Positions 1-56,835 of a stretch of DNA of 56,835 bases are shown here, one piece after another. The position numbers and the translations under genes were made by a program. The stretch comes from an uncultured Candidatus Saccharibacteria bacterium (lineage in GTDB: Bacteria > Patescibacteriota > Saccharimonadia > Saccharimonadales > Saccharimonadaceae): the NCBI GenBank assembly GCA_947306055.1, contig CAMZFK010000002.1, positions 1 through 56,835 on the forward strand. The letters are read 5' to 3'. The notes beneath the pieces are model-generated. The model had not been told where the DNA came from. It did not search any database and saw only the letters and a list, made by a program, of their open reading frames with translations. Every line of letters starts with the position of its first letter. The first letter of the stretch is position 1.

Positions 1-2
1 AA

Positions 3-659
3 GACACCAAGGAAGAGGAAAAAGACACCAAGGAAGAGGAAAAAGACACCAAGGACGATGACGACAAAAAAGAGACTCCCCCAATCGACCAAAATCCTTC
101 GTATCCTGTGAACCCAGTTCTAGAGGAGAAGCATCCGGAAGCCGAAATCAGAAACAACGACCCAGACATCACCAAGAAAGAACTCAATCAGACAGAGACC
201 CCAGCTACTACATTGCCTCAAGACCAAGCCAATTTCAGTGCCATTACCGAGCAGGCAAGAAATGACGCAATCATAGCCGAACAAAATCAGCAAATCAGTG
301 CAATGCAGGCTGAAAACCAAAATCAAGCTGCTATAATAGCAGAGAGTCGCCGTGAAGCCGAAGCTGCAGAAGCTGCAAGGCTTTCCGAAGCCGAAGCTGC
401 CCGTGAGGCCGAACTTAGGTGTGCCGCTGATGAAGCTGCAGCTAGAGCACAGGCTGAAGCGGAGAAGGCTCAGGCAGAAGCAAACAAGGTAGAATCAGCA
501 AATGCCGCCGATGAGATTAGCCGAAGTATAGCTCAGCAAGAAGCAAACAACCTCGCCGAAGCAGAGAGAGCAAACGCTGAAGCCATGAGCGTAGATGACA
601 ATGCTCGCGACGGTAACAGTTTCAATAATGGCGATTTTGATTTAGTAGGAGGGAACTAG
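3..659 (+). CDS. Ala/Glu-rich surface-type protein, 3' part
   Basis: The frame is open from the window edge to the TAG at 657-659, so the true start lies upstream. The visible 218 residues begin with tandem DTKEEEK units, then a Pro/Glu/Asp-rich stretch. A long Ala/Glu/Arg/Gln-rich segment from about residue 85 onward is likely helical or coiled-coil (EAEAAREAE-type heptads). The end is polar (FDLVGGN) with no membrane segment. The next gene follows after 1 nt and its Shine-Dalgarno (GGAGG) sits in this gene's last codons, so the two are one transcription unit. I do not recognise a family. Given the low-complexity composition and the neighbouring secreted protein, a cell-surface or wall-associated spacer protein is an inference. 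Confidence 0.75.
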   Translation, partial: DTKEEEKDTKEEEKDTKDDDDKKETPPIDQNPSYPVNPVLEEKHPEAEIRNNDPDITKKELNQTETPATTLPQDQANFSAITEQARNDAIIAEQNQQISAMQAENQNQAAIIAESRREAEAAEAARLSEAEAAREAELRCAADEAAARAQAEAEKAQAEANKVESANAADEISRSIAQQEANNLAEAERANAEAMSVDDNARDGNSFNNGDFDLVGGN

Positions 660-660
660 G

Positions 661-2061
661 ATGGGCAAGAATAATAAAATTAAAGAAGGGAAAGCTATGA
701 AAAAACTTTTCAAAGGAAGCCTAGCCTTAGCAACAATATTAACTCCAGCAATTGCCATGGCTTCGCCGACGTTTGCTTGGGGACCGGAGCGCACGACTTA
801 CACTAACGCGAATCCAGCGCCGGAGGTCACTTTTAACTCCATTACCGACAATGCGGCGATTGGTGATGAGCGTAATTTCGTCCGTGTTACCGAACTCGGT
901 GGCGAGACGAAGGACTATGTCGATACGCTAAAAATTGAGCCAGGCAAAGAGTATGAAGTCTATATTTATTATCATAATAATGCCGCTTCAAATTTAAACT
1001 CAAGTGGTAAAGGTATAGCAAATGGCGTCAAAGTCTCTTCCGCCTATCCGACCATCGTCAAAAAAGGCGAAAAAGGCATGGTCAGCGGGATTATCTCCTC
1101 AACCGACGGCAATCCGCCAAAGGTTTGGGATGAAGCCTACCTCACTACAGATTACGATGAAGTAAATCTTCGCTATAAGACCGGCACCGCCATCATCCAT
1201 AATGGTGGTAGAGTCAACGGCTCCGTCCTCTCAACTAACCTTTTCACTGAAGCAGGTACATATATCGGTATCAATGTGTTAGACGGGCGTATTCCTGGTT
1301 GTGCCGAGTACTCAGGGTATATCACTTATACTCTAGTCGCTGAGCGCACCGCCGCTTCAGTCAAAAAGCAAGTATCTCTGGATGGTGAAAATTGGTACGA
1401 GCAAGTCAGCGCTAAAGCTGGCGAGTACGTCACGTATAAAGTCACATTCAAAAACGAAGGCAACACGAAGCTCGCAAATGTAATATTCAAGGATGCTCAC
1501 GACGAAGGCCTTTCGCTTCGCTCTGGTAGCACGAAAGTTTACGACAACAAAGACGTAGAAGCCTATAGCGGTGACGGGACTTCTGGCAGAACCATCGATG
1601 ATATCCTGGATATTAGCGGATATAATACTGGTGAGGCTCATATCGGCGCCCTAAGGCAGATTATTTACCAAGCCAAAGTCAGCGACGACGAAACTTATTG
1701 TGGTAAGACTTTAAAAAACACTATCACTACGAAATATAATGTAGACGGGAATATTTCCGACGAGGCTAGAGTATTTGTAGTCTGCGAAAATACCGAAAAC
1801 CCAGCTCCTATTCCAGAGCAGGGCCCAGAAGAAGAGCTTCCAAAAGAAATTGTCAAAACCGGTCCAGCAGAAATCGTCATGGCAGTAATAATTGTTCTTG
1901 CTATTGGCGCTGGCAGCTTCTATTTGTGGCGCACTCGTCGTACGCTTAAGACAGTAGAAAGTACAGTCTCCGGCAAGACTACCGAAAATGCAGAGGGTAA
2001 GAAATCCGAAGCCATCGACAAAAAAGAAGAAAAGTCAAAAGATTCTAAAGAATCAAAATAA
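661..2061 (+). CDS. secreted, C-terminally membrane-anchored surface protein
   Basis: A signal peptide (MKKLFKGSLALATILTPAIA, then a cleavage-like AMASPTFA region) opens the protein. The mature part is beta-rich, and about residues 240-380 resemble DUF11/adhesin-type Ig-like repeats (AGEYVTYKVTFKNEG..., a phrase typical of such domains). Near residue 410 is a Pro/Glu-rich linker, then one hydrophobic helix (IVMAVIIVLAIGAGSFYLW) followed by RTRR and a Lys/Glu-rich tail, a stop-transfer anchor. It lacks an LPXTG motif. Two starts are possible: ATG 661 (GGAGG about 8 nt upstream) and ATG 697 (GAAGGG upstream, directly before the signal peptide). The latter gives a more normal signal peptide. It probably faces the host or medium; ligand unknown. 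Confidence 0.8.
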   Translation: MGKNNKIKEGKAMKKLFKGSLALATILTPAIAMASPTFAWGPERTTYTNANPAPEVTFNSITDNAAIGDERNFVRVTELGGETKDYVDTLKIEPGKEYEVYIYYHNNAASNLNSSGKGIANGVKVSSAYPTIVKKGEKGMVSGIISSTDGNPPKVWDEAYLTTDYDEVNLRYKTGTAIIHNGGRVNGSVLSTNLFTEAGTYIGINVLDGRIPGCAEYSGYITYTLVAERTAASVKKQVSLDGENWYEQVSAKAGEYVTYKVTFKNEGNTKLANVIFKDAHDEGLSLRSGSTKVYDNKDVEAYSGDGTSGRTIDDILDISGYNTGEAHIGALRQIIYQAKVSDDETYCGKTLKNTITTKYNVDGNISDEARVFVVCENTENPAPIPEQGPEEELPKEIVKTGPAEIVMAVIIVLAIGAGSFYLWRTRRTLKTVESTVSGKTTENAEGKKSEAIDKKEEKSKDSKESK

Positions 2062-2075
2062 TAATTAGCCTAATA

Positions 2076-2103
2076 CAAAAACTCGCCAAATGGCGAGTTT
2101 TTG
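2076..2103 (+). terminator. rho-independent terminator
   Basis: Perfect 13-bp inverted repeat (CAAAAACTCGCCA / TGGCGAGTTTTTG) with a T tract in the right arm, 15 nt after the surface-protein stop. The A/T symmetry could also work on the opposite strand. Confidence 0.85.
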
Positions 2104-2116
2104 TATGGATTACCTC

Positions 2117-2145
2117 TTGTATTTTTATCTAATCTGTGCTATAAT
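2117..2145 (+). promoter_or_regulatory. promoter of the rpsF-ssb-rpsR operon
   Basis: TTGTAT, 17-bp spacer, TATAAT, with the spacer ending GTGC (TGC before the hexamer, an extended -10). The predicted start is near 2152, leaving an 80-nt leader before rpsF. Confidence 0.8.
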
Positions 2146-2162
2146 AGGCGCATTATTAGCTC

Positions 2163-2215
2163 AGCAAACGAGCACGGCGGTGGCAATGGCGTCACAAGTC
2201 AGGTCTGCGTTTGCT
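2163..2215 (+). promoter_or_regulatory. hairpin in the rpsF mRNA leader
   Basis: AGCAAACG (2163-2170) pairs perfectly with CGTTTGCT (2208-2215), enclosing a GC-rich 37-nt region just upstream of the rpsF Shine-Dalgarno. In many bacteria the S6:S18 complex represses its own operon through such a leader. The CCG triplet typical of that known motif is not seen here, so this may be a divergent version or another structure. Confidence 0.4.
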
Positions 2216-2233
2216 TTAACCAAAGGAGTCACA

Positions 2234-2587
2234 ATGAAAGAATACGAACTTTCTGTGCTATTTCATCCTGACCTCGAGATGAATATTGACCCTGCCCTAG
2301 ACAAGGTCAAAAAAATCATCGAGACCAGCGGTGGCAAAATCACCAAAGAAGAAAGCGAAGGCAAAAAACGCCTTGCTTATTCAGTTAATGGTCAAGATTT
2401 TGCAATCTATTACTTCTTTAACTTGAGCCTCCCAGCTGCGGCTCCAGCGAAGATTTCTTCGGTACTTAATATTACCGACGAAGTTTTGCGCTATCTCCTC
2501 GTCAAAGCAGACGAGCGCAGAGCCAAGATGGAAGCACGTCGCAAAGAAAAAGCAGACGAAGAAGTAACTGAAGAAAAAGGAGAATAA
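2234..2587 (+). CDS. rpsF: small ribosomal subunit protein bS6
   Basis: The 117-residue protein begins MKEYELSVLFHPDLE and has the bS6 beta-alpha-beta layout, including a LAYSVNGQDFAIYYFFNLSL strand region and EVLRYLLVKADER near the end. It binds 16S rRNA together with bS18 in the 30S platform. The C-terminal tail is highly charged (Lys/Glu-rich). ATG 2234 is chosen because AAAGGAG lies 6-7 nt upstream. An in-frame start at 2090 would overlap the terminator and promoter. It heads the classic rpsF-ssb-rpsR order, followed here by efp and a methyltransferase with short gaps, all on one probable transcript. Confidence 0.95.
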   Translation: MKEYELSVLFHPDLEMNIDPALDKVKKIIETSGGKITKEESEGKKRLAYSVNGQDFAIYYFFNLSLPAAAPAKISSVLNITDEVLRYLLVKADERRAKMEARRKEKADEEVTEEKGE

Positions 2588-2592
2588 CTTAT

Positions 2593-3036
2593 ATGCGCGG
2601 TTTTTCTAAAGCTATTATCACCGGTAACCTTACACGTGACCCAGAGCTTCGCAACACTCAAAGCGGTGCTTCGGTCTGTTCTTTCTCAGTTGCAGTTAAT
2701 CGTGTTTATCGCGATACCAGCGGCGACCAAAAAGAAGACGTCTCGTTTATCGATTGTTCCGCTTGGGGCAAACTTGGCGAAATGATTTCTCAATATGCCA
2801 AAAAAGGCACCGGCGTGCTCGTATCGGGACGCTTAAACCAACGCTCTTGGGAAGACAAAGATGGCAACAAACGTTCTAATGTCGAAATCGTTGTCGAAGA
2901 TTTCAATTTCGTTGGTAACCCACCACGCGAAGGCGGCAATAGCTATGGAGGTGACAACTCCGCTCAAGGACAGCCAGTAGACATCCCAGACGATATTCCA
3001 GATGGCGAAATTGAACTTAGCGAAGTCCCATTCTAA
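2593..3036 (+). CDS. ssb: single-stranded DNA-binding protein
   Basis: 147 residues. The OB-fold occupies about residues 1-105 (KAIITGNLTRDPELR, FSVAVNR, FIDCSAWGKLGEMI, GVLVSGRL, EIVVEDFNFVG). A short Gly/Asn/Pro linker follows, then an acidic tip ending DGEIELSEVPF, equivalent to the DDIPF tip that recruits replication and repair partners. It coats single-stranded DNA during replication, repair and transformation. The Shine-Dalgarno (AAGGAG) lies at the end of rpsF, 5 nt before this gene, so translation is coupled. The length is short compared with the roughly 170-180 residues of many SSBs because the linker is reduced. Confidence 0.95.
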   Translation: MRGFSKAIITGNLTRDPELRNTQSGASVCSFSVAVNRVYRDTSGDQKEDVSFIDCSAWGKLGEMISQYAKKGTGVLVSGRLNQRSWEDKDGNKRSNVEIVVEDFNFVGNPPREGGNSYGGDNSAQGQPVDIPDDIPDGEIELSEVPF

Positions 3037-3058
3037 AAATTAAAGAAGGAAGGATACT

Positions 3059-3256
3059 ATGAAAAGATTAAAAAACGATCCAGATCTATATTTCGATTAT
3101 CGCGATGTCAAAACTTTGCAACGCTATATTGACATATATGGTCGCATCGAGCCAATCTCTAAGACTGGTCTCTCAAGCAAACAGCAACGCCAACTCGCCG
3201 TCGCCGTCAAGCGCGCACGCCATTTGGCACTTTTGCCTTTCGTTTCGAACAATTAA
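3059..3256 (+). CDS. rpsR: small ribosomal subunit protein bS18
   Basis: 65 residues containing the bS18 core: [13 protein letters not shown], then [33 protein letters not shown]. It pairs with bS6 on the 30S platform. Zinc-type Cys residues found in some S18 proteins are absent. The start is fixed by GAAGGAAGG upstream. Compared with the usual 75-90 residues it lacks most of the basic N-terminal tail. Third gene of the rpsF operon. Confidence 0.95.
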
Positions 3257-3265
3257 GGAGTAATT

Positions 3266-3823
3266 ATGTACGGACCAACAGATCTAAAGAAAAATACTCT
3301 AATTACTTTAGACGGCCAGCCGTATAAAGTGGTGGAGTACTCACAAAAAGTTATGGGCCGCGGTGGTTCCATTGTAAACGTAAAGGTCAAAAACCTTGTC
3401 ACGGGCGCTCTGCTCCCAAAGACCTTTAAAGGCCAAGAAAAAATTGAACCGGCCGAGGTCACTACTCGCAAAGTTCAATATCTCTACAAGGATGATGAAA
3501 AGTTTTATTTCATGGATCCAGAGACTTTCGAGCAATACGAACTTATGGGCGACATGGTCGGCGACATGAAAGATTTTATGAAAGATGGTGACGAAATGGA
3601 AATCCAATTCTATAATGGCACTCCAATCAATCTCCAGCTTCCAAAGAATCTCTGGCTTGCAGTTACCTACACCGAGAGCGTAGTTAAAGGTGACACTACT
3701 ACTTCTGTAATGAAAGATGCTACTTTGGAAACCGGCGTAGTGGTCAAAGTCCCAGCATTCATTAAGGAAGGCGACATCGTCTCAGTCGACACCGAAACCT
3801 ACGAATATCGTGGAAGGAAATAA
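3266..3823 (+). CDS. efp: translation elongation factor P
   Basis: 185 residues with the three beta-barrel domains of EF-P: KOW-like N-terminal domain (residues 1-65), then two OB domains (from about 66 and about 128, ending VVKVPAFIKEGDIVSVDTETYEYRGR, the family signature). EF-P enters the E site and relieves stalling on polyproline. The modifiable loop reads VMGRGGS, placing Arg at residue 32 where many EF-Ps carry a modified Lys; Arg32 is rhamnosylated by EarP in Pseudomonas. No modification enzyme gene is visible in the window. AAGGAG stands 6 nt before the ATG. The gene ends in an ATG-overlapping stop with the next gene. Confidence 0.95.
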   Translation: MYGPTDLKKNTLITLDGQPYKVVEYSQKVMGRGGSIVNVKVKNLVTGALLPKTFKGQEKIEPAEVTTRKVQYLYKDDEKFYFMDPETFEQYELMGDMVGDMKDFMKDGDEMEIQFYNGTPINLQLPKNLWLAVTYTESVVKGDTTTSVMKDATLETGVVVKVPAFIKEGDIVSVDTETYEYRGRK

Positions 3824-4560
3824 TGGCAGCACGGACGGGTGACGGAGCTTGGGGGACCCCCACGGAGCCTTGCGACGTGGGGGAAAATGCGACGGCAGGA
3901 CCCGTCCGGGGCTATATTAAACTCTCTAATGCTGTCCGCGCCTTCAATTTCGATTTCCGTGGCAAGACCGTGCTCGATATCGGTTCTTCGACTGGCGGTT
4001 TCACCGAGCTCGCCCTAAAAAACGGCGCGAAAAAAGTCATCGCAGTAGAGAAAGGCTCTCACCAAATGAAGGCCCCTCTCCGCTTCGATCCCCGCATCGA
4101 ACTCCACGAAAAAACCGACATCTTCGACGTAGAAGCGCGGACAAAAGTAAAGCCCTCTGAGGGGCATCCGCAGTTGCTACGAGGACGAAGTGACGAGCCC
4201 CGTGAAGACGGGCGCGAGGAACGTCCCGAAGAGGGCATTACTTTTGTCCTTACTCCTGACGCTATAGTCGCAGACGTTTCTTTTTTGAGTTTGACGAAAA
4301 TATTGAAGTACGCCAAGGGGCATTTATCTGGCAAAAACACAGATTTTCTCGTGATGCTAAAGCCCCAGTTTGAAGCTCGCGAAGACCAGCTACATAAAGG
4401 TGTCGTCAAAAACGAAAAAATCCGCCGCGAAATTATCAAAAACTTTGAACAATGGCTCAAGCAAAACGGCTTCGTTATTATTAAAAAACGCGATAATGAC
4501 CTCGCTGGCCGCCACGGAAATTTGGAACGTTTTTACTGGTTGAAGCAAGCAGGGAAGTAG
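3823..4560 (+). CDS. TlyA-like 2'-O-ribose rRNA methyltransferase with two palindromic insertions
   Basis: The FtsJ/TlyA-type Rossmann fold is clear: SAM motif TVLDIGSSTGGFTELAL (about residues 49-65), VIAVEKG, then DAIVADVSFLSL and VMLKPQFEA, as in TlyA/hemolysin-A family 16S/23S rRNA methyltransferases. The N-terminal S4 domain of classical TlyA is missing. RGYIKLSNAV corresponds to the family's SRGGLKL motif. Residues about 4-29 and 106-143 are encoded by GC-rich palindromic elements (3832-3908, 4139-4249) and look like insertions: one at the extreme N-terminus, one in a surface loop just before the beta-strand leading to ADVSF. The frame stays open through both. The ATG overlaps the efp stop by 1 nt. 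Whether it modifies 16S, 23S or both cannot be read from sequence. Confidence 0.85.
   Translation: MAARTGDGAWGTPTEPCDVGENATAGPVRGYIKLSNAVRAFNFDFRGKTVLDIGSSTGGFTELALKNGAKKVIAVEKGSHQMKAPLRFDPRIELHEKTDIFDVEARTKVKPSEGHPQLLRGRSDEPREDGREERPEEGITFVLTPDAIVADVSFLSLTKILKYAKGHLSGKNTDFLVMLKPQFEAREDQLHKGVVKNEKIRREIIKNFEQWLKQNGFVIIKKRDNDLAGRHGNLERFYWLKQAGK
3832..3908 (+). repeat. in-frame palindromic element A (type 1)
   Basis: Outer arms CGGACGGGT (3832-3840) and ACCCGTCCG (3900-3908) are perfectly complementary. An inner hairpin pairs CCCCCAC (3857-3863) with GTGGGGG (3877-3883). It shares the blocks CGGGTGAC, GGGGGACCCCC, GAGCCT, TGGGGG and GGCAGGACCCG, in the same order, with the element at 18867-18942 in argS. 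It encodes residues about 4-29 of the methyltransferase. Confidence 0.85.
4139..4249 (+). repeat. in-frame palindromic element C (type 2)
   Basis: Arms GGACAAAAGTAA (4139-4150) and TTACTTTTGTCC (4238-4249) pair perfectly. After one A-A mismatch GCCCTCT pairs with AGAGGGC. The inner hairpin is GCCCCGT-GAAG-ACGGGC. It shares CCTCTGAGG at the left, CCGAAGAGGG at the right and the GCCCGT..ACGGGC core with the gyrA element (52645-52761). It encodes residues about 106-143 of the TlyA-like enzyme. Confidence 0.85.
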
Positions 4561-4579
4561 TATTCGGGATACACTCAAG

Positions 4580-4616
4580 GCGCTCTCCCGAGCGCGTGGT
4601 TTAAAAACTACTTTTT
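4580..4616 (+). terminator. terminator after the rpsF-efp operon
   Basis: Two consecutive hairpins: GCGCTC-TCCC-GAGCGC (4580-4595), then GTGGTT-TAAA-AACTAC (4596-4611) followed directly by TTTTT. Confidence 0.65.
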
Positions 4617-4618
4617 AC

Positions 4619-4647
4619 TTGCATTTCAACGAGATTAAGCTTATAAT
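4619..4647 (+). promoter_or_regulatory. promoter of the pilM operon
   Basis: TTGCAT, 17-bp spacer, TATAAT. The hexamer ends 7 nt before ATG 4655, so the transcript is predicted to start on or next to the start codon (leaderless). Confidence 0.8.
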
Positions 4648-4654
4648 TGAAGGT

Positions 4655-5701
4655 ATGGATTTATTGCATGGAGTGGGCGACTTCTTCTCATTAGACATAG
4701 GGACGAATTCGATGCGGATCGTTCAGCTTTTTGGTAATGCCAAAAATGGCTGGACTTTGTCAAAATATGCTTATGTCCCAATCAACCCAAAACTTACTTC
4801 TGATATCTCCGAGTTGGGCAAAAAACGCCTCGGCGAGGCCATTTTGGGCGCAGTAAACCAAGCCGGCATTAAGACAAAAAATGTCGCCGTTGGTATTCCG
4901 GCCACCAAGACATTTACCTCAGTTGTAGAGACTGATACGATGGAAGAAAAAGAGCTGGAAAAAGCTTTTCACTACGAAATCGACAAGTACGTCCCGATGG
5001 CAATTAGCGATGCAAAAGCAGATTTTATTATCCTTGGGCCAAGTCCAAACGATGCTACTAAGACAGAAGTTCTCGTGTCGTCAGTAGCAAAAGAATATGC
5101 AGAAGCCACCATGGAGACCATTGAGAAGACAGGCCTTAATATCATTGCTATGGAGCCAGAACCTCTCGCGATGGCAAGAAGCCTCGCTTTGCCAGGGGCG
5201 ATTGATGCCAATCTAATCGTTGATTTTGGCGAAAAATCTACCGATCTTGTAATAGTCTACAAAGGCCAGCCACGCCTGGTGCGTTCTGTCCCGGGCGGGT
5301 TTGGGCAATTAGCTAAAGCCGTTGCAGGAGGCGTCGGCGTTCGCGAAGATCAAGCTCGACAATTTATCCTTAAATTTGGTTTAGCTGAGGATAAAGTCGA
5401 AGGCCAAGTCTTCAAAATTCTTAGCCATTCTCTTGATAACTACGCGGTAGAGCTTACCAAATCAGTTCGCTTCTTCCAGACTAAATATCTCAACGGAAGA
5501 GTCGGCGGTATTATCCTTTCTGGTTATGCTAGCATTATCCCACTCTTCGCCGAATATATCGAAGCCAAGACCGACATCCCTACCATGAAAGGCAACCCAT
5601 GGCAATCAGTTCGCACTACTCCAGACCAACAGGCTGCGCTTTCATCAGTGGCGAGTGAATTCGCTGTAGTCATAGGCTTATCTGAAAGGAGCAATGACTA
5701 A
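4655..5701 (+). CDS. pilM: type IV pilus assembly actin-like ATPase PilM
   Basis: 348 residues with the actin-like fold used by PilM: FFSLDIGTNSMRIVQL (phosphate 1), VAVGIPATKTFTSVVE, the EIDKYVPM stretch of the 1C-like insertion, LIVDFGEKSTDLVIV (phosphate 2) and GGIILSGYASIIPLFAEYIE (adenosine motif). PilM is cytoplasmic, binds the N-terminal tail of PilN and couples the inner-membrane platform to the motor. ATG 4655 is preferred over an in-frame ATG at 4619, because the latter lies inside the -35 hexamer. It opens a co-directional pilus operon whose next gene overlaps by one base. Confidence 0.92.
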   Translation: MDLLHGVGDFFSLDIGTNSMRIVQLFGNAKNGWTLSKYAYVPINPKLTSDISELGKKRLGEAILGAVNQAGIKTKNVAVGIPATKTFTSVVETDTMEEKELEKAFHYEIDKYVPMAISDAKADFIILGPSPNDATKTEVLVSSVAKEYAEATMETIEKTGLNIIAMEPEPLAMARSLALPGAIDANLIVDFGEKSTDLVIVYKGQPRLVRSVPGGFGQLAKAVAGGVGVREDQARQFILKFGLAEDKVEGQVFKILSHSLDNYAVELTKSVRFFQTKYLNGRVGGIILSGYASIIPLFAEYIEAKTDIPTMKGNPWQSVRTTPDQQAALSSVASEFAVVIGLSERSND

Positions 5702-6906
5702 TGGCCCGTGAGATCAATCTAGTACCAGACGTCAAAAATGAGATGATTAAAGCGCTTAAGTTGCGCAACCTCATTTTCTTCATTTGTATAGTAGTAGCTT
5801 CTGCTAGCGTTGCCGTAAGCGTGATTTTTGCATCCATTGCTGGTGGCCAGCAGGCAATCGTCAACGGCAAAAAAGAAACTATAGCTGAGCTTTCAGACAA
5901 AATTAGTTCCTATAGTGATCTAAAAGATTTTCTTACGATCAAAGACCAACTAGGGAATCTTTCATCTATTGCGGAGAATAAAAAACTTCTTTCTAGGACT
6001 TTTGGGATTCTCACAGCTCTTCTACCGACCGGCCTAGACACCATCACTCTTTCCGAGCTACAAATCAACCTCGTCGACGATGAGCCAACAATTTCTTTTG
6101 ACGGCCAAGCCAATGCCAACAGCGCGCCGTTCATTGATTATAATGTACTAGACTCATTCAAGAAAAGTATGCAATACATGCGCTACGATTATGGCGAATA
6201 TGTCGACAAAAACGGAGAAACTATCCCAGCCTACTGTATGGTGGAGTCCGGCGCAGACGGAGCAACTTTCTATGATGCAGATAAGCAAAGCTATTATGCA
6301 TATTGGTTAATTAGCGGTGATGGTTGTGACCCATCATATGAAGAAGACGTAGATAGCAAAAAATCAAAGCAGTCCCAAGAAGAAGACAAAAAAGAAGAGA
6401 TTCCAGCCACATATCATGGTTATGATGTTGAAGCATATGAAAACCAAATTGCAGTCCGCGTCTGGCGTACCCCGCAATTTAATGATTGGTATAGCATAGA
6501 AGAAAAAGCAGGTAAACCATACATGAGCTTAGACGGTGACATTTCAAATGTTCCGCACTTTGTAAGCGAATGTACGACTTACTACGGCACAGAAGCCGGC
6601 AAGGGCGTAATCAACTGGGAGAGCTATAACAACGATTGTAAACTCGTCCCAGACGGCGCAGACGGCATTAATATTACGGGTTCCTCTAATGGTCGTGATG
6701 CTTCTTCCGAACTTGTGCTCCGTTTCTCAGCGACGATTACGCTAGCCGAAGAGGCTTTCGACTTCAACAACAAGCACTTAATGGCAATCGGTCCGACCGG
6801 GCGCCACAATGTGACAGACTCTTATGTCCAAATTCAGAATATGTTTGCAGAACGTGCTAATGATTGTGCGCCAGGCGATGCCGCATGTAGCGGAGGAGGG
6901 AATTAA
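5701..6906 (+). CDS. pilN: PilN-like pilus alignment protein
   Basis: 401 residues. It starts MAREINLVPDVKNEM, matching the cytoplasmic INLLP motif by which PilN binds PilM, then one transmembrane helix (about residues 25-48), a coiled-coil stretch (about 55-95, Lys/Glu/Leu-rich) and a long extracytoplasmic part. PilN is normally near 200 residues. The extra roughly 200 residues (from about 140) form a Tyr/Asp/Cys-containing domain split by a Lys/Glu-rich linker (about 215-235) that I cannot assign. The last segment (ASSELVLRFSATITLAEEAF) resembles the ferredoxin-like PilN core. The one-base overlap with pilM supports a stoichiometric complex. Confidence 0.8.
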   Translation: MAREINLVPDVKNEMIKALKLRNLIFFICIVVASASVAVSVIFASIAGGQQAIVNGKKETIAELSDKISSYSDLKDFLTIKDQLGNLSSIAENKKLLSRTFGILTALLPTGLDTITLSELQINLVDDEPTISFDGQANANSAPFIDYNVLDSFKKSMQYMRYDYGEYVDKNGETIPAYCMVESGADGATFYDADKQSYYAYWLISGDGCDPSYEEDVDSKKSKQSQEEDKKEEIPATYHGYDVEAYENQIAVRVWRTPQFNDWYSIEEKAGKPYMSLDGDISNVPHFVSECTTYYGTEAGKGVINWESYNNDCKLVPDGADGINITGSSNGRDASSELVLRFSATITLAEEAFDFNNKHLMAIGPTGRHNVTDSYVQIQNMFAERANDCAPGDAACSGGGN

Positions 6907-6907
6907 A

Positions 6908-7780
6908 ATGGCTAGAGAAATTGCAATATTAAAACGCGCTAAAATCTCCCAAGCCCAGCAATACATGATTTTGGCAGTGCTTGGTGCGTCACTATTTTTA
7001 GGAGCTACACTTGCCCTAGTAATGCACTTCACGACACAGATTTCGTTTAATGCAAATGTCATTTCGGAAGAAGACAAGGCGATTGCCGCATATTCAAACA
7101 CCATAAAACAGATTGGTATTTGCACCAAGCCAGCAGGAGATGTCTATACACTAGAAGAACTCAAAAAATGTAGACCAAATAGCATTGAAATATCTAGAGT
7201 TCCGAATACTTTACGCGCCAACATCATGAACAGTATGGCTGCTAATGCCGCCTTGAATTCCGTGCCAAAAGAAGATAGCACGAGTTGCGTCAATCCAAAA
7301 ACCAACAAAAACTACACGTATAACGAAATGCAAAATTTATACAATGATGCTAAAGATGACGAGGAAATGGTAGCGGCTGCTGAGTTAATCCAGCACTGTT
7401 CAGCTCTGCGCGTCATCCCAGATGCTCTCCCAGCTTTCAAAAACGAAGAAGCACTTCTAGCCAGCTTGAACAAAATTTTTATTCTTTCTGACTGGGAGCC
7501 AAATTCGCTTAGCCCATCTGGTACTGCCACGGTGGCCCCATTTGGCACGAACCTAAATAGTCTATCAGTGCGTCTTTCCGTCGAGGCAGATTCTGCGACT
7601 ACTACTAGAGTCCTAAGCAATATCGAGCGCTCGATCCGTGAGTTCAATATCGAAAGAGCCACAATCGAATGGGGTGGGGATGATAGCCTAATCTTGCAAG
7701 CTCAAGCCACAGCATATTTTATGGATGAATCGACGCTCAGCGAGACGACTAAGACTATCAGACCGAAAGGAGTCAAATGA
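6908..7780 (+). CDS. PilO-position membrane protein of the pilus platform
   Basis: 290 residues: a short basic cytoplasmic N-terminus (MAREIAILKRAKIS), one membrane helix (about residues 19-42) and an extracytoplasmic domain ending in a beta-alpha-beta stretch (LSVRLSVEADSATTTRVLSNIERSIREFNIERATIEW) of the ferredoxin-like kind found in PilO/PilN. Position and topology fit PilO, but sequence similarity is too weak to be sure. GGAGGAGG lies upstream of ATG 6908. A longer frame from 6824 would run into pilN. It overlaps the next gene by 4 nt (ATGA). Confidence 0.7.
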   Translation: MAREIAILKRAKISQAQQYMILAVLGASLFLGATLALVMHFTTQISFNANVISEEDKAIAAYSNTIKQIGICTKPAGDVYTLEELKKCRPNSIEISRVPNTLRANIMNSMAANAALNSVPKEDSTSCVNPKTNKNYTYNEMQNLYNDAKDDEEMVAAAELIQHCSALRVIPDALPAFKNEEALLASLNKIFILSDWEPNSLSPSGTATVAPFGTNLNSLSVRLSVEADSATTTRVLSNIERSIREFNIERATIEWGGDDSLILQAQATAYFMDESTLSETTKTIRPKGVK

Positions 7781-8049
7781 AAACCGATCTAACCACTGCA
7801 ATCGTATCTGCAATAATTGGAGTAGCTGTAGCATATTTTCTTTGTAATGTATTATTACCGCAAATTGACGAGGTTTCATTTAAAACGCTCACTTCGTCCC
7901 CAGACTACACGCTCCGCGAGCCAAATGTAGATATCTTTAATTATCGTGCACTTAACCCTACGGTTGAAGTATACGTCGGCAGCGAAGAAGAAAAACCAGA
8001 AGAAGAAAAACAGCCAGAAGAAGGGGAACAAGATGGCGCTTCTAACTAA
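7777..8049 (+). CDS. small membrane protein in the pilus operon
   Basis: 90 residues: one N-terminal membrane helix (AIVSAIIGVAVAYFLCNVLL), a short extracytoplasmic segment (FKTLTSSPDYTLREPNVDIFNYRALNPTVEVYVG) and a Glu/Pro/Lys-rich tail. It stands where pilP would be in diderm operons but lacks a lipobox and the PilP beta-domain. It overlaps the gene before by 4 nt and pilB by 17 nt, so it is translationally coupled to both. Function unknown; a platform accessory subunit is an inference from position. Confidence 0.7.
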   Translation: MKTDLTTAIVSAIIGVAVAYFLCNVLLPQIDEVSFKTLTSSPDYTLREPNVDIFNYRALNPTVEVYVGSEEEKPEEEKQPEEGEQDGASN

Positions 8050-9796
8050 AGAAGCCGAAGAAAGTATCATTAGCCTTCTTTTGTCAGAGGGTCTTGTAGA
8101 GGGTGCTCTAGTTAATAAAATAAGAGAAACTTTAGGAGATCAAGGCGGCTCAGTCCTTAACGAATTATCAAAGCAGGGGGCTACTAATGAAGACATGGTG
8201 GCACATGCCACGGCCGCTATTTTGGGTGTCCCGTATGTCGACCTAAAAAATATCGCCATAGATCAAGACATATTGAGCCTGATCCCGTACGAGGCTCAAA
8301 TTCGAGTAAAGGCTATTCCTCTCGGTGAAAAAGACGGTATGCTAAACGCTGCTATGGCAGATGTTACAAACGTTCAAGCGACCGATTACCTTTCAAATTT
8401 AACCGGTAAGCCTATCCGCGTCTGGATGTCGTCCGAACATGGCATTCGTGAAATGATTGAAAAAAATCATGGTGATTTTGCCGGAGTCAAAGAAGCAGTC
8501 CGTGAAACCAATGCAGAAGAAGCTGCCAAAGAGCAAAGCAATGTCAAAACAATTGTTCAGGACTCGCCGATCTCAAAAGCCCTTACTACGATTTTAAGTT
8601 ATGCTGTTCGAACTAAAACCTCAGATATCCACATTGAACCACTAGAGGACTCTTTGATTATCCGTTGTCGCGTCGATGGTGTGCTCAGAAAAATCATGGA
8701 ATTGCCAAAAAATGTTGCTCCGGCACTTGTGTCGCGCATCAAGATTTTAAGTAATCTTAAAATCGATGAACATCGTATTCCTCAAGACGGTCAATTTACA
8801 GTTGCGGTAGACGACAAAGAGGTAGACCTTCGTATCGCAATTTCGCCAGTAACTTGGGGTGAGCAAGTGGTAATTCGTCTTCTTGATAAAAGTGGCACGA
8901 GCATGAACATCGAAAAAATGGGTATGAGCGGCCACGCTCTCCGCACTGTGCTGTCCGGCATCAAGAAGCCAAACGGCATGATTTTAACATCAGGCCCTAC
9001 TGGCTCCGGTAAGTCCACGACGCTTTATGCTTTGATCCAGCAAATTAAATCTGAAGAAATTAATATTGTCACGCTCGAAGATCCAGTCGAATACAAGATG
9101 GAAGGCATCAACCAAATCCAGGTGAATGTTGACGCAGGCCTTACTTTCGCATCTGGGTTACGCTCGATTTTACGTCAAGATCCAGACGTGGTGATGGTGG
9201 GTGAGATTCGTGATAGCGAGACGGCTTCGCTAGCTGTTCAAGCAGCACTCACTGGCCACCTTGTATTCTCGACTCTTCACACCAACTCAGCAGCAGGCAT
9301 TTTACCTCGTCTTCTAGATATGGGCATCGAGCCATTTTTGCTCGCTTCTACTCTAAACGTTGTGATTGGCCAGCGCCTTGTCCGCCGTCTTACCGAAAAA
9401 CGTGAATTTCACAAATCGTCAGACATCGAGACTGCCGCCATTAATTCTATTGTCGGGGATATCTTGCCAACATCACCAGACGATGTAGCGGCGGTCAGCG
9501 AAGATCTTGGCTATCCAGGTCTCCCAGTCAAAAACGACAATTATTATATGCTTGCCAAAGGTATGGATACTAAGGAAACGCCGGGTGGGTACAAAGGTCG
9601 CGCCGGTCTTTATGAAACTATTGAAGTCGACGAAGACATTCAGAAGATGATTACTAGTCATGCCACCGCCGCAGAAATTATGCGCTTAGCGCGTTCTAAA
9701 GGTACTATTACCATGCGCCAAGACGGCATCCTGAAGGTTCTTTCTGGCATTACGTCTATCGATGAAGTTAATCGTGTAGCGAGTGATTTATCATAA
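8033..9796 (+). CDS. pilB: type IV pilus extension ATPase PilB
   Basis: 587 residues. An N-terminal GspE/MshE-type domain (about 1-150) precedes the secretion ATPase core: DIHIEP, Walker A GPTGSGKSTT (about residue 323), Asp box, Walker B VVMVGEIRDSETA and His box HLVFSTLHTN. The hexameric cytoplasmic motor drives pilin addition. The tetracysteine zinc motif of many PilB/GspE proteins is absent; that region reads EKREFHKSSDIE and carries an insertion up to about residue 520. ATG 8033 is supported by AAGGGG 7 nt upstream. Starting earlier would put the start inside the preceding Glu-rich codons. Confidence 0.93.
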   Translation: MALLTKEAEESIISLLLSEGLVEGALVNKIRETLGDQGGSVLNELSKQGATNEDMVAHATAAILGVPYVDLKNIAIDQDILSLIPYEAQIRVKAIPLGEKDGMLNAAMADVTNVQATDYLSNLTGKPIRVWMSSEHGIREMIEKNHGDFAGVKEAVRETNAEEAAKEQSNVKTIVQDSPISKALTTILSYAVRTKTSDIHIEPLEDSLIIRCRVDGVLRKIMELPKNVAPALVSRIKILSNLKIDEHRIPQDGQFTVAVDDKEVDLRIAISPVTWGEQVVIRLLDKSGTSMNIEKMGMSGHALRTVLSGIKKPNGMILTSGPTGSGKSTTLYALIQQIKSEEINIVTLEDPVEYKMEGINQIQVNVDAGLTFASGLRSILRQDPDVVMVGEIRDSETASLAVQAALTGHLVFSTLHTNSAAGILPRLLDMGIEPFLLASTLNVVIGQRLVRRLTEKREFHKSSDIETAAINSIVGDILPTSPDDVAAVSEDLGYPGLPVKNDNYYMLAKGMDTKETPGGYKGRAGLYETIEVDEDIQKMITSHATAAEIMRLARSKGTITMRQDGILKVLSGITSIDEVNRVASDLS

Positions 9797-9803
9797 TGCT
9801 TAT

Positions 9804-9811
9804 GGTATAAT
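9804..9811 (+). promoter_or_regulatory. extended -10 upstream of pilT
   Basis: TGG-like context (ATGG) plus TATAAT at 9806-9811; 6 nt separate it from ATG 9818, which places +1 on the A of the start codon. No Shine-Dalgarno is present. Confidence 0.65.
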
Positions 9812-9817
9812 AATAGT

Positions 9818-10900
9818 ATGGAAGAAAGCACGAACCAGAGACAAGTCAAAATCGAAATATTGCTCGAAGAGTGTATTCGTCGCAATGCTTCAGACTTACA
9901 TATTCAATATGGCTTACCTCCAATTTTGCGTATCGACGGGGCTCTCTCCCCGATTGTAGGAATGCCGCCGCTAAATGCTGACATGCTGAAAGACTTAATT
10001 TTTGCTACATTAGACGAAGAACAGCAAAAAATTTACCTAAAAGACAAAGAGTTTGATTACTCATTTGCTTTTGGCGATATTGGTCGTTTTCGCGTCAACG
10101 CTTTTCATGAGCGTGGCAAAATGGCTGCTGCCTTTCGTCTAATCCCGAACAAAATTAAATCCATCAATGATCTCGGTATGCCACCAATCGTTGAAACTTT
10201 TGCCGATTATCCTAGAGGTCTAGTCCTCGTTACCGGCCCTACTGGCTCTGGTAAATCTACCACCCTCGCAGCTATTATAGACAAAATCAATCGCGAGAAG
10301 AGCAAGCATATTATTACGATTGAAGACCCAATTGAATTTACACACAAATCTCAGCGTTCGGTCGTAGTCCAGCGTGAAGTTCATTATGATACGTTTAGTT
10401 TTGGCGCCGCGCTCCGCTCAGTTTTGCGTGAGGACCCAGATGTAGTTCTGATTGGTGAAATGCGTGACCTTGAGACTATCCAAGCAGCAATCACTATTGC
10501 CGAGACGGGCCATCTAGTCTTTGCTACTTTACACACGAATTCTGCTGCACAATCCATCGATCGTATGATTGACGTATTTCCAGCACATCAGCAAGGGCAG
10601 ATTCGTTCACAGCTCGCTGGCATGCTAAACGCAGTCTGTTCGCAGCGCTTAGTCCCAGCAGTTGGCGGTGGGCGTGTCGTTGCGGCAGAAATTTTGGTAG
10701 CAAATCCTGCCGTCCGCTCACTCATCCGTGAAGGTAAGACTTTCCAGCTCGACACAGCAATCCAGACCGGCGCCGACCAAGGTATGCAGACGTTAGATCG
10801 TACGCTAGCCAAGCTGGTTCGTAGTGGCGAAGTTACTTATGAAGACGCAAGAGACTATGCTGTAGACATTAACGATTTTGATCGCTATACGAAGGGCTAA
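9818..10900 (+). CDS. pilT: pilus retraction ATPase PilT
   Basis: 360 residues, the normal PilT length. The N-terminal PAS-like domain (RNASDLHIQYGLPPILRIDG) precedes the RecA-like core with Walker A GPTGSGKSTT (about residue 140), Walker B DVVLIGEMRDLETI and His box GHLVFATLHTN. The PilT-type AIRNLIRE helix appears as AVRSLIREGKTFQL. It powers pilus disassembly for twitching and DNA or host contact. It is read from its own apparently leaderless promoter although embedded in the pilus cluster, so retraction may be tuned apart from pilB. pilC follows after 1 nt. Confidence 0.95.
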   Translation: MEESTNQRQVKIEILLEECIRRNASDLHIQYGLPPILRIDGALSPIVGMPPLNADMLKDLIFATLDEEQQKIYLKDKEFDYSFAFGDIGRFRVNAFHERGKMAAAFRLIPNKIKSINDLGMPPIVETFADYPRGLVLVTGPTGSGKSTTLAAIIDKINREKSKHIITIEDPIEFTHKSQRSVVVQREVHYDTFSFGAALRSVLREDPDVVLIGEMRDLETIQAAITIAETGHLVFATLHTNSAAQSIDRMIDVFPAHQQGQIRSQLAGMLNAVCSQRLVPAVGGGRVVAAEILVANPAVRSLIREGKTFQLDTAIQTGADQGMQTLDRTLAKLVRSGEVTYEDARDYAVDINDFDRYTKG

Positions 10901-10901
10901 A

Positions 10902-12113
10902 ATGAAGCGTTTTAATTACAAAGCAAAAGAGAAAGCCACCGGCAAAATGATAAAAGGTAGCATCCAGGCGGACAACGAACGCACCGCAGGGAAGCTTCTT
11001 TTAGAGCAGGGATACATTCCGCAGACCGTAGTAGAAGAAGGTGCCGCCAACCCACTCTTGAAGGCTCAAAATCGTGTCAATAATAAAGACAAGATTATGT
11101 TTACACGCCAGCTAGCTACGTTGATTGGCGCTGGTTTACCGCTATCTGCTAGCCTCCGCACGGTTTCCGAACAGACTCAAAGCAAAGGCATGAAGACCAT
11201 CGCAGAAGAGATTATCGCCGCCGTAGAATCAGGGAAGAGCCTCTATGAAGCCTTTTCGGCCCATCCAAAAATCTTCAATGGTGTCTATCTTGCTCTTATT
11301 CAAGCTGGCGAAAAGTCTGGTACGCTAGATGTGGCACTTAAGCGTATTGCTGACCAAGAAGAGAAAGATGCCGCCATGATGGGCAAAATCAAGGGAGCAT
11401 TAGTCTACCCGGGGATTATTTTGGGGGTTATTGTCGCAGTTTTGGCATTTATGATGATTATGGTTGTCCCGCAAGTAAAAAGTCTCTACGAAGACATGGG
11501 AGAAGAATTGCCAGGCCTTACGCAAGGGCTTGTCGATATGACAGATTTCTTTGGTAGCTTCTGGTGGCTAGTCTTGCTAATTCTAGGTATTATTGTTGGC
11601 GGGGGTATTTATCTGGTTAAAACTACCCCAGTCGGTAGGCGCGCCGCCGATACATTCAAAATCCATGTGCCACTATTTGGAGGTCTTTTCCGCAAACTTT
11701 ATGTTTCACGTTTTGCTCGTACCGCCGAAATGATGTTAGCTACAGGCGTCCCAATGCTTGACTCTATCAGTATCGCTATTGGAGCCATTAATAACTCTGT
11801 CGTTGAGACAGAATTCAAAAAATCGCTCGACATTATTAAAGGCGGCAAGAGTCTTTCCGAGGCTTTGTCGGACCGTAAATTTATGTTGCCACTAGTCCCG
11901 CAGATGGCTGGCATCGGTGAGCAATCTGGCAAAATTGACGAAATGCTAGGCAAAGCCGCTCAAGTTTACGAAAATGAACTCGACGAACAGATTAGCAATA
12001 TTTCTACCATGATTGAACCAATTTTGATGGTCATCATGGCAGGACTTATTGGTGTAGTAGTTGGCGGTACACTACTACCGATTTATTCGTTAGTAAACGA
12101 AGTTGCTAAATAA
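10902..12113 (+). CDS. pilC: pilus inner-membrane platform protein PilC
   Basis: 403 residues with two GspF/PilC (T2SSF) repeats: FTRQLATLIGAGLPLSASLRTV (about residue 66) and FARTAEMMLATGVPMLDSISIA (about residue 270). There are three membrane segments: VYPGIILGVIVAVLAFMMIMVV, WWLVLLILGIIVGGGIYLV and MVIMAGLIGVVVGGTLLPIY. It forms the rotor-like platform that contacts PilB and PilT. ATG 10902 follows the pilT stop by one base. An alternative ATG at 10878 lies inside pilT. Confidence 0.94.
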   Translation: MKRFNYKAKEKATGKMIKGSIQADNERTAGKLLLEQGYIPQTVVEEGAANPLLKAQNRVNNKDKIMFTRQLATLIGAGLPLSASLRTVSEQTQSKGMKTIAEEIIAAVESGKSLYEAFSAHPKIFNGVYLALIQAGEKSGTLDVALKRIADQEEKDAAMMGKIKGALVYPGIILGVIVAVLAFMMIMVVPQVKSLYEDMGEELPGLTQGLVDMTDFFGSFWWLVLLILGIIVGGGIYLVKTTPVGRRAADTFKIHVPLFGGLFRKLYVSRFARTAEMMLATGVPMLDSISIAIGAINNSVVETEFKKSLDIIKGGKSLSEALSDRKFMLPLVPQMAGIGEQSGKIDEMLGKAAQVYENELDEQISNISTMIEPILMVIMAGLIGVVVGGTLLPIYSLVNEVAK

Positions 12114-12126
12114 AAGCATAAACCTC

Positions 12127-12155
12127 TTGATTTTTGTGAGAAATTCAGTTATGAT
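12127..12155 (+). promoter_or_regulatory. promoter of the major-pilin-like gene
   Basis: TTGATT, 17-bp spacer, TATGAT. The roughly 28-nt leader that follows carries a Shine-Dalgarno (AGAAAGGA), unlike the leaderless neighbours, which suits a highly translated pilin. Confidence 0.7.
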
Positions 12156-12189
12156 AAACTTAAGCGTAAAATCTAGAAAGGATTTATTT

Positions 12190-12825
12190 ATGGCTGATAA
12201 AAAATTAAACAAGGAAGGCTTTACGATTATCGAGGTCGTGCTTGTTCTCGCTATCGCCGGTCTCATATTTCTTATGGTATTCGTTGCGCTTCCAGCTTTG
12301 CAGGGCTCACAGCGTGATACTCAGCGCCGTCAAGACATGTCTCGTGTCAGCAACGCCCTAGTCCAGTATCAAACAAACAACAGCACCAAGAGCAACAACT
12401 TACCAGCCGAAGGCAGTTGGCAAGCCCCATCAGAAATCAACAGTGCGGGGTACTACCCAATTGGCGAATGCAACAATTCCGCATGTAGATTTGTTCGCGA
12501 TTACTTAAATGCAGCTTCTGCCAATACTGACGAAAACACATTTAAGGATCCAGAAGGCGTTCCATACAATGTTGTGATTACGATGAATATTTACAAGAAT
12601 GGGCTATCTACTGTTCCATCCGCCATTGGCGACAGCAAATTATTAGTAGACACGAATGGCTCCATCACTATCGACAACGGCAACAAGGCCTTCAAAGACC
12701 ACGTCGTTTATATCATCCCAGGCGGTAAGTGTGATGGTGAATCCGTAGTCAAATCTACCGTTCGTCACTTTGCGATTCTATATCGCCTCGAGACGGCCGG
12801 TACCTATTGTCTAGACGACCAATAG
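12190..12825 (+). CDS. type IV pilin
   Basis: 211 residues. Class III prepilin leader MADKKLNKEG is followed by FTIIEVVLVLAIAGLIFLMV: cleavage after Gly, Phe at +1, Glu at +5, then the hydrophobic N-terminal helix. The globular part holds Cys residues (ECNNSACRF; GGKCDGE...GTYCLDDQ), including the C-terminal pair typical of a D-region disulfide. It is the likely major subunit because it alone in this cluster has a strong separate promoter, leader and terminator. It resembles the convergent pilin at 12991-13572 (shared start, HFAILYRLE / KVAILYRLE near the end), so the two are paralogues. Confidence 0.9.
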   Translation: MADKKLNKEGFTIIEVVLVLAIAGLIFLMVFVALPALQGSQRDTQRRQDMSRVSNALVQYQTNNSTKSNNLPAEGSWQAPSEINSAGYYPIGECNNSACRFVRDYLNAASANTDENTFKDPEGVPYNVVITMNIYKNGLSTVPSAIGDSKLLVDTNGSITIDNGNKAFKDHVVYIIPGGKCDGESVVKSTVRHFAILYRLETAGTYCLDDQ

Positions 12826-12841
12826 AATAAATCCTAGCTAG

Positions 12842-12877
12842 AATAAAATCACCCCACTTAAGAGGGGTGATTTTATT
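12842..12877. terminator. bidirectional terminator between convergent pilin genes
   Basis: 14-bp perfect inverted repeat AATAAAATCACCCC / GGGGTGATTTTATT with an 8-nt loop. T-rich right arms on both strands can end both converging transcripts. Confidence 0.85.
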
Positions 12878-12990
12878 GGAGCGATTTATCTATCCATTAC
12901 GCTACTAAGCGGCGTCGCATCACTACACTACCATACTAAGCAACGCCACACTCTGCAACATACCGCACCCCATTTCAGCAGTATATATTT

Positions 12991-13572
12991 TTATGTGTTC
13001 GAACAGTGAACGCCACCGCCTTCAAGGCGATAAAGAATTGCAACTTTACGATTATTTGCTGAGGCTACGGCAGTTTCTCCAGAACAGGTCGCCCCGATTA
13101 CGATATATACATTATACTCGTTCGGGAAAGAAGAATTGGCCAACTTATTTAGATCATTGTTTGGGCAAGGCGTATCAGGGGTCTTTTTATTGCAAGACAT
13201 GATAAGCCAATTATAACGAGGCCCGTCCGGATCACTATAGTCTTCGCCGAAATAGCCACGATAAAACCCGCTCCAAGACGTATCAGATAACGCAGAAGAA
13301 GGGACGATGCTATCGCCAGCGATCTTGACTGATTGCCCTGCGTTTACGATAGACTGCTCACCGGTCGTTAGTGTAGGCAAAGCACCACGGTTGTTATTTG
13401 TCTGGAAATTTTGTAATTGTTGCGCCAGCTTTAGCACGTCATCACGCCTCTCGGAGTCACGCTCAGAGGCCCAAAGCGCTGGCAGAGCCGTAAAAGTCAA
13501 AGCGAAAATCAGCCCAGCTATCGCTAAGACCAATATTACTTCTATCAAGGTAAAACCATTCTTCTTATCCAT
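12991..13572 (-). CDS. type IV pilin, second paralogue
   Basis: 193 residues. MDKKNG|FTLIEVILVLAIAGLIFALT has the prepilin cleavage site with Phe +1 and Glu +5. Cys residues occur at MSCNKKTPDTPC, GATCSGE and VHCSNT. It lies convergent to the other pilin. On the minus strand TTGAAT, 16 bp, TATACT ends 6 nt before the ATG, predicting a leaderless transcript. The 113 nt between this stop and the shared terminator contain only a short repeat of TACTAAGC (two copies). The inverted, separately expressed paralogue may be a minor or alternative subunit. Confidence 0.88.
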   Translation of the reverse strand: MDKKNGFTLIEVILVLAIAGLIFALTFTALPALWASERDSERRDDVLKLAQQLQNFQTNNNRGALPTLTTGEQSIVNAGQSVKIAGDSIVPSSALSDTSWSGFYRGYFGEDYSDPDGPRYNWLIMSCNKKTPDTPCPNNDLNKLANSSFPNEYNVYIVIGATCSGETAVASANNRKVAILYRLEGGGVHCSNT

Positions 13573-13629
13573 ACTTTAAGTATAAATTAAAAAACAGAAA
13601 ATTCAAGATAGTTATGGTAAAATTAAGAC

Positions 13630-14415
13630 ATGCAGATTGGGTTTCACATCCTTATGACAATCGTCGGCGCCCTTTTTGGTTCATTTTTGTGCTGCCAAGC
13701 CCGTCGGCTCCGCGCTAGGGAATTAAACCACCAAAAATTCGGTCCTCGCTCGATTTGCCTACACTGCAAGCATCAGCTTAGATGGTATGAAAACATCCCC
13801 ATCTTCTCTTGGCTTATCCAAAGAGGCAAATGTCGAAAATGTGGTCAAAAAATCGGGCTTCTAGAAATCCTCTCAGAGATTGGCACTATGCTGGCTATGC
13901 TTATTATAAGCACAAGCATAGATATAGCGCTAGCCTCTCCGCTAGACTGGATAATTTTTGCTTTTACGGTATTGCTTACTCTAAGCCTATGCTTTTTAGC
14001 AATTTACGATGGTGCATACGGGGAACTACCAAGCCTAATATTGACTTTTTCGGTGATTTGTGCTATAATTATATATGTAATATCTTGTATTCAAGATTCA
14101 GCCTTTAATCTAGACGCATTAGGCGGCGCACTTCTTCTGGGGGGATTATATTTAATACTCTACCTCGTGTCCAAAGGTAAATGGGTAGGAGATGGCGACT
14201 GGATATTGGCTACTACCATCGGCCTTGCTCTCGGCTCAACCTGGCTATCCCTTATAGCGCTCTTTGTCGCTAATTTTTCGGCTTGTATCATTATGTCTCC
14301 ATCCGCCATCAAGTCTAAGTCCCATAAAATCTATTTTGGACCGTTCTTAGTATTGGCATTTTTCATCGTCTTCGCTCTCGGCGATTTTCTGGTGTCGCCA
14401 TTTAGTATGTTATAA
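13630..14415 (+). CDS. pilD: prepilin peptidase PilD
   Basis: 261 residues, polytopic. The N-terminal cytoplasmic domain keeps the zinc tetracysteine (CLHCKHQLRW...CRKCGQ) and the GSFLCCQ methylase-side region. The aspartyl protease residues are in AIYDGAYGELP and GDGDW. Seven or eight hydrophobic helices follow. It cleaves prepilin leaders after Gly and may N-methylate residue +1. TAAAAT (13618-13623, after TGG) ends 6 nt before the ATG, so it is probably leaderless. The stop codon TAA lies within the -10 hexamer of the next gene. Confidence 0.92.
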   Translation: MQIGFHILMTIVGALFGSFLCCQARRLRARELNHQKFGPRSICLHCKHQLRWYENIPIFSWLIQRGKCRKCGQKIGLLEILSEIGTMLAMLIISTSIDIALASPLDWIIFAFTVLLTLSLCFLAIYDGAYGELPSLILTFSVICAIIIYVISCIQDSAFNLDALGGALLLGGLYLILYLVSKGKWVGDGDWILATTIGLALGSTWLSLIALFVANFSACIIMSPSAIKSKSHKIYFGPFLVLAFFIVFALGDFLVSPFSML

Positions 14416-14416
14416 T
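14409..14416 (+). promoter_or_regulatory. extended -10 of the minor-pilin gene, overlapping the pilD stop
   Basis: TGT then TATAAT (14411-14416); bases 14413-14415 are the TAA of pilD. A 6-nt gap to ATG 14423 predicts leaderless transcription. Confidence 0.65.
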
Positions 14417-14422
14417 AAAAAT

Positions 14423-15130
14423 ATGCATAAGAAGAAAGGCGACACCCTTGTAGAAGTTACTCTAGCGATAGGGATTTTTTCAATGGTTGCCATTGCCGTC
14501 GTATCAGTAATTAGCGGCAGCACTTCTGGTGCACAGGATGCTCTCGAAGTCACTATTACGCGCGAGGAAATTGATTCTCAAGCTGAGGCGCTCAGGTTTA
14601 TTCATGATTCATACATTTCTGGTGGTGTCTCCAATGAGGCCAAAGACGATAAATATGTCAAACTTTGGCGAAACATTACGGCCCGCGCGAGGAATAAAAG
14701 CGACTCGCTAGAATTTATCCCAGACACCTGTGCAAATGTCTACAAGAACAATAGTCTAAATGAGCAGGGAGCTTTTCTTATCAACACCCGCGCACTTGGG
14801 GCAAGCGATATTGCAAATGCTCTAATTACCCCGACATCAAACGTCTTCGTGGAGGCATCCACCTACCCACGCATAATATACAGAAATGCCGCTGATGATG
14901 TCTTGCTTGATCAGAATGTCGACAAGGTAGTTAGCCGCGCCGAAGGGATTTTCGTTATACCGATCAAAGATAATAAGTCCACAAGTATTGTTACGCCAAA
15001 TGGCGTTAAGACCAAATCCGCCTACTACGACTTCTATATCCGTACCTGTTGGTATGCACCGGGCGCCGATCGCCCATCGACCATCTCGACGGTCATTCGC
15101 CTATACGATCCAAACATCATTGAATACTAA
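14423..15130 (+). CDS. minor pilin / pseudopilin-like protein
   Basis: 235 residues. MHKKKG|DTLVEVTLAIGIFSMVAIAVVSVIS is a prepilin-type N-terminus with Glu at +5, but +1 is Asp instead of Phe or Met. The soluble part (residues 35-235) has few Cys and no strong family match; its position after pilD resembles PilV/PilW-type minor pilins that initiate fibres. It ends 5 nt before the convergent recombinase stop. Confidence 0.78.
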   Translation: MHKKKGDTLVEVTLAIGIFSMVAIAVVSVISGSTSGAQDALEVTITREEIDSQAEALRFIHDSYISGGVSNEAKDDKYVKLWRNITARARNKSDSLEFIPDTCANVYKNNSLNEQGAFLINTRALGASDIANALITPTSNVFVEASTYPRIIYRNAADDVLLDQNVDKVVSRAEGIFVIPIKDNKSTSIVTPNGVKTKSAYYDFYIRTCWYAPGADRPSTISTVIRLYDPNIIEY

Positions 15131-15135
15131 AATTA

Positions 15136-16074
15136 TCAATGCGTCTCAGAATGAAATTTTTCATGTATCTCACGAAGATGCGCATCTGTTACGTGTGTAT
15201 AAATTTGTGTAGTCGAAATATCAGCGTGCCCAAGCATTGACTGCACTGCGCGCAAATCTGCGCCATTCATCAATAAGTCGGTCGCAAAAGAATGTCTTAA
15301 AGTATGTGGCGAGACGTGTTTCGTGATGCCGGCTAGGCGAGCGTATTTTTCGACGATTCTCTCTATCGAGCGAGCCGTCATGCGCCGATAATTTCCAGAA
15401 GTATCGGCCGTCTGTAAATTTTTTGAATTATTCAAAAACAGCGCCGGCAGGGAATCGGTTCTAGCGTCAAGGTAGTCGCGTACCCTATCCGCGCAAGCCT
15501 CGCTAATAAAAATTGGTCGATCCTTAGAGCCTTTACCGCGAACCATGAACTCGCGTCGTTCAAGATTGATAGAATCACGATTGAGATTCACAAGCTCAGA
15601 TACGCGTAGCCCTCCAGAATATAAGAGCTCAATAATCGCACGATCCCTTAAGCCCGACTCATTACTTGTGTCGATTTGATTTAGCATCTCTTCCACTTCA
15701 TCAAAATGCAAAAAACTCACCTGTTTTCGTATCACTCTAGGGAGCTCAATCAAAGATGGATCAAGAGATTTAATCTCGCGCTTCACGAGATATTTCATGA
15801 AACCGCGCAGAGCGATAAGATGATACGCCTGTGTGATAGTCTTGAAATCGTCCCCACCATTTTCTGAACCATAACGATTAAGTTTTAGACGATATTTTCT
15901 TAAGACCTCTCGATTAATATCGCCAGGCTTAATATCGTCCTTATTCAAAATTTCCTGAGTAATCTCTAGAAATCTTTCAAGATATAGCCGATAATTTTCG
16001 ATCGTCTTTTTCGAGCGACCGCTCTCAATCTCCAGATGCTCCAAAAAATCTTCAATCAAATCAGAGATATACAT
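15136..16074 (-). CDS. Xer-type tyrosine recombinase
   Basis: 312 residues. SAM-like core-binding domain (about 1-95: FLEHLEIESGRSKKTIENYRLYLERFL) and catalytic domain with Arg in LLYSGGLRVSELVNL, Lys in GKGSKDRP, HTLRHSFATDLL, LGHADISTTQIYTHV (His and the nucleophile Tyr). CPR genomes often have one Xer protein doing XerC/D work: resolving chromosome dimers at dif. An integrase role is less likely given no mobile genes nearby. On the minus strand TATAAT ends 6 nt before ATG 16074. The in-frame TTG at 16089 would lie inside that hexamer. Confidence 0.9.
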   Translation of the reverse strand: MYISDLIEDFLEHLEIESGRSKKTIENYRLYLERFLEITQEILNKDDIKPGDINREVLRKYRLKLNRYGSENGGDDFKTITQAYHLIALRGFMKYLVKREIKSLDPSLIELPRVIRKQVSFLHFDEVEEMLNQIDTSNESGLRDRAIIELLYSGGLRVSELVNLNRDSINLERREFMVRGKGSKDRPIFISEACADRVRDYLDARTDSLPALFLNNSKNLQTADTSGNYRRMTARSIERIVEKYARLAGITKHVSPHTLRHSFATDLLMNGADLRAVQSMLGHADISTTQIYTHVTDAHLREIHEKFHSETH

Positions 16075-16126
16075 AACTAAATTATACAAAAATTATTATA
16101 AATGTAAAACCTCGCCTCGAATTGTA

Positions 16127-16135
16127 TGATATAAT
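16127..16135 (+). promoter_or_regulatory. extended -10 of ndk
   Basis: TGA-TATAAT; the -35 region is poor. The leader of about 12 nt carries AAAAGGAG before ATG 16154. Confidence 0.65.
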
Positions 16136-16153
16136 ATCTGAAAAGGAGAATTT

Positions 16154-16669
16154 ATGGCAAAAACAGATGACTATATCCAGAGAACTTTAGTCGTATTAAA
16201 ACCGGATACGGTTCAACGTGGTATCATTGGCGAGATTATCCAGCGTTTTGAACGTGTCGGTCTTAAAATTGTTGGTATGAAAATGGTTATGCCAGACGAG
16301 AGGCTTTATCGTATGCACTATGAGGATATCGGCAAGATGATCACTCGTCGTGGCGAGCAGGCTTTCCGTTACAATGTAGAATATATGATGACCGGCCCAG
16401 TTATTGCTATGGTTCTTGAGGGCGTCGAAGCTCAGCCACTCGTCCGCAAGATTGTCGGCCCTACTGAACCAAAAGCCGCAGAAATGGGCACCATCCGCGG
16501 CGATTTCAGCCACATGAGCTTCGGCTATTCCGATGCCAAAGGCACTGGCGTGCCAAATCTTGTCCACGCTTCTGGCTCTCTCGAAGAAGCCAAAGCTGAG
16601 ATTGATCTCTGGTTCAACGCCAACGAGCTTTACGACTACAGCGATCTAAACGAAAAATACACTCGCTAG
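16154..16669 (+). CDS. ndk: nucleoside diphosphate kinase
   Basis: 171 residues. It carries TLVVLKPDTVQRG (substrate-binding Lys), RGEQAFRYNVEYMMTGPVIAMVLEG and the catalytic His in NLVHASGS. NDK moves the gamma-phosphate between NTPs and NDPs. It is longer than the usual 140-150 residues because of a C-terminal extension (WFNANELYDYSDLNEKYTR) and an insert around SHMSFGYSDAKGTG before the His motif. It is a single-gene unit with its own promoter and terminator. In an organism with little nucleotide synthesis, this balances imported nucleotides (inference). Confidence 0.93.
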   Translation: MAKTDDYIQRTLVVLKPDTVQRGIIGEIIQRFERVGLKIVGMKMVMPDERLYRMHYEDIGKMITRRGEQAFRYNVEYMMTGPVIAMVLEGVEAQPLVRKIVGPTEPKAAEMGTIRGDFSHMSFGYSDAKGTGVPNLVHASGSLEEAKAEIDLWFNANELYDYSDLNEKYTR

Positions 16670-16680
16670 TAAATAGCACA

Positions 16681-16709
16681 AACGAGCTACGTATAGTAGC
16701 TCGTTTTTT
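16681..16709 (+). terminator. ndk terminator
   Basis: AACGAGCTAC-GTATA-GTAGCTCGTT, a 10-bp perfect stem followed by TTTT. Confidence 0.9.
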
Positions 16710-16721
16710 ATGACAAAAAAA

Positions 16722-16798
16722 TGGTGACCTGGGCGGGAGTTGAACCCACAACCTTCTCCTTAGGACGGAGCTGCTCTATCCAATTGAGCTACCAAGCC
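16722..16798 (-). tRNA. tRNA-Arg (anticodon CCU)
   Basis: Minus-strand cloverleaf: acceptor GGCTTGG / CCAGGTC (two G-U), D stem GCTC/GAGC, anticodon loop GTCCTAA reading CCU, T arm GTGGG-TTCAACT-CCCGC, encoded CCA after discriminator A. The top pair of the anticodon stem is a G-A mismatch. It decodes AGG. A minus-strand TGG-TATAAT (16902-16910 reversed) lies about 100 nt upstream. Confidence 0.93.
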
Positions 16799-16808
16799 AA
16801 GCGAGAGG

Positions 16809-16841
16809 AATAATATTAAAAAACAAGTTTTTAATATTATT
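16809..16841. repeat. 14-bp perfect A/T-only inverted repeat
   Basis: AATAATATTAAAAA and its exact complement flank a 5-nt loop, in the tRNA-Arg precursor leader region. With no G-C pairs it is not a classic terminator; it could be a processing hairpin. Confidence 0.6.
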
Positions 16842-16889
16842 CAGCGAGCACCGGCTTAGAAAGCACGAAGTGCTTACCAAGCCAATGTG

Positions 16890-16910
16890 TGCTATAATCA
16901 TATTATACCA
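16890..16910. promoter_or_regulatory. overlapping divergent -10 elements
   Basis: Plus strand: TGC-TATAAT (16893-16898), driving the SurA-like gene with ATG 11 nt downstream. Minus strand: TGG-TATAAT (reverse of 16902-16910), reading toward tRNA-Arg. The two hexamers are only 3 nt apart. Confidence 0.6.
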
Positions 16911-17920
16911 TGAAACTATTGAAGAAAAAAGACGACAAGAAGACCGAACAGGAAAAGGTCGACGAGCGCCGCGAAGAAGTTTTTGCGACAGGACGCAAAT
17001 TCAAGTATCCTCTACAATGGACCAAACATCGCGTGGTCGTAAATACTATTTTGATTTCATTTATAGTCGCAGCTATTTTAGTAGTAGCAACTTGGCTAGC
17101 TCTATATAGATTTAATATGACAGACGATATCCTTTATCGTGCTACAAAGATCGCTCCGGTCCCAGTCGCGTCTGTAGATGGTGAGAGTGTCCGTTTTTCG
17201 GATTACTTGATGCTTTATCGCAGTAGCATCCTTTCGATTGAGCGCCAATCTGGTCAGATCGATAGTGAAGGGCCTAAAGACGCTTTGCGGTTTCAATATC
17301 GTCGAGCGGCTTTGTCTGAGGCCGAAGAATATGCTTATGCGAATAAGCTAGCAAAAGAATTAGGTATTAATGTTTCAAGCGAAGAAATTGATGCCGAATT
17401 TGATCGTCATCTTAAAGTTGGCGGCATAGATAGGAGCGAAGAGAGCTTTATCAAGATTGTCGAAGAAAATTTCGGCGTCGGCAAAGATGAATATCGCCGC
17501 ATGTTGCAGCTCGCCATCACGAAGGCAAAAGTTGAAGAAGCCATAGATGAAAGCGCTAATGAAATAGCTACAAAAGTAGAAAAAATGCTTGCTGAAAACG
17601 GCGGAGACTATGCCGCTGTAAACACGGCGCTAAGTGGCAGCATCATTTACGAGGAAACTGGCGGCATGGTAAGCAGCCAAAATATTGACGGCGGGCGCGC
17701 TTCAGAAGCAATCAAATTACAGCCAGGAGGGCAAAGCGGCAAATTCGTCTCAATGAGCGGAGACGGCTACTATTTTGTCAAGCTCATTAAAAAGACCGAA
17801 TCAGAAGTGAACTTCGTCTCAATAAGGGTCCCATTTACAGAGTTTAGTGCCCGCTTCGAGGCCTTGAAGGCCGAAAACAAAATTTCTGAATTTATCACTT
17901 TTCCAGAAGACCAAAACTAA
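16910..17920 (+). CDS. membrane-anchored SurA/PrsA-like foldase
   Basis: 336 residues: charged cytoplasmic N-terminus (KKKDDKKTEQEKVDERREE), one membrane helix (about residues 47-68) and an extracytoplasmic part. Residues about 85-200 match the SurA N-terminal chaperone layout (VASVDGESVRFSDYLMLYR..., helices with ELGINVSSEEIDAEFDRHL). A parvulin-like segment seems reduced (about 225-310: SGSIIYEETGGMVSSQNIDGG...SGKFVSMSGDGYYFVKLI). It would assist folding of secreted proteins at the outer face of the membrane. Isomerase activity is uncertain because the parvulin core is short and divergent. Confidence 0.75.
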   Translation: MKLLKKKDDKKTEQEKVDERREEVFATGRKFKYPLQWTKHRVVVNTILISFIVAAILVVATWLALYRFNMTDDILYRATKIAPVPVASVDGESVRFSDYLMLYRSSILSIERQSGQIDSEGPKDALRFQYRRAALSEAEEYAYANKLAKELGINVSSEEIDAEFDRHLKVGGIDRSEESFIKIVEENFGVGKDEYRRMLQLAITKAKVEEAIDESANEIATKVEKMLAENGGDYAAVNTALSGSIIYEETGGMVSSQNIDGGRASEAIKLQPGGQSGKFVSMSGDGYYFVKLIKKTESEVNFVSIRVPFTEFSARFEALKAENKISEFITFPEDQN

Positions 17921-17943
17921 AAAATAAGAGCGGACGCTCTTTC

Positions 17944-18018
17944 TGGTGCGGGTACAGGGAGTCGGACCCTGATCTCATCCTTGGGAAGGATACATAATAG
18001 CCGCTATACGATACCCGC
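17944..18018 (-). tRNA. tRNA-Gly (anticodon CCC)
   Basis: Minus strand: acceptor GCGGGTA / TACCCGC, anticodon stem TATCC/GGATG with loop TTCCCAA (CCC), T arm AGGG..CCCT, encoded CCA. A minus-strand TGA-TATAAT lies about 10 nt upstream of the 5' end. It decodes GGG. Confidence 0.92.
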
Positions 18019-18053
18019 GACTACCCCTATTATATCATATTTAGATAAGATAT

Positions 18054-18061
18054 GGTATAAT
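18054..18061 (+). promoter_or_regulatory. extended -10 of argS
   Basis: TGG context plus TATAAT (18056-18061), 11 nt before ATG 18073 with no Shine-Dalgarno: leaderless or nearly so. Confidence 0.55.
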
Positions 18062-18072
18062 ATATATTATAT

Positions 18073-20007
18073 ATGGATGAAATCAAGCAAAAATTAAAAC
18101 TCATTATAAAAAATTTATACAATCTTGATTTTGAACCCGAGCTCACCCCATCTCCAGACAATATCGACGCAGATTACTCCACCAACGCCCCATTAAAACT
18201 CGCGAAAGACCTTCATAAATCTCCAATGCAAATTGCTGAGGAGTTAGAGACTGGGTTTGGAACTTTTGAGACCGTGTCCCGCGAGGGTCACGACCCGAGC
18301 GAAGTGATGGCAGAAGTTGCCAAAGGGGGATTGCGCAGCGCGGCAGCGCGAGCCATAGCAGCGCCCGCCCGTGGCGACTGGCCGGGCGACTGCGACCCCG
18401 TGGTAACTACTGCCATCACTCCCCCAGGATTTTTGAATTTTAGATTAGATGACGCATGTCTTAACGAGAGTCTTAATGGCTTGTATGGTGATTTCGACGG
18501 CGAAATTAAATCGAACGAACTTAGCGGCAAAACCGTAATTTGCGAATTTAGCGACCCGAATCCATTTAAAGTCCTCCATGTCGGCCATCTCTATACCAGC
18601 ATTGTTGGCGATTCCATTTCGAGACTTTACGAATACGCCGGCGCTAACGTCATCCGTGCCAATTTCGGTGGCGATGTTGGCCTCCACGTGGCAAAAACCA
18701 GCTACGCTTTGCTCAAAAATAACTTCACTCCTGACACCCTTACCATAGAAGATATCTCGAAATGCTATGTCGAAGGTACTGCCGCTTACGAAGAAGACGA
18801 GCAAGCCCACGCCGAGATCACTAGACTCAACAAAGAGATTTATAAAGTCAACGCCGAAGGTATTCATGGGCGGGTGACAGACTCGCAGGGGGACCCCCGC
18901 GAGAGCCTCGTGGGGGATAGCGAGTCTGGCAGGACCCGCCCAGAGGATAGACTCGCCGATCTTTATTGGAAAGGTCGCGAATTAAGCTATGATTATTTCA
19001 AAGCCTTCTACGCCAATATCGGCCTCACCTTTGACAAATACTATCCAGAATCCACCGTCGCCGCCCTCGGTCTTGAGACTGTCAAAAAAGAGCTCGCAGC
19101 CGGAGTCTATGAAGAGTCCGACGGCGCCGTTATCTTTGATGGCGACAAATTTGGTCTCCACACCCGCGTCTTTATCAATAAAGAGGGTGTCCCGACTTAC
19201 GAAGCAAAGGACGTCGGTCTGATTTTTACCAAAAACAACGATTATCATTTTGACAAATCCGTCGTCATCACTGGCAACGAGCAGCTTGAATACATGAAAG
19301 TCGTTCTAAAATCGGTCGAACAATACGCCCCAGACTTAGTCGCAAAAACCACACACTTGACTCACGGCCTCGTCAAGCTTCCAGGCAACGTTAAAATGTC
19401 ATCAAGGAAGGGCAACTTCTTAAAAGCTGTCGAGGTTCTCGACCTCGTGAAAGATGAATTAAAGTCCGAATATGGCTCCGAAGACGAAAAAGTCTCCCTT
19501 GCCGCCACCAAGTACGCCTTTTTGAAATACAAAATGGGCGGCAACATCATTTTCGATCCAAAAGAATCCGTCAAGATGACCGGCAACTCCGGCCCATACC
19601 TCCTCTACTCCTGCGTCCGCGCCAAGAAGATTCTCGAGAAGGTCGATAAAGAAGCTCGCGACGGGGTTCTTTTGCGACCCTTTGCGACTGACGAGGAGCA
19701 ACGGAGCGAAGTTTCGCCTGTGACGACGGGCCGAGACGAGCGCGTCGCGAAAGAATCCTCGCGCGAGCTTCTTAAAAAACTTTTAGAATATCGTAGCACG
19801 CTTACGGATGCCGTTGCCGAAATGGCCCCACACAAAGTCGCAAATTACCTATACGAGCTCGCCCAGGACTTTTCAAGATTTTACGAAAACTGTCAGGTCG
19901 CCGGCTCAGATGAAGAAGAAGAGCGCCTAAAAATTGTCAAAGTTTACCTAGACACTATGACCCACGGTCTAAACATTTTAGGTATTGAAATCCCGGAGGA
20001 AATGTAG
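18073..20007 (+). CDS. argS: arginyl-tRNA synthetase carrying three palindromic insertions
   Basis: 644 residues. The class I signature HIGH appears as HVGH (NPFKVLHVGHLYTS, about residue 170) and KMSKS as KMSSRKGNF (about 440). The N-terminal tRNA-binding domain ends in PPGFLNFRL. The C-terminal DALR anticodon domain includes NYLYELAQDFSRFYENCQV. It charges tRNA-Arg. Three GC-rich palindromes interrupt it: residues about 77-116 (before PPGFLNF), 265-290 (in the catalytic insertion region) and 526-567 (start of the DALR domain). All keep the frame open and sit between conserved blocks. The codon and GC content of those segments differs sharply from the rest. Confidence 0.93.
   Translation: MDEIKQKLKLIIKNLYNLDFEPELTPSPDNIDADYSTNAPLKLAKDLHKSPMQIAEELETGFGTFETVSREGHDPSEVMAEVAKGGLRSAAARAIAAPARGDWPGDCDPVVTTAITPPGFLNFRLDDACLNESLNGLYGDFDGEIKSNELSGKTVICEFSDPNPFKVLHVGHLYTSIVGDSISRLYEYAGANVIRANFGGDVGLHVAKTSYALLKNNFTPDTLTIEDISKCYVEGTAAYEEDEQAHAEITRLNKEIYKVNAEGIHGRVTDSQGDPRESLVGDSESGRTRPEDRLADLYWKGRELSYDYFKAFYANIGLTFDKYYPESTVAALGLETVKKELAAGVYEESDGAVIFDGDKFGLHTRVFINKEGVPTYEAKDVGLIFTKNNDYHFDKSVVITGNEQLEYMKVVLKSVEQYAPDLVAKTTHLTHGLVKLPGNVKMSSRKGNFLKAVEVLDLVKDELKSEYGSEDEKVSLAATKYAFLKYKMGGNIIFDPKESVKMTGNSGPYLLYSCVRAKKILEKVDKEARDGVLLRPFATDEEQRSEVSPVTTGRDERVAKESSRELLKKLLEYRSTLTDAVAEMAPHKVANYLYELAQDFSRFYENCQVAGSDEEEERLKIVKVYLDTMTHGLNILGIEIPEEM
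18303..18420 (+). repeat. in-frame palindromic element E in argS
   Basis: Arms 18303-18322 and 18401-18420 (AGTGATGGCAG... / ...CTGCCATCACT) pair over 20 nt with one mismatch and one G-T. Inside, CGCCCG pairs with CGGGCG. The right arm also encodes VTTAIT next to the conserved PPGFLNF motif. It shares ACCCGAGCGAAG-like words with the type 2 elements but its core is distinct. Confidence 0.75.
18867..18942 (+). repeat. in-frame palindromic element B (type 1) in argS
   Basis: Nearly perfect nested hairpin: TGGGCGGGT / ACCCGCCCA (9 bp), CAGACTCGC / GCGAGTCTG (9 bp), CCCCCGCGAG / CTCGTGGGGG (10 bp with one G-T), loop AGC. It shares ordered blocks with element A at 3832-3908 but is read in a different frame. 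Confidence 0.92.
19649..19773 (+). repeat. in-frame palindromic element F (type 2) in argS
   Basis: 30-nt arms 19649-19678 and 19744-19773 pair with two mismatches and a few G-T; the outer 12 bp (AAGAAGCTCGCG / CGCGAGCTTCTT) are perfect. The core shares GAGC-AACGGAGCGAAG and GACGACGGGCC with the gyrA element, in another reading frame. Confidence 0.85.
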
Positions 20008-20009
20008 CG

Positions 20010-20792
20010 GTGAGCAAAAATATTGGCGAATTTAGCCATGAGTCTCAAGACGATTCACGTTGGGATATGGGCGAGGTGACTCCATTTGGCGGTGAAAAAG
20101 ATTCTGGTGACGCTACAGAAAATCTAGAAAGAGACCCTTCATTATCAAGACAAGAGAAATCGGCTGAACTCGATGAAGCCCGTGAACGTGTTGAGGAAAC
20201 ATATCACAAAAATGCTCCACTCGAAACCACACCAACCATTAAGGAGGCTCCAGCGCTACAAATCACTCACCGCGAGAATTCAGTTAGTCAAGCCTTAAAA
20301 CACGGAGCAGTTGCTACGGGCAGTCTCGCCCTATCCTTTGCCTCGGTGGGCACGATGTGCCTCATCCCAGCCACCATTCCTTTACTTGCGCCAGCGCTTC
20401 TTTTGGCAGCAGATTCAGTTGTGTACAACATTAATGGTGTCAACGGCTCGATGTTTAAGGTGGATCACAAAAATCACATTACTCAACGTCTAAACTTTCT
20501 TCCCAATCTAATAAAATATCACGGCAAAACCAGCTCTGAGATTTTTGAAGCCGAAACCACAAAACTGTTCGAAGGTTTAAAACCTGGCGAAACTTACAAT
20601 ACTAGAAGCCACGCTTTAACATGCAGGATGCTTCGCGAAGCTCAAAGTAGAGGACTCATTACGGATTTGACCAAGGAAGAAACTGGCAAAAAATCCCGTC
20701 TCTTTTTAGAAAACATTGTTACCAGAAATTGGAAAGCCATAAGGAGCGGTAAAAAGCGCGATATGTATAATATATCTTTTAAGGTGGTATAA
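20010..20792 (+). CDS. hypothetical membrane-associated protein
   Basis: 260 residues from a GTG start 2 nt after the argS stop. The first 95 residues are acidic and polar (disordered). A hydrophobic stretch (about 105-138: VATGSLALSFASVGTMCLIPATIPLLAPALLLAADSVV, interrupted here by description only) suggests one or two membrane helices. The rest is basic and soluble (SSEIFEAETTKLFEGLKPGETYNTRSH). No family is recognised. A weak GGAGGAAA precedes the start, inside argS. Likely cotranscribed with argS; role unknown. Confidence 0.65.
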   Translation: MSKNIGEFSHESQDDSRWDMGEVTPFGGEKDSGDATENLERDPSLSRQEKSAELDEARERVEETYHKNAPLETTPTIKEAPALQITHRENSVSQALKHGAVATGSLALSFASVGTMCLIPATIPLLAPALLLAADSVVYNINGVNGSMFKVDHKNHITQRLNFLPNLIKYHGKTSSEIFEAETTKLFEGLKPGETYNTRSHALTCRMLREAQSRGLITDLTKEETGKKSRLFLENIVTRNWKAIRSGKKRDMYNISFKVV

Positions 20793-20793
20793 T
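20786..20793 (+). promoter_or_regulatory. extended -10 of orn
   Basis: TGG-TATAAT with the hexamer at 20788-20793, 6 nt before ATG 20800. It overlaps the last codons of the preceding gene (stop at 20790-20792). Confidence 0.65.
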
Positions 20794-20799
20794 ATTATT

Positions 20800-21324
20800 A
20801 TGAAAAAAGCCAAATTACTCTGGATAGATCTCGAAATGACCGGCCTTGATCCTACAAAAGACAAGATTCTTGAAGTCGCCGCTATCGCGACCGACATGAA
20901 GCTAAACGAAATAGCAACCTACGAAGCCATCATAAAAGTTGACGAAGAACTCATGAAATCTCGCATGATCGGCGATTTCTGGGAGAAGAATAGCGGCTCT
21001 CGCGACGCCCTTGTTGCTCAAAATGCATCAGGAAAGCCAGTTAGCAAAGTAGAAAAAGACCTCCTCGCCTTTCTCGATAAAAATTTCGGTAAGGAAATCT
21101 ATCTTGCCGGCAACTCGATTCATCAAGACCGCAAATTTTTAGAACGCGAAATGCCCGAACTAAATAGCAAACTGCATTATCGCATGCTCGACGTTTCTGC
21201 CTGGAAAATTTATTTTGAAAACGCGCTAGGAAAGAAATTCATCAAACCGGAAAATCACCGCGCCTTGGACGATATTAATGGAAGCATAGAGGAGCTCAAA
21301 TGGTACCTGACCTTTCTAAAATAA
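20800..21324 (+). CDS. orn: oligoribonuclease
   Basis: 174 residues. DEDDh exonuclease motifs: Exo I DLEMTGLDP, Exo II AGNSIHQDRKFLEREMPEL, Exo III HRALDDINGSIEELKWY. It degrades 2-5-nt RNA products of other nucleases to mononucleotides. Length is as expected (about 180). Apparently leaderless. The next gene starts inside its last 25 nt, pointing to coupled translation. Confidence 0.94.
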   Translation: MKKAKLLWIDLEMTGLDPTKDKILEVAAIATDMKLNEIATYEAIIKVDEELMKSRMIGDFWEKNSGSRDALVAQNASGKPVSKVEKDLLAFLDKNFGKEIYLAGNSIHQDRKFLEREMPELNSKLHYRMLDVSAWKIYFENALGKKFIKPENHRALDDINGSIEELKWYLTFLK

Positions 21325-21611
21325 GTGGTCTCGGCAATTATACCGAGAAAAGGGAAGAAGTCGTAGACGGCGAGAATACTAAATCTCGCAAAATCTATCA
21401 AAAAAACGACAAAGCCTTCCTGGTAATAAACGAAAATACCATCGAGATTCGCACGGACGATAAATTAGGCAAATTTTTGCGCGAAAAATACGAATCCGTC
21501 ATGGAATCACGCTATTTTGGTCGCGGTGGCATCGAAATAGTCACCATTGGACACCAATTATCCGATGAAGAATTAGACGACCTAATTCGTTTAAGTTACA
21601 ACCTCTCTTAA
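21300..21611 (+). CDS. YjbR/MmcQ-like small protein
   Basis: 103 residues. The C-terminal SDEELDDLIRLSYNLS resembles the YjbR/MmcQ ending (DEEL..LI..SY.L), and the centre (KAFLVINENTIEIRTDDKLGKFLREKY) fits the alpha-beta double-wing fold. These proteins are called DNA-binding, but their role is not settled. It overlaps orn by 25 nt in a different frame. The assignment rests on pattern only. Confidence 0.6.
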   Translation: MVPDLSKISGLGNYTEKREEVVDGENTKSRKIYQKNDKAFLVINENTIEIRTDDKLGKFLREKYESVMESRYFGRGGIEIVTIGHQLSDEELDDLIRLSYNLS

Positions 21612-21631
21612 CCCTTATAGTACCAGCGACG

Positions 21632-22084
21632 CTAAGCGGCCTTTTCTCCTTTCTTAGCATCTTTTTTACGATTAATTCTATTCATCGCCTTGACAATCAT
21701 AAAGATTACCCATGCGACGATTAAGAATTCGACAACATTTTGGATGAAATTTCCGTACGCGATCACAGCCTCCGTATCCCCACCGAAGAAATTAGGGATT
21801 ACGAGCTTTAAATCTCGGAAATTAACACCGCCAGCGACCAAGCCAACTACCGGCATGACAACATCATTTACAAGGGAATTAACAATTGCAGTGAAGGCTC
21901 CGCCTACTGCTACGCCTACTGCGAGGTCTACCACAGAACCGCGATTGATAAACTCGATGAATTCCTTACGGAACCCAGAACTTTTGTCGCGTGCAGCCTT
22001 AATCTTGCCTATTACTGCTCCGGCTTTAGCTCCAGTCGCGGCTACCACCCCAGCTTTATTTTCTTTAGAATTTTTTTCTACCAT
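21632..22084 (-). CDS. mscL: large-conductance mechanosensitive channel MscL
   Basis: 150 residues. FRKEFIEFINRGSVVDLAVGVAVGGAFTAIVNSLVNDVVMPVVGLVAGGVNF is the MscL N-terminal helix plus TM1 (shown in pieces: RGSVVDLAVGVAVG then VNDVVMPVVG). TM2 is VEFLIVAWVIFMIVKAMN followed by a basic tail. It opens under membrane tension to release osmolytes. An N-terminal extension of about 38 residues rich in Ala/Lys is unusual. AAGGAG lies upstream and the gene follows its minus-strand neighbour by 8 nt. Confidence 0.93.
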   Translation of the reverse strand: MVEKNSKENKAGVVAATGAKAGAVIGKIKAARDKSSGFRKEFIEFINRGSVVDLAVGVAVGGAFTAIVNSLVNDVVMPVVGLVAGGVNFRDLKLVIPNFFGGDTEAVIAYGNFIQNVVEFLIVAWVIFMIVKAMNRINRKKDAKKGEKAA

Positions 22085-22092
22085 ATGACTCC

Positions 22093-22710
22093 TTATTTAG
22101 TCCCTTCTGAAAAATCGTTAAAATTATGATAAAGATTATTCAGACTAGCGTATGATGAATTCAAAATATCGAGCAAAGTCTTGTCTTTGGAAGAATTATA
22201 AATATTCGACTCGCTCGAAGTGATCAATGATATTTCGTAGGCCATTTTGTGTGCATAGATTCTGTCTAGGATGCCATTAATCTTTGCCTCAAAGAGTTCA
22301 GACTCAAGCCCATCCTTTGCGGTATTTGCTTCTTCTAGAATATTCTTAGGGACAGACTTTTCTTTGTAATCATATTTAGTAGTGACATAGTCGGTAAGTT
22401 CACGACTGGTATTCGACAAAATCCCCGAGAGCGAAGCAGAGCTCGACCTTAATTCTGGCGATTTTACATATTGTTGATACTTAGAGATTATCGCGGAAGT
22501 ATTATCGATATGAAGTTTCAAAGCAAAACAGCGCTCTTTAATATTGCCGCTAGCCCCGCCAATAATCGCGCCGATTATTGCTATTACAATAATCGCGGCC
22601 AAACTCCCAGCAATAATTTTAAAATATTTAGACGACAAGAACCCACCACTGGTTTTTTGTGCAGGACGATTTGTCGCAGAAATTTGATTAAGATATTCTT
22701 GGCTGTCCAT
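22093..22710 (-). CDS. hypothetical single-pass membrane protein
   Basis: 205 residues: a polar N-terminus (MDSQEYLNQISATNRPAQK), one strong membrane helix (about residues 29-52, IIAGSLAAIIVIAIIGAIIGG) and an extracytoplasmic helical domain (NIKERCFALKLHIDNTSAIISKY...). No known family. ATG 22710 is chosen because the -10 TACAAT on the minus strand (after TGT) ends 8 nt upstream; a start at 22728 would overlap the dnaG promoter. Cotranscribed with mscL. Confidence 0.72.
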   Translation of the reverse strand: MDSQEYLNQISATNRPAQKTSGGFLSSKYFKIIAGSLAAIIVIAIIGAIIGGASGNIKERCFALKLHIDNTSAIISKYQQYVKSPELRSSSASLSGILSNTSRELTDYVTTKYDYKEKSVPKNILEEANTAKDGLESELFEAKINGILDRIYAHKMAYEISLITSSESNIYNSSKDKTLLDILNSSYASLNNLYHNFNDFSEGTK

Positions 22711-22728
22711 ATGATATAATTGTAACAT
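22711..22728. promoter_or_regulatory. 18-bp divergent promoter between two start codons
   Basis: Plus TGA-TATAAT (22712-22720) and minus TGT-TACAAT (22727-22719 reversed) overlap by two bases. Each hexamer is 8 nt from its own ATG. Confidence 0.7.
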
Positions 22729-24369
22729 ATGAATGACCTAAAGGAGGAAATAAAATCACGCCTCCAGGTGGAGGACGTAGTAGGGCAGTATATAGAATTA
22801 AAGCGTGCCGGACGAAATCTCAAAGGACGCTCGCCCTGGGGTGTCGACAAGACACCGAGTTTCATGGTTTCTCCCGAAAAAGGTATCTGGCACGACTTCT
22901 CAGCGAATAAAGGTGGCGACATTTTTACTTTTGTCATGGAAGTCGAGGGGATCAGCTTCAAAGAAGCCCTCGAGAAACTTGCCGCTCAGGCTGGCGTCGA
23001 CATCACCAAATATAAAGGCGGCGACGCCGAAGTCACCAAACAAAAAAATCGCGCCAAAGAAGCCCTCGCTCTCGCGACTAAATATTACCAAGCCTGTCTT
23101 GTGCGTAGCCGTGAAGTTTGCGAGTATGTTTTTTACAAGCGCAATCTCAATCGCCAAACTGTCGCCGAGTTCAAAATCGGTTATTCGCCAAAAAGCGGTC
23201 GCGCACTACTAGAAGTTCTCAAAAAGCGTGGGTTTAAAGAGTCGGAGCTAGACGCCGCCGGATTGCTTAATCGTTTTCACACCGATCTTTTTAAAGACCG
23301 TATGATGGTCCCATTTATAGACACTTCAGGCAATATTATCGGCTTCACGGCCCGCGTGATAGACGGCGGTGAGCCGAAATATCTAAATACGCCAGAAACT
23401 TTGCTATTCAAAAAATCCCGCTTCATCTTCGGGCTTTTCAATGCAAAAGAAGCCATTCGTCGTAGCGGGTTCGTAGTAATCGTAGAAGGGAATATGGATG
23501 TCATATCGTCACATCAAGCTGGAGTCAAAGAAGCCGTAGCTACTTCTGGCACAGCCATGACGGACCAGCACCTCAAAATTTTGTCCAAGCTCACCAGTGA
23601 CATTCGCCTTGCTTATGATGGCGATGAAGCTGGCGTTAAGGCTACTGAACGCGCGATTATGATGGCTGGGGATCTAGGCATTAGCCTTACAGTTATTTCA
23701 AATTATCACGGAGCCAAAGATCCAGACGAACTCATCCAAAAAGATCCAAAACTTTGGCAAGAGGCAGTAAATGAACGTGTCCCAGCAGTAGAGTGGCTAC
23801 TAAAAAAATACGAAGAAGGCTTAAACCTTCGTCTTACTGCCGACAAAAAGAAATATTCCGATTTAGCTCTAAATCTACTAAGTTTCGTAAAAGACGAAGT
23901 CGAATATGCAGACTATGAATCAAAAATTGCCAAAAAGCTTGGTGTAGACGCCGAAGTCCTTCGCGAAAAGGGAGAAAGGCTGAGTAAAAAATTAGAACAA
24001 GCCGCCTCACACAGATATCTCAAGAAGCCAAAGACCGAATTTAAATCCGATACCATTAAGAAGCTTGAAAACAGCCTCCTCGCTCTTAAAATCTTTGGTG
24101 GCATCACTAGGACGGAGATACCACTACCTGTACCAGAAGACGAAACGAAGCTCTCCGAATTGGAATTAGTCTTCAATACCGATCACGAACATATTAAGAA
24201 TCCGGACTACGAAAATGAAGCCGCAGAGCTCATGAAACGCTACGACGCCATCGTAAACAAAACCAAAGTCCAAGAATTAAACGACAAGTTGAAAGAATTA
24301 GATGAGGACAGCGACGCGTACGAAGACACCTTGAGGCAGATTCTCGACTTGCAAAATACTTTGAAGTAG
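22729..24369 (+). CDS. dnaG: DNA primase with degenerate zinc-binding domain
   Basis: 546 residues. The TOPRIM core is intact: [17 protein letters not shown] (Glu) and [16 protein letters not shown] (DxD). The N-terminal domain aligns with the primase CHC2 zinc ribbon but reads [16 protein letters not shown] and [14 protein letters not shown] where canonical primases have GLCPFHxEKTPSF and xCFGCGxGGD. All the cysteine/histidine ligands are replaced while the fold residues remain. The C-terminal helicase-binding region is short and charged. It makes RNA primers at the fork. Apparently leaderless; 16 nt before rpoD, the conserved dnaG-rpoD order. Confidence 0.93.
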
Positions 24370-24371
24370 GC

Positions 24372-24377
24372 TATACT
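24372..24377 (+). promoter_or_regulatory. -10 of rpoD
   Basis: TATACT, 8 nt before ATG 24386 and 2 nt after the dnaG stop; a separate leaderless start for the sigma factor. Confidence 0.5.
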
Positions 24378-24385
24378 TATTTTCA

Positions 24386-25360
24386 ATGAATCCTAAAGAA
24401 GACGATATTTTGAACGCAAAAGATTTAGTGCTCGACTTCGACGAGCCAGAGACAGATGATCTCGAGAATGAAGAAGAGCTTTCAGATGAAGACCTTGCCA
24501 TTACGGCCGAGAATGTTGATGCTTTTGCGGATGACTCAGTTAGACTTTATCTTCGAGAAATCGGCAAAATCCCACTTCTTACTCCAGAAGAAGAGGCCGA
24601 TCTTGCCGCGCGTATTGTAAAAGGCGACAAAAAGGCCAAAGACAAGATGGTCGAGAGTAACATGCGTCTCGTCGTCTCGATTGCTAAGCGTTATGGTGGT
24701 CGTGGCCTCGACTTCCTAGACCTCATCCAGGAAGGAAATACCGGTCTTCTTCGTGCAGTTGAGAAATTTGATCCAGCCAAAGGCTTCAAATTTTCTACTT
24801 ACGCTACTTGGTGGGTGCGCCAAGCGATTACTCGCGCTATCGCTGACCAAGCCCGCACGATTCGTATTCCAGTCCACATGGTAGAGACTATTAACAAAGT
24901 CTTAAGGACCACGCGTAAACTTACTTCCGAACTCAACCGTGAGCCGACCAACGAAGAAATCGCTAAAGAGCTAGGCCTAGAGCCAGAAAAAGTCGACTAT
25001 GTCATGCGTATTAAACAAGACATCGCATCCCTTGATGCTTCAGTCGGTCGCGAAGGCGATGACGAAGACTCGGTGCTCGGTGACTTCGTCGAGGACGAAG
25101 AACGAGATAGTCCAGAAGATTCCGCCGCAAATCAAATCTTAAAAGAACAACTTTCCGAGATTATTGCTACCCTTACAGATCGCGAACAGAAGATCATTCG
25201 CCTCCGTTTCGGCATTGGTGGCGGTCGCCCACACACGCTAGAAGAGGTTGGCAACGAATTTGACGTCACGCGTGAGCGTATCCGCCAGATTGAAGCCAAA
25301 GCCCTCTCCAAACTCCGCAAGAACAAAGACACCAAGAAATTACACGAATATTTAAAATAG
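24386..25360 (+). CDS. rpoD: primary RNA polymerase sigma factor
   Basis: 324 residues: an acidic region 1.1-like N-terminus (1-50), region 1.2 ([21 protein letters not shown]), region 2 ([41 protein letters not shown]), region 3 ([14 protein letters not shown]) and region 4 ([18 protein letters not shown]...[28 protein letters not shown]). The non-conserved region between 1.2 and 2 is lacking, as in small RpoD/SigA proteins. Region 2.4 ([10 protein letters not shown]) is standard, consistent with the TATAAT boxes throughout the window. The extended -10 preference would be read by region 3.0. Confidence 0.95.
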
Positions 25361-25370
25361 GAGAGAAGAT

Positions 25371-25781
25371 ATGAAAAAAATCATTCTAGGTATCATTACG
25401 GCAGTCATGGGTATTTTTATGGCGACTACGCCAGCCTTTGCAGAAGTCAAGAGATGCTATTGCGAAGGGGGCAAAGAAGGCATACAGACCGCTCTCCTTG
25501 GTGACGAAAATGGTTGCTACTGTGCAGAAGATGGCAGGGGCGGAGGAGTTATCCATATTCTAAATCTCGTCGTCAATATTATGACAGTCGGTGTTGGTAT
25601 CCTCGGTGTAGTTGGCATCAGCATTGTCGGCATCCAGTATCTGACCGCCGGTGGCAATGAAGAACGCACCAGAAAAGCCAAGCGCCGTATGATCGAGATA
25701 GTTCTCGGCATAGTCGCCTACGTCGTGATTTACGCCCTACTTGTATGGCTAATTCCAGATTTCAAACCAATCGGCGCCTAA
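25371..25781 (+). CDS. TrbC/VirB2-like membrane protein
   Basis: 136 residues: signal peptide (KKIILGIITAVMGIFMATTPAFA), a Cys-containing loop (RCYCEGGKEG...GCYCAEDG), then two membrane helices separated by YLTAGGNEERTRKAKRRMIE. The Gly-Gly-Asn plus basic-loop arrangement between two helices is typical of the TrbC/VirB2 family, the pilin of type IV secretion/conjugation systems. GGAGAGAAG precedes the ATG and the gene lies 10 nt after rpoD, an odd partner. With the TraG-like ATPase at 47909-50527 it suggests a secretion system, but other subunits are not seen here. Confidence 0.72.
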   Translation: MKKIILGIITAVMGIFMATTPAFAEVKRCYCEGGKEGIQTALLGDENGCYCAEDGRGGGVIHILNLVVNIMTVGVGILGVVGISIVGIQYLTAGGNEERTRKAKRRMIEIVLGIVAYVVIYALLVWLIPDFKPIGA

Positions 25782-25782
25782 A

Positions 25783-26691
25783 ATGCAACGACTACTAGTC
25801 ATCTATAATCCAAGCTCATCCAATTACAAACGCGTCAAAGCCGAAGTCCTAGACAAGCTCAATGTCTTAAACGGCTATATGATAGGTAAATACGACATCA
25901 AAAAGACTTCTTTTGATGCAAACAAAAGAGAAATCGCTAGTATCATTAATGACGGAGACATAGTTTTGTCGGTCGGCGGAGACGCCACGGCAGCCGTCAG
26001 CGCAAACGCAATTCTAGAATCAGGGAAAGACGCCACCCTGTCCGTCCTGCCATACGGCAATTTTAATGATCTTGCCCGCACTCTAGGTATGATGAAATAT
26101 AGCGACGTCTTCAAAAAACGCAAAGCAAAAGTGCTTTATCCACTAGATATTATAATAAATGGCGTCCACTGGCGATATGCCACTTGCTACGTCACCATCG
26201 GCATGACCGCCGAATCCGTCGATATTTTTAATAATCCAAAAGTCAGGAAAAGCCTTCAAAAAGGTCATAGGAGCTCATGGCGCTCGTACCTCTCGCTTGC
26301 GAAATGGTATTTCAAAAATCGCCGCAAGAAGATTTTTCTGCCAGAATTTACAGTTAATGGCAAAAAGGTCAAGAAAAACACGAGCGATTATATCGCAGTG
26401 AATGGACGCTCCGTCTGCCGAGTGATGAAGGGGAGGGAAGATTACCTGCGGCCGAGAGCTTTTCGTAGTGGGGCGTATCGCCTTACGAGTTTCCCTAGGC
26501 TTTTCTGTCTGATGTCTAGAGCGATTTTGTTCCGCATCCCTAATGACAAGACTATTAATGATCGTCTGGAATTTTCTACTCCAACCACTATCGAAGTCCA
26601 AGCCGAAGGCGAAAATCGCGTCTTTAAAGGCGTAAGAACCATCGAGATTAAGAAGTCTTCCAAAAAATATATAAAAGTCACAAAAAAATAA
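25783..26691 (+). CDS. diacylglycerol kinase-family lipid kinase
   Basis: 302 residues. DAGK catalytic domain features: LVIYNPSSSNYKRV (NPxSG-like), IVLSVGGDATAAVSAN (GGDGT loop with Ala for Gly) and LPYGNFNDLARTLG (PLGTxNDFAR variant). The C-terminal beta-sandwich (EFSTPTTIEVQAEGE...) matches YegS/BmrU proteins. It probably phosphorylates a membrane lipid or sphingoid base. Substitutions in the nucleotide loop may alter substrate or activity. It follows the VirB2-like gene by 1 nt. Confidence 0.8.
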   Translation: MQRLLVIYNPSSSNYKRVKAEVLDKLNVLNGYMIGKYDIKKTSFDANKREIASIINDGDIVLSVGGDATAAVSANAILESGKDATLSVLPYGNFNDLARTLGMMKYSDVFKKRKAKVLYPLDIIINGVHWRYATCYVTIGMTAESVDIFNNPKVRKSLQKGHRSSWRSYLSLAKWYFKNRRKKIFLPEFTVNGKKVKKNTSDYIAVNGRSVCRVMKGREDYLRPRAFRSGAYRLTSFPRLFCLMSRAILFRIPNDKTINDRLEFSTPTTIEVQAEGENRVFKGVRTIEIKKSSKKYIKVTKK

Positions 26692-26700
26692 GCGTTTTTG

Positions 26701-26730
26701 TTGCAATTTTTATAATACTTGTGCTATAAT
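26701..26730 (+). promoter_or_regulatory. promoter of the giant surface-protein gene
   Basis: TTGCAA, 18 bp, TATAAT preceded by TGC. The leader of about 38 nt includes GAGAGGA and AGAGG before ATG 26776. Confidence 0.7.
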
Positions 26731-26775
26731 TATAGACAGTTAATCAGAGGTTTTATTGAGAGGACAAGAGAGGTA

Positions 26776-29700
26776 ATGATATCCACAAAAATCAAACACC
26801 AAATTAGCAGTATTAAATGGATGCGAAATGCAGCCTACTTTTCCATCCTAACTCTAGCCCTGCTTCTATCCTTTACCATTAATCCAGTAGGTAAAGAAAC
26901 CAGCGTAGAAGCCATTACTGGTACTGCTAATGCGGCTACAACCTCTCTAACCCTTAGCAGTACCAGTAATGAAGCCAAACTCACTATCTCTCCAACTAAT
27001 AGCAATGGCACCTTCACTTCCTCCACAGGCAGTGATATAGCCTCCTTCATGATTACCACAAACAACTACACAGGCTATACCCTAGGTATCACAGCTAGTG
27101 ATAATACTGGTAATCTAGTAAACACTAATACTAATGATACTATAGCTAGTATTACAGCAAATCTCACAGAATCATCCTTCAATACATCCACCAACAACAA
27201 CAAATGGGGCTACAAACCAAGCAGATATGTAGACACCACCAACAACACTACCACTACAATAGACAACACAGGCAATAACTCAGTCTTCCTCCCATCCCCT
27301 ACCACCTTCCCAACTCTCCTAGGTATCACAAGTACAGCTAATAGCATAGACAATAATAGCAGTAATGCAGATAACTATACTATAGCTCTAGGCCTAAGAG
27401 CAGACTATCACCTAGCTCCAGGCACCTACACCAAGACCTTCACCCTAACAGCCCTAGCTAATGATGCACCATATACTATCTACTACAACAAGAACACTAG
27501 TGATACTGTAACCAACATGCCTACCACCTCCACCAGTGGCTCTATCTCAGACACATCCATCACTCTAGCAAACAACATCCCCCAAAGAGCCCACTATACC
27601 TTCATAGGCTGGTGTAATAAAGAAACTACTACCACAAACGGTATAGATTCCTGTACAGGTACTAACCCAACCACCGGAGCAGCAGCTACAGTCTACAATC
27701 CAAACGGCAATAACACCAACCTCACCTACTACCTAGACCAAACCACAGAAAACATCACTACACTCTATGCTATGTGGAAGATTGATATGTTCACCATCAA
27801 TATCACTACCACCAATGGTGCAAGCAGTATCTCCATAGACAGCACTAACTACAACAATGGCACTACTGCCTCCCTAGCTTATGGTTCCACCCATACCATT
27901 ACTGGTAATTACGCCTCAGGCTACGAGTTTGACAGCTGGTCTACATCTGGCAATATCTCACTAACAAGCACTTCTTCATCCACCACCACCATGACCGTTA
28001 CTGGTGCGGGGACACTAACGCTAAATGGAAAGCAGAGCTGTGTGACGATCAGCGGATACCTTCAAGATTTTACTGGGACAGCGGACTACTGTAGCACTAC
28101 TGGCACTCTCACAGACAGCAGAGACGGGACTAGCTATACTGTGGGTAAATTAGCGGATAATAAGTGGTGGCTGTTAGATAACTTAGCCCTAGACATTACC
28201 ACCTCCACAGTGAAGAATAATCTCTCTGAGACCAATACTAACGCCTCAAATACTACGCTAAACTATCTCAAGAATGGTGGTGGCACCACTTCGGACCAAT
28301 ATGCCATGATTGGAGTTACCACTACTTGGGATGATAGTCAGTATAAGTATTCTGGTCCAAAAATCGCCACTAGTGGCACATGCTATGACACTAACTGCGT
28401 AAACGACCCAGAGTCTGGTCAATGGGCCAAAGACAGTCTAATAAGTTATGGGGACGGCTCTAATAGGATAGGCATTTACTACAATTTTTGTGCAGCCTCT
28501 GCAGGCTCATACTGCTATGGCAACGCTACCACTGGCTACGGCACGCCTTCTGGTAATGCCACCGAAGACATCTGCCCAGCAGGCTGGCGTTTACCTATAG
28601 GCGGGACGGCGAATAATGAATACGGAGCTCTATATACTGCCTATTCTAACAACGTTACGGATTCTATAAACGCGCTTCATGTCGCTCCCTCTGGTCAGTT
28701 TATCCCAAATTCAGCTAGGACGCAGGGGGGTAGAGGCCTCTTTTGGGCATCCACTAATATTGGCGATATGGCCATGTATGGTCTACTCATGCTTAATCGT
28801 AACGACCTTAGCGTGAGCGCTGTCCTAGACCGTAACTACGGTTATTCGGTTCGTTGCGTCTTGGATCGAGTAGACTACACATTCGCTTATAATAAAAATA
28901 CAAATGACGTCGTCTCAAATGTGCCAACTATCCAAACTGGTAGCACTCTCTCTGTGAACGGGATTACCATTCCAAATGATACTCCTGCCCGCTCTGGTTA
29001 TGCTTTTCTTGGTTGGTGCACCACCCAGCCAACTACGAATAGTGGCATAGATTCCTGCTCCGGTGCTACTTACTATCCAAGCACTCGGTATATAGAATAT
29101 GGCCGAACAGGACTAGTCTCTGGTACTTTTTATGCCATGTGGAGAGCACTCTCTTCAATGTCGACTATACAGAATATTGCTAGGGCCTCTTGTTCAGCTA
29201 GCCCAACTGAAGTTTACGATGTCCGTGATAATAATATCTACGCCATTCAAAAGCTCGCCGACGGTAAATGCTGGCTTCTAGACAATCTCCGTCTAGACCT
29301 CACAAACTCTACGGTAAAAGCCAATCTCTCTGTCACTAATACTAATGCTTCGAATACGACTCTAAATTACCTCAAAAATGGTGGTGGTACTACTTCAGAC
29401 CAATATGCTATCACTGGCGTAGTTGGATGGACAAGTAGTCCTAACTATGCTAGCTCATATAGCTTTTCAGATCCACTAATTGCTATCAGTGGTACTAATA
29501 AAACTAGTAATAATATTAGTAACTGGACTAAAGATACCACGGCGTCTTTCGCTATGGGCCAATCTGGAACGGGTAAAATAGGTGTATACTATAACTTCTG
29601 TGCTGCTTCTGCAGGTAGCTACTGCTATGGCGATGGTACAAGTTCTAATCCAATCTCCATCAATGTTACCGAAGATATCTGCCCAGCAAATTGGCGTATG

Positions 29701-31068
29701 CCTACAGGTGGTAGTAATGGAGAATACAGAGCTCTCTATACTGCCTATTCTAGCGACGGAGCAGCCTTCGTCAACATTCTCCACACCCCTCTCTCTGGCT
29801 ACTTCTACAGTAATGGCTCAGCCTACACTCAAGGTCTCCACGGCTACTTTTGGTCAGCATCTTTCTATAGTAATGGTGGCGGCGGTAGAGCCAGGTATTT
29901 GTTACAAGTTACTTCGTCAGGCGTAGACACGACATATTATACTCCTGCAAGTTATGGCTATTCAGTTCGCTGCGTTTTTGACCCACCCACACAGTACACC
30001 ATTACTTATAATAAAAATACTAGTGACACTGTTTCGAATATGCCAGCCAAACAAACTGGCAATGCCAGATCCATTGATTCAATCGTCCTTTCGGACAGTG
30101 TCCCTACTCGCTCTGGTTATGCTTTTCTTGGTTGGTGCACCACCCAGCCAACTACGAATAATGGCATAGATTTTTGCTCTAGCATCTCATATAATCCGAG
30201 AGACCAATATAATATAAACTCCGGCCAAGCAGAATCAGTTTCTATTATCCTCTATGCTATGTGGCAATCGTATTCTTTAGCACCAATAATGCAAAACGTC
30301 ACAGCTAGTACTTGCTACACATTCCCAATATTTGCTAGGGATTCCCGCGACAATGAACTTTATTCTATTCAAAAACTTGCCGACGGTAAATGTTGGCTAC
30401 TAGATAATCTCCGCTTGGATCTCACAAACTCTACAGTAAAAGCCAATCTTTCCGCTACTAATACTAATGCTTCAAACACGACTTTAAATTATCTTAAAAA
30501 TGGCGGGGGCGCTAATTCGGACCAATATGCTATGACTGGGGCTACTGCTACTTGGAACAATAGCCGGTATAGGTATTCTGGCCCTAAAATCGCTGCTAGT
30601 GGCACTGGCAATAATGGTGATTGGACTAAAGACACCGAGGTTCCTCTCGCTATGGGTCAGTCTGGCTCTGGTAAAATAGGCATATATTATAACTATTGCG
30701 CTGCTTCTGCAGGCTCATACTGCTATGGCAACGCTACCACTGGCTCCGGCACGCCTTCTGGTAATGCCACCGAAGACATCTGCCCAGCAGGCTGGCGTAT
30801 ACCTACAGGTGGTAGTAATGGAGAATACCAAGCTCTCTATACTGCCTATTCTAGCGATAGAGCAGCATTTGTTAATGCTCTCCGCACTCCTATTTCGGGG
30901 TATTTCTATAGTGGCGCTAGTAGTCAAAGCTCAATTGGCTACTTTTGGTCGTCTACATACAGCAGCTCTTCCGGCATGTATGATTTGTATGTGGCTACGT
31001 CTGGTTTTAGCGCGCAGTATAGCAGCAGTCGCTATAATGGCTACTCCATCCGCTGCATCCTCAAATAG
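26776..31068 (+). CDS. large surface protein with FISUMP and Listeria-Bacteroides repeats
   Basis: 1430 residues. N-terminal signal/anchor helix (AAYFSILTLALLLSFTI), then a Thr/Ser/Asn-rich beta domain (to about residue 230). Three InlB-type Listeria-Bacteroides repeats contain FIGWCNKE or FLGWCTTQ and end YAMW (near nt 27480-27780, 28873-29145, 29995-30265). Each is followed by a FISUMP-like domain with DGKCWLLDNLRLDL, TEDICPAGWR(L/I)PTGG and a YSVRC ending (near 28040-28870, 29160-29985, 30290-31065). No LPXTG or C-terminal helix is seen. The coding strand is strikingly purine-poor and Thr/Asn-rich, unlike its neighbours. It is likely an adhesin; repeat units show recent DNA exchange. Confidence 0.85.
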   Translation: MISTKIKHQISSIKWMRNAAYFSILTLALLLSFTINPVGKETSVEAITGTANAATTSLTLSSTSNEAKLTISPTNSNGTFTSSTGSDIASFMITTNNYTGYTLGITASDNTGNLVNTNTNDTIASITANLTESSFNTSTNNNKWGYKPSRYVDTTNNTTTTIDNTGNNSVFLPSPTTFPTLLGITSTANSIDNNSSNADNYTIALGLRADYHLAPGTYTKTFTLTALANDAPYTIYYNKNTSDTVTNMPTTSTSGSISDTSITLANNIPQRAHYTFIGWCNKETTTTNGIDSCTGTNPTTGAAATVYNPNGNNTNLTYYLDQTTENITTLYAMWKIDMFTINITTTNGASSISIDSTNYNNGTTASLAYGSTHTITGNYASGYEFDSWSTSGNISLTSTSSSTTTMTVTGAGTLTLNGKQSCVTISGYLQDFTGTADYCSTTGTLTDSRDGTSYTVGKLADNKWWLLDNLALDITTSTVKNNLSETNTNASNTTLNYLKNGGGTTSDQYAMIGVTTTWDDSQYKYSGPKIATSGTCYDTNCVNDPESGQWAKDSLISYGDGSNRIGIYYNFCAASAGSYCYGNATTGYGTPSGNATEDICPAGWRLPIGGTANNEYGALYTAYSNNVTDSINALHVAPSGQFIPNSARTQGGRGLFWASTNIGDMAMYGLLMLNRNDLSVSAVLDRNYGYSVRCVLDRVDYTFAYNKNTNDVVSNVPTIQTGSTLSVNGITIPNDTPARSGYAFLGWCTTQPTTNSGIDSCSGATYYPSTRYIEYGRTGLVSGTFYAMWRALSSMSTIQNIARASCSASPTEVYDVRDNNIYAIQKLADGKCWLLDNLRLDLTNSTVKANLSVTNTNASNTTLNYLKNGGGTTSDQYAITGVVGWTSSPNYASSYSFSDPLIAISGTNKTSNNISNWTKDTTASFAMGQSGTGKIGVYYNFCAASAGSYCYGDGTSSNPISINVTEDICPANWRMPTGGSNGEYRALYTAYSSDGAAFVNILHTPLSGYFYSNGSAYTQGLHGYFWSASFYSNGGGGRARYLLQVTSSGVDTTYYTPASYGYSVRCVFDPPTQYTITYNKNTSDTVSNMPAKQTGNARSIDSIVLSDSVPTRSGYAFLGWCTTQPTTNNGIDFCSSISYNPRDQYNINSGQAESVSIILYAMWQSYSLAPIMQNVTASTCYTFPIFARDSRDNELYSIQKLADGKCWLLDNLRLDLTNSTVKANLSATNTNASNTTLNYLKNGGGANSDQYAMTGATATWNNSRYRYSGPKIAASGTGNNGDWTKDTEVPLAMGQSGSGKIGIYYNYCAASAGSYCYGNATTGSGTPSGNATEDICPAGWRIPTGGSNGEYQALYTAYSSDRAAFVNALRTPISGYFYSGASSQSSIGYFWSSTYSSSSGMYDLYVATSGFSAQYSSSRYNGYSIRCILK
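28498..28590 (+). repeat. 93-bp direct repeat, copy 1
   Basis: Identical to 30706-30798 except for one base (ctac versus ctcc). It encodes the AGSYCYGNATTG...TEDICPAGWR segment of FISUMP units 1 and 3; unit 2 is clearly diverged here. Confidence 0.9.
30706..30798 (+). repeat. 93-bp direct repeat, copy 2
   Basis: Second copy of the 93-bp repeat (92/93 identity with 28498-28590), evidence of recent recombination or gene conversion between FISUMP units. Confidence 0.9.
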
Positions 31069-31079
31069 CCCCTATCCTC

Positions 31080-31108
31080 TTGCACATTATCTCTATCCGT
31101 GATATAAT
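31080..31108 (+). promoter_or_regulatory. promoter of rpsU
   Basis: TTGCAC, 17-bp spacer, TATAAT; ATG lies 10 nt after the hexamer, so the leader is 0-4 nt. Confidence 0.8.
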
Positions 31109-31118
31109 ACGTCCTAGT

Positions 31119-31337
31119 ATGGCTATTAAAGTTACTAGAAAAGATCAGGGCGAAGCGAACGAGAATATCATCCGTCGTTTCAACCGCAAAGTTCTTCAGA
31201 GCGGTATTATGCCTCTCAAGAAGTCGCAGATGCGTTTTGAGAAACCTATCTCGAAGCGTGAGCGCCGCTTGAAGGCTATCATCCGCGAAGCCCGCAAGGC
31301 AGAGAAGACAGAGCGCATTAAATTAGGCCTCAAATAA
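31119..31337 (+). CDS. rpsU: small ribosomal subunit protein bS21
   Basis: 72 residues, with the bS21 pattern ANENIIRRFNRKVLQSGIM followed by a basic helix (RRLKAIIREARKAEKTERIKL). It sits near the 16S 3' end and aids initiation on structured or Shine-Dalgarno mRNAs. ATG 31119 is chosen: an upstream frame start at 31080 would lie in the -35 hexamer. Monocistronic with a strong terminator. A nearly leaderless mRNA for the protein that flanks the anti-Shine-Dalgarno is noteworthy. Confidence 0.92.
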   Translation: MAIKVTRKDQGEANENIIRRFNRKVLQSGIMPLKKSQMRFEKPISKRERRLKAIIREARKAEKTERIKLGLK

Positions 31338-31339
31338 AA

Positions 31340-31366
31340 ATATCTCCCCACAGGGGAGATATTTTG
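31340..31366 (+). terminator. rpsU terminator
   Basis: AATATCTCCCC-ACA-GGGGAGATATT, 11-bp stem, then TTG. The adk -10 (31371-31376) begins 5-7 nt after the stem. Confidence 0.9.
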
Positions 31367-31370
31367 TTAT

Positions 31371-31376
31371 ATAATA
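31371..31376 (+). promoter_or_regulatory. -10 of the adk-map operon
   Basis: TATAAT, 5 nt before ATG 31382, no Shine-Dalgarno: leaderless. The -35 would lie within the rpsU terminator hairpin. Confidence 0.6.
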
Positions 31377-31381
31377 TATAT

Positions 31382-31975
31382 ATGATTATACTATTTGGTT
31401 TAGCAGGCTCCGGCAAAGGCACACAAGGGAAGGCACTTTCCGAGATTTTTGGTTGGCGCTGGATGTCTAATGGCGAAGCTATTCGCCAAAGCAAGAAATA
31501 CGACGACATCATCAATCGTGGCGAGCTGATCCCGGATGACGATGTCATCCACCTCATGTCCGAGCAGATAGATAAGGCCGAAGCCGAAGGCTTCGACATG
31601 ATTCTTGACGGCTACCCGCGCAACGAATACCAAGCCGAATACGTAGTGTCTCACTACCTAGGCAAGCTAGACGGTGGCATCATCCTTGAAGTCCCAAAAG
31701 AAGAATTATACAAGCGCCTCGCCCTTCGTGGTCGTGATGACGACAAAGAGAAGGAGTCCATAGACCGCCGCTTTGCCATCTTTGAACAAAATATTTGTTC
31801 AATTGTAGCCCTATTAGAGTCCAATAATATCCCTGTAGAGCGAGTGAATGGCGTCGGTACGGTTGAAGAAGTCACAGAACGATTAATTTCTGTGATCAAA
31901 AAAATCAATCCCTCAGCCACGCCACAGCTAAAGGATGTCAATGGTGGAGAAATCGAGAAGAGCTATGGTGAATAA
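31382..31975 (+). CDS. adk: adenylate kinase
   Basis: 197 residues. P-loop MIILFGLAGSGKGTQGKAL, NMP-binding region (SNGEAIRQ), the LDGYPRNEYQAEYV motif and RLALRGRDDDKEKESIDRRF with the LID reduced to a short loop. It interconverts AMP, ADP and ATP. The short LID form without zinc Cys is smaller than the 214-residue long type. In-frame TTG/ATG choices upstream fall within the promoter. map overlaps the 3' end by 11 nt. Confidence 0.92.
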   Translation: MIILFGLAGSGKGTQGKALSEIFGWRWMSNGEAIRQSKKYDDIINRGELIPDDDVIHLMSEQIDKAEAEGFDMILDGYPRNEYQAEYVVSHYLGKLDGGIILEVPKEELYKRLALRGRDDDKEKESIDRRFAIFEQNICSIVALLESNNIPVERVNGVGTVEEVTERLISVIKKINPSATPQLKDVNGGEIEKSYGE

Positions 31976-32741
31976 AGACACCGCCTCCCCAGCTGAGCTA
32001 GACCAAAAAATCGCCGCCATGAGAAAAGGTGGCAAAATCCTCGGCAATCTCTTAAGAGACCTCAGGGATTATGTCAAGCCAGGCATGACCGGCAAAGAAA
32101 TCGACGCTTGGGTTCGCGCCGAGATAGTCAAACGCGGTGCTACCGTCGCCTACGACGACCTAGAAGAAGAATTCCCAGGGGCTATCTGTATCTCTGTAAA
32201 TGACGAGTTAGTTCACGGCGCTCCAAAAGACGAGCCCCTAGAAGAAGGCGATAAGGTTTCTTTTGATCTCGTCATTGGCTATGGCGGTTATTATACTGAT
32301 TCTGCCTTTACGATGATAGTTGGCAGCAAAGGTTCTCCGGCAGTCAAAAAGATGATTGAAATTACAGAGTCATCATTATGGGAAGGTATCGCTGAAGTGA
32401 AGCCAGGGGCTCATATCGGCGACATCGGCTCCGCCGTTGAAAAAGTACTAAAAAAAGGTTATCTCGGCGTGATCGAAAATTACGTCGGTCACGGCATTGA
32501 CAAAAAAATGCACACCGCACCAGAAGTCCCAAATTATGGCAAAAAAGGACACGGCTACAAGCTGGTTGAAGGTGACACTATCGCCATCGAGCCGATGTCT
32601 TGTCTCGGCAAGCCGGCTAATTATGTAGACAAAGATGATAATTGGTCCGTTAAGATGAAAGACGGCTCGATTGGTTGCCATTGCGAGCACACCGTTCTCG
32701 TGACGAAAGATGGCTACGAAGTACTAACTTTAGCGGATTAA
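31965..32741 (+). CDS. map: methionine aminopeptidase
   Basis: 258 residues, type I MetAP. Metal ligands are visible: FDLVIGYGGYYTDSA (two Asp), GHGID (His), IAIEPM (Glu) and CHCEHTVLV (Glu); VNDELVHGAP carries the substrate His. It removes N-terminal Met from new proteins. ATG 31965 has GAGAAGAG upstream; an earlier in-frame ATG at 31935 is possible. The adk-map order is the same as in the classic secY-adk-map ribosomal cluster, here detached from secY. Confidence 0.94.
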   Translation: MVNKDTASPAELDQKIAAMRKGGKILGNLLRDLRDYVKPGMTGKEIDAWVRAEIVKRGATVAYDDLEEEFPGAICISVNDELVHGAPKDEPLEEGDKVSFDLVIGYGGYYTDSAFTMIVGSKGSPAVKKMIEITESSLWEGIAEVKPGAHIGDIGSAVEKVLKKGYLGVIENYVGHGIDKKMHTAPEVPNYGKKGHGYKLVEGDTIAIEPMSCLGKPANYVDKDDNWSVKMKDGSIGCHCEHTVLVTKDGYEVLTLAD

Positions 32742-32753
32742 TCCGTTATTTGT

Positions 32754-32761
32754 GATATAAT
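32754..32761 (+). promoter_or_regulatory. extended -10 of the hydrolase gene
   Basis: TGA-type context with TATAAT at 32756-32761, 6 nt before ATG 32768; leaderless. Confidence 0.65.
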
Positions 32762-32767
32762 ATATAT

Positions 32768-34657
32768 ATGATGGGGAAAATAAGGAAGTTTTTCCAAAAG
32801 ACTTTTGTGCTAACTTTAGCATTAGCTACGATTTTTGTTACCCCAGTAAATGTTATAGCGCTTTCACAAGACCGTCTTGAAGAATTTTCCCAAAATAATA
32901 TCTTATTTTACAATCCAGACAGCAATAACGAATGTATGATGGCGGGTGGGGTGATAAATAGAAAAACAGAATCTGACGGCAGTGATGTTTATATTCTAGG
33001 CGAAGCCAGTACAATGGATGGCATTTTGACGGACAAAATCAAACAAAAGCTACCAAAAGTATCAATAAGTACATTAAGCGGCCTGAGTGAGAATTGGGCT
33101 TCCAGCCTTGACGTAAACGCCGCATCTTCTAGAGGAATTCTCGTGATGGCGTTTGGAGCCGATAGCGGAGACACCTTTGACGCCCAGAGTTTTTTGGATG
33201 CATTGACGGGTGCCAGCGTAAAAGTGGTCTTCATCACGGCGTATGGGCTAGATACGCTTAATTCTACATTGCAGACGACAGCAAAAGACAACGAAAACAT
33301 ATATATCGGAGACTTCGCGACATCCATAAATTCTAACGTCGAAAAATACATCAGCGGTACTTCCTTGACGGCAGACGGAGCGGATTCTTATGCTAGGACG
33401 ATATCAGATCTTGCAAACAGCTTGACCACTTCAAAGGCAGACGGCAATTTTTCTTCAGGGTTAGCGGATTTCCAGATAAATTTCGTAGATAAGTACCACG
33501 ATATAGCCGTAACATTAAGTATAGAATACGGCATCCCATGGGAGACGGTGATGGCACAAGGTATCCTAGAGTCAGCAGCCGGTACGAAGCAAATCAAGCA
33601 AAACAACTTCTTTGGCATCGCTGCTTACGATAGTGATACTAGTAAAGCGAGAGAGTACAAGACGCCAGAAGAAGGATGGAGAGGATATTACGAAAATATA
33701 AGATACACCTCAGTCTACAGAAACAACGGCGTATTTCAAGGTGCTACAGTCACAGACCCATATGAGTATGCCGTGGCGATTAAGCAAGCTGGCTATGCGA
33801 CAGATCCAGAATATGTCGGTAAACTAGCTCCACTAATATCTTCGATCGAAAAATATTCAAAGCAAAAGGGCTGGGCATCATCATTGCAAATCGCCAGAGC
33901 AAATCCCGTATGGTTTGAAAACGCAGAAAAGAATTCTCAAGGCGTGGATGCCAAACTTACGAGCACGAATATTGCCCTAGGCCCATTCTGTAGTCTAGAG
34001 TCAAATAATGGTACATACCCAGGGACGATTTCTGGAGAGAGTAATGTGCCAATCAAGAGCGCCCTGCTAAGTAAAGCTGCACAGATAGCCTGTGACCCAA
34101 GGACGACAGAATACGGAGAATTACAGACCGGCCACTTGGATGGCAAGACATTCCAAGTAAGACTTTGTAAATTGGATAAACCAGGATATCAAATATACGG
34201 TAATGATGGTGGGCTTGGCGCAGGCACATCCTTAAAGAGTAATGCAAACCTAAAGTCAGCCTACGTCACAGTGAATTCAATAGTGTCTGGGGCTTTTGCG
34301 GCGCTCGCACACAAATATTACGAAGAGCATAATGGTGGGGTGCTCCAAGGGACGAGCGGTTACAGAACCCAAACCTACCAAGAATATTTAGCTAATACCA
34401 ATGATTACGCTGCCGATCTCGGCAAATCAAAGCACGAAGCTGGGCTTGCTGTGGATATTGTGACTAATTGTGGTGGTAATTCTGGGAGACCTAGTGGCCC
34501 TCCGGGTGGATGTGGTTCAGAGATGGATAACTGGCTTACGAAGGTCGTAGGTGGTTACAATAAAGTCGAAGGTGAATTTGGCCTAATAAGACCAGTATCA
34601 AACGAAGCCTGGCACGTCCAGATGCCAGTATGGGAAATTAACGAAATCAATAAGTAG
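32768..34657 (+). CDS. secreted bifunctional peptidoglycan hydrolase (glucosaminidase + VanY-type peptidase)
   Basis: 629 residues. Signal peptide (VLTLALATIFVTPVNVIA). Residues about 60-215 look like a divergent SGNH-type alpha/beta domain (VYILGEAST, GILVMAFGADSG, VKVVFITAYGLD) without the catalytic Ser-His set. Residues about 230-370 are a FlgJ/LytD-type glucosaminidase (AVTLSIEYGIPWETVMAQGILESAAGTKQIKQNNFFGI, catalytic Glu in ILESA). Residues about 480-625 form a VanY D,D/L,D-carboxypeptidase (SGYRTQTYQEYL, SKHEAGLAVDIV, EAWHVQ zinc/catalytic motifs). It would cut both glycan and peptide, for its own wall or that of a host. Two small membrane-protein genes follow directly. Confidence 0.88.
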   Translation: MMGKIRKFFQKTFVLTLALATIFVTPVNVIALSQDRLEEFSQNNILFYNPDSNNECMMAGGVINRKTESDGSDVYILGEASTMDGILTDKIKQKLPKVSISTLSGLSENWASSLDVNAASSRGILVMAFGADSGDTFDAQSFLDALTGASVKVVFITAYGLDTLNSTLQTTAKDNENIYIGDFATSINSNVEKYISGTSLTADGADSYARTISDLANSLTTSKADGNFSSGLADFQINFVDKYHDIAVTLSIEYGIPWETVMAQGILESAAGTKQIKQNNFFGIAAYDSDTSKAREYKTPEEGWRGYYENIRYTSVYRNNGVFQGATVTDPYEYAVAIKQAGYATDPEYVGKLAPLISSIEKYSKQKGWASSLQIARANPVWFENAEKNSQGVDAKLTSTNIALGPFCSLESNNGTYPGTISGESNVPIKSALLSKAAQIACDPRTTEYGELQTGHLDGKTFQVRLCKLDKPGYQIYGNDGGLGAGTSLKSNANLKSAYVTVNSIVSGAFAALAHKYYEEHNGGVLQGTSGYRTQTYQEYLANTNDYAADLGKSKHEAGLAVDIVTNCGGNSGRPSGPPGGCGSEMDNWLTKVVGGYNKVEGEFGLIRPVSNEAWHVQMPVWEINEINK

Positions 34658-34658
34658 T

Positions 34659-35381
34659 ATGAAAGATGTAGATAAACGCAACAAAATAATAGCAATCGCC
34701 CTCGTATTAGGGTTGATAATCCTCGGCATTGTAATGGCGATCGTTAATAACAAGGGTGTAGACAAGGTGGAAATTTCTAATTTGAGAAAAGAATTGCCAG
34801 AAAATGCCCCGAGTGAACTTCTGGAAAACATCGAGACCAGCGTATATAAGCAGCTGGAAGTTGATCTTAGTAAAAATGAACTCCCAAATATCAAAGGGGC
34901 CGTTCGTGACAGCTCGTATTTTGCCTTTGCCGACCACGGCAACATCCGCTCAGGTAAATTTATAGTAGATATGGAATCGGTCGGACAATCATATTTAGTA
35001 CTTTACTCCTACAATGCCGACGAAAAATTCACCAGCAATGATCTAAGCGGTTACAACGGCGTAACTCTCTATTGTCTATCTAATCCTGAAGATATCATGT
35101 ACCCAGGCTCATCATGCGAGGGCAAGAGTATGATTAGCAGTCAAGACGATCTGTATTTAAGTTTGCCGCCATACCAATACAAGTTGGATGACGGTAGAGA
35201 AGTAAAGATTTCATTTAGCCAAGGCAAGGAAGTGACTATCATAGTGAATCATTGCGATACAGAAATAGACGAAATCCCAATTATCGATAAGGCAAAAGAG
35301 TGGGTCGAGGGCTACGGGTTCAAAGCTTCTGACTTTAAATATAAAGTACCGCTTAGCTATGAGAATTGTTTAATGAAATAA
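34659..35381 (+). CDS. hypothetical single-pass exported protein
   Basis: 240 residues: cytoplasmic MKDVDKRNK, membrane helix (IIAIALVLGLIILGIVMAIV), then an extracytoplasmic domain with Cys residues (LYCLSN, SSCEGK, NHCDTE, ENCLMK) likely disulfide-bonded. The start is 1 nt after the hydrolase stop with no clear separate promoter, so translation is coupled. No family recognised. Topology matches the next gene. Confidence 0.72.
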   Translation: MKDVDKRNKIIAIALVLGLIILGIVMAIVNNKGVDKVEISNLRKELPENAPSELLENIETSVYKQLEVDLSKNELPNIKGAVRDSSYFAFADHGNIRSGKFIVDMESVGQSYLVLYSYNADEKFTSNDLSGYNGVTLYCLSNPEDIMYPGSSCEGKSMISSQDDLYLSLPPYQYKLDDGREVKISFSQGKEVTIIVNHCDTEIDEIPIIDKAKEWVEGYGFKASDFKYKVPLSYENCLMK

Positions 35382-35391
35382 GGAGGGCGAT

Positions 35392-36006
35392 ATGGATGAT
35401 TCAAGTGTAAAACATAGAAAAATTGGTCTAATAACGCTTGTCGTAGTCTTTGTACTATCTATAGTTTTGATTTCTGTAAAAATGATTCTTGATAATAAAC
35501 AAATCACTAATGTAGGAGAAGTAGAGAAGAGTTCTGGTATCATGATCGAGAATTCTGGATTTGCATCCAGCACTATCGGCGGCAGTTTGTTCGGGATGAT
35601 TGCTGGCGATATCGAGGCGGTGATAATGGACGAATCCGAAAAAGCCGCAGCGCCATCAGAAAATAAACCAGGGGACAACTTGTCGGCAGATACTTATACT
35701 ATTGAGATCGATAATTCAGGGCTTCTTTCTAAAGTGTCTTTCCCATATTCAGTATATAGTTTCAGTTTTAGCGTGTCGGATAATCGCAAGTATGATGTAA
35801 ATATCGCGGCAAATCTACCTGGGTATTATGGCGTATTGATTTCGCGGACTATGCCAAAACAAGACACCCCAAAGATGTTTATAGTTTTTCTTGGCAACGA
35901 GACGCAGTACAACTACAATCGTAAAAATATAATTTCAAATCTTTTGAAATGGGCCAAAGGATTTTCGCCAGAAGGCGTCTATCTTACGACGAAGAGTATT
36001 TTCTAG
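35392..36006 (+). CDS. hypothetical single-pass exported protein
   Basis: 204 residues: MDDSSVKHRK, membrane helix (IGLITLVVVFVLSIVLISV), extracytoplasmic domain with no Cys; the centre (TYTIEIDNSGLLSKVSFPYSVYSFSF) looks beta-rich. AAGGAGGG lies 7 nt upstream. Same size class and topology as the gene before, but sequence similarity is not obvious. The three-gene unit with the hydrolase may act together at the cell surface (inference from order only). Confidence 0.72.
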   Translation: MDDSSVKHRKIGLITLVVVFVLSIVLISVKMILDNKQITNVGEVEKSSGIMIENSGFASSTIGGSLFGMIAGDIEAVIMDESEKAAAPSENKPGDNLSADTYTIEIDNSGLLSKVSFPYSVYSFSFSVSDNRKYDVNIAANLPGYYGVLISRTMPKQDTPKMFIVFLGNETQYNYNRKNIISNLLKWAKGFSPEGVYLTTKSIF

Positions 36007-36012
36007 GGGATT

Positions 36013-36039
36013 TTAGCACTCTTGCTTTTTGAGTGCCAG
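36013..36039 (+). promoter_or_regulatory. CIRCE operator (HrcA site) of dnaJ
   Basis: TTAGCACTC, 9 nt, GAGTGCCAG. It matches canonical TTAGCACTC-N9-GAGTGCTAA at 16 of 18 positions. It covers the -35 hexamer of dnaJ, so HrcA binding would block RNA polymerase until heat shock. Confidence 0.88.
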
Positions 36040-36050
36040 AGCGGTATAAT
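36022..36050 (+). promoter_or_regulatory. promoter of dnaJ
   Basis: TTGCTT, 17 bp, TATAAT (36045-36050). Six nt separate it from ATG 36057, predicting a leaderless heat-shock mRNA. Confidence 0.8.
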
Positions 36051-36056
36051 ACATAT

Positions 36057-36962
36057 ATGGCAAAACGTGATTATTATGAAGTTTTAGGCGTCTCAAAAAA
36101 CGCATCTGATGACGAAATTAAAAAAGCTTATAGAAAGCTTGCTATCAAATACCACCCAGACAAGAACCCTGGCGACAAGGAGGCCGAGGCGAAATTTAAG
36201 GAAATTTCCGAAGCGCACGAAGTCCTTTCCGACAAGCAAAAGAGAGCAAGATACGATCAATTCGGCCATGCTGGCGTAGGAGGGAATGCTGGATTTGGCG
36301 GAGCCGGAGGCGGCAACCCATTCGGAGGCTTTAATTATAACGGACAGTCATTTAATTTTGATTTTGGCGGCGGTGGGTTAGACGATATTCTTGGCAGCTT
36401 GTTTGGTTTTGGAGCTTCAGGCGCACGAAGACCACGTCGCGGTGCAGACTACCAGACATCAGTAACAATAAGCTTCGAGGAGGCAGTTTTTGGTACCACC
36501 AAGACAATTTCTTCAGAGGGTAGCGAAATCAAAATCAAAATTCCAGCCGGCATTGACGACGGCATGTCCATTAGGCTCCATGGCAAAGGTGGTCCAGCCC
36601 CAGAAGGCGGCACCGAACGTGGCGATCTCTATGTACGCATAAAAGTAAAGCCACACAAAAATCTCACTCGTGAAGGCGCAATTATTCTATCTGAACAAAA
36701 AATTGACATGGTAGACGCAGCTCTTGGCTGTGAGATAGACGTAGAGACGGTGGATGGCAAAATCACAATGAAAGTTCCGGCCGGTACACAAAGCGGCACT
36801 CCATTTAAACTATCTGGTCACGGCGTTCCGTTTCGTGCAGACGGGGATCGCGGTCCACATATCGTGACAATAATCGTCGAAACGCCAAAAAATTTGAGCA
36901 AAAAACAAAAAGAACTCCTCGAAGAGTTCAAAGGCGCAAAAAAGCGCGGTTTTTGGGGATAA
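36057..36962 (+). CDS. dnaJ: DnaJ-type co-chaperone lacking the zinc-finger domain
   Basis: 301 residues. J domain (1-70) with [32 protein letters not shown], including the HPD motif that stimulates DnaK. A Gly/Phe-rich linker (73-120) follows, then directly the C-terminal substrate-binding domains ([19 protein letters not shown]... to [17 protein letters not shown]-like end). The four CxxCxGxG zinc motifs of type I DnaJ are missing, so it is a type II (CbpA-like) protein. It has a CIRCE operator and no grpE-dnaK neighbours. A start at 36033 would fall in the promoter. Confidence 0.93.
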
Positions 36963-37018
36963 ATTCCAGATATTCTCGCGGCGATTTGCCAAAAACCATC
37001 CTGTCACCTCTATCATTT

Positions 37019-37027
37019 TGTGGTATA
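37019..37027 (+). promoter_or_regulatory. extended -10 of thrS
   Basis: TGTGG-TATAAT; a 28-nt leader with AGAAAGGA precedes ATG 37056. Confidence 0.6.
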
Positions 37028-37055
37028 ATATATATCATTAAAAGAAAGGATAAAG

Positions 37056-38813
37056 ATGAACTCTCAAGAAAACGAGAATCTAGACAAAATGAGACATACT
37101 TTAAGTCATGTACTCGCTGCTGCAGTACAGGAGCTTTATCCTACAACAAAATTTGGGATTGGTCCTTCTATCGACAACGGTTTTTACTATGATATGGATT
37201 TTGGTGACACCAAGATCAGCGACGCAGATTTAGCTAAAATCGAAAAGAAAATGCGCGGCATTATAGCAAGAAAACTTGATATGACTAAACGCATTACCAC
37301 GAAGACTGAAGCTTTGAATTGGGCACGTGATAATAAACAAGATTACAAAATCGAGTTAATCAACGAACTTCCTGAGGATGCCGAGATTTCATTCTACGAT
37401 ATGGGTGACGTCTTTACAGACCTTTGCAAAGGCCCACACGTAGATAATACCAAAGAAGTCGGAGCGTTTAAACTTATTCGTGTAGCCGGCGCATATTGGC
37501 GCGGTGACGAAAAAAGGGAAATGCTTACGCGCATTTACGGCGTAGCTTTTGCTACCGAAGAGGAATTAGATGAATATTTGAAGCGGCAAGAAGAGGCTAA
37601 GGCTCGTGATCACCGCAAGCTTGGCAAGGAGCTAGATCTATTCTGCTTCTCAGATTTGGTCGGCGCTGGCCTTCCGCTCTTTACCCCGCGTGGTACTGAG
37701 CTCCGTGAACTCATGGCTAATTATTCGTTGTCGCTTCGTGGTCGCGAGGGCTTTAAGAAAGTTTGGACCCCACATATCACCAAGACTGACCTCTATAAGA
37801 CTTCTGGGCACTATGCCAAGTTCGGCGATGAGCTCTTTATGGTTCATTCTCAGGTTAACGGCGAAGATTTCGCTATGAAGCCAATGAACTGCCCACATCA
37901 CGCCCAGATTTTCGCTTCACGTCCGCGTACTTATCGCGAAATGCCAGTTCGCTACATGGAGGCTACGACCGATTATCGCGACGAAAAGACTGGCGAGCTC
38001 GGCGGGCTCTCTCGCGTGCGCTCTTTGACCCAGGATGATTCACACGTCTTTTGTCGCAAAGAGCAGATAAAAGATGAAGTGAAGCGCTTAGTCGCCATTG
38101 TAAAAGAACTCTACACCACGGTCGGCATGCAGAAACTACGTGCTAGACTTAGCTATCGTTCCGACGAAGATAAGTATCTCGGTGACAAAAAGCTTTGGGA
38201 GATGGCGCAGAATCAGATTAAGCAAGCTGCTATCGATAACGGCCTAGATTATTTCGAGCAAGAGGGTGAAGCTGCTTTCTACGGACCAAAGATTGATTTC
38301 ATGGCCGAAGATGCTATTGGTCGCGAGCACCAACTCGCCACCATCCAGCTCGATTTTGTTCAGCCAGAACGCTTTGGCCTCGAGTTCATTAATGAAAAAG
38401 GCGAAAAAGAACGCCCAGTGATGATTCACCACGCTACGCTTGGTTCGATTGAGCGCTTCCTCTCGGTATTTATTGAACACACTGGCGGCTGGTTCCCATT
38501 CTGGTGCGCGCCAGAACAAGTCCGTATTGTGACAGTGAATGACACCGTATCAGACTATGTCGGTAAAATCACCGACATTCTCAGCAAGATAGTACTAGAG
38601 AGGCCTCTCAAATACAATGAATTGCGCTATACAGTCGACGAATCTGCCGATTCACTTGGCAAAAAGATCAAACGTGCCACAGACATGAAAATCCCAGTCG
38701 TATTGGTCGTCGGGCCAAAAGATGCCGAAGAGGGAATCGTCTCCGTCCGCCTCCGCGACAAAGAAGAAAAAATCAAACTTGCCGACCTTGCCGAGTTCTT
38801 GAGAGGACGGTAG
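37056..38813 (+). CDS. thrS: threonyl-tRNA synthetase without TGS domain
   Basis: 585 residues. It begins at the second additional (editing) domain: MRHTLSHVLAAAVQELYP and DLCKGPHVD keep the HxxxH...CxxxH editing motif. The class II core has MKPMNCPHH (zinc Cys), VRYMEATTDYR, LTQDDSHVFC and the motif 3 region HHATLGSIERF. The anticodon domain ends the protein. The N-terminal TGS domain of the 640-residue bacterial form is missing. It charges tRNA-Thr and clears Ser-tRNA-Thr. Its TAG stop lies in the left arm of a long palindrome leading into miaA. Confidence 0.95.
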   Translation: MNSQENENLDKMRHTLSHVLAAAVQELYPTTKFGIGPSIDNGFYYDMDFGDTKISDADLAKIEKKMRGIIARKLDMTKRITTKTEALNWARDNKQDYKIELINELPEDAEISFYDMGDVFTDLCKGPHVDNTKEVGAFKLIRVAGAYWRGDEKREMLTRIYGVAFATEEELDEYLKRQEEAKARDHRKLGKELDLFCFSDLVGAGLPLFTPRGTELRELMANYSLSLRGREGFKKVWTPHITKTDLYKTSGHYAKFGDELFMVHSQVNGEDFAMKPMNCPHHAQIFASRPRTYREMPVRYMEATTDYRDEKTGELGGLSRVRSLTQDDSHVFCRKEQIKDEVKRLVAIVKELYTTVGMQKLRARLSYRSDEDKYLGDKKLWEMAQNQIKQAAIDNGLDYFEQEGEAAFYGPKIDFMAEDAIGREHQLATIQLDFVQPERFGLEFINEKGEKERPVMIHHATLGSIERFLSVFIEHTGGWFPFWCAPEQVRIVTVNDTVSDYVGKITDILSKIVLERPLKYNELRYTVDESADSLGKKIKRATDMKIPVVLVVGPKDAEEGIVSVRLRDKEEKIKLADLAEFLRGR

Positions 38814-38961
38814 GGGTAGTTTTGTGAGCTTGGAGCAAGCCCAAGGGCAAAAAACTAGTTTCACAGGTCGAGTACGGAACTGTAATTCCGGCGCAGACCT
38901 GACTGAAACTAGTTTTTTGGACCTGGCGCGAAGCGATTTGCAAGCAAACACTACCCCTACC
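38809..38961 (+). repeat. long nested palindrome G joining thrS and miaA
   Basis: Outer arms GGTAGGGGTAGT (38809-38820) and ACTACCCCTACC (38950-38961) are a perfect 12-bp match. Inner arms 38849-38869 and 38896-38918 (AAAAAACTAGTTTCA / TGAAACTAGTTTTTT plus AGGTC/GACCT) pair strongly, and GGAA/TTCC closes the tip. The left arm holds the thrS stop; the rest encodes a 46-residue leader on MiaA. The inner T run also makes it terminator-like. Confidence 0.85.
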
Positions 38962-39705
38962 GTCATTATCTTGGGTCCTACGGGCTCTGGCAAGACCGGT
39001 GTTTCTATCGAAATCGCAAAGGCTATCGGCGGCGAGATTATTTCTGCCGATTCTCGCGCTATCTTTAAAGGTATGGATATCGGCACGGCGAAGCCAAGCC
39101 TAGAAGAAAGACAAGGTATACCACACTACGGTATAGACTTGGTGAACCCAGGCGAACGTTTTACTGTGGCTGATTGGAAAGCTTATGCCGAGGACAAAAT
39201 CAAGGACATCAAGGCGCGTGGCAAAGTTCCGATTATCGCCGGCGGCACGGGACTTTATATTGATGCGTTAATTTACGACTACCATTTCAAAGGCCCAACG
39301 GGCAACAAAATTGGCGATGCTGAACAAAAAACTTGTACAGACCGGCAAGAGATAAAAGGAGATTTTTTAATCATTGGGATCAAGACTGACTTCGAGAAGC
39401 TAAAAGAGAGACTAGCGTTACGCGCAGACCAAATGTTTTGCGATGAATTATACGACGAAACCAAAAAACTTGTTCAAGCCTACGGCTGGGGAAGCGGCGC
39501 CATGAAAAGTAATATCTACGAGTATGCTTGGAAATATCTAAATGGCGAACTGTCGTTAGATGAAGCCAAAAAACTCTTTTTATATGAAGATTATCACTTG
39601 GCCAAACGTCAAATAACCTGGTTTAAAAGAAACAAAGAAATTATTTGGCTGGAGCTAGAAAAAATTTATCCATTTGTAATAAAAAAGTTTAAAAACTCAT
39701 TATAA
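38824..39705 (+). CDS. miaA: tRNA dimethylallyltransferase
   Basis: 293 residues as drawn from GTG 38824. P-loop VIILGPTGSGKTGVSIEIA, ISADSRAIFKGMDIGTAKP and GGTGLYIDALI are the MiaA motifs; the C-terminal ITWFKRNKEIIWL matches the family. It transfers dimethylallyl to A37 of UNN-reading tRNAs. Family members start right before the P-loop, so residues 1-46 come from palindrome G. The start is uncertain: GTG 38824 has only a weak GGGG upstream, while TTG codons nearer the P-loop have no better site. Confidence 0.9.
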   Translation: MSLEQAQGQKTSFTGRVRNCNSGADLTETSFLDLARSDLQANTTPTVIILGPTGSGKTGVSIEIAKAIGGEIISADSRAIFKGMDIGTAKPSLEERQGIPHYGIDLVNPGERFTVADWKAYAEDKIKDIKARGKVPIIAGGTGLYIDALIYDYHFKGPTGNKIGDAEQKTCTDRQEIKGDFLIIGIKTDFEKLKERLALRADQMFCDELYDETKKLVQAYGWGSGAMKSNIYEYAWKYLNGELSLDEAKKLFLYEDYHLAKRQITWFKRNKEIIWLELEKIYPFVIKKFKNSL

Positions 39706-39736
39706 TTTGGATTGAATGTGATAGAATATAAATAGA

Positions 39737-40342
39737 ATGAGCAAAGAAACTAATACTCCAATAGAAAAATTATTCGGCTCGAAGACTCGCGCTAAACTCT
39801 TGCAACTATTTTTCGAAAATCCAGAGAAGTCTTTTTATGTTCGCGAGATGACTAGGGTTATCGACGAACAGATTAATTCAGTCCGTCGCGAGCTTCTAAA
39901 CCTCGAAAGCATTGGAGTTATCAAAAATGAAACTTTCGACAATAAAGTTTATTACTCAGCCAATAACAAACATCCATTTTGCCATGCATTAGTTGAAATT
40001 TTTTCTAAAAAAATTGATCTAGTGCAAGAAAAAGATATTCGCGAAAATTCGTGGGAAGAATATTGCCGTCCAGTCAAAAATTACCTAAAGGGGCTCATCG
40101 TTACGAATCGTTTGCCGGGCCAAGACGGTATCGACCTTCTCATTATCGGCAATGATAAAACCAAGAAGCTCACTCGCTGGGCGGAAGTCATCGAGAAAAA
40201 ACAAGGCAAGCCAATCAACTACGTCATTTTATCGACGGACGACTTCATCTATCGTAGAAATGTTCGCGACCGCTTCATCCTAGATATTTTCGAAATGGAA
40301 ATCACCAAAATCATTGATCCAGAAAAAATCATAAAAGAATAG
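39737..40342 (+). CDS. winged-helix regulator with nucleotidyltransferase-like C-domain
   Basis: 201 residues. A winged helix (LFGSKTRAKLLQLFFENPEKSFYVREMTRVIDEQINSVRRELLNLESIGVI, in parts) fits the ArsR-like family. The C-terminal half (GIDLLIIGND...LTRWAEVIEKKQGKPINYVILSTDDF) resembles the minimal nucleotidyltransferase fold often fused to such domains. TAGAAT after TGA (39722-39727) ends 9 nt before the ATG. Targets unknown; the next gene follows after 8 nt. Confidence 0.72.
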   Translation: MSKETNTPIEKLFGSKTRAKLLQLFFENPEKSFYVREMTRVIDEQINSVRRELLNLESIGVIKNETFDNKVYYSANNKHPFCHALVEIFSKKIDLVQEKDIRENSWEEYCRPVKNYLKGLIVTNRLPGQDGIDLLIIGNDKTKKLTRWAEVIEKKQGKPINYVILSTDDFIYRRNVRDRFILDIFEMEITKIIDPEKIIKE

Positions 40343-40350
40343 GAGTAAAA

Positions 40351-40797
40351 ATGTTTGAAATCGAAAGCAAATCCCAAAACGAAATTACCATTATTACCAA
40401 AAAGACCACAATCAAAATCGACATCGAAGACGCCGTCGTTGATGCGGGGTTGGCTGTAGGCAAGATTACCGGACCAGGTGAATTTGAAATCGGCGACGCT
40501 ACCATTCGTGGTATTGCTACGGAAAGCGGCAAGACAATCTATGATGTCGAAATTGGCGGTATTCATATAGGGATACTTGGCGGCATCGAGGAAGGCCTAG
40601 ATGATATCGTAGCAGATATTCTTTGCACATCTTCCGTTCGAGCCGTACGTGAGATTGAGCCAAAGCTTGTCGTTTCTATGGGAAATGTGGACGGCATGGT
40701 ATCAGAATTAAAACTTACTGCACGCACAGAAAAGAAACTCAAAATAAAGAATCTTGAGTCTATCCCAGCGACAAAAGAAGTGGTGGTTCTAAATTAA
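40351..40797 (+). CDS. metallo-beta-lactamase-fold-like protein lacking metal ligands
   Basis: 148 residues. KITGPGEFEIGDATIRGI...KTIYDVEIGGIHIGILGGIEEGLDDIVADIL follows the pattern of small MBL-fold proteins (GPGEYE...G, then strand and LG). The HxHxDH metal site of the hydrolases is absent, so it may be a non-catalytic or regulatory member. GGAGTAAAA lies upstream. It is cotranscribed with the regulator and a membrane protease. Function unknown. Confidence 0.6.
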   Translation: MFEIESKSQNEITIITKKTTIKIDIEDAVVDAGLAVGKITGPGEFEIGDATIRGIATESGKTIYDVEIGGIHIGILGGIEEGLDDIVADILCTSSVRAVREIEPKLVVSMGNVDGMVSELKLTARTEKKLKIKNLESIPATKEVVVLN

Positions 40798-40802
40798 ATC
40801 AG

Positions 40803-41444
40803 ATGGAAATTGTAGTAGTATTACTTATAATTTTGGGCTCAGTCATCCTGCACGAACTTTCTCATGGGGCAGTGGCGTATTGGCTCGGCGATCGTACCGC
40901 GAAAGACGCTGGACGGCTCACTTTTAACCCGCTTAAACATATTGATCCGTTTATGTCTATCCTTATACCAGTGATACTATATCTTATGCATGCCCCAGTT
41001 TTTGGTGGAGCGAAGCCTGTGCCAGTAAATTACCATAATCTAAAAGGTCGTGAATGGGGAATGGCTCTCGTCGCCATCGCGGGGCCACTGACTAACTTTC
41101 TGATTGCTTTTATTGCCTTTGCTATTGCGCATTTTTCAGGGATTCTTTCAGCTAGCGGCAATCAGATGGCCCGATTCGTCTTTTCTGAAATAGTCATTAT
41201 TAACCTCGGGTTTATGATTTTTAATCTTATCCCAATCCCGCCACTAGATGGCTCGCGTGTGCTATATGCGATTTCTCCAGATATAGTTCGCAATTTTATG
41301 ATGCAAATCGAAAGATACGGCGTCATCGTCGTCTATATCCTCATCTTCCTCCTTGGCGACGTGTTTGGCAATATTATGGTTGGGGGTATTAACGGAATGT
41401 TAGACTTCTTTTATATGCTACTACCCCCAACGCATATGTTATAA
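40803..41444 (+). CDS. M50 site-2-type intramembrane protease
   Basis: 213 residues, four or five membrane helices. Zinc-protease motif HELSHG in the first helix (ILHELSHGAVAYWLG) and the second conserved site NLIPIPPLDGSR. It belongs to the short archaeal-like/SpoIVFB-related site-2 protease group without a PDZ or CBS domain. It cleaves membrane-embedded substrates such as anti-sigma factors or signal peptides; the substrate here is unknown. Its TAA stop (41442-41444) is inside the next -10 hexamer. Confidence 0.88.
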   Translation: MEIVVVLLIILGSVILHELSHGAVAYWLGDRTAKDAGRLTFNPLKHIDPFMSILIPVILYLMHAPVFGGAKPVPVNYHNLKGREWGMALVAIAGPLTNFLIAFIAFAIAHFSGILSASGNQMARFVFSEIVIINLGFMIFNLIPIPPLDGSRVLYAISPDIVRNFMMQIERYGVIVVYILIFLLGDVFGNIMVGGINGMLDFFYMLLPPTHML

Positions 41445-41445
41445 T
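41437..41445 (+). promoter_or_regulatory. extended -10 driving the 41452 leader RNA
   Basis: TGT-TATAAT, hexamer 41440-41445, overlapping the upstream stop codon; predicted +1 at about 41452, one base before the closing stem of the leader RNA. Confidence 0.65.
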
Positions 41446-41451
41446 AAAAAT

Positions 41452-41593
41452 AGGCCCTGCCAGTGGCATGATTTTCCTGAATAATCATGTTATAGGGATT
41501 TCGTGGCTTACATCCGTGGATGTATCGCATAAGATTTTACCCACCTTGTATATATTACGGGGAAAACAGGCTGACAGGGCCCCTAAAGGTGGG
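41452..41593 (+). promoter_or_regulatory. riboswitch-like structured leader of the Nudix-RNase H gene
   Basis: A closing stem GGCCCTG-x-CAG (41453 on) / CTG-x-CAGGGCC (ends 41581) encloses three hairpins: CATGATT/AATCATG, TACATC/GATGTA and TTTTACCC/GGGGAAAA (one mismatch). The segment CCCACCTT (41540-41547) in the third hairpin is perfectly complementary to AAGGTGGG (41586-41593), which contains the Shine-Dalgarno of ATG 41596. Alternative pairing could switch translation. It does not match a riboswitch class I know. Confidence 0.6.
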
Positions 41594-41595
41594 CA

Positions 41596-42447
41596 ATGAA
41601 ACAAAGAATTCGTGTAGTCGGTATTATCAAAACAGGTGACGGGGTATTGATTTTGAAACGAAACCGTAGCCGTAGTGAGGCTCCGGTTTTTTGGGAGCTT
41701 CCTACAGACAAAATAAAATTCGGCGAACAACCAGAAGAAGCCATGGCGAGGACTATTAATGAAAATATCGGCCTCGTCGCTACTTCGATAAGATTGAAAG
41801 ACGTGATTACCTTTTTAGCATTAGAGGGAGCTAGCCGCCTAAGTAATCTGTATATTATTTACGAAATCCAAGTCGGCGGGGATAACAAGCCGGAGCCAAA
41901 GGATCGATACAATGCCTATAAATTTATTAAAGATTTTACGAATCTCGGCGGGATACACCTAAATGAGGCTAGCGCAGCAGTGATTGAGATAGAGGGAAAT
42001 AAAATCGTCTCTGGGCACATTTCTGCCAGAAATACTGCAAATGCAGTCACGGTTCACGTCGACGGTGCATCTCGCGGTAATCCAGGACCGTCAGGTATCG
42101 GCTATTGTATATATAATAATAATGGTGATTTGATCGAAAAGGGCGGTGAGTTTATCGGCTTTGCCACCTCCCGCGTTGCAGAATATTATGCAATGAAAAA
42201 CGGTATTAGTCGTGCGCTTAGCCTTGGCTTTAAGACCGTACGCTTTGTGTCGGATAGCTTGATGGTAGTAAATCAATTAAATGGGATTTTTAAAATTAAA
42301 AATCAAGATATCATGCCGATTTATAATGATATCGAAAAGATGCTAAATGGTTTTGAGAGCGTTTCATTTACACACGTGCCACGGGCTCAAAATGCTATTG
42401 CCGATGACGAAGCCAATAAGGCCATTGATAGACTAATCAATAGATGA
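41596..42447 (+). CDS. Nudix-like domain fused to RNase HI domain
   Basis: 283 residues. Residues 1-140 have a Nudix fold (RIRVVGIIKTGDGVLILKRN..., GEQPEEAMARTINENIGL), but the Nudix box REUxEExGU reads RTINENIGL, losing two of the acidic residues. Residues about 150-283 are RNase H type I: VHVDGASRGNPGPSGIGY (Asp), AEYYAMKNGI (Glu), VSDSLMVVNQLNG (Asp), HVPRAQNAIADDEANKA (Asp). The RNase H part should be active on RNA:DNA hybrids or as a related nuclease; the Nudix part may bind rather than cleave nucleotides. Expression may be set by the leader RNA. The TGA stop forms part of the rnpB promoter. Confidence 0.88.
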   Translation: MKQRIRVVGIIKTGDGVLILKRNRSRSEAPVFWELPTDKIKFGEQPEEAMARTINENIGLVATSIRLKDVITFLALEGASRLSNLYIIYEIQVGGDNKPEPKDRYNAYKFIKDFTNLGGIHLNEASAAVIEIEGNKIVSGHISARNTANAVTVHVDGASRGNPGPSGIGYCIYNNNGDLIEKGGEFIGFATSRVAEYYAMKNGISRALSLGFKTVRFVSDSLMVVNQLNGIFKIKNQDIMPIYNDIEKMLNGFESVSFTHVPRAQNAIADDEANKAIDRLINR

Positions 42448-42453
42448 TATAAT
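42445..42453 (+). promoter_or_regulatory. extended -10 of rnpB
   Basis: TGA-TATAAT; TGA is also the stop codon of the Nudix-RNase H gene. Predicted +1 about 42460, at the RNase P RNA 5' stem. Confidence 0.65.
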
Positions 42454-42457
42454 AAAA

Positions 42458-42797
42458 AGAGCCCAAAAAGTGATCGCTTGGGGTTACCCAAGAGGAAAGT
42501 CCGGGCAGCATAGAGCATGGTAGTCGCTAACGGCGACCGTCCGTAAGGATAGGGAAAGTACCACAGAAACAAAACTGCCCTTTAAGGGTGATGGTGAAAA
42601 GAGTGGGGTAAGAGCCCACAGCGCCCTGTAGCGATACTGGGCGGAGGCAAACCCTACCTGCTGCAAGGAGTGCTAAATACCCCTGCTCGGGGATGCACGC
42701 TCACCGCTTGAACATTATAGCAATGTAATGTCTAGATAGATGATCACTGGCTTTGTCTATGTGGCAAGGTTACAAAACCCGGCTTATTGAAGGCTCT
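42458..42797 (+). ncRNA. rnpB: RNase P RNA
   Basis: Conserved core segments: GAGGAAAGTCCGGGC, ATAGGGAAAGTACCACAGAAA, GGGGTAAGAGCCCACAGCG, GGAGGCAAACCC and the 3' ACAAAACCCGGCTTAT. The P1 ends AGAGCC/GGCTCT close the molecule. Bacterial type A layout, about 340 nt. It is the catalytic RNA that trims tRNA 5' ends. Confidence 0.95.
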
Positions 42798-42798
42798 C

Positions 42799-42836
42799 AA
42801 AAAATCACCCCTTTTATTAGAAGGAGTGATTTTTTT
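42799..42836. terminator. bidirectional terminator rnpB / rpmB
   Basis: AAAAAATCACCCCTT / AAGGAGTGATTTTTT, a 15-bp stem with one mismatch and a 7-nt loop. T runs on both strands end rnpB (plus) and the rpmB operon (minus). Confidence 0.88.
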
Positions 42837-42841
42837 ATTGT

Positions 42842-43066
42842 CTATTTGGTCTTCTTTTCAGCGAGAGCTTTTGGAGACTCAATTAATCCTTTTTTCTTCA
42901 AAGTTCTGAGTGCAGAAGTAGAAATATTGCACTTGATTTTCTGGCCATTAATTACAAGAGTTCTCTTCGAAACATTTGGCTTGAATACTTTGCGAGTGTG
43001 CCTCTGGGAGAATGAAACATTATGACCATACATTTTACCTTTGCCGGTAACTTCACAAATTGCCAT
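42842..43066 (-). CDS. rpmB: large ribosomal subunit protein bL28
   Basis: 74 residues: CEVTGKGKMYGHNVSFSQRHTRKVFKPNV and SALRTLKKKG are bL28 features. The CxxC zinc pair of some L28 proteins is absent. AAGGAG precedes the ATG. The 1-nt gap to rplT places it at the end of the infC-rpmI-rplT operon; rpmB is usually elsewhere, so the four-gene order is less common. Confidence 0.93.
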   Translation of the reverse strand: MAICEVTGKGKMYGHNVSFSQRHTRKVFKPNVSKRTLVINGQKIKCNISTSALRTLKKKGLIESPKALAEKKTK

Positions 43067-43067
43067 C

Positions 43068-43415
43068 TTATTTCTCCTTTACTGCATTTACGATTGCTTT
43101 GAATGCCTCTGGCTCATTTACGGCGAGCTCAGCAAGGATTTTACGATCAACATTGATGTTTTTGGCTTTCATACCAGCGATTAACTGGGAATAGGAAAGA
43201 CCAAGTTCGCGAGATGCGTTGTTGATGCGGGTAATCCAGATAGCCCTTAGATCACGCTTCTTGTTGCGACGATCGCGGTAGCTATATCTTAAAGCCTTAA
43301 TCACACCTTGATTCCCAAGACGGAAACTTCTGGTGCGGGCATGCTGCATACCTTTAGCAGCTTTTAAAATCTTCTTATGTCGAGCCATTGCGGCTACACC
43401 ACGTTTTACTCTCAT
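43068..43415 (-). CDS. rplT: large ribosomal subunit protein bL20
   Basis: 115 residues: [21 protein letters not shown], the long basic N-terminal helix, then [26 protein letters not shown] and [20 protein letters not shown]. It is needed early in 50S assembly and in some bacteria represses its own operon. AGGAG lies 8 nt upstream of ATG 43415; two bases separate it from rpmI. Confidence 0.95.
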
Positions 43416-43417
43416 GA

Positions 43418-43612
43418 TTAAACTCCTAAAGCAGTCTTAATGTTTTTCTTGATTTTGCCGTTGATGACTGCAGCAGTTTTCATGTTGCGTTTCCTGGCTT
43501 TAGATTTTTTGGCAAGAATATGATTGCCGAATGCACGTTCACGCACGATTTTACCAGAGCCGGTAATTTTAATACGCTTTGCGGTGCCTTTATGCGTCTT
43601 TAGTTTTGGCAT
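43418..43612 (-). CDS. rpmI: large ribosomal subunit protein bL35
   Basis: 64 residues, [22 protein letters not shown] at the start and a [13 protein letters not shown] end, matching bL35. Middle gene of infC-rpmI-rplT. AAAGGAAA stands before the ATG. The 68 nt between it and infC show no strong hairpin by eye. Confidence 0.95.
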
Positions 43613-43680
43613 AAACTTTCCTTTAATTTAATTAGGTTGTTATTAAAAACGTACAATCAGTCGACCGTGGAAGTAGGAAA

Positions 43681-44199
43681 TTACTTCTTCCGAATCCCTA
43701 CTGATAAGTTGCGCCCGTTAAATTGTGATTTACCTTCGATTACGATGTCGTCACCGAGAAGCCCAAGCACCTTTTCAAGTAAATCTTGACCAATCTCTTT
43801 GTGTGCCATCTCGCGACCGCGAAAGACAATCATTATCTTTACTCTGTCGCCATCGTCAAGGAACTCACGCATTTTGCGGACTTTGATATTGAGGTCGTTT
43901 TCGGAAATTTTAAGACCAATCTTCATCTGCTTAAGCTCGGATTGTTTTTCGCGAGCTTTTTTGCGATTTCTGGCCTCTTCCTTCATCTTTTGGTATTGGA
44001 ATTTACCCCAATCGATGATTTTTACGACCGGTGGGTTGGCATTAGCAGAAATCTCCACTAAATCCACACCCTGTTCCTTCGCAAGAATCTGGGCTTCGCG
44101 ACTTGACATAATGCCAAGCTGCTCTCCACTTGAACCAATTACGCGTACCTCCGGATAACGAATTTCTCCATTCAACCGAGTGCGTGATGTGTCTTTGAT
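43681..44199 (-). CDS. infC: translation initiation factor IF-3, probable AUC start
   Basis: 172 residues from ATC 44199. N-domain RLNGEIRYPEVRVIGSSGEQLGIMSSREAQILA, linker, C-domain KQMKIGLKISENDLNIKVRKMREFLDDGDRVKIMIVFRGREM: full IF3. No ATG or GTG fits. The frame also contains TTG at 44175, but it has no Shine-Dalgarno. ATC at 44199-44197 follows AAAGGA with a 5-nt spacer and adds KDTSRTR, as in many IF3 N-termini. IF3 rejects non-AUG starts, so a rare codon gives autoregulation as with AUU in E. coli. Confidence 0.9.
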   Translation of the reverse strand: MKDTSRTRLNGEIRYPEVRVIGSSGEQLGIMSSREAQILAKEQGVDLVEISANANPPVVKIIDWGKFQYQKMKEEARNRKKAREKQSELKQMKIGLKISENDLNIKVRKMREFLDDGDRVKIMIVFRGREMAHKEIGQDLLEKVLGLLGDDIVIEGKSQFNGRNLSVGIRKK

Positions 44200-44235
44200 A
44201 GTAGTCCTTTCTTCTCTTGAATTAACCTGATACTA

Positions 44236-44264
44236 ATTATATCAAATCATAAGAAAAAATACAA
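44236..44264 (-). promoter_or_regulatory. promoter of infC operon
   Basis: Minus strand TTGTAT (44264-44259), 17 bp, TATAAT (44241-44236) with TGA before it. The 29-nt leader holds AGAAAGGA. Confidence 0.8.
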
Positions 44265-44275
44265 GAGAAAAATAC

Positions 44276-45790
44276 CTATTTCCTCCGGTACATCAGCGCC
44301 TCCGCGATGTGCACCGGCTTGATGATGTCAGCCTCATCAAGGTCGGCAATCGTCTGCGCAACTTTTATAGTTTTAAAATATGCTCTCGCCGAGAGATTTA
44401 ATTTTTTGGACGCCTGAGAAAGCATAGTTTTTGCTGCGGAATCCATATGTAGTAAATTTGACACTTCAAACGATGAAAGGGCGCTATTGAACATCCCGCT
44501 ACGGCCATAACGAGCCCGCTGCCGCTGAATCGCCCCTGTTATAGTATTTTTTACAACATTATGTTCATGGTTATCACCGGAAGGATTTTTGAGTAAATCT
44601 TCATTTTCGACCTTTTTTACGTCGATGCAAAGGTCGATTCTATCAAATAATGGCCCAGAGAGTTTTTTCTGGTAGTTTTGAATTTGTTGCTCAGTGCACG
44701 TACATTCGTGCGTAGGGTCGCCAAGGTATCCGCAAGGGCAGGGATTCATTGTTGCGACAAGCATAAAATCCGCTGGATAAGTCGTCTTGTGATTAGCTCT
44801 CGATATAGAGATTTCTTTATCCTCTAATGGCTGCCTCAAGGCTTCTAGCACCGAGCGAGGAAACTCGGGGATTTCATCTAAAAACAGGATCCCCTTATGT
44901 GCAAGCGATATCTCTCCAGGGGCAGCTGCTGCGCCACCACCGATGACAGACACCGCGCTTGCCGTGTGGTGAGGCTCACGGAAGGGCCGCGTCTTAATAA
45001 TTTCATCGGTGGAGAGCCCCGTCAGAGAGTAAATTTTGGTAATAGCGATTTCTTCTTCTGGGGTTAAATCCGGTAGCAGGTTGGAAGCAGCCTTCGCAAG
45101 GAGCGTTTTCCCAGCTCCAGGAGGCCCAGAAATCAAGATATTATGGTGGCCAGCTATAGCTACCGTCATGGCGCGTTTAGCGAGCTCTTGCCCACGTATA
45201 TGGTCTAGAATTGGCCCAGAAACGCGATTTTTTGGGCGGTAAGACTGGTCTACTTCCGTAGCTGACATCACAAACTTACCTTGATTTTTTAGATGCAAAA
45301 AGAGATCTTTAAGGCTTTTTACACCGTATATCTTAATGCCAGTAATCAACGCTGCCTGGGAAAGATTCCCCAAAGGGACATAAATCTCATCAATTTTTGT
45401 GCGCTTTGCCTCCTCAATGATATTTATGATGCCTTTTATCGGCCTAAGAGCGCCATCTAAAGATAACTCACCTACAAACATCTTGCCAGATACGTCTGAT
45501 TTAATAATTTGTGAAGATAAGGCTAATATCGATAAGGCGATTGGTAAGTCTAGATACGAGCCATCTTTAGCTAGATCTGCCGGCGCGAGGTTTATTGTGA
45601 CTTTTTTGTCAGGGAAGGTAAAGCCAGAATTAATTATGGCACTCCTGACTCGTTCTTTGGCCTCAGTTATGGTTTTGTTTGCCATGCCTACTATATTAAA
45701 CGCCGGTAGGCCGCGGCTCATATCTCCTTCTACCTCGACAGTTTTGCCATCGAAACCAAAAGGGATTGCGGAATATATCTTAGCTATCAT
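44276..45790 (-). CDS. comM: YifB/ComM-type Mg-chelatase-like AAA+ ATPase
   Basis: 504 residues. N-terminal Lon-like domain (MIAKIYSAIPFGFDGKTVEVEGDMSRGLPAFNIVGM), AAA+ core with Walker A SGPPGAGKTLLAKA, Walker B ILFLDEIPEF and the zinc-type CPCGYLGDPTHECTCT segment, then the ComM C-terminal helical domain (LNLSARAYFKTIKVAQTIADL). ComM is a branch-migration helicase for natural transformation, so it pairs logically with the type IV pilus genes. ATG 45790 has AAAGG upstream; a longer in-frame start at 45826 lacks one. Confidence 0.92.
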   Translation of the reverse strand: MIAKIYSAIPFGFDGKTVEVEGDMSRGLPAFNIVGMANKTITEAKERVRSAIINSGFTFPDKKVTINLAPADLAKDGSYLDLPIALSILALSSQIIKSDVSGKMFVGELSLDGALRPIKGIINIIEEAKRTKIDEIYVPLGNLSQAALITGIKIYGVKSLKDLFLHLKNQGKFVMSATEVDQSYRPKNRVSGPILDHIRGQELAKRAMTVAIAGHHNILISGPPGAGKTLLAKAASNLLPDLTPEEEIAITKIYSLTGLSTDEIIKTRPFREPHHTASAVSVIGGGAAAAPGEISLAHKGILFLDEIPEFPRSVLEALRQPLEDKEISISRANHKTTYPADFMLVATMNPCPCGYLGDPTHECTCTEQQIQNYQKKLSGPLFDRIDLCIDVKKVENEDLLKNPSGDNHEHNVVKNTITGAIQRQRARYGRSGMFNSALSSFEVSNLLHMDSAAKTMLSQASKKLNLSARAYFKTIKVAQTIADLDEADIIKPVHIAEALMYRRK

Positions 45791-45959
45791 GCCGCCTTTA
45801 CTAGCATAGGTGCAAAAATAATTCAACCCCGGCCCTATTTTTAAGGGGTGAAATATTGATTGTGGGGCGGAATCTCAGGCATTTTTTGCTTACCTCTGTA
45901 TGGGCATTTTGCTTGTGGAAAACTCACGAAAAATATACAAAAATTGTTCAAAAAATGTA

Positions 45960-45988
45960 TTGACATTAGCATTTTTTCGCGATATTAT
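45960..45988 (+). promoter_or_regulatory. strong promoter of the 45995 small RNA
   Basis: Consensus TTGACA, 17 bp, TATTAT; the best -35 in this interval. Predicted +1 about 45995. Confidence 0.8.
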
Positions 45989-45994
45989 AGAGAT

Positions 45995-46108
45995 AGCTTT
46001 TGAATAAAAAAATTATTCAAAAGGCAAAAATAAACATTATAGCCAAAATAACTCCACACTCTACACAGAAGACCGGTTTTCCTCGCAGTTACCGGTCTTC
46101 TTTCTTGT
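45995..46108 (+). ncRNA. small noncoding RNA candidate
   Basis: A 114-nt transcript is bounded by a consensus promoter and a terminator. The 5' end is a perfect 11-bp hairpin CTTTTGAATAA / TTATTCAAAAG with an A5 loop (45997-46023). The 3' end is an 11-bp AGAAGACCGGT / ACCGGTCTTCT stem (46067-46101) followed by a T-rich tail. The 43-nt middle is unstructured, A/C-rich and contains no start codon with a ribosome site. It may be a trans-acting small RNA; no known family recognised. Confidence 0.65.
46067..46108 (+). terminator. terminator of the small RNA
   Basis: AGAAGACCGGT, 13-nt loop, ACCGGTCTTCT, then TTCTTGTTT. Confidence 0.85.
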
Positions 46109-46153
46109 TTCGAAACACAAAATGCCACTCTCGACATGGCAACATTACAGATA

Positions 46154-46182
46154 TAGACATTTTTTAACAGAAGTAGTATAAT
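46154..46182 (+). promoter_or_regulatory. promoter of ssrA
   Basis: TAGACA, 17 bp, TATAAT; predicted +1 about 46189, four bases before the mature tmRNA 5' end. Confidence 0.8.
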
Positions 46183-46192
46183 AAAGACAGTT

Positions 46193-46549
46193 GGGGCTGA
46201 CAAAGCTTAGACGGAGTATTAACAGATATGATGCGTGTCGATTGAATACCGTAAGTATTAAATAAGTGCTAAAAACACTAAGCTAGCGCATGTCATGTAC
46301 ATGCCAGCATATGCCTAAGATTATTTTATAGGCTGGTCTGTGCTTAAGGCTCCGTAGAGCCCAGATTATCATATGACGGGGATAAAGCTATTCAAGCGGC
46401 GATAAATAGCTCGAAAATTAGCCATGGCGCTTGTAAGTTTCGTTTTCTGCAGTCTACAAACCGCGCCAAGATCAAACAGAGAACTATACACGTAGATTCA
46501 TATCCAGGTGATTCTTCGGACGGGGAGGCAGTATCCCCCAGCTCCACCA
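46193..46549 (+). ncRNA. ssrA: transfer-messenger RNA
   Basis: The tRNA-like ends pair GGGGCTG (46193-46199) with CAGCTCC (46539-46545) and end in an encoded ACCA. The 5' AGACGG and the 3' TTCTTCGGACGGGG T-arm region are tmRNA hallmarks. The tag frame opens at GCT 46268 and closes at TAA 46316-46318, giving AKNTKLAHVMYMPAYA. It rescues stalled ribosomes and marks the product for proteolysis. One-piece, 357 nt. Confidence 0.94.
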
Positions 46550-46569
46550 TATACTATAGTCAAACAATA

Positions 46570-46597
46570 AAATATCCTAGAATTAAGGATATTTTTT
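46570..46597 (+). terminator. ssrA terminator
   Basis: AAATATCCT, 7-nt loop, AGGATATTT, then TTTT. Confidence 0.85.
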
Positions 46598-46625
46598 TAA
46601 TTTTACGCCGCAAAAAGAGTCATAT

Positions 46626-46644
46626 TGTTGTAAAATCCACAACA
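46626..46644. promoter_or_regulatory. palindromic operator-like site 1
   Basis: TGTTGT / ACAACA with a 7-nt centre (TGTTGTAAAATCCACAACA). 18-nt near twin of the site at 46685-46703; 59 nt start to start. Confidence 0.5.
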
Positions 46645-46684
46645 TTTTGAGCAATAAAATAGAACAGGTAAACAATAGGGTAGA

Positions 46685-46703
46685 CGTTGTAAAAAATACA
46701 ACA
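46685..46703. promoter_or_regulatory. palindromic operator-like site 2
   Basis: CGTTGTAAAAAATACAACA: GTTGTA / TACAAC palindrome, 16 of 18 bases shared with site 1. It lies 19 nt before the -35 of the structured RNA promoter, a plausible regulator position. Confidence 0.5.
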
Positions 46704-46721
46704 TAAAATTGAACAATTCTA

Positions 46722-46750
46722 TTGCTTTTTTAAAGCTTTTATGCTAATAT
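46722..46750 (+). promoter_or_regulatory. promoter of the structured RNA
   Basis: TTGCTT, 17 bp with TGC at its end, TAATAT. The predicted +1 at 46757 coincides with the first base of a 5' hairpin AGTC-GAGAT-GACT. Confidence 0.7.
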
Positions 46751-46756
46751 GAAAAC

Positions 46757-47085
46757 AGTCGAGATGACTAAAATAAAAACATCAAAAAGGACAAAAAATG
46801 AAAAGGGACAAACCAATTCCGACGTAAAAGTAATTTAGCGGGCGAAAAGGTAATTTCTAGCCATAAATTACAACATAGGAATTACCTAGAGCTCCGCTAA
46901 AAGCGTCGAGCGCGTTAGTAAATCTTTTGTTAGCACCTTATAGAAACATAAACAAGAGCAAAAGAAAACACTAGCAAGGACAATGCTTCACCCTGCGTGA
47001 AGCGGTCAAAAGGATAGGCGGATCAGGTTGCGGTCAATAGTTAAGATTTTAAGTGCCGGATAACCCCCGCCTTCCTCCCATAAAA
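46757..47085 (+). ncRNA. unrecognised structured RNA, about 330 nt
   Basis: After the 5' hairpin, TTTAGCGG (46834-46841) pairs with CCGCTAAA (46894-46901), enclosing AGGTAATTTC / GGAATTACCT (46848-46857 / 46878-46887). Further on GCTTCAC-CCTGC-GTGAAGC (46985-47003) is perfect, and GGCGG (47017-47021) can pair with CCGCC (47067-47071). No long frame exists. A 9-codon frame lies near the 5' end. It is not tmRNA, RNase P or 6S as far as I can recognise; the 3' end is uncertain because the next promoter begins about 47095. Confidence 0.6.
46798..46827 (+). CDS. possible 9-codon leader peptide
   Basis: ATG with AAGGA 6 nt upstream encodes MKRDKPIPT then TAA, just before the large stem of the structured RNA. 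It could be a leader peptide that couples translation to RNA folding, or chance. Confidence 0.3.
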   Translation: MKRDKPIPT

Positions 47086-47121
47086 TAAGCTTCAAAAACT
47101 CTTGGGGGATAAAATCTGTGG

Positions 47122-47127
47122 TATAAT
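47122..47127 (+). promoter_or_regulatory. -10 of the 47134 gene
   Basis: TATAAT preceded by TGG, 6 nt before ATG 47134: leaderless. Confidence 0.65.
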
Positions 47128-47133
47128 CATGTT

Positions 47134-47487
47134 ATGAAGCATAACCGCGTTATACCAATCATCAGCATAGCAGGACTCGCAGCTTTAGCTGTTATGCTCA
47201 TAATAACATCCCCAACCGAAATCGGTCCATTAGGGGTTTTATTATTTTTTACAACACTTTATGTTACGACATTTGGAATTATCACCCTCATCATGGGGGC
47301 TTTTTATCGTCTCGCTTTCAAAAAAGAAGCTCTGCGCGGCAAAGATTACCTATACTCGGCAGTCATGGCTTTTGGCCCAATCATGATACTGATGGCACGC
47401 TCATTTGGCGCTATCAATCTCTGGACGGTCAGCCTAATCCTGATCTTTTTGCTATTAGCGGAATTTTTAGTCTACAAAAGGGCATAA
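47134..47487 (+). CDS. hypothetical four-helix membrane protein
   Basis: 117 residues with four hydrophobic segments (IPIISIAGLAALAVMLII, VLLFFTTLYVTTFGIITLIM, YLYSAVMAFGPIMILMA, LWTVSLILIFLLLAEFLVY) and a short basic loop. No known family. It stands first in front of a small soluble protein and the TraG-like ATPase, so it may be a membrane partner of that system. That is inference from position. Confidence 0.68.
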   Translation: MKHNRVIPIISIAGLAALAVMLIITSPTEIGPLGVLLFFTTLYVTTFGIITLIMGAFYRLAFKKEALRGKDYLYSAVMAFGPIMILMARSFGAINLWTVSLILIFLLLAEFLVYKRA

Positions 47488-47492
47488 TGTGA

Positions 47493-47498
47493 TAAAAT
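47493..47498 (+). promoter_or_regulatory. -10 of the 47505 gene
   Basis: TAAAAT after TGA, 6 nt before ATG 47505. Confidence 0.55.
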
Positions 47499-47504
47499 AA
47501 GCAT

Positions 47505-47909
47505 ATGGATAATGGTCGAAGCGAATTTACGGGCAACATGATTCCTCAAAATCCCAATGAAAACACATGGGATTATTCGCCAGAGCATGACAATAAAGCC
47601 ATCGGCAACAAAATTATTTCTACTCCAGAATCATCTCCAGAACTAGCCCCAGAAAAATTCGGTGAAATTTTGCCGACGAGCCCGATTGTACCCGCTACCG
47701 AAGAGACAGTGGTCGCGGCCCCAGCCTTTAACGATAACGCCATCAAAACTACCGGAGATCACTTAGACGCGTTGGCTATAGACGAAGTAGACAGGCTGAT
47801 TGATAGTGTAGACTCTAACAATGGCGAACTCGCGGGACTCAATGACTCACTAAGACACATGACCGCAGTAAATCTAGATAATTCCTTTAATAGGAAGTTA
47901 GGCAAATAA
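47505..47909 (+). CDS. hypothetical acidic soluble protein
   Basis: 134 residues, mostly polar and probably disordered in the first 80 (Pro/Glu/Ser/Asn-rich), with a helical end (LDALAIDEVDRLIDSVDSNNGELAGLNDSLRHM). No family recognised. Its stop TAA overlaps the ATG of the ATPase gene by one base (47909), indicating translational coupling and a likely shared role. Confidence 0.68.
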   Translation: MDNGRSEFTGNMIPQNPNENTWDYSPEHDNKAIGNKIISTPESSPELAPEKFGEILPTSPIVPATEETVVAAPAFNDNAIKTTGDHLDALAIDEVDRLIDSVDSNNGELAGLNDSLRHMTAVNLDNSFNRKLGK

Positions 47910-50527
47910 TGGAAACTTGGGTGGCAGCGCTACTAATTATCATCTCGATAGTTGTCATCGTGGCGGTTGTTTTATCTGGTTCGCGCGTCGCCAAATTAAG
48001 GAAGGCTAAAAAATACGAACGTAGTCTGAAAATGGTCCCACTCCTCATCCATCTACCACCAACTACGGACGACGTCGATGGCGGCGGGCGCGACAAACGC
48101 GACATCGCTCTAGAGACGATTTCTAAAGCTCAAGTGATGTATTCGATCTTGTCTTCCACGATTACCAAAGGTTTCAAGACCAGGCTCTATGGTCAAAGGC
48201 ATTTCTCCTTTGAGATAATCGCAAAAGATGGCTTCATCAGATACTATGCCGTGGTTCCGGCCGTCTTAACAGAGACGGTGAGGCAGGCCATCCAGTCAGC
48301 CTACCCGACCGCTAGGATTGAAGAGAAGATGGAAGAAAACATCTTTGCCCCGAGTGGCCGTGTAGATACAATTGCTGGTGCGGAGTTGACCCTAAACAAG
48401 GCCTATTATTTACCTATTTCTACTTATGAAGACACGAAGCGAGATGCTTCGACGGCGCTTCTAAATGCTTTATCTGCCGTGAACAAAGATGAGGGGGCTG
48501 CTGTTCAAATTTTGTTCCGTCCCGCCGAAAGTTCTTGGTCGGATTCCGCCAAGCAACGCATCGATGAAATGCAGAAAGAAAAGAAAGAGAAGGGACTCGG
48601 TCTCGGTATTGGTGGTATGACTGCGATGGACATTATCCGTGCTCCATTCGAGGTTCCAGAACTACACGAAAAACAAAAAGAAGCACCTAAAATATCACAA
48701 ATTGATCAGGACGAAATCACTGCGATAGCCGGTAAAATACGCTATCCGGCATTCGAGACGCTCATTAGGGTAGTAGCAAGCTCCAACAACAAACCTCGTT
48801 CAGATGCTATTCTGGGTGGCATCGTCGCAGCATTTTCCCAATTCAATTCGCCGGAGTTTAATGGGTTCAAAGTCAACACATTTAAAGACCAGAAAAAGCT
48901 GGCCGTAGACTACATTTTGAGGGTTTTCCCCTTAAAAGTCCGAACAAATATTTTAAACAGCGTAGAGCTAGCTTCCATTTTTCACTTACCAGAACAAAAT
49001 GCGATTCCAAATTCCCAAGTAGAGCGTCAACTTACCAAACAAGTTGATGGCCCAGCTAGGCTGGCTACAGAGGGCGTATTACTGGGCACGAACGAGTTTA
49101 GGGGCATCAAGAAGCCAATTTATCTCGATGACGATGACCGTCGTCGCCACATGTATGTTATAGGTCAGACCGGTATGGGTAAATCCGTCTTCCTCGAGAA
49201 TATCGCTTTCCAGGATATGTGCGATGGCCGAGGTTTTGCCTTCATTGATCCGCATGGCGATGCCGTAGAAGCATTATTAAAACGCGTCCCAGAAGAGAGA
49301 ATCGATGACATTATCTATTTTGATCCTGCCGACATCGAACACCCAGTCGGTATGAATATGTTTGAGTTTACCTCTGAGGACCAAAAGGACTTCATCGTGC
49401 AGGAGGGTATCAGTATGCTCCAATCTCTCTTTGATCCATCAAATCAAGGTTTCTTCGGTCCGCGCGGTCAGCACATGTTCCGAAATGCCGCCCTGCTTCT
49501 CATGTCAGACCCGAAAGGTGCGACATTCATCGATATTCCACAGTGTTTCACTGACCCGGAATTCGTCAAGTCTAAGCTAAAATACGTCACCGATAAAGCC
49601 GTCTACGATTATTGGACCAAAGAGTTCCCAGCTTCACAGAAATCCAATGACGCTGGTGAGGTCATCACTTGGTTCGCATCGAAATGGGGCCCATTCCTCT
49701 CAAACACCATCATGCGAAATACTTTAGGGCAAATCAAATCCGGCTTTAACATCCGTGAAATCATGGACAACAAGAAAATTTTCCTAGTCAACCTCTCTAA
49801 AGGACGACTCGGTGATATCAACGCCAACCTTCTCGGTATGATTTTTGTAATGAAATTCCAGCAAGCTGCTATGAGTCGTCAAGACATCCCAGAGGATCAA
49901 CGTCAAGATTTCTGCCTTTATGTAGATGAGTTTCAAAATTTCGCCACAGATAGCTTCGAATCGATTCTCTCTGAGGCTCGTAAATATCGCCTTAACCTCA
50001 TCGTGGCAAACCAGTTTATGACTCAGCTCACCGATAAAATCAGGGAAGCACTCCTTGGTAACGTCGGTACGATTATTTGTGGTCGCGTCGGTGTGACGGA
50101 TGCCGATTTGATGGTAAAAGCCTTTACCCCGACCTTTACAGCGGAAGACCTCACCAAGACTCCAAATCACGCCGCAGTCTGTAAAGTCATGATGTTTGGT
50201 ATGCCATCTAGCGCCTTCACGATGAACTTGCCAGCTCCGATGGGTGAACCAAACGACGAGCTCATGGAGAGCTTAAAGGCTTATTCTGCAGCAAAATATG
50301 CTAAGACTCGTGCCGAAGTCGAAAATGAAATCAAAAATCGTTGGATGCCTGCTCCTAAGGCAGAAATAAATATCGCTGAGGCCAATTTAAATGCGCCTAG
50401 AAGGCCAGATACCTCAGAGCCAGTAGACAACACGCCTAAGGCCGAAGAAGCCCCTTCTGAAGCCTCTAATAAGCCAGAAAAGGGATTTTTGGATAAGTGG
50501 CTAGCCCAAAAAAGCTCCAATCAATAG
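47909..50527 (+). CDS. membrane-anchored TraG/VirD4- or HerA-like ATPase
   Basis: 872 residues. One N-terminal membrane helix (WVAALLIIISIVVIVAVVL), a large DUF87-type/VirB4-like middle region (90-400), then the FtsK/HerA core: Walker A VIGQTGMGKSVFLENI (about 415), AFIDPHGDAVEAL, Walker B FCLYVDEFQNFATDSFE, and LIVANQFMTQL. The C-terminal 80 residues are Pro/Glu/Ala-rich. Such proteins are coupling ATPases that move DNA or protein through type IV secretion channels. With the VirB2-like gene this suggests a transfer system, but no VirB6/8/9-like genes are in the window. Confidence 0.85.
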   Translation: METWVAALLIIISIVVIVAVVLSGSRVAKLRKAKKYERSLKMVPLLIHLPPTTDDVDGGGRDKRDIALETISKAQVMYSILSSTITKGFKTRLYGQRHFSFEIIAKDGFIRYYAVVPAVLTETVRQAIQSAYPTARIEEKMEENIFAPSGRVDTIAGAELTLNKAYYLPISTYEDTKRDASTALLNALSAVNKDEGAAVQILFRPAESSWSDSAKQRIDEMQKEKKEKGLGLGIGGMTAMDIIRAPFEVPELHEKQKEAPKISQIDQDEITAIAGKIRYPAFETLIRVVASSNNKPRSDAILGGIVAAFSQFNSPEFNGFKVNTFKDQKKLAVDYILRVFPLKVRTNILNSVELASIFHLPEQNAIPNSQVERQLTKQVDGPARLATEGVLLGTNEFRGIKKPIYLDDDDRRRHMYVIGQTGMGKSVFLENIAFQDMCDGRGFAFIDPHGDAVEALLKRVPEERIDDIIYFDPADIEHPVGMNMFEFTSEDQKDFIVQEGISMLQSLFDPSNQGFFGPRGQHMFRNAALLLMSDPKGATFIDIPQCFTDPEFVKSKLKYVTDKAVYDYWTKEFPASQKSNDAGEVITWFASKWGPFLSNTIMRNTLGQIKSGFNIREIMDNKKIFLVNLSKGRLGDINANLLGMIFVMKFQQAAMSRQDIPEDQRQDFCLYVDEFQNFATDSFESILSEARKYRLNLIVANQFMTQLTDKIREALLGNVGTIICGRVGVTDADLMVKAFTPTFTAEDLTKTPNHAAVCKVMMFGMPSSAFTMNLPAPMGEPNDELMESLKAYSAAKYAKTRAEVENEIKNRWMPAPKAEINIAEANLNAPRRPDTSEPVDNTPKAEEAPSEASNKPEKGFLDKWLAQKSSNQ

Positions 50528-50565
50528 ATAGGCTTACAAAATCTAAGAAACATTAGGCACTACTC

Positions 50566-50595
50566 TTGAAAAACCCTAGAAACTGGTGTATAATA
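50566..50595 (+). promoter_or_regulatory. promoter of gyrB-gyrA
   Basis: TTGAAA, 17 bp, TATAAT near 50589-50594; about 30-nt leader with GATGAGG before ATG 50625. Confidence 0.7.
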
Positions 50596-50624
50596 GAGAG
50601 GTATATTTAAGATGAGGTATAAAA

Positions 50625-52607
50625 ATGGCCGAAAAAGAGGCTTACGATTCGTCAGAAATTCGGGTGCTAGAAGGGCTTGAGCCAGTACGCTTAAGGCCGG
50701 GTATGTATATCGGTTCTACCGGTTATGATGGGCTTCATCACCTAATCAAAGAAATCGCCGATAACTCCATCGATGAAGCTATCGCCGGTTACGCTAACAA
50801 AATCGACATCACTATATTAAATGATGGTGGTGTCCGCGTAGATGATAATGGTCGCGGTATCCCTGTAGATATCCATCCGAAGACCGGTAAATCTACTCTC
50901 GAGACGGTACTCACTGTCCTCCATGCCGGTGGTAAATTCGGTGATGGTGGCTACAAGGTATCATCTGGTCTTCACGGTGTAGGTTCATCCGTAGTGAATG
51001 CACTCTCTACCCACATGGTGGCTGAGGTTTATAGAGATGGCAAATCTCATCATATCGAATTTGACACCGGTAAGCCTACCATGGAGCTCAAAGTCACCAG
51101 CGGCTCACCAAGAGAGCATGGTACATCTATTACTTTCTACCCAGACCCAGCTATTTTTAAGGAAACCACCACCTTCGACTACGACTGGGTATCTAATTAC
51201 GCCCGTCACCAGGCCTACCTCACTAAGGGCATCCTAATTACAGTCGCCGATGAGCGCACCGGTGCTCGCGAGGCTTTCTACTTCGAGGGCGGCATCAAGA
51301 GCTATGTCAAACGCCTCAATAATGGCAAGGAAGTTCTCTCAGACGACATTTTCTATGTAGACAAACAGGTCGGTGACACCGGTGTAGAGATTGCGCTTCA
51401 GTATAATGATACCTACGCCGAAATCATGAAGCCATTTGCAAATAACGTCCTTACCCCTGATGGTGGTATGCACGTAGTTGGTTTCCGCACCGGTCTCAAC
51501 CGCACGATTAATGATTACGCCCGCAAGAATGGCCTTCTCAAGGAAAAGGAAGAGAATCTCACCGCTGATGATATTAAAGAGGGTCTTACCGCCGTCATCC
51601 TCGTGAAGCTTCCAGATCCACAGTTCGAAGGTCAGACCAAAAATAAACTTGGTAATCCTGAAGTACGTGGTTATGTTGACAAAGTCATGACCGAGTATTT
51701 CGGCTACTATCTAGAAGAAAATCCAGCCATCGCCAAGAAAATCGTCGGTAAAGCTACCTTGGCTGCCCGCGCACGCAAGGCCGCTCGTGCTGCTCGTGAC
51801 AACGTCATTAGAAAAGGCGCCTTTGAAGGTCTCAACCTTCCAAGCAAACTCGCGGATTGTTCCTCTAGAAATGCTGAGGAATGCGAACTCTTCATCGTAG
51901 AGGGTAACTCCGCAGCCGGTTCCGCTAAGGAAGGCCGCGATTCCAAGATTCAGGCTATCCTCCCACTCCGTGGTAAGGTGCTCAATACCGAGCGCGCCCG
52001 CCTAGACAAGATGCTAGCCAACGCCGAGCTCGTCTCTCTTATCAAGGGCCTCGGTGTAGGTATTGGCGACCAGTTCAATATCGATGGTCTCCGCTATCAT
52101 AAGATCGTCTTCATGACGGATGCCGATGTCGATGGCTCACACATCTCTACGCTTCTTCTTACTTTCTTCTTCCGTTATATGCCAGATATCATCAAGGCTG
52201 GTCACGTTTATTTGGCCAAGCCACCGCTATTTGGGCTAATCAAAGGCACGGGCAATACTCGTAAGATTGATTATATCTATGACGAGCAGGCTCTCGAAGA
52301 CACTTTGACTAAGAAAATTGAGGAGAGAAAAGCCGCCGGTACCAACGTCGATGAGACCGCCGAGCGCTTCAAGCAGGCAGGCTATACCGCCCAGCAGCGT
52401 TTCAAAGGTCTTGGCGAAATGGACGCCTCTCAGCTTTGGGAGACCACAATGAACCCAGAAAACCGTATCTTGGTAAGAGTTAATATCGAAGATGCCGAGC
52501 GAGCCGATGCCATCTTCACCAAACTCATGGGCGACCAAGCCGAACTTCGTAAAAACTTTATTCAGGCTAGAGCCGCCACCGTCGACCTAGACGACCTGGA
52601 CTTTTAA
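50625..52607 (+). CDS. gyrB: DNA gyrase subunit B
   Basis: 660 residues. GHKL ATPase (RPGMYIGSTGYDGLHHLIKEIADNSIDEA, DNGRGIPV, GLHGVGSSVVNALS), transducer (GILITVADERTGAREAF) and TOPRIM (CELFIVEGNSAAGSAKEGRDSKIQAILPLRGKVLN; DADVDGSHI), then the C-tail (RFKGLGEM). It supplies ATP-driven negative supercoiling with GyrA. Length lacks the large E. coli insert. gyrA follows after 9 nt with a strong Shine-Dalgarno (AAGGAGG). Its Glu/Asp catalytic residues are all present. Confidence 0.97.
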   Translation: MAEKEAYDSSEIRVLEGLEPVRLRPGMYIGSTGYDGLHHLIKEIADNSIDEAIAGYANKIDITILNDGGVRVDDNGRGIPVDIHPKTGKSTLETVLTVLHAGGKFGDGGYKVSSGLHGVGSSVVNALSTHMVAEVYRDGKSHHIEFDTGKPTMELKVTSGSPREHGTSITFYPDPAIFKETTTFDYDWVSNYARHQAYLTKGILITVADERTGAREAFYFEGGIKSYVKRLNNGKEVLSDDIFYVDKQVGDTGVEIALQYNDTYAEIMKPFANNVLTPDGGMHVVGFRTGLNRTINDYARKNGLLKEKEENLTADDIKEGLTAVILVKLPDPQFEGQTKNKLGNPEVRGYVDKVMTEYFGYYLEENPAIAKKIVGKATLAARARKAARAARDNVIRKGAFEGLNLPSKLADCSSRNAEECELFIVEGNSAAGSAKEGRDSKIQAILPLRGKVLNTERARLDKMLANAELVSLIKGLGVGIGDQFNIDGLRYHKIVFMTDADVDGSHISTLLLTFFFRYMPDIIKAGHVYLAKPPLFGLIKGTGNTRKIDYIYDEQALEDTLTKKIEERKAAGTNVDETAERFKQAGYTAQQRFKGLGEMDASQLWETTMNPENRILVRVNIEDAERADAIFTKLMGDQAELRKNFIQARAATVDLDDLDF

Positions 52608-52616
52608 GGAGGAACT

Positions 52617-55277
52617 ATGGCAGATAAGAATGACAACTTGAAAGGAGCGGAAGGAATGTCCTCTGAGGAACCTTTCGCGACGACGGGAGCGAACGGAGCG
52701 AGCGAAGCCCGTAACGACGGGCCTGAGCGAAGCGTTTCCGAAGAGGGTATTGCTTCCGCTTCTGTAGAGAAGGGTATTGAGCTTCGTACTGTTGAGAACA
52801 CCATGGAAGACTACTTCCTACGTTACTCTCTTTCCGTTATTGTCGACCGCGCTCTCCCAGACGTCCGTGATGGTTTGAAGCCAGTCAACCGCCGTATATT
52901 ATATGCGATGAACAAAAATGGCTGGAAGGCTCCACATGCTACGGTCAAGTCCGCTCGTATTGTCGGTGAAGTCATGGGTAAATATCACCCGCACGGCGAT
53001 TCGTCCATTTATGATGCAATGGTCAACCTCGCTCAGCCATGGAAAATGCGCTACACCCTCGTAGAAGGTCAAGGTAACTTTGGTTCTATGGACGGTGATG
53101 AGCCAGCAGCTTCCCGTTACACCGAGGCTCGCCTTGATAAAGTTGGAGCCGAGCTTCTTGCTGATATCGAGAAAGAAACCGTAGATTTTCGTGACAACTT
53201 CGATGGCACCGAGAAAGAGCCGTCAGTTCTCCCATCCGCTGTACCGAACATTCTCTTAAATGGTCAGATGGGTATCGCCGTCGGTATGGCGACTAATATT
53301 CCGCCACACAATCTTGGCGAGCTCGTAGACGCCACCGTCGCCCAGATTGACAACCCAGACATCACCCTCGAAGAATTGATGAAATATGTCAAAGGCCCAG
53401 ATTTCCCAACTGGTGCCGAGGTCTATGGTGGCACCCCTATGAAAGAGGCCTACGCCACCGGTAAAGGCTCTGTCACGATCCGCGCTGTTGCTAATATCGA
53501 AGAGCGCAAAAACGGCCGCTATAACATCGTGATTACAGAGGTCCCTTACGGCATGAGCAAGGAAGACTTCATCGAGAAGGTTCGCGACCTCGTTCTCGCG
53601 AAAAAACTCGATCATATCGCCGACGCTCGTGATGAATCTGCCCGTGGCAAGGTTCGTGTCGTAGTAGAGTTAAAGAAAGATGCGTTCCCAAAGAAGATCT
53701 TGAACCAGCTTTACAAGCTTACTCCGCTCCAGACTTCTTTCCATTATAATATGCTCGCTCTTATTGACGGTATCCAGCCTCGTATCCTCGGGCTTAAGGA
53801 AATTTTGGCAGAGTTCATCAAGCACCGCCAGAAGGTCATCCGCCGCCGCACCGAGTTTGATCTTAAAAAGGCCAAAGAGCGCGCGCATATCTTAGAAGGT
53901 TTGAAGATCGCTCTCGATAATATCGATGAAGTCATTAAGACTATTCGTGCTGCTTATGATGACGCCGATAAACAACTCATGAAGAAATTCGGCCTCTCTG
54001 AGATCCAGGCTAACGCCATTCTTCAGATGCAACTTCGCCGTCTCCAAGGTCTCGAGCGCGACAAGATTGAAGAAGAGTTGAAGCAACTTCACGAGTTGAT
54101 CAAGCAGCTCGAAGCCATTCTTGCTGACGAAAAGGAAGTCCTCCGCGTAGTCAAGGAAGAACTCATCGCCATCAAAGAAAAATACGACGATCCTCGCCGC
54201 TCCAAGATTATTAATCATGAGGTTGGCAAGTTCTCCGAGGAAGAATTAATTCCAGAAGAAGAAAGCGTTATTCTCCTTACTACCGAAAATTACATGAAGC
54301 GTGTCCCGCAGAATGATTTTCGTCGCCAAAATCGTGGCGGTAAAGGCAAGCGCGGCATGACGACTAAAGAGGAAGATGTTATCCAGCAAATTATGACCGC
54401 AAATTCGCACGATTTCTTGCTATTCTTTACGAACCAAGGTCGTCTCTTCCGTATGAAGGCCTATGAAGTCCCGCAAGCCTCACTTTCTGCGAAGGGTACC
54501 GCTGCAGTTAATATGCTCAACATGCATCCAGAAGAGAAAATCACCGCTATTATTAAACAAGGTGATACTGGAGCAGACGGGTATCTCTTTATGGCTACCA
54601 AAAAAGGCACCATCAAGAAGTCCGCTATCAAAGATTTCTTTAATGTCCGTAGCAATGGCCTCATCGCTATCAAGCTCGACGCTGGTGACGAGCTCCGCTG
54701 GGTCAAAGAGACCACCGGTGATCATGATATCGTTATCTCTACCTCTGCCGGCCAAGCCACTCGCTTCAATGAAAAGGAAGTCCGCGTGATGGGCCGCTCT
54801 GCTATGGGTGTCCGCGGCATGCGTCTTCGCCCGAAAGATGAAATCGTCGGCATGGATGTAATTACCGATCCAGATCAGAAATTGATTGCAGTCTCGGCTA
54901 ATGGCTATGGTAAAGCCTGCCTTGTCTCCAACTTCCCACCACACAAGCGCGGCGGTGTCGGTATTAAGGTTGCCGCCGTCACAGAGAAGACCGGCCCAAT
55001 CGTAGCTGTCCATACTCTAGACCCAGAGGCCAAGGAAGTCATTATGATGTCTACCAAGGGTCAGGCCATCCGTGTAGCGATGAAAGAAATTCCAACTCTC
55101 GGTCGCGCCACTCAGGGTGTCCGCATCATGAAAATGAGCGAAGGTGACACAGTTGCCTCTATCGGTATCGTCCTTCCAGAAGAGGAATCGTCTGACGATG
55201 TCGCCGTCGCCGAGGATGTTTCGAAAGCTCCTGTCGAAGCAGAAGTTGAAACCGAGGCTCAAGAATCTGCAGAATAA
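52617..55277 (+). CDS. gyrA: DNA gyrase subunit A with palindrome-encoded N-terminal extension
   Basis: 886 residues. The core starts near residue 58 ([42 protein letters not shown]). The quinolone region [19 protein letters not shown] carries Ser and Asp at the positions equivalent to E. coli 83 and 87. The active Tyr is in [10 protein letters not shown]. The beta-pinwheel ends with GyrA box [10 protein letters not shown], so it is true gyrase, not topo IV. Residues about 10-49 are encoded by palindromic element D and are absent from ordinary GyrA. The Glu/Ala-rich tail is variable. Confidence 0.97.
52645..52761 (+). repeat. in-frame palindromic element D (type 2) in gyrA
   Basis: Arms around AGCGGAAG...CCTCT (52646-52664) and AGAGG...CTTCCGCT (52742-52760) pair with one mismatch and two G-T. 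Inner GCCCGT-AACG-ACGGGC. It shares CCTCTGAGG and CCGAAGAGGG ends with element C (same reading frame) and GAGC-AACGGAGCGA with element F (different frame). Confidence 0.88.
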
Positions 55278-55389
55278 AGCAATAGCGACTTAGATAAAAC
55301 ACTTATGTAAACAAATTTCGTAACAAGAGGTTGTATTTTTCATCGACTTGTGGCTATACTCCTGAAACTCAATAAAGAGAAAGGAGTAT

Positions 55390-56637
55390 ATGAAGACCAA
55401 AAAGAGTCTGCTAATATCAACTTTAATATTTTTAGCCGCAGGTTTTAGCGGCATCCCGAAAGAAGCTTCAGCGCTGGTAGAGAAAGACGGCGTAAAATAT
55501 TGGACTTTTGAGGAAATGCTAGAGCTCGACGCGGAAGTAAACAGAGAAAAGCTGGAAGTTTGCGGCGCTGATAATTACGACTGTGAATGGGATTTTGAGA
55601 TGAGCTTGATGGAACGAGGCGGGCAATACCTCGTTTATGACATGTTTAATTTTCAGCAAATGTTTATGACGGCGGTGAATCCAGCCAAAAACACCATAAA
55701 ATTTTTCTATCGCGACGAAGATAAAATGATGCGGATGTTCGGAATAGATGAAAAATACCCGCTAGAAGAATTCATAGTTTTTTGGACAGATGACGAAATT
55801 GAAAAATCATACCCAGGAGAATTATTGAGAGGGTTTAGACATTACATAGAGCCGATGCTAAATGGCGAATCTGTTGATGATCTCCACCCGATATTTTTTG
55901 GTAACGTCGAGCTGAACGGCGAAAATTGGTTTGAGCCAAATAAAGAGTTAGGATTCACGATCGTTTCTGATGACACAAAAGACAATACGAAAGGTTTTTT
56001 CTATCAAATGGGTAAAAGCAACGGCACTTTTTCTGGTAGAATTTATTATTCGGACTGTATAAATTCAGCAGATTATGAAGACGGAATGGAATGCAGGCTG
56101 TTTTTTGGCGGCACACCAGAGACGCTGAGAATGACGTATTTCCCGTTTAGAGAGGAAGACGAGGAGGAAAAAGACGAAGAGATGACGGAAATGGTAGAGA
56201 ATGAAGAAATAACAGAAATAATAAAAGATGAGGAGATAGAAGCGTCCGAAGAAGTAGAGATGGTTGAAAAAGCGACCACAGAGGAGATTATAATTGAAGA
56301 AATAGTTAGCGAGATGGAAGCAAGCGGGGAAATGGAGTTTCCTAAAGAAGTGAACGAAAAGACAGGAGAGGTCGAAAAAATAAAAATAAGTGAAAGCGTA
56401 GTTTTACCTAAGGAGGCAAAATCAGGCAAAGAGACAGTCATAGTTGAAGAAGCCAAATCGGATGAAGAAGCAGAAGATATTGAGATCCCGTTCGCCGCAG
56501 CTAAAATCGAAAAAACTGACGATTTCCCCTGGGGAATAGCCGCATTATGCACTGTCGGCACTATTTATATAGCATGGTGGCTCCTCCCAATTGAAAAAAT
56601 TACAAAAAATCTGAATTTTTTTCAAAAAAAGTGTTGA
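55390..56637 (+). CDS. surface protein with C-terminal membrane anchor
   Basis: 415 residues. Signal peptide (LLISTLIFLAAGFSG), a globular part (about 30-255) with four Cys (EVCGADNYDCEW; SDCINSA, MECRLFF), a long Glu/Lys-rich segment (about 260-375) and one C-terminal helix (WGIAALCTVGTIYIAWWLL) plus a basic tail. It resembles the gene at 661-2061 in layout (signal, beta part, charged linker, anchor) without clear sequence identity. TTGTAT-N17-TATACT and GAAAGGAG lie upstream. Function unknown; a cell-surface role is likely. Confidence 0.78.
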   Translation: MKTKKSLLISTLIFLAAGFSGIPKEASALVEKDGVKYWTFEEMLELDAEVNREKLEVCGADNYDCEWDFEMSLMERGGQYLVYDMFNFQQMFMTAVNPAKNTIKFFYRDEDKMMRMFGIDEKYPLEEFIVFWTDDEIEKSYPGELLRGFRHYIEPMLNGESVDDLHPIFFGNVELNGENWFEPNKELGFTIVSDDTKDNTKGFFYQMGKSNGTFSGRIYYSDCINSADYEDGMECRLFFGGTPETLRMTYFPFREEDEEEKDEEMTEMVENEEITEIIKDEEIEASEEVEMVEKATTEEIIIEEIVSEMEASGEMEFPKEVNEKTGEVEKIKISESVVLPKEAKSGKETVIVEEAKSDEEAEDIEIPFAAAKIEKTDDFPWGIAALCTVGTIYIAWWLLPIEKITKNLNFFQKKC

Positions 56638-56662
56638 CAAAAATATTAATCTGCGATAAACT
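56634..56662 (+). promoter_or_regulatory. rRNA operon promoter
   Basis: TTGACA, 17 bp, TAAACT. An A/T-rich tract just upstream may act as an UP element. It starts inside the last codons of the surface-protein gene. About 140 nt of leader precede 16S and contain TGAAGTAA/TTACTTCA and AATTTGA/TCAAATT hairpins. Confidence 0.75.
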
Positions 56663-56804
56663 AGTACTAGTCTAAAGAGCTGCGAGAACTTATATTTTAG
56701 AAGTCTTTAGAAACATCTTAACAATTTAGTTGTGCAATTTTGAAGTAATTTTTACTTCATTTCATCGTCAGTTTTATTTATAATTTGAGTTTTTCAAATT
56801 TTCT

Positions 56805-56835
56805 ATAATGGAGAGTTTGATCCTGGCTCAGGATG
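56805..56835 (+). rRNA. rrs: 16S ribosomal RNA, 5' end
   Basis: GAGAGTTTGATCCTGGCTCAG (in two pieces: GAGAGTTTGATCC, TGGCTCAG) is the universal 16S 5' segment (27F site). The mature end is estimated by counting back 8 bases from GAGTTT. The gene continues beyond the window. Confidence 0.95.

Follow-up and report, generated by a model that had tools for sequence, protein, structure and literature searches.

Protein-coding palindromes have previously been described mainly in the Rickettsiales. Rickettsia palindromic elements (RPE) are palindromic repeats of ~100-150 bp that lie in intergenic DNA and, in frame, within conserved proteins, and one guanylate kinase that carries an RPE is both translated and active (PMC2229807). 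REP elements (GTAG/CGTC repeats), which are mobilised by RAYT, are short, hairpin-forming dispersed repeats that are occasionally found in genes (PMC3733652). Two mitochondrial systems are mentioned in PMC6649704: Nematomorpha carry perfect inverted repeats in functional coding sequence, for which template switching has been proposed, and the many palindromic gene inserts of Magnusiomyces, the byps, are reported to be transcribed and left untranslated. Our literature search, which covered papers open without subscription, turned up no description of comparable elements from Saccharibacteria or Patescibacteria.

The DNA analyzed here, referred to as the window, is the whole 56,835-nucleotide stretch and represents contig 2 of a 523-kb genome assembly of 21 contigs that is 78% complete. 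The genome is placed in Nanosyncoccus, a genus of Candidatus Saccharibacteria, by its named relatives, which come mostly from ruminant gut metagenomes. Pfam assigns to the open reading frame of interest (Table 1) the N-domain, catalytic domain and DALR domain of arginyl-tRNA synthetase (ArgRS) and no domains other than these, an identity also backed by PDB matches to both its sequence and its predicted fold. The ArgRS catalytic motif residues are invariant and none is located within an insert. The first-pass annotation had reported three separate palindromes in this gene, and all three were confirmed, at 18303-18420, 18864-18944 and 19649-19773. The arms of the first are 25 nt long and 84% complementary, those of the third 30 nt and 83% complementary, and as RNA the three palindromes fold with z scores of -6.54, -6.91 and -8.95, respectively, with no shuffled sequence equally stable. 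Comparison with 49 same-genus orthologues places the extra ArgRS sequence at aa ~61-113, ~267-292 and ~524-560. The window gene devotes 53, 26 and 37 codons to these stretches, versus 4-5, 1 and 12-15 codons in typical species in which the site is empty. The net excess is therefore ~48, ~25 and ~23 residues. The sizes originally claimed were ~40, ~26 and ~42, of which the third corresponds to the span of the palindrome and not to the net gain. Assignment of the inserts to the tRNA-binding, catalytic and DALR domains holds for sites 2 and 3, but site 1 occupies the linker that joins the N-terminal domain to the catalytic domain. The right arm of insert 1 codes for residues preceding the conserved PPGFLN, and a probable remnant of an older insert lies upstream of the left arm; ETVSREGYDPSEV..., or close variants of it, is found inside longer inserts of three other orthologues (L021, L030 and L015).

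Table 1. Inserts of the argS gene and other element copies in the window (window coordinates)
Feature	Position	Strand	Basis or remark
argS (arginyl-tRNA synthetase) ORF with three palindromic inserts, 644 aa	18073..20007	+	Pfam, PDB sequence and fold matches
Probable remnant of an older insert at site 1, peptide FETVSREGHDPSEV	18256..18302	+	Motif intact in other species
Insert 1, site-specific left arm, reverse complement of downstream flank	18303..18325	+	Inverted repeat; own-arm pairing score 15
Insert 1, conserved F1 core	18326..18399	+	Core 99% identical at C3:15802-15877, arms unrelated
Insert 1, right arm, ancestral side	18400..18420	+	Flank profile test against empty alleles
Insert 2, F2 element (GGGTGAC ... 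GGGGGACCCCC ... GGCAGGACCC)	18864..18944	+	Covarying stems; without long site-specific arms
Insert 3, F1b element, 30-nt arms	19649..19773	+	Same element at same site in L145
F2 element forming N-terminus of TlyA-like methyltransferase ORF (3823-4560)	3829..3910	+	
F1b-related palindrome in the same TlyA-like ORF (3823-4560)	4139..4249	+	Site of an F1 copy in G175
F5 element forming N-terminus of MiaA ORF (38824-39705)	38833..38925	+	
F1b element near N-terminus of GyrA ORF (52617-55277)	52656..52755	+	

An ArgRS match was obtained in 57 of 60 same-genus genomes, and many of the tblastn alignments are interrupted at the three insert sites (aa ~60-112, ~267-292 and ~525-560). Our ArgRS set consists of 100 distinct genes, mostly 544 to 727 aa in length. 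Detailed comparison of some of these genes shows the three sites to be the main source of length differences, being empty in many species and occupied by other elements in others. In the nearest orthologue (L015, 83% DNA identity), sites 1 and 2 are empty and a different element is present at site 3. About seven of the 100 orthologues have three inserts, a count that rests partly on inspection, and pattern-based counting at site 2 gave some false lengths. The same kinds of insert are seen in genomes from many independent studies, and an assembly artefact is therefore rejected. At site 3, the element of the window (19645-19776) is 91% identical to that of L145, with seven synonymous and three nonsynonymous changes between them, whereas the ArgRS genes as a whole are 75% identical, which suggests exchange of this element between species.

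Elements of the same kinds are found throughout the genome. Self-comparison and profile searches define at least five families (F1, F1b, F2, F3/F4 and F5) plus minor ones, with ~49 elements in 523 kb accounting for a total of 4.1 kb; 36 are within ORFs of at least 100 aa and 13 are not. Three elements each are carried by MnmA, ArgRS and TopA, and two each by Der, Obg, TlyA and one 319-aa ORF. Further carriers, named from their protein sequences, are RsmA, AlaRS, GatA, GatB, LepA, cysteine desulfurase, MiaA and GyrA. Taken with the ArgRS orthologues that also have three, this is at odds with the initial view that such a load is exceptional for one gene. The elements occur in both orientations, and also nested inside one another. 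In LepA, a single loop accommodates many different insert types across species, all of them in frame. In class-wide samples of 295 genomes, in which copies per genome are lower bounds, the F2 model matched 36 members of the genus and the F1 model 64. Outside the genus, matches to these two models are few and mostly weaker, and the families appear to be largely restricted to Nanosyncoccus.

In the TopA gene (L048, C4:23404-25881) all three elements are F2 copies that hardly differ from one another (STGPAAASSPTVAGAPAGVPQAASPVD or a variant of it). The MnmA gene (L044, C3:16648-18153) contains one F3 and two F4 elements and, close to its N-terminus, also the short tandem repeat SSTPSEELLTANP. Nesting takes the form of F3 or F1 cores within an F2 outer motif, as seen at C3:21557-21658 (L045), C4:4393-4489 (L047) and in genome G056 (A2:49957). 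In the same genome as the window, partial tRNA copies lie beside intact tRNA genes with the missing part exchanged for a hairpin (C10:2898-3129, L056; C7:7628-7861, L053; C1:70063-70267, L042), and a similar tRNA-adjacent indel differs between G056 and G175. Finally, positions 26719-31068 of the window encode a repeat-rich protein of 1,449 aa, the repeats of which are also present on contigs C4, C8, C12 and C14.

Are the inserts retained in the protein? The used frame of 65 distinct ArgRS inserts (100 species) contains no stops in 2,481 codons, whereas the two remaining forward frames together contain 231 in 4,832 codons, and in no species does an insert depart from a whole number of codons. 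The ArgRS genes were chosen as stop-free frames, which favors the zero-stop result; in the tblastn search of the genus, which had no open-frame requirement, the pieces flanking the insert sites still share one frame. The GC content of the inserts is 0.58-0.63 versus 0.43 for genes. For inserts common to related species pN/pS is 0.55, with 60 of 166 changes synonymous (p = 3e-4, uncorrected for transition bias), a statistic that is only suggestive of constraint, and of weak constraint, on the insert peptides. An AlphaFold2 model built with 42 orthologues (pTM 0.81) has pLDDT below 50 at residues 66-107, 268-287, 534-540 and 547-552, which are the three inserts. Frame, codon lengths, pN/pS and predicted disorder all support the suggestion in the first-pass annotation that the peptides loop out harmlessly, and the inserts are apparently translated as floppy, disordered loops of ArgRS. 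An intein was considered and dismissed, given that the inserts add just ~23-48 aa and that Pfam finds ArgRS domains alone.

The same annotation had raised RNA-level removal, in which a new splicing or processing system would cut the palindromes from the mRNA and leave a mature protein without inserts. The RNA hairpins are stable, and in F2 the internal stems covary (48 cells with two-sided changes versus 15.7 in shuffles, with none of 500 as high) around invariant unpaired motifs in the manner of a functional RNA. However, precise removal would need no open frame, and what is found in all species is an open frame of whole codons with stops confined to the other frames. In addition, an Rfam search of the whole window at gathering score matched nothing but RNase P, tmRNA and two tRNAs, with no self-splicing intron or ribozyme, and the gene-borne copies lie in either orientation, which is hard to reconcile with a strand-specific RNA processing signal. 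We consider removal from the mRNA very improbable. Skipping of the inserts by the ribosome has in its favor the strong hairpins within reading frames and the example of the Magnusiomyces byps, an analogy for translational bypassing noted in PMC6649704, but inserts that are bypassed would need to be neither stop-free nor frame-keeping, and this explanation is likewise very improbable. The reading that we favor, with a probability of roughly 0.8, is that the palindromes are mobile, translated elements. On this view, short, structured mobile DNA elements of ~60-110 nt, themselves non-autonomous, have spread through Nanosyncoccus genomes. Copies would persist in essential genes if the insertion is in frame and falls in a loop with room for additional residues, where they would be transcribed and translated to give disordered loops on a working ArgRS.

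In F1, F1b, F3, F4 and F5, each copy consists of a conserved core flanked by arms of 16-25 nt that are unrelated between copies but complementary within a copy. Median own-arm pairing scores are 14.5 for F1, 11 for F1b, 17.5 for F3, 16.5 for F4 and 13.5 for F5, against cross-copy medians of 4 to 4.5, except in F5 where the value is 7.5 on three copies only; over the five armed families together the score is 15 for own arms versus 4.5 between copies. The clearest case is provided by two F1 copies in the same genome with cores that are 99% identical and arms that are wholly different. In an independent set of 29 F1 elements, the arms of 27 pair better than the 99th percentile for cross pairs, and long open frames contain 23 of the elements. 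Fixed or shared terminal inverted repeats are absent from the five families, in that left arms show no relation from one copy to the next, and no direct target-site duplication was apparent by eye in insert/empty alignments of distant pairs. Short shared ends are seen in F2 alone; this family lacks long site-specific arms, which indicates that not all families build them. There are also copies with imperfect arms, such as L281 when compared with L280.

One explanation for these arms is that the elements are of an ordinary MITE-like or REP-like type with fixed ends, and that the arms reflect insertion into ready-made hairpins. Such elements are likewise dispersed, short and palindromic, and IS200/IS605-like transposases recognize hairpins. 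Long ready-made hairpins are nevertheless rare: outside the elements only 12 hairpins of at least 14 bp with a short loop exist genome-wide, and none reaches 16 bp. Moreover, empty ArgRS site-1 alleles have a pairing score of 5.5 versus 5.0 at random gene places, which is what is expected by chance. Our search for a mobilising enzyme covered two families, Y1 transposase (PF01797) and reverse transcriptase (RVT_1), and neither had a match in the same genome, the assembly of which is 78% complete; the lack of a Y1 match there would also count against fixed-end elements, an account we regard as quite improbable. Carriage by phage was also looked into and rejected, as the F3 core had no match and the F2 pattern matched one phage-like contig with no other resemblance, which we take to be chance.

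A second explanation is that the core inserts first between unrelated flanks, and that the arms become complementary later through quasipalindrome template switching or selection on the fold. Perfect palindromes are known to arise by template switching, as discussed in PMC6649704, and the covarying inner stems of F2 are compatible with selection of this kind. On the other hand, the two same-genome F1 copies already possess full, unrelated arms while their cores are 99% identical, which places arm formation at the time of insertion or shortly thereafter, and the arms of L281 seem to be eroding instead of being kept intact. We therefore judge late arm formation unlikely. When ArgRS site 1 is compared with a profile of empty alleles, the right (downstream) flank scores +4.6 and the left (upstream) flank -1.0. 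Since the downstream flank fits the empty alleles and the upstream flank does not, the downstream flank was probably copied in inverted form to give the upstream arm. By inspection, the LepA flanks agree with this direction, whereas the TlyA event in G175, compared with the empty G056 allele (87% identity), looks reversed; which flank was copied is judged from comparisons at protein level or at 75-87% identity only, and the boundary pattern at site 3 is loose.

The stems unique to each copy, the chance-level pairing at empty sites and the inverted copy at site 1 together point to an insertion that appears to arm itself. We propose that the core joins the target and folds back on itself, that its folded end primes copying of one flank, and that the inverted copy of that flank replaces or precedes the opposite flank to generate a hairpin-capped palindrome with no dedicated transposase. 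Alternatively, template switching soon after insertion could make the arms. The fold-back mechanism by itself is put forward tentatively, at somewhat less than even odds. Comparably possible, and equally provisional, is the broader proposal that these elements represent a class of mobile hairpins in which insertion builds its own stem by inverted target duplication, is transposase-free and leaves a product that can be read as protein.

That essential genes of a reduced Saccharibacteria genus harbor several unrelated families, and at high density, suggests that small symbiont genomes have repeatedly acquired new peptide segments in this way. The arms particular to each site have the look of a direct trace left by the insertion mechanism, which strain comparison now makes testable for such elements. 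In annotation, the inserts also alter domain lengths and gene starts (TlyA, MiaA and GyrA).

Among known systems, the Nanosyncoccus elements differ from REP elements, which are 20-40 bp, mostly extragenic and associated with RAYT transposases; here, 36 of 49 copies are in ORFs and no RAYT-type transposase was found in the 78%-complete assembly. MITEs have fixed terminal inverted repeats, whereas in five families here the arms differ with each copy. In the palindromes of Nematomorpha, as PMC6649704 presents them, conserved protein is encoded in each of the two arms and a shared mobile core is not mentioned; in Nanosyncoccus, by contrast, a dispersed core would add new, disordered residues. Unlike in byps, the frame stays open through the insert. 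The closest likeness is to the Rickettsia and Wolbachia palindromic elements, which are also palindromes dispersed in genes and intergenic DNA, and in-frame, stop-free insertion at tolerant sites of conserved proteins is found here as it is for RPE. The differences are that a terminal inverted repeat of 12 bp is given for RPE while the outer arms of five families here are unique to the site, and that the present elements come from a different phylum, form several families with cores of their own, include nested copies and number as many as three in one gene. Because the five families lack shared terminal repeats, the Nanosyncoccus elements are, on this comparison, best called RPE-like in behavior rather than RPE.
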